Source of the DNA: Methanotrichaceae archaeon
Lineage (GTDB): Archaea > Halobacteriota > Methanosarcinia > Methanotrichales > Methanotrichaceae
NCBI GenBank assembly: GCA_013329455.1
Contig: DUKF01000269.1
Span: 12,609 to 25,113, forward strand
Direction: 5' to 3'
DNA: 12,505 nucleotides
The notes beneath the pieces are model-generated. The model saw only the letters and a program-made list of their open reading frames with translations, was not told where the DNA came from and did not search any database. Every line of letters begins with the position of its first letter. The stretch's first letter is position 1. A program made the position numbers and the translations under genes. This document shows positions 1 to 12,505 of this stretch, piece after piece.

Positions 1-142
1 CCGCCGTTACGGATGGCGCACCCCCTTGAGATGGAAGCATCGTTCGAACTGACTCGTCGGGCATCTGAAGGGTACGGGACGGAAATGGGAGATCGACTGA
101 TCGGATCGACTAAGTTCGTTGAAGGAGGATGGGGATCTTCAA

Positions 143-2047
143 ATGAAACAAGACTCTTGCGGCTTGAGTTATGAGCGGGAGAAAGAGATGTGGCCTGAGA
201 AGTTCGCTTCTTTGAACGCGACATTCAGTCACATCCACCCGGGCGACCGGATATTCATAGGCACCGGGTGCGGTGAGCCCCAGTACCTGCTCAAGTCTCT
301 CGTGGAGTACGTCAAAAGCAATCCCAAGGCCTTCTTCGAGGCGGAGGTGATCCACGTCTGGAGCCTGGGGATCGCCCCTTACGCCGACGAGAAGCTCAAG
401 GATAACTTCAGGCTTGACTCCTTCTTCGTTGGGGACAGCACAAGAGACGCCGTCAACAGGGGTGCTGCCGACTACACGCCGGTATTTCTATCCCAGGTTC
501 CAGACCTATTCCGAAGGGAGATCACGCCCCTGGATGTCGCCCTGGTACAGACCTCGCCTCCTGACAGCCACGGGTACATGAGCCTCGGGGTTAGCGTCGA
601 CATCGTCAAGGCCGCCGTCGAGATGGCCCCATTGGTCATAGCCCAGGTCAACCGCCAGATGCCGAAGATCCACGGTGACGGGTTCATAAACGTCAAGGAT
701 GTGGACTATCTTGTACCACACGACGAGCCGCTCCTGGAGTACATGCCAGAGCTGATCAGCGACACTGCTCAGAGGATCGCGAGTTACGTCGCCAGGATCA
801 TCGAGGACGGCTCGACGATCCAGGTGGGGTACGGTTACGCTCCCAACGCCCTTCTCTCCCACCTCCAGAACAAAAAGCACCTTGGCATCCACACCGAGCT
901 ATTAACCGACGGGATCGTGGAGCTGATGAGGTTGGGAGTCGTCGACAATAGCCAAAAGACCGTCGACCGGGGAAAGACCGTTGCTGCCTTCTGCATGGGG
1001 CGGGCCGAGACCTACGAGTACCTCCACGACAACCCTTCGGTCGAGTTCAAGACGATCGACTACACCAACAATCCCCTGATAATATCCCAGATCAAGAGGA
1101 TGACCGCCATAAACAGCGCCATGGAGATCGACCTCACGGGCCAGGCCACCGCCGAGTCTCTCGGCAGCACCTTCTACAGCGGGATCGGGGGGCAGGCCGA
1201 CTTCATGAGAGGCTCTCTTTTCGCCCCCTGCGGAAAGTCTATCCTCGCCCTCCCCTCCACCGCCCTCGGGGGCAAAGTCTCAAGGATAGTCCCCGCCCTT
1301 CTCCCCGGCTCCGGCGTTACCCTCACGAGAGGCGACGTCCAGTACGTCGTCACCGAGTACGGGATCGCCTACCTTCAGGGAAAGAACATCCGTGAGAGGG
1401 CGATGGACCTGATCGCGATCGCCCACCCCGACTTTCAGCCCTGGTTGATCGAGGAGGCGAAGCGGCTGAACCTGATCTACAAGGACCAGGCCTTCGTCCC
1501 CGGCAAAGGCGGAGAGTATCCCGAGAACCTGGCGATTCACAGGACGACCCGCACGGGCCTGGAAATCCTCCTTCGGCCCGTCAAGATCAGCGACGAGCCC
1601 CTGATCAAGGACTTCTTCTACTCCCTCTCCGACGAGAGCATGTACACCAGGTTCATCTCGGCCAGAAAAAACGTACCCCACGAGATGAGGCAGGATTTCG
1701 TCGTCGTCGACTATTCGAGGGACATGGTCATCCTCGCCGTCGTCGAGGACCTGGAGCGGGAGAAGGAAAAGGTCGTCGGCGTTGGCCAGTACAGCCGCAA
1801 TCGCGACATGCACACCGCCGAGGTGGCGCTGGTGGTGAGAGACGATCACCAAGAGAAGGGGATCGGCTCGGAGCTGCTTCACTATCTGACTTATCTATCC
1901 AAGAGGCAGGGGCTCCTCGGTTTCTCGGCCGAGGTCCTCTCAAGAAACAGGTCGATGCTAAGGCTCTTTGAGAAGATGGGCTTTGATATCGAGAAGAGAC
2001 GGGAGGAGGGGGTCTACGAGCTGAAGATGACCTTCAGGGAGGTGTGA
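143..2047 (+). CDS. Acetyl-CoA hydrolase/CoA-transferase family protein fused to a C-terminal GNAT acetyltransferase domain
   Basis: The 634-aa product has two units. Residues about 20-460 are a class I acetyl-CoA hydrolase/4-hydroxybutyrate-type CoA-transferase. Visible family motifs are DRIFIGTGCGEPQYL near the N-terminus, GIHTELLTDG with E252 as the expected catalytic Glu, GIGGQADFMRG at 347-357, and VVTEYGIAYLQGKNIRERA at 402-420. Residues about 475-632 are a GNAT domain with the acetyl-CoA-binding motif QEKGIG at 570-575. Such enzymes move CoA between acyl groups. The GNAT half could acetylate a protein or small molecule, but no substrate is visible. I chose ATG 143. An in-frame TTG at 119 also exists, but the GAAGGAGG ribosome-binding site (121-128) lies downstream of it. 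The gap from that site to ATG 143 is long, so a start at ATG 188 is possible. The gene is G+C-rich, intact and cytosolic (no signal peptide). Confidence 0.9.
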   Translation: MKQDSCGLSYEREKEMWPEKFASLNATFSHIHPGDRIFIGTGCGEPQYLLKSLVEYVKSNPKAFFEAEVIHVWSLGIAPYADEKLKDNFRLDSFFVGDSTRDAVNRGAADYTPVFLSQVPDLFRREITPLDVALVQTSPPDSHGYMSLGVSVDIVKAAVEMAPLVIAQVNRQMPKIHGDGFINVKDVDYLVPHDEPLLEYMPELISDTAQRIASYVARIIEDGSTIQVGYGYAPNALLSHLQNKKHLGIHTELLTDGIVELMRLGVVDNSQKTVDRGKTVAAFCMGRAETYEYLHDNPSVEFKTIDYTNNPLIISQIKRMTAINSAMEIDLTGQATAESLGSTFYSGIGGQADFMRGSLFAPCGKSILALPSTALGGKVSRIVPALLPGSGVTLTRGDVQYVVTEYGIAYLQGKNIRERAMDLIAIAHPDFQPWLIEEAKRLNLIYKDQAFVPGKGGEYPENLAIHRTTRTGLEILLRPVKISDEPLIKDFFYSLSDESMYTRFISARKNVPHEMRQDFVVVDYSRDMVILAVVEDLEREKEKVVGVGQYSRNRDMHTAEVALVVRDDHQEKGIGSELLHYLTYLSKRQGLLGFSAEVLSRNRSMLRLFEKMGFDIEKRREEGVYELKMTFREV

Positions 2048-2147
2048 CGGATTTTCCGGACGGAGGAGTTTCAGCCTTCGGAATCTCGTCCACCTTTTCT
2101 CCGCGGATCTATTGCATAGGACTTGGATTCATCAGAGGTGAAAAGAG

Positions 2148-2309
2148 ATGGAACGAAAAACCAAAGCCGTATTCCTGAGTCTGTGTCTTTTTGTTGTTGG
2201 CACAACCTCGGCCATGAACGACGCCAAGACCGAGACGATGTCCACTCTGCTGGTGTCATACGAACTTTTGGGGCATTTTAAAGCATCTAACGATATCCTT
2301 GCTATCTAA
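2148..2309 (+). CDS. Possible small secreted or truncated exported protein, 53 aa
   Basis: A short ORF starts at ATG 2148, about 7 bases after GAGGTGA (2135-2141), a very good archaeal Shine-Dalgarno match. The first 22 residues look like a signal peptide: a basic start (MERKTK), a hydrophobic core (AVFLSLCLFVV), and a GTTSA end that could be a signal-peptidase site. The remaining 31 residues (MNDAKTETMSTLL...) resemble nothing I recognise. The ORF runs into the A+T-richer region that precedes the repeat cluster, so it may be the 5' remnant of a longer exported-protein gene cut by an insertion. The case rests only on the ribosome-binding site and the signal peptide; chance is possible. Confidence 0.4.
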   Translation: MERKTKAVFLSLCLFVVGTTSAMNDAKTETMSTLLVSYELLGHFKASNDILAI

Positions 2310-2576
2310 ATCGCGTTAAACTGAGATGTTTATAGCAGTATTTGATTACTTCGGGAGCGCGGAGAGTCACGAATACCCCGATCTTCAGTTTGGGGATGAA
2401 GTGAACCCTCACACGTTTTTTGTGCTCTTTTAAATCGATAAAACATTGGTGACTGCTGACAAATCAAGCACCATATTAAGGAATCTCAGGGGAAACCGAA
2501 AGCAGAGTTTCAATGGTGCAGGTCAAGGGAATATGGGCAACGAAGACTCGATGATTTCTGAGATCCCGAAAAACGG

Positions 2577-2626
2577 GCGTGCGGCCCGAAGCATACCCCA
2601 TCCTTTAGGGCGGGGTGGCCGCACGC
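2577..2626. repeat. Nested inverted repeat (10-bp perfect arms plus inner ACCCC/GGGGT arms)
   Basis: GCGTGCGGCC (2577-2586) is the exact reverse complement of GGCCGCACGC (2617-2626). Inside lies a second stem, ACCCC (2595-2599) with GGGGT (2612-2616). On the right the two arms join into a continuous 15-base arm; on the left an 8-base bulge separates them. An inner ACCCC...TTTAGG..GGGG hairpin of this kind recalls the right ends of IS200/IS605-type elements (recalled from family knowledge, not tested). Confidence 0.7.
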
Positions 2627-2635
2627 AATTTGATT
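2588..2635 (+). repeat. Dispersed hairpin repeat, copy A
   Basis: This copy has the layout shared by four sites in the window: ATACCCC, a short hairpin arm and loop, the opposite GGGGT arm, a CG-rich stretch, then CAATTTGA. Copy A reads GCATACCCC at 2591-2599, GGGGTGGCCGCACG at 2612-2625 and CAATTTGATT at 2626-2635. The end matches copies C and D (CAATTTGACT). It sits about 75 bases before copy B. Confidence 0.6.
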
Positions 2636-2675
2636 TTTATCGAAATGTTCATGACCCCAGTGGCCACCCATGCTA

Positions 2676-2709
2676 ATGAAAATAGGCGGTTGTGCAGACC
2701 TATTTTCAT
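2676..2709. repeat. Perfect 11-bp inverted repeat with 12-base loop
   Basis: ATGAAAATAGG (2676-2686) pairs perfectly with CCTATTTTCAT (2699-2709) across the loop CGGTTGTGCAGA. It directly abuts dispersed repeat copy B (from 2711). It could be a structured RNA, a transposon-end hairpin or a protein site. There is no gene directly upstream for it to terminate. Confidence 0.75.
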
Positions 2710-2710
2710 A

Positions 2711-2758
2711 CCAATACCCCGCATCTCTGCTGCTGGGTGCGCCGCCGCCAGTTTAACT
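2711..2758 (+). repeat. Dispersed hairpin repeat, copy B
   Basis: AATACCCC (2713-2720) opens a hairpin in which ACCC pairs with GGGT and GCA pairs with TGC. GGGTGCGCCGCCGC follows, a 14-base stretch identical to copy D, and the copy ends GTTTAACT. It is in the same orientation as copy C (6330-6377), so B and C are direct repeats on either side of the A+T-rich two-gene module. Confidence 0.65.
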
Positions 2759-3017
2759 TTTTCATCCAGCCCCTATGGAAACATTCTTCACACTAGCTAA
2801 AATTCAGGGGGATATATGAGGATAATTGGCGCAAGATTTCATTGGCAAACAGTTCCACATTCAATTGCCAGAGCACAAATTTAGAGGATGATCCAATTCC
2901 ACAAACCTAGTGCAGATGATTCGCCAGGAGCAACCTACTTGACCGGGATGTGGAATGAACGGGAATCCGATAGGGCCAGAATATTGGATCTACCTTGTAG
3001 ATTGAATGGATCGCAAG

Positions 3018-3033
3018 TATTTTAAACATAAAA
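3018..3033 (+). promoter_or_regulatory. Possible archaeal TATA box for the two-gene module
   Basis: An A/T run, TATTTTAAACATAAAA, lies about 36-50 bases before ATG 3069. That suits a TATA box with a short leader. No transcription data support it, and A/T runs are common in this stretch. Confidence 0.3.
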
Positions 3034-3068
3034 ATCATGTCGGACACTTTAAGCAGAGGCGATCAAAT

Positions 3069-3473
3069 ATGAGTGAAGGTCCAATCTTTGACATAGGAAG
3101 CCAGCAGGCAGGAATAGACATTATTCAAGGAAGAGATATTAATAAAGCTGGAAGAGATATTAATAAGGCTGCAGGTGATTTAATAATTTCAACAAATTCA
3201 ACAGCAGAAGAAGTGCTTAAAGTTATACATGCTATAAAGTATAAAATTAAAGGATCAGATATTGAATTGAAGAATAAAAGGGAAATTAATAAACATCTGG
3301 ATAACGCAATTTTTGAGTTAAAAAAAGAAAATCCGGATAAAGTGTCTATAACTGATAGTATAAAGCAGACTAATGAAATCCTAAAAGAAGCCAAAACAAC
3401 AGGTGAGACTTTAACGTATATTGGAGCACTACTTGGTAAAGTTGCTATATGGTTAGGATCATATGTTCATTAA
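3069..3473 (+). CDS. Small GRDI-tagged helical protein with hydrophobic C-terminus (putative conflict-system partner)
   Basis: The 134-aa product has three parts. Residues about 8-38 are short glycine-rich repeats (GSQQAGIDIIQ, GRDINKA, GRDINKA, AGDLI) with a period near seven. Residues about 44-110 are charged and strongly helix-forming, probably two helices. Residues about 115-132 (LTYIGALLGKVAIWLGSYV) are hydrophobic and could insert in or lie along a membrane. ATG 3069 is preferred over ATG 3006 because GAGGCGATC sits 4 bases before it, close to the ideal archaeal ribosome-binding site. The same tag begins the next gene's protein, 27 bases downstream, which points to an operon and a shared complex. 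From memory, similar Gly-Asp/Arg-Asp tags plus a helical tail occur in proteins beside NACHT, CHAT or caspase-like conflict genes. No enzymatic motif is visible. G+C is far below that of the flanks. Confidence 0.8.
   Translation: MSEGPIFDIGSQQAGIDIIQGRDINKAGRDINKAAGDLIISTNSTAEEVLKVIHAIKYKIKGSDIELKNKREINKHLDNAIFELKKENPDKVSITDSIKQTNEILKEAKTTGETLTYIGALLGKVAIWLGSYVH
3096..3161 (+). repeat. 66-bp direct repeat encoding the GRDI tag, copy 1
   Basis: This stretch matches 3549-3614 with 4 differences by eye. The offset is 453 bases, so both copies are read in the same frame and give nearly the same peptide (GSQQAGIDIIQ... and GSQRAGRDIIQ...). The surrounding DNA of the two genes is not similar, so the tag alone was duplicated or kept alike. 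Confidence 0.9.
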
Positions 3474-3500
3474 CATGAGTCTGATTTAGGCGGGGATTTT

Positions 3501-6311
3501 ATGCAGGGGGATACAGGGGAGAACGAAATAACATCAACAAATGAAATAGGGAGCCAGCGGGCAGGAAGAGACATTATTCAAGGAAGAGATATTAATAATG
3601 CTGGAAGAGATATTTCCTTCTATTATGAACTAGTAGAGGAAACCGAGTTCTTCGAGCCGAACCTTGAGCCGTTTGGTCGTAAATTTATCAGCCCAAATGT
3701 AATACCCCAACTAATCGAAACCGCTCGACGGAACAGATTATTAATGCTCGGAGGGAGCGCAGGTATTGACAAGTCCGCTTTGGCACGTAACCTTGCATGG
3801 CATCTTAGTAAGATACAACATATTGTTCCTGAAATAGATAAAATTCCAATATTGGAATGGAATCACAGTTCTTCGGATCAGCCAAGTATCGAGGTAAAAC
3901 TCCAGGAGACAACAGAAGCGACTATATTCATCTTGCCCAAGGTTTCTCCACAAGATGTAAGGTATGATTTGTCCTCTATTAAAATGGCAGCCGATAAAAA
4001 TCATCATTTTGTTCTGATTAGTACTGATGTTCCGTATCCAAGTTGGAAACTGCCTAAAGATGATCAGCATTTTTGGCAAGACATCCCGGATAATCTTTAT
4101 AGTGTAAAAGATTTAGCTATTTTTTTAGAGCAAAGATTAACCGATATTAAAGATTCCTTGCCAAATGGGGTCTTAGGCGATATACCGATTCCTGAAATTG
4201 CTGAAAATCTAAAAACACCTGACAATATCTCTAGATTTGTGACATTACTCTGCGCCGAAAAAAAGCCGCTACAACCCCAAGTAATCGAGGACATAATCAA
4301 AGATGCAAACGATGAACGGCGCACAATCGAGCGATGGTATCCTACTTTAAGCTCTCGCGAACAACTACTGGCATTAGGATTAAGCTTCTTTGATGATCTA
4401 TTTGACGACCAGTTTTTTGCTGCTATGGATAGAGTCGTTGAAAGTGTTTGGCAACGACGTGATTCATCACTTTGTGCATTAGATTACTGCGACTTGGATA
4501 AACTCCGAAATTTCTATGACTTTGTTGAGACTGAAGGTCGCGGAACTAAGATTGAGAGCCGTTTCACAGAACAACGACGTATGATATTTGAGGTAGCATG
4601 GAATAGTCACCGCCGACAAATTTTGACAGCCTTACCAGTAATTGCACAGCTCGCTTCGGACTCTGTTGCAGGAAGGTCACATGATCCTGAGTTATATGGC
4701 ACACCCGCAAGACGCAACCAATTAAGACGAGTTATTGGTGAAGCACTAAGCGATATTGCTCTAATCTCTGATAGTGCAGTTAAACGTACATTGCTCCAAT
4801 TGGCCTCCGATGAAAATCTGGGCGTTCAGGCTGTGGCTGCGCGCGCGATGGCCCGATGGCGCCAATATGGTCAAGATGCGATGTTGTTTAAAACACTGTT
4901 CGAGTGGTGCGAAGGTTCACGAGGACGAGATTATATTCTAGCTACAGTATCTCTTGCGGTTAGCTACGCAGCACGCTACGATTCCCCAAATCAACTCAAT
5001 TACAAGTTATGTGACTTATTAAAAAGGATAGCAATAGACCAAAGCCCTATGGTCCGGGATCGTTTCTGTAACCACACATTAAAAAATATAATCCCCCGTC
5101 ATATAAAACAACTACGAGATAATGAGATTTTGGAATATATGATCCAATATATTGATCTTATTCCAGAAATTGCTAAAAATTTATCGTTATCATATAGATA
5201 TAACAATAAAGATGTTAATGAAACGCTTGAGATATGGTATAATAAATGCGTAGCTCTTCGATCATCTCATGAAAATCCAGTGGAAATTACTTCAAGAGAA
5301 AAGTTGTTGGCTGCAGTAGTTCTAACCTATGGACAAATAGAATATGAGGACGTAGACGCAGCTGAAAAGGCGTTTGATCGATTGCAGAACATCCTCACAA
5401 CAAATAATCATCCTTTTGTTCACAAGATGGCTGTAATTGCTATTAGTCACCAAGCATCCAACAATTTCGAAAAGATCGAGCCGTTGCTGCAAAATTTATT
5501 AATCAATGTACCTGAGAATGATAGTGATGAAATTATACAAATTCTTAGAGACATTTACCTTGAGCAACGCAGAAAACTAGAACGAGATGATGACTATTAT
5601 ATTGAAGTAGATGGGACGCGTTATTCGATATGGATTGATTCGGAACGTCCACAAACAGCAGTTGAGATAGCAATGGATCGTTGGATAAAATCACCTAATA
5701 ATCCGGCAGCTCAACAAATAGCAGTGAGAGCATTGACCAAATTTTACTATGCTTTGGACCAGAAAGAAGAGCAGTTAATTTTAAAAATTCGAGAACAACA
5801 AAAATATCTTAACGAGTCACAAACTATTACAAAATCGCAATATGAACTTCCTATTACTTCAAATCCAGTTCAACGTATTCGAGAGAGCAAGTTTTGGGAT
5901 AAAAATACTATTCGGCTTGCTACGATTAGAGAAAATAACTATAATAATATTATCCAAGGTATATTACCAGAAGTGTTAGCGCAAAATGAGTCCAACCAAC
6001 AAGCAATGGCATTTATACTGAGAAAATGGCATCAATCTAGGGATAACGAAATTCGAACAATAGCCATGCTTCAAGATCGATCCATCTGGTTTATAGAGCG
6101 TAACATATTGAAGATTGGCGCAATAAGTTGTGGAATACTAGCTTTATTATTTATATGGAATACATCATATTCTGTACTGATCATAATCCTATTATGCGCG
6201 TTGGTGTTAGCTTGGCTAAAAACACACCCTAGTTCTGCAAAAAAGCTCAACGGCATAAATAGTCAAATTAATCAAATTGCATTACGATTTTGGGACATTT
6301 TCCATAAGTAG
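3501..6311 (+). CDS. GRDI-tagged STAND/NACHT-like protein with degenerate P-loop, alpha-helical repeats and two C-terminal membrane helices
   Basis: This is a 936-aa protein. Residues about 16-39 repeat the tag of the upstream protein (GSQRAGRDIIQ, GRDINNA, GRDI). Residues about 60-215 have the outline of a STAND NTPase. A P-loop-like GGSAGIDKS (84-92) has Asp90 where the Gly before Lys-Ser is expected. A hydrophobic strand TIFIL (141-145) lacks the usual Walker B Asp (Pro-Lys follow). HFVLISTDVP (169-178) resembles the sensor strand, then a helical ...AIFLEQRL. Residues about 280-860 are mostly helical, HEAT/TPR-like in places (QAVAARAMARWR near 443-454). Two hydrophobic segments (about 872-886 and 891-906) look transmembrane, followed by a basic tail. 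The start ATG follows GGCGGGG by a few bases. It is probably an operon partner of the small tagged gene. Inference: a membrane-linked sensor or effector of a conflict system whose NTPase is weak or inactive. No nuclease, protease or TIR motif was seen. Confidence 0.82.
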   Translation: MQGDTGENEITSTNEIGSQRAGRDIIQGRDINNAGRDISFYYELVEETEFFEPNLEPFGRKFISPNVIPQLIETARRNRLLMLGGSAGIDKSALARNLAWHLSKIQHIVPEIDKIPILEWNHSSSDQPSIEVKLQETTEATIFILPKVSPQDVRYDLSSIKMAADKNHHFVLISTDVPYPSWKLPKDDQHFWQDIPDNLYSVKDLAIFLEQRLTDIKDSLPNGVLGDIPIPEIAENLKTPDNISRFVTLLCAEKKPLQPQVIEDIIKDANDERRTIERWYPTLSSREQLLALGLSFFDDLFDDQFFAAMDRVVESVWQRRDSSLCALDYCDLDKLRNFYDFVETEGRGTKIESRFTEQRRMIFEVAWNSHRRQILTALPVIAQLASDSVAGRSHDPELYGTPARRNQLRRVIGEALSDIALISDSAVKRTLLQLASDENLGVQAVAARAMARWRQYGQDAMLFKTLFEWCEGSRGRDYILATVSLAVSYAARYDSPNQLNYKLCDLLKRIAIDQSPMVRDRFCNHTLKNIIPRHIKQLRDNEILEYMIQYIDLIPEIAKNLSLSYRYNNKDVNETLEIWYNKCVALRSSHENPVEITSREKLLAAVVLTYGQIEYEDVDAAEKAFDRLQNILTTNNHPFVHKMAVIAISHQASNNFEKIEPLLQNLLINVPENDSDEIIQILRDIYLEQRRKLERDDDYYIEVDGTRYSIWIDSERPQTAVEIAMDRWIKSPNNPAAQQIAVRALTKFYYALDQKEEQLILKIREQQKYLNESQTITKSQYELPITSNPVQRIRESKFWDKNTIRLATIRENNYNNIIQGILPEVLAQNESNQQAMAFILRKWHQSRDNEIRTIAMLQDRSIWFIERNILKIGAISCGILALLFIWNTSYSVLIIILLCALVLAWLKTHPSSAKKLNGINSQINQIALRFWDIFHK
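3549..3614 (+). repeat. 66-bp direct repeat encoding the GRDI tag, copy 2
   Basis: Partner of the stretch at 3096-3161, in the same reading frame, at the 5' end of the large gene. One change (AAAGCT to AATGCT) turns Lys-Ala into Asn-Ala; the others give Gln-to-Arg and Ile-to-Arg or are silent. Confidence 0.9.
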
Positions 6312-6329
6312 CGCTTAATTTATATTTAT

Positions 6330-6377
6330 CGAATACCCCACAGCTCAGCTGCTAGGCGTCCCACCACAATTTGACTA
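6330..6377 (+). repeat. Dispersed hairpin repeat, copy C
   Basis: CGAATACCCC (6330-6339) is followed by the hairpin CAGC-TCA-GCTG, then TAGGCGTCCCACCA and CAATTTGACTA. The last 11 bases are identical to copy D, and CGAATAC is shared with D. It begins about 20 bases after the stop codon of the large tagged gene, so it could also be part of that gene's 3' end structure. Confidence 0.65.
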
Positions 6378-6550
6378 CATTAATATGTAATTTCGCCGTT
6401 AAGTTAGTCTCCCATCAAGGCGGCGTGACTTCTTCGATTCCGGAGATCATAGGCGTAAATTAGAGGACCCCTCTTAACAAGTCCAAGATAGAATAACTGA
6501 AGATTCTCTACTGATTGCTACCATTATCTACTAGCTAAGACATGGGTACT

Positions 6551-6580
6551 ATATAATATAATATAATATAATATAATATT
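6551..6580. repeat. Pentanucleotide tandem repeat (ATATA)x6
   Basis: Six consecutive ATATA units, the last one ATATT. It lies in non-coding DNA about 240 bases after the large tagged gene. Microsatellites of this kind change length easily. It also looks like a strong TATA element, but no start codon lies at a fitting distance. Confidence 0.9.
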
Positions 6581-6782
6581 GCTGTTGCCACATCTAATTG
6601 CGACCCGTCAGATACCGAATTATCGCCAGATGATCACAAACTACTGATAAACTCCGAAAATATCAACGAGAGCTTCGCCTTCAACCATGACCAGGAAGAG
6701 ATGATCGATACCCGCCTCTCCGGCCTTAAGCGGATCTGGTCCGGAGGAGAAAGGCAGGTCGGGAGACCGATCGTTCCGGTCT

Positions 6783-7141
6783 TCATGAAGGGATCTTCTC
6801 TACCCGTATGGCGTACACATTATACTCCGGCGTCGTTGCCTGGAGGTCCAGGGCGGCGTTGGTGAGAAGGTTCGTGAGAATGTCCTGGAGGTGGAAGGAC
6901 ATGAAGGCCACGCCGCGGGACGACTTGTCGGTGATCCTCGCCTTCACCCTAACCTCGCCCACCTGGACTTGACGAGAACCGTCTCATCGTCAGAAATGCT
7001 AAGCTCCTCGGTGGGGGATCTGTGTTCCACGGCGTTGGACTTTCCGAGGCCCGGCTGAACCTCTCAACGTGCATCGTCTCTGTCCCCGGGTGGTCCATCG
7101 AGGGGCAGGGCCACTGGAGGCCACCTTGGGAGATCGGGATA
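6783..7141 (-). pseudogene. Relic of a formate dehydrogenase alpha subunit (molybdopterin oxidoreductase C-terminal part)
   Basis: The minus strand reads [19 protein letters not shown] near 7050-7125. This is close to the conserved G-x-QWPCP...HPGT block of FdhA-type molybdopterin oxidoreductases. It then continues [17 protein letters not shown]. After a one-base frameshift near 6957-6961, within a run of C's, it reads [32 protein letters not shown] and TPEYNVYAIRVEKI. That is the molybdopterin-dinucleotide-binding C-terminus, ending at a stop at 6783-6785. The stretch normally lying between the HPGT block and the C-terminal domain, some tens of residues with the TTGR...MTRRS segment, is missing, so there is also an internal deletion. 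The 5' part of the gene is absent; the DNA beyond 7141 carries the toxin-antitoxin promoter. The intact enzyme would oxidise formate. Identification is from remembered family motifs; the decay is direct from the sequence. Confidence 0.8.
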
Positions 7142-7146
7142 GTATT

Positions 7147-7166
7147 TTGTATTAGTACTGATACAA
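7147..7166. promoter_or_regulatory. Near-perfect 20-bp palindrome, probable operator of the toxin-antitoxin pair
   Basis: TTGTATTAGT/ACTGATACAA is a palindrome with one mismatched pair. It ends 9 bases before the antitoxin ATG at 7176. Type II antitoxins usually bind such sites to repress their own operon, so this is the likely autoregulatory operator. The binding itself is inferred. Confidence 0.7.
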
Positions 7167-7175
7167 GAGGAATAG

Positions 7176-7352
7176 ATGGCTCTTACAGAGGTCCAAAAAG
7201 AGGGCAGATCCTTGCGTGCCTCCGACTCTCATGGAGATTTCAGCGAGGAGTTCATAGCCGACGTGCTGGAGGCGAAGAGAGAGTCGGAGCTGGGCCTCGG
7301 AAAGCGTTTTGATAAGGTCGATGACCTGATAGCAGATCTTCTCGAAGACTGA
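7176..7352 (+). CDS. Probable RelB-type antitoxin, 58 aa
   Basis: A 58-codon ORF with an AGGA ribosome-binding site (7168-7171) close before ATG 7176. The N-terminal third ([16 protein letters not shown]) is basic. The rest is charged and helix-forming, with an acidic C-terminus ([13 protein letters not shown]), as expected of an antitoxin that wraps its toxin. I see no clear ribbon-helix-helix or AbrB motif, so the family is uncertain. The call rests mainly on context: a palindrome directly upstream and a RelE-like gene starting 19 bases after its stop. It would neutralise the toxin and co-repress the operon. Confidence 0.65.
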
Positions 7353-7371
7353 GACGTTTCCTCGCGATTTT

Positions 7372-7647
7372 ATGACTTACATATACGAAACCGAGCCCAA
7401 GTTCAGATCTAATTTTAAACGTCTTACAAAGAAGAATTGGGTGCTGGCCGAAAGAATCGCCGTCAAGATCAAAGATATATGTGAGCACCCAGAACGTGGC
7501 GAGCCCCTTTCAGGAGATCTATCGGGCATGTGGAGCGTTCACGTAGCAAAACATTATGTTATAATTTATGAAATAGTCCATAATAAAAAACATATCATCC
7601 TCTCAAACATAGACCACCACGACTATGCGTATGGCAAGAAGCTGTAA
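7372..7647 (+). CDS. RelE/ParE-superfamily toxin (probable mRNA interferase)
   Basis: The 91-aa size is typical for RelE-like toxins. The family outline is clear: an N-terminal helical hairpin (KFRSNFKRLTKKN, then AERIAVKIKDICEHP), the central PLSGDLSGMWSVHV strand region, the HYVIIYEIV strand, and a closing NIDHHDYAYGKKL resembling the H-x-x-x-Y end of RelE/YafQ-like toxins. The Arg often found in the G-x-W-R-V-R...Y-R-I-I-Y block is replaced here (SVHV, HYVII), so catalytic strength is uncertain. Such toxins cut mRNA at the ribosome when the antitoxin is lost. The gene starts 19 bases after the antitoxin stop without an obvious ribosome-binding site, which fits translational coupling. It lies where the formate dehydrogenase relic is cut off, so the pair probably arrived by insertion. 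Confidence 0.82.
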   Translation: MTYIYETEPKFRSNFKRLTKKNWVLAERIAVKIKDICEHPERGEPLSGDLSGMWSVHVAKHYVIIYEIVHNKKHIILSNIDHHDYAYGKKL

Positions 7648-7804
7648 GCTGCCAATGTCGGCTCCACCCCCTGAGAGGTTATCTTGGTGGAACGACGAAG
7701 CACCATGGCAGGTATATAGTGATGAGCCAAAAAAAAAGCGCTGGAGCCGATGGCGCGGTCCTCGCTCCAAGGCTCGGGCTAAAGCTCCGAGTTCGGCAAA
7801 AAAT

Positions 7805-8659
7805 ATGGGTGATCTATTGAAAGAGAAGAGCACATGGGAAGAGTTCTTTGATGCGCATGCGCCGGTCTACGAGGATAACGTCTTCACTAAGAACACGATC
7901 CGAGAGGTGGACTTCCTCATCGAGGAGCTATCGCTGCCCCCTGGCGGCTCAATTCTCGACATCGGATGCGGGACGGGAAGACACTCCATTGAGCTAGCCA
8001 AGCGCGGCTATTCTGTCACGGGGCTGGATCTCTCCAGTGAGATGCTCGCCCGGGCCGCGGCTTCGGCCAAGGCAGCCGGCGTGAACGTGAACTGGATCCG
8101 CTCGGATGCCACTCACTTCTCGCTCCCCGAAAGGTACGATGGTGCCATTTGCCTGTGCGAGGGAGCTTTTGGGCTTCTCGGCCAGAAGGACGACCCCATC
8201 GGCCAGCCGCTATCCATCCTTTCCAACATCTCTCGATCCCTGAAACCAGAGGCGAAGGCCGTCCTCACCGTCCTCAATGGAGCGGCCATGCTCCGCAGGT
8301 CCACGAACGATGACGTATCGGAGGGACGCTTCGATCCCCTGACGATGGTCTGGTCGTCAGAACACCCACCCCGGGAAGGTCTTCCTCCCGTTCCGATTCG
8401 AGAGCGGGCATTCATGCCGACGGAGCTCATCCTCCTCTTCCGCCTCGCTGGGTTGTCAGTCCTCAACCTGTGGGGCGGGACTGCAGGGAACTGGGGGAAA
8501 AGGACCCTCGATCTGGACGAGATCGAAATCATGATCGTGGCACGCAAAACCGCCGAACCGTCGGATGCGGGCGAGTTTGATTTTGTGCCTGAGGTTATCC
8601 CGGCTCCCACTGATGTCTATGTTGAGCTTAAGCTTGCAGGATCTTGGCATGACATCTAA
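7805..8659 (+). CDS. Class I SAM-dependent methyltransferase
   Basis: The 284-aa protein has a clear Rossmann methyltransferase core. Motif I is SILDIGCGTGRH (49-60), the acidic residue after strand 2 is D75 in GLDLS, and DATHFSLPERYDGAICLCEG (101-120) covers strands 3 and 4. EIEIMIVARK near residue 250 is the usual last strand. About 35 extra residues follow (TAEPSDAGEFDFVPEV...). The substrate is not predictable. I start at ATG 7805, where similarity to methyltransferases begins (WEEFFDAHAPVYEDN). The frame is open upstream to ATG 7655 or 7625, and the extra 50-60 residues are Trp-, Pro- and Lys/Arg-rich and look unrelated. No strong ribosome-binding site marks either start. The stop overlaps the DUF3795 gene start by 11 bases, so the two are likely translationally coupled. 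Confidence 0.82.
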   Translation: MGDLLKEKSTWEEFFDAHAPVYEDNVFTKNTIREVDFLIEELSLPPGGSILDIGCGTGRHSIELAKRGYSVTGLDLSSEMLARAAASAKAAGVNVNWIRSDATHFSLPERYDGAICLCEGAFGLLGQKDDPIGQPLSILSNISRSLKPEAKAVLTVLNGAAMLRRSTNDDVSEGRFDPLTMVWSSEHPPREGLPPVPIRERAFMPTELILLFRLAGLSVLNLWGGTAGNWGKRTLDLDEIEIMIVARKTAEPSDAGEFDFVPEVIPAPTDVYVELKLAGSWHDI

Positions 8660-9080
8660 AAGATCGGCAAATAGAAATGCTATTCCCACAAAGCTGATCG
8701 CTCCCTGCGGAATGAACTGCCGCCTCTGCCTCGCATACACAAGAGATAAAAAGCCATGCCCCGGTTGCCGGGGCGACGACAGCCCCAAGCCGGAAAGCCG
8801 CGTCGGATGTCGAATCAAGAACTGCGAGAAGATGGTGAACGCGAAAGTCAAGTACTGCTTTGGTTGTAACAGCTTTCCTTGCGCCAGGCTGAGAAATTTG
8901 GATAAGCGGTATAGAACCAAGTACGGCATGAGCATGATCGACAATCTAGAGAAAATCAGAAAACTCGGCATAAGGCAGTTCATAAGATCCGAAAAAGAAA
9001 GGTGGAGATGCCCGAAGTGCGGTGAGATGCTCTGTGTTCATACGTCGCAATGTCCTTTTTGTCAGGACACGTGGCGCTAG
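8649..9080 (+). CDS. DUF3795 domain protein (Cys-rich, putative zinc binding)
   Basis: The 143-aa protein is rich in cysteine. The N-terminal block IAPCGMNCRLCLAY (17-30), then CPGCRG (37-42), GCRIKNC (53-59) and YCFGCNSFPCARL (69-81) is the DUF3795 signature. Residues 119-139 add a CPKC...CPFC zinc-ribbon-like knuckle. Function is unknown in the family; it probably binds zinc or another metal. ATG 8649 overlaps the end of the methyltransferase gene and follows AGGATC. This and the family's usual start near the IAPCG block favour it over ATG 8565. The overlap suggests that the methyltransferase and this protein work or are regulated together. Confidence 0.85.
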   Translation: MTSKRSANRNAIPTKLIAPCGMNCRLCLAYTRDKKPCPGCRGDDSPKPESRVGCRIKNCEKMVNAKVKYCFGCNSFPCARLRNLDKRYRTKYGMSMIDNLEKIRKLGIRQFIRSEKERWRCPKCGEMLCVHTSQCPFCQDTWR

Positions 9081-9082
9081 AA

Positions 9083-9143
9083 ATGATCAAAGGACTTGCA
9101 GATAGCACGATCGAGGCATACGCTGGAGGGTATGCTTGATCAT
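9083..9143. repeat. Interrupted inverted repeat between two genes (8-bp plus 6-bp perfect arms)
   Basis: ATGATCAA (9083-9090) pairs with TTGATCAT (9136-9143), and GCATAC (9116-9121) pairs with GTATGC (9130-9135). The right arms are contiguous; on the left 25 bases intervene. It begins 2 bases after the DUF3795 stop, so a terminator or mRNA 3' structure is likely; a protein-binding site is the alternative. Confidence 0.55.
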
Positions 9144-9198
9144 CCGTCCGCCACACGACTCAGAATCCCCTCAGCTGTGAAGTTGGGCAGGAATAAAA

Positions 9199-9873
9199 AT
9201 GGCAGAAGGGCACAGAACAATTGCAAGACAGATAGCGCAGGAACACCTCCAAGCCGGTGATTCGTTGGGATGGTTTGAGGATCTCTACATACGAGCCGGA
9301 GAGGAACCATCAATAATTCCATGGGCTGACCTTAAGCAGAATCCCAACCTTATCGACTGGCTTGACCAAAATAGATTCCAGGTCTCCGGTCGAGCGCTTA
9401 CGATTGGATGTGGTTTGGGTGATGATGCTGAGGAACTGGCACGAAGGGGTTTCACCACAACTGCTTTCGACATTTCAGAGTCGGCAATCATGTGGAGCAG
9501 GAGGCGTTTTCCACAGTCATCAGTACCGTATGTCGTCGCAGACCTTCTGTCAGCGCCTGTCGACTGGGTGGCAATGTTTGACTTTGTCCTGGAGTCGTAC
9601 ACGCTTCAAGTACTTCCTTCCGATCTTTGGCCTGATGCCGTGCGTTACATCAGCTCCTTCGTCGCACCCGGCGGCATCCTGCTCGTCATCGCTCGGGGTC
9701 GAGAACCAAATGAGCCTGAAGGGATGATGCCTTGATCCCTGATCAAAGAGGAGTTATCGCTCTTCAAGGCTCAAGGACTCCAGGAGGTCGCCTTCGAAGA
9801 CTACATGGACAGCGAGGAAGTTCCTGCGCGTCGATTCGTGGCCACCTATCGGCGAGAAAGACAGGGGGGATAA
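9199..9873 (+). pseudogene. SAM-dependent methyltransferase interrupted by an in-frame TGA
   Basis: From ATG 9199, preceded by GGCAGGA, the frame encodes 178 residues to TGA 9733-9735. It continues in the same frame for 45 more codons to TAA 9871-9873. The first part has the SAM-binding motif ALTIGCGLGDDAEELA (66-81), FDISESAI (90-97), the preceding IPWADLKQNPNLIDWL block, and FDFVLESYTLQVLP (127-140). The part after the stop (SLIKEELSLFKAQGLQEV, then FEDYMDSEEVPARRFVATYRR) reads like the normal end of this family. As I remember the family, a Trp sits at the stop position (PWPLTREEL), so one G-to-A change (TGG to TGA) explains it. The truncated 178-aa form would lack the last strands of the fold and is probably inactive. 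The full gene would encode 224 aa. Recoding of TGA is possible but has no support here. Confidence 0.78.
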
Positions 9874-9879
9874 AAGAAC

Positions 9880-10005
9880 ATGGCCCATGAATTTGACGGC
9901 CAGAAATATGAAGCAGCATCCGGTCACCAAAAGGAATGGGGAGAAAGACTCATCGCAGAGCTCAATCTTCAGGACACTGAGCGCATCCTCGATTTGTCTG
10001 ATTGA
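9880..10005 (+). pseudogene. 5' fragment of another SAM-dependent methyltransferase gene, 41 codons
   Basis: ATG 9880 begins MAHEFDGQKYEAASGHQKEWG, then LIAELNLQDTERILDLSD and a stop. The sequence is that of the N-terminus of a trans-aconitate-methyltransferase-like protein, in which LDL is normally followed by the GCGDG SAM-binding loop. Here the reading stops exactly at that point, and the rest of the gene is gone. The Cdd1-type gene starts 15 bases later, so a deletion probably joined the two. It starts 6 bases after the end of the interrupted methyltransferase, so the two were once an operon. The fragment could still be translated but cannot bind SAM. Confidence 0.7.
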
Positions 10006-10020
10006 GGGGGCAGATCCTCT

Positions 10021-10350
10021 ATGAATCGAGAACAATATACCAGATTGGAACAAATTCCCAACATTGGTCCCTCTTTAGCGGAGGATTTGCGCCTAGTCGG
10101 GATTTCTCATCCACGGGATCTGATAGGGCGAGATCCCTATGAGATGTACGAGGAGTTATGTCTTAAAACAGGGGAGCGACATGATCCCTGTGTTATCGAT
10201 GCCTTTATCTCCGCCGTAAGATTCATGGAAGGCGAGCCCAAACGGCCCTGGTGGGCTTATACATCGGAGCGCAAGCATAAGCTTGCCAGTATGGATTCAT
10301 CCGGCCAGACCAAATCCTCCTGCGGACGGCCACCCGAAGGAAGCCGCTGA
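10021..10350 (+). CDS. Cdd1/'pathogenicity locus' family helix-hairpin-helix protein
   Basis: The 109-aa protein has a helix-hairpin-helix near the N-terminus: LEQIPNIGPSLAEDLRLVGI (9-28). The Cdd1 signature follows: DLIGRDPYEMYEELCLKTGERHDPCVIDAF and PWWAYTSERK (about 33-85). These small proteins are annotated as helix-hairpin-helix or 'mitomycin resistance' proteins and probably bind DNA; the role is not established. ATG 10021 follows GAGGGGG (10004-10010) at a suitable distance. The last 25 residues (SMDSSGQTKSSCGRPPEGSR) look low-complexity and are not part of the domain. It lies between methyltransferase remains and an 8-oxoguanine glycosylase gene; the DNA-repair setting fits, but no operon link is visible. 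Confidence 0.85.
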   Translation: MNREQYTRLEQIPNIGPSLAEDLRLVGISHPRDLIGRDPYEMYEELCLKTGERHDPCVIDAFISAVRFMEGEPKRPWWAYTSERKHKLASMDSSGQTKSSCGRPPEGSR

Positions 10351-10660
10351 ACCTGACTGCTGGGCGTGATACGACGGGGGGGGCAGGAATAACGAAAGAG
10401 ATCTATACGGAAATATCCGAGCTAAAACCAACAACATAAGCACCAAGCGTATCGCGCTTGAGATGTAATTGAGCGAATCTACCATGAACCGTGTCTGGAT
10501 GCATTGGAATAAAAAAACCGCACGCCACTGTCCATTAGTCAAATTGCGGCGGCGCACCCCGCAGAAGGGCTGCGAAGTATTCGATAAAAATAAATTCAGG
10601 CCTCTTTCAAATTGTCTCTCTTCCGACACCGTCTTATCGCCCGACGACTATCCCGCCCCG
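10351..10660. other. Intergenic region with repeat copy D and small hairpins
   Basis: No gene is supported. An open frame from ATG 10469 joins the glycosylase frame, but it crosses the dispersed repeat and has no ribosome-binding site. The region contains a run of eight G's (10376-10383), a 6-bp hairpin CAAGCG-TATCG-CGCTTG (10444-10460), and repeat copy D on the minus strand. The A/T-rich GATAAAAATAAATT (10583-10596), about 65 bases before the glycosylase ATG, could be its TATA box. Confidence 0.45.
10537..10583 (-). repeat. Dispersed hairpin repeat, copy D (inverted)
   Basis: Read on the minus strand this is CGAATAC followed by a 9-bp hairpin, ACTTCGCAG/CTGCGGGGT with loop CCCTT and two T-G wobbles. 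GCGCCGCCGCAATTTGACT follows. It shares GGGTGCGCCGCCGC with copy B and CAATTTGACTA with copy C. It is opposite in orientation to copies A, B and C. Confidence 0.65.
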
Positions 10661-11311
10661 ATGACCCCCGACAGAACCGAGGAGATCGTTGCCTTCCACA
10701 AGATCCAGAAAGATAAGATCGAAGCGCGCCTAGCCGACTTCAGACAGATATGGTCTGAGGGATCCGACCGCGACCTATTCGCGGAGCTCGCCTTCTGCAT
10801 CCTCACGCCCCAGTCTCGGGCAAGGACCTGCTGGCCCGCCGTTGAGAGGCTCCGGGAGGGCGACCTTCTCTTCGTCGGGACCGCGGACGAGATTCTCGAT
10901 GAGCTACAGAGCGTCCGCTTCAAGGAGAGGAAGGCCAGTTACATCGTTTATGCCCGAGAGCAGTTCACAAAGGATGGCCGTTTATCGATCCGAGACACCC
11001 TTGAGGGGTTTTGCGACCCCTTCGCCCTCCGGGAATGGCTCGTCGAGAACGTCAAGGGCCTCGGGTACAAGGAGTCGGGCCATTTTCTGCGAAACATCGG
11101 CCTGGGCGAGGATCTCGCCATCCTCGACCGTCACATCCTCAAGAACCTGGTTCTTCTTGGCGTGATCGATGAGATCCCAAAGTCCCTCACCAAAAAGAGG
11201 TACCTTGAGATCGAGCGGAGGATGATCGCATTCTCGCGAGAGACCGAAATTCCCATGGGCCATCTGGACATGGTCCTCTGGTCCAAGGAGACCGGCGAGA
11301 TCTTCAAATGA
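10661..11311 (+). CDS. ogg: Ogg2-type 8-oxoguanine DNA glycosylase/AP lyase
   Basis: The product is a 216-aa archaeal Ogg2 (N-glycosylase/DNA lyase). It removes 8-oxoguanine from DNA and nicks the abasic site. The helix-hairpin-helix/GPD signature is complete: LAFCILTPQSRA (43-54), VKGLGYKESGHFLRN (131-145) with K137 as the Schiff-base lysine, and LAILDRHIL (152-160) with D156 as the catalytic Asp. The protein ends in Lys216; in Ogg2 enzymes the C-terminal Lys helps tell 8-oxoguanine from guanine. Length matches the family (about 205-220 aa). I choose ATG 10661 because similarity begins there; the frame is open back to 10469 but crosses repeat copy D. The 3' end overlaps the convergent DUF4130 gene by 8 bases. 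Confidence 0.92.
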   Translation: MTPDRTEEIVAFHKIQKDKIEARLADFRQIWSEGSDRDLFAELAFCILTPQSRARTCWPAVERLREGDLLFVGTADEILDELQSVRFKERKASYIVYAREQFTKDGRLSIRDTLEGFCDPFALREWLVENVKGLGYKESGHFLRNIGLGEDLAILDRHILKNLVLLGVIDEIPKSLTKKRYLEIERRMIAFSRETEIPMGHLDMVLWSKETGEIFK

Positions 11312-11924
11312 AGTCCGCAAGTTTCGCGTTTCCTCTGCCCCTCTCAGTCTCGAGGCCGGTGGACCTGAGCGACCTTTTGGATATCCGCCCTCCGAAGGGC
11401 CTCTCAGCATTTTTGCGGGGCTGGTCCTGGCTTCGATAGTAAACTTCCCAGATGGCGGCAATATCGTCCTCGCCGGTTCCTACATCCAAAGGGCGAGCAA
11501 GCTCTTCCAGCGAGCCCTTGATCCCCTCGCCCCTCGATCTGAGAAAAACGCTCTCGGCGCGGAGGGATATCCAGGACCTGCTCTCGTCTCCGAGGACGAT
11601 TATCGTTCCCGGAAACCTCTTCGCGAAAAAGTCGGCTACGCAAAACCCGATCTCGTGGTTTGGGCTCATCCGGCCGTAAAGCACACTTTTTCCCAGGGGC
11701 TTTAGCCTAACAAAGCCCCTCATCCGGTGTATCTCGCCTTGGACTGAGTATACCATCCTCCTTATACGAACGATCTTCGGATCTGTCGAGGTCTCAATCT
11801 CCAGAGGCGTGAGTTTTCTTGCAAGTTCGATCAGCTTCTCGTCGCAGTTCCTGTGAGCCGCAAGAAGCTTCAGAAAGTCGTCGGGCGTTCTCAACTTATC
11901 CACCGATCCAGGGTCGTGCCGCAT
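11304..11924 (-). CDS. TIGR03915/DUF4130 family putative DNA metabolism protein
   Basis: The 206-aa protein has the DUF4130 core. IVRIRRMVYSVQGEIHRMRGFVRLKPLGKS (51-80) leads to VLYGRMSPNHEIGF, then VADFFAKRFPGTIIVLGDESR, with DDIAAIWEVYYRSQDQPRKN at 153-172. In many genomes this family sits next to a radical-SAM protein of the TIGR03916 type, and in bacteria it is often fused to a uracil-DNA-glycosylase domain, which is absent here. A role in DNA repair is inferred from that association. The start ATG lies inside the 3' end of the radical-SAM gene (34-base overlap), so the two are one translation-coupled operon. The last 30 or so residues (PFGGRISKRS...) are basic and do not look like the core. 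Confidence 0.87.
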   Translation of the reverse strand: MRHDPGSVDKLRTPDDFLKLLAAHRNCDEKLIELARKLTPLEIETSTDPKIVRIRRMVYSVQGEIHRMRGFVRLKPLGKSVLYGRMSPNHEIGFCVADFFAKRFPGTIIVLGDESRSWISLRAESVFLRSRGEGIKGSLEELARPLDVGTGEDDIAAIWEVYYRSQDQPRKNAERPFGGRISKRSLRSTGLETERGRGNAKLADFI

Positions 11925-12505
11925 TTTCCGTCGATCTTGAGGAAGGGCCCCGCCCGGCGTGTCACGACGCCCAGGGCCGCAAGGTCTCTCATTCTCTCGA
12001 TCTTCCTATCCCTTCTGAGGAGGGCGATCCTCTTGGCGCTCTTCGGGCCGATCCCCGGCACCCTTATCAGCTCTTTGAAGGACGCCACGTTTGGGTCGAT
12101 CGGTGAATCGAAGAATTCTGTGGCTATCGTTATCTTAGGATCTTTATTTCGAAGAAACCCGTCGTCGTCGAAGACGGTGAGGATCTCCCTCTTGTCCAGT
12201 TTGTAGATCCTGTAAAGCCAGTCGACCTGGTAGAGGCGGTGCTCTCTCCAGCGGGGCTCCTCTTCTTTATCTTCGAAGGCGGTGCCTGCCACCGGCGTGA
12301 AGGCGGAGAAGTAGACCCTCCTCAAGTTCATGACATCGTACTCGAAGTGGAGGCGGTCGAAGATCTCCCGGTCGCTCTCCTCTGCGGCCCCCACCACCAT
12401 CTGGGTGGTCTGGCCCGCGGGAAGGTCAACCTTTCTTGATAGGTCCCTCACGTACTTCTGCCTCGCAAGGATGTCCCTGACGTAATCTTTCGATGGGCAT
12501 AGCTC
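11891..12505 (-). CDS. Putative DNA modification/repair radical-SAM protein (TIGR03916 type), 5' end outside the window
   Basis: The frame is open from the window edge (12505) to the stop at 11891-11893, giving the last 204 residues. The sequence before the internal ATG 12451 (ELCPSKDYVRDILARQKYV) is clearly coding. Diagnostic stretches are LPAGQTTQMVVGAAEESDREI, LRRVYFSAFTPVAGTAFED and EHRLYQVDWLYRIYKL. A helix-hairpin-helix near the C-terminus, IRVPGIGPKSAKRIALLR, suggests DNA binding. The radical-SAM CxxxCxxC cluster motif lies in the missing N-terminal part, so the enzyme class rests on the family match. It is paired with the DUF4130 gene, as is usual for this family. Confidence 0.88.
   Translation of the reverse strand, partial: ELCPSKDYVRDILARQKYVRDLSRKVDLPAGQTTQMVVGAAEESDREIFDRLHFEYDVMNLRRVYFSAFTPVAGTAFEDKEEEPRWREHRLYQVDWLYRIYKLDKREILTVFDDDGFLRNKDPKITIATEFFDSPIDPNVASFKELIRVPGIGPKSAKRIALLRRDRKIERMRDLAALGVVTRRAGPFLKIDGKCGTTLDRWIS

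Follow-up and report, generated by a model that had tools for sequence, protein, structure and literature searches.

A locus in the genome of a Methanotrichaceae archaeon raises the question of why two adjacent genes with unrelated bodies should begin with nearly the same repeat tag. The genes lie in a stretch of 12,505 nucleotides, called the window here. The initial annotation regarded them as a candidate undescribed conflict system, in which a small effector and a large STAND-like sensor would assemble through the tag and act at the membrane. We propose that the pair is a two-gene signalling unit with the tag as its homotypic assembly motif, an explanation to which, taken whole, we give an even chance.

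Results

The small gene, P0001 (the presumed effector), is an ORF at 3069–3473 encoding 134 amino acids, with an N-terminal tag and a helical body. The large gene, P0002 (the presumed sensor), is an ORF at 3501–6311 encoding 936 amino acids, with a tag, a degenerate P-loop module, HEAT repeats and a C-terminal TM-like pair. Both have the coordinates initially annotated and are on the forward strand, 27 bp apart; the start of P0001 at 3069 follows its family, and a longer ORF opens at 3006. The tag of the small protein covers residues 8–40 (3090–3188, forward strand; DIGSQQAGIDIIQGRDINKAGRDI) and consists of four GRD-type units, and that of the large protein covers residues 15–39 (3543–3617, forward strand; EIGSQRAGRDIIQGRDINNAGRDI) with three; five are found in P0049. 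The two tags align with a score of 101, as against a mean of 21.8 and a maximum of 43 for the shuffled first 75 amino acids of the partner (0/1000 reach 101), and the control, partner residues 76–150, scores 20 against the tag. It is also evident that the resemblance extends to the DNA. The shared tag is encoded by a 73-nt direct repeat with copies at 3089–3161 and 3542–3614 (both forward strand, 93% identical), and the same codon is used at 19 of the 20 positions with the same amino acid. The bodies are indeed unrelated, having no common family in Pfam, PADLOC or NCBIfam. Because this 93% identical repeat stands between unrelated bodies, the copying was recent: tag DNA has been copied between the two window genes. 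Within its own genome the GRDIN DNA pattern has three exact matches, all within the pair, and five one-mismatch matches elsewhere, and the one of these five that was read (L007) holds no tagged gene pair.

The pair is AT-rich, with a GC content of 0.32–0.47 in 500-bp windows across 3001–6500, whereas the flanks range from 0.54 to 0.61 (1–2250) and from 0.46 to 0.62 (7001–12500); this agrees with the foreign composition initially noted. Similar sequences are found on both sides of the pair (2701–2758 and 6321–6376; score 46 against a maximum of 40 in 200 shuffles). They are not taken as an insertion boundary, because the left copy is itself one of nine occurrences of a dispersed repeat in the genome. 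A viral or phage origin was also rejected, as none of 20 pattern matches in viral contigs was confirmed and no phage record was found, and a search of plasmids for the P0002 family gave no match. A ParE-like toxin is encoded near the pair, at 7372–7647.

We have found the same arrangement in other genomes. Loci matching the A1 profile (P0001 relatives, archaeal and bacterial) number ten after equal contigs were merged (L009=G441, L011=G174, L012=G479, L013=G088). A gene with a matching tag lies directly downstream in 6 of the 7 readable loci and in 6/10 overall; those left out as unreadable are L017 (gene disrupted some 46 residues in, following ORF without tag) and L018 and L019 (partial body without tag, E 5e-7 and 4e-5). 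On cyanobacterial plasmids a matching-tag gene is located directly downstream of the small-body gene in 14/15 places, and gene spacing ranges from -11 to 27 bp across those 20 loci. From the plasmid list of five records, two Bacillus phage tail proteins were left out. Partner bodies include nSTAND5 (L009), NB-ARC plus TPR (L011), NACHT (L039, L040) and a body of no family (L012), with further ones NACHT or FGE by annotation. The small helical body is constant; its partner changes (HEAT, nSTAND5, NB-ARC/TPR, NACHT, FGE and others). Two tagged receptors are without a readable effector, one where the contig ends upstream (G224) and one beside a decayed gene (G214). In the narrow sense, homologues of these two particular genes are rarely neighbours, which the initial annotation would have counted against the pair: of 392 phylum genomes only one, the window's own, contains the P0002 family, and P0001 relatives lie beside other receptors. 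The conserved unit is effector, tag and swappable partner.

The body of the small protein (residues 43–134; 3195–3470, forward strand) reads as helical and ends in a conserved K..WLG segment. At E ≤ 0.001 its family has 47 members, P0001 among them, of which 23 were aligned, and the body matches the cyanobacterial bodies with hhalign Prob 96.8 and 98.1. Its PDB matches are chance-level coiled-coil, ribosomal or designed proteins only. The helical body resembles the C-terminal part of PADLOC PDC-M14B, a candidate phage-defence protein (E 4.9e-6 for P0001, 2.1e-11 for L040). Unlike in PDC-M14B, the N-terminal part is absent: matches cover only about positions 150–270 of 261–275, the full-length match failed for P0001 (profile positions 179–259 of 267), and no M14A partner was found in the proteins scanned. 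In the 392 phylum genomes PDC-M14B has one match at E 1e-8, G189, which lacks a GRDI tag and whose contig ends about 340 bp past the gene; this cut-off is stricter than P0001's own E-value, so that the search has no bearing on GRDI-type effectors.

The same body also makes up the C-terminal portion of some large membrane proteins, which fits an output module better than it fits an inhibitor. This matters for a reading in which tag-tag contact with a harmless small protein keeps the large protein inactive, as in toxin-antitoxin pairs. The order of the genes, small first and large second, their close spacing and the nearby ParE-like toxin would all suit such a toxin and inhibitor, but a single family of small bodies goes with large bodies of many kinds, and we consider this reading improbable.

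The large protein belongs to a family of at least 82 proteins, including itself, among the matches listed (7999 candidates scored). A P-loop-like stretch at residues 79–96 (3735–3788, forward strand), in the region LLMLGGSAGIDKSALAR, departs from the canonical Walker A motif GxxxxGK[ST]: in GSAGIDKS the Lys is kept and Asp stands where the second Gly is expected. This Lys is conserved in at least 90% of 25 P0002 relatives. A HEAT repeat match is located at residues 411–452 (4731–4856, forward strand; HEAT_2 E 1.2e-4, below the Pfam cut-off), and superstructure repeats are present in 16 of the 25 relatives (HEAT_2 at E ≤ 0.01). The description of P0002 as STAND-like is unproven, for no Pfam family reaches cut-off (nSTAND3 E 0.13). 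Profile comparison with the nSTAND5 and NACHT partners was not significant either (hhalign Prob 0.7% and 0.5%, both below 1%), with the P-loop stretches aligned to each other. In the PDB the protein alone has no relatives, and its profile gave one insignificant match (E 0.058). Both proteins had been described as ending in hydrophobic segments. For P0002 this holds, with two TM-like segments at residues 868–886 and 890–908 (6102–6224, forward strand; KD19 1.93 and 2.27, threshold 1.6 in Kyte-Doolittle 19-residue means), but P0001 peaks at KD19 1.37, below that threshold, and has no clear TM helix by Kyte-Doolittle.

We then compared tags across pairs. Three tag classes, assigned by eye, change in step in both genes of pairs. 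Among 19 tested pairs, 18 show tag matches far above shuffles (0/1000 each), and L045, with a truncated partner, gives 7/1000; L013 (whose small gene runs off the contig) and L010 and L048 (without a tagged partner) are outside this set. When all 19 pairs were re-paired, the observed sum was reached in 0/20,000 trials, and when re-pairing was kept inside classes, in 621/20,000. Within either cyanobacterial class, cognate tags (82.8 and 86.7) score no higher than non-cognate tags of that class (84.9 and 85.5), and the archaeal class alone differs (63.2 vs 45.6). These scores point weakly to tag specificity within a class. Since tag classes follow lineages, shared descent may explain much of the tag matching.

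Could the shared tag be a functionless by-product of local DNA duplication or of low-complexity sequence? The window tags are nearly identical as DNA, as this would predict, and many P0002 relatives do without a strict tag: among the matches listed, the strict GRD-type tag is missing in 31 of the 52 relatives (of 82) whose N-terminus was readable by the pattern used, several of the tag-less ones being still 51–55% identical to P0002. In nine other pairs, however, tags match as protein at only 64–84% DNA identity over aligned 30–71 nt (in L011, L037 and L041 the identity is not above the shuffle maximum), and in each of the three classes, dissimilar as these are, the tags of a pair match, which makes a by-product highly improbable.

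The tags occur near-exclusively at pair loci. When 72,556 plasmids were searched with two receptor tags, 10 and 3 records were hit, and 13/13 also hold the effector body; in seven genomes, 14 of 16 tag-profile matches are at pair loci, the other two having E-values of 0.065 and 0.56. One exception on the effector side is L053 (NZ_CP040282), with a tag-like stretch and no effector body. The possibility that the tag is a common linker in other contexts thus fails for closely defined tags, with L053 as a partial exception.

Discussion

Comparative genomics supports the step from shared tag to co-assembly, through the downstream partners (6/7 and 14/15 loci), the matching of classes and the exclusivity of the tags, and we regard tag-mediated co-assembly as likely. 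The pattern of matched tags with swapped partners suggests a plug-and-socket alarm switch, like the amyloid cell-death switches of fungi and bacteria. In such a switch the 936-aa protein, with its HEAT repeats, degenerate P-loop module and membrane anchor, would be the sensor. An invader or stress would cause it to cluster, bringing its N-terminal tags together, and the clustered tags would seed an ordered cross-beta assembly (beta-arch or solenoid, amyloid-like) that acts as a template for this tag in numerous 134-aa molecules. Their helical body, whose conserved K..WLG segment presumably acts at the membrane, would then be switched on by crowding, so that the cell is stopped or killed. The tag would serve as a private address from one sensor to one effector, the sensor being exchangeable provided that its tag fits; in the window locus, DNA copying between the genes would renew that match. 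From layout and published analogy we infer tag-tag binding, the amyloid form, the roles of sensor and effector, membrane action and defence; membrane action with abortive infection, as initially annotated, is likewise putative. Amyloid-type templating seems to us evenly balanced between true and false, and a membrane-damaging effector is a tentative suggestion.

Co-assembly need not be amyloid. A small beta-helix or beta-roll might be built from the GRDINxA units, each about seven residues long, and hold the effector on the sensor in a fixed complex, without templated fibre growth. Regular GRD-type units in varying number suit a beta-solenoid, and within-pair tag matching would be expected equally. 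We nevertheless think this unlikely, because the closest published analogues, in the text available of PMC7889193, rely on amyloid templating, and in the same archaeal family amyloid-like results were obtained with a peptide, though of a different motif (PMC8086366, in part). According to that source, the peptide carries an NLR-side motif of Methanotrichaceae and was consistent with amyloid by FTIR and Congo red. The Methanothrix gene bearing the tested motif has an analogous neighbour gene; the window tag shows no profile resemblance to that motif (Prob 0.4).

"Undescribed" was too strong a term for the pair. The pair is laid out as a variant of NLR-associated amyloid signalling, which the available part of PMC8086366 had already noted in Methanothrix soehngenii. 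The putative bacterial amyloid signalosomes, BASS/Bell-NLR (Dyrka et al. 2020, as presented in PMC7889193, PMC8086366 and PMC12261475), also pair a large receptor, which carries a short motif at its N-terminus, with an adjacent small effector that has the same motif. They are reported from Methanothrix too, and their effectors, as far as these accounts go, are exchangeable. Unlike there, where the Bell effector motif is C-terminal, the tag is N-terminal in P0001 and its relatives and, in fused forms, sits internally ahead of the body. Bell homology of the P0001 body is unsupported (hhalign Prob 0.3 against four Methanotrichaceae Bell-like proteins). Because of the N-terminal effector tag and a body that is not Bell-like, we do not class the pair as BASS/Bell. 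The fungal pairs NWD2/HET-S, FNT1/HELLF and PNT1/HELLP similarly consist of a receptor and an adjacent effector with a motif in common, with reported pair-private specificity and a membrane-damaging output (PMC7889193, available text). In contrast to our pair, their effectors have the HeLo/HELL domain N-terminal and the motif C-terminal, and their signalling rests on experiment, where ours is conjectured. The EAD, bDLD and TRADD-N conflict systems (PMC8195603, as excerpted) likewise place one adaptor on different proteins for homotypic contact, and they keep similar company (STAND, TPR, FGS, GUN4, pentapeptide). Their adaptors, by the same excerpt, are folded domains and mostly alpha-helical, unlike a repeat tag of about 25–35 residues, and no EAD family in Pfam matches the window proteins.

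The available text of PMC7889193 asks whether archaea, too, use amyloid signalling. The window would add a compact example, of just two genes, from an archaeal family with one NLR-side peptide whose results were already amyloid-like (PMC8086366, in part). The proposed effector family carries its motif on the other end and would be missed by searches requiring a C-terminal effector motif, and the tag classes provide ready-made specificity swaps for experiments. With slightly less than even confidence, we suggest a modular code outside Bell/BASS, in which one helical body of archaea and cyanobacteria works with interchangeable partners through at least three pair-private polymerising tag classes, the match being kept by DNA copying. 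If so, the copying of tag DNA between neighbour genes would have been caught in the act in this window.

The gene pair and its shared tag

The small open reading frame (134 aa, positions 3069-3473) and the large one (936 aa, 3501-6311) lie on the same strand, separated by 27 bp, and the base composition of the window places them within AT-rich DNA. An acetyl-CoA hydrolase fused to a GNAT domain is the upstream neighbor of the pair; on the downstream side are a ParE-like toxin gene (7372-7647; PF15781, E 1.2e-8), two methyltransferases, an Ogg glycosylase and others. No antitoxin for the ParE-like toxin was identified. Similar sequences flank the pair at 2701-2758 and 6321-6376, the left copy being one of 9 genomic occurrences of a dispersed repeat, which include a minus-strand copy at roughly window positions 10537-10581.

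The initial annotation proposed that both genes carry a near-identical repeat tag, which is borne out by the local alignment of the two protein tags (score 101, compared with a shuffle maximum of 43) and by the DNA, where the tags form a 73-nt direct repeat of 93% identity. Codons are identical at 19 of the 20 positions encoding the same amino acid, and 4 of the 5 nucleotide differences alter the amino acid. The window tag is genuine and was copied recently. Tag matching is older in nine other pairs, because their DNA identity is only 64-84% over 30-71 nt. Either gene may have donated the tag in the window, since multi-unit tags are present in relatives of both proteins (P0197 and P0049).

The small protein family and its partners

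With a loose pattern, a tag of this kind is found in 47/47 small-family proteins, the window protein included. A wider profile search retrieved 341 proteins, and Methanothrix soehngenii is the named source of one among the best 120 of these matches. The small protein reads as helical from its sequence, its C-terminal segment is moderately hydrophobic (KD19 1.37, moment 0.25), and none of the toxin families in the Pfam, PADLOC and NCBIfam profiles matches it. In the metagenome relative P0197, an AbiTii domain (PF18864, E 3.9e-12) reads in frame and is followed by a multi-unit GRDI tag and then the helical body. This arrangement may represent a fusion, or possibly two abutting genes, because the AbiTii domain is matched only in part and is followed by a Met with the start typical of the small protein.

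The profile of the small-protein family matched 10 distinct loci. In 7 of them the small gene is complete or almost so and the gene after it can be read; this following gene carries a tag at 6 of the 7 loci. At L010 no neighboring gene has a tag. The partner is an nSTAND5 protein at L009, a protein 45% identical to it at L037, an NB-ARC plus TPR protein at L011, a protein judged similar to the latter by eye at L013, and a HEAT protein in the window. The 352-aa partner in Methanoperedens (L012, 5997-7055) matches none of the Pfam families at E <= 0.1, shows no recognized NTPase, and may be a different type of output or sensor. At L037 a 517-aa protein bearing a TM-like segment has the tag and body as its C-terminal part.

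Among the matches listed, named relatives of the large protein are mostly cyanobacterial and its closest relatives are metagenome proteins; among 392 genomes of the phylum, the family occurs in the window's own genome only. HEAT repeats are supported in 16 of 25 relatives, and two TM-like segments are located at the C-terminus. The description of this protein as STAND-like fits its position, as it occupies the slot held by STAND proteins at other loci, but is not supported by its sequence: the P-loop-like stretch is degenerate (Lys retained, Asp at the expected Gly), and the profile comparison with STAND partners from other loci was not significant. A strict GRD-type tag is absent from 31 of 52 readable relatives. 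The large family is therefore not bound to the small protein as its partner, and these untagged relatives count against the matched-tag reading.

Related pairs in cyanobacteria

In tblastn against plasmids, the small protein gave weak matches (E 0.04-0.2, 28-29% identity) leading to three small cyanobacterial proteins, two directly 5′ of NACHT genes and the third 5′ of a truncated tagged gene. The homology of the archaeal and cyanobacterial effector bodies is firm, because hhalign gave Prob 96.8 (E 2e-10) with one sequence and Prob 98.1 (E 1.4e-13) with six, and because both match PDC-M14B, a PADLOC candidate phage-defense family. A 210-aa protein without a GRDI tag, encoded at a locus related to those of Methanophagales (L086 in genome G189, 1606-2238), matches the C-terminal part of PDC-M14B.

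A tagged gene lies 4-13 bp downstream at 14 of the 15 effector-body places on 14 plasmid records, the exception being L048, which has no tagged gene downstream. The partners at these 14 places are NACHT, FGE or other proteins, and are truncated or split at L038, L041 and L045. Large pentapeptide-repeat proteins of Nostocales, which have TM-like segments, end in the same tag and effector body. A response-regulator gene is upstream of the pentapeptide-tag-body gene on four Nostoc plasmids (L042, L050, L051 and L052).

Matching and exclusivity of the tags

Three tag classes can be told apart by eye: GRDI in archaea, VQIGG.AGRD in Acaryochloris and Nostoc HK-01, and QGDNN repeats in Nostocales. 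Cognate tag scores summed over 19 pairs reach 1514, compared with 890 +/- 104 after random re-pairing (0 of 20,000 as high as observed). When re-pairing is confined to classes, 621 of 20,000 are as high, so the evidence for within-class specificity is weak; this signal stems from the archaeal pairs, and cyanobacterial cognate pairs have no advantage in score over non-cognate pairs of their class. Shared descent may also have contributed to the matching, since the tag classes follow lineages.

Two receptor tags matched 10 and 3 of 72,556 plasmid records, all of which contain the effector body. In 7 genomes, the GRDI-tag profile gave 16 matches, 14 at pair loci and two elsewhere (E 0.065 and 0.56, in frames of 35 and 16 aa). 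It matched 6 of the 392 phylum genomes, 4 of which also match the effector profile; in the other two the effector is not readable. The effector-side search yielded one exception, a tag-like stretch without the body on Nostoc C057 plasmid p057_A (L053). Here, three genes (407-6662), encoding an 861-aa NTPase-like, a 258-aa and a 482-aa AAA-like protein, have a further tag in common, AQFAGG.VNAD.V.A.QIGG, and the 258-aa protein combines a different helical C-terminal body with a remnant of a QGDNN-type tag. Because these genes share another tag with a different body, matched tags seem to be a wider habit than a single small-effector family.

Comparison with amyloid signaling

In NLR-associated amyloid signaling, a receptor with an N-terminal motif adjoins an effector with the same motif, and in bacteria that effector is typically a Bell protein carrying its motif at the C-terminus (PMC7889193). 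An NLR-side peptide of M. soehngenii gave FTIR and Congo red results consistent with amyloid (PMC8086366), and the peptide of AEB69175.1 from this species is found at 100% identity in a genome of the window host's family, so the host is probably a member of the Methanotrichaceae. We located the tested M. soehngenii NLR gene with its neighbor, and like pairs in three more Methanotrichaceae genomes; the four pairs are L020, L021, L022 and L023, in G378, G422, G110 and G419, respectively. The Bell-like proteins of these four pairs have an N-terminal hydrophobic stretch in the body and a C-terminal FDQRGQ..G.QTNIAG motif, which the adjoining downstream NLR carries N-terminally. In contrast, the window pair inverts this layout, and its body is unrelated and its motif a different one. 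The motif may already be among the unclassified motifs of Dyrka et al. 2020. In searches of open PMC papers, covering listings and passages of PMC7889193, PMC8086366, PMC12261475, PMC8195603, PMC10907252 and PMC12881547, we found no description of such a matched-tag arrangement.

The genomic part of the matched-tag case is firm, whereas amyloid formation, membrane action and a defense role are inferences. The matched-tag sensor and effector most likely work by templated co-assembly, and the pair is a variant, itself new, within a known kind of signaling system.
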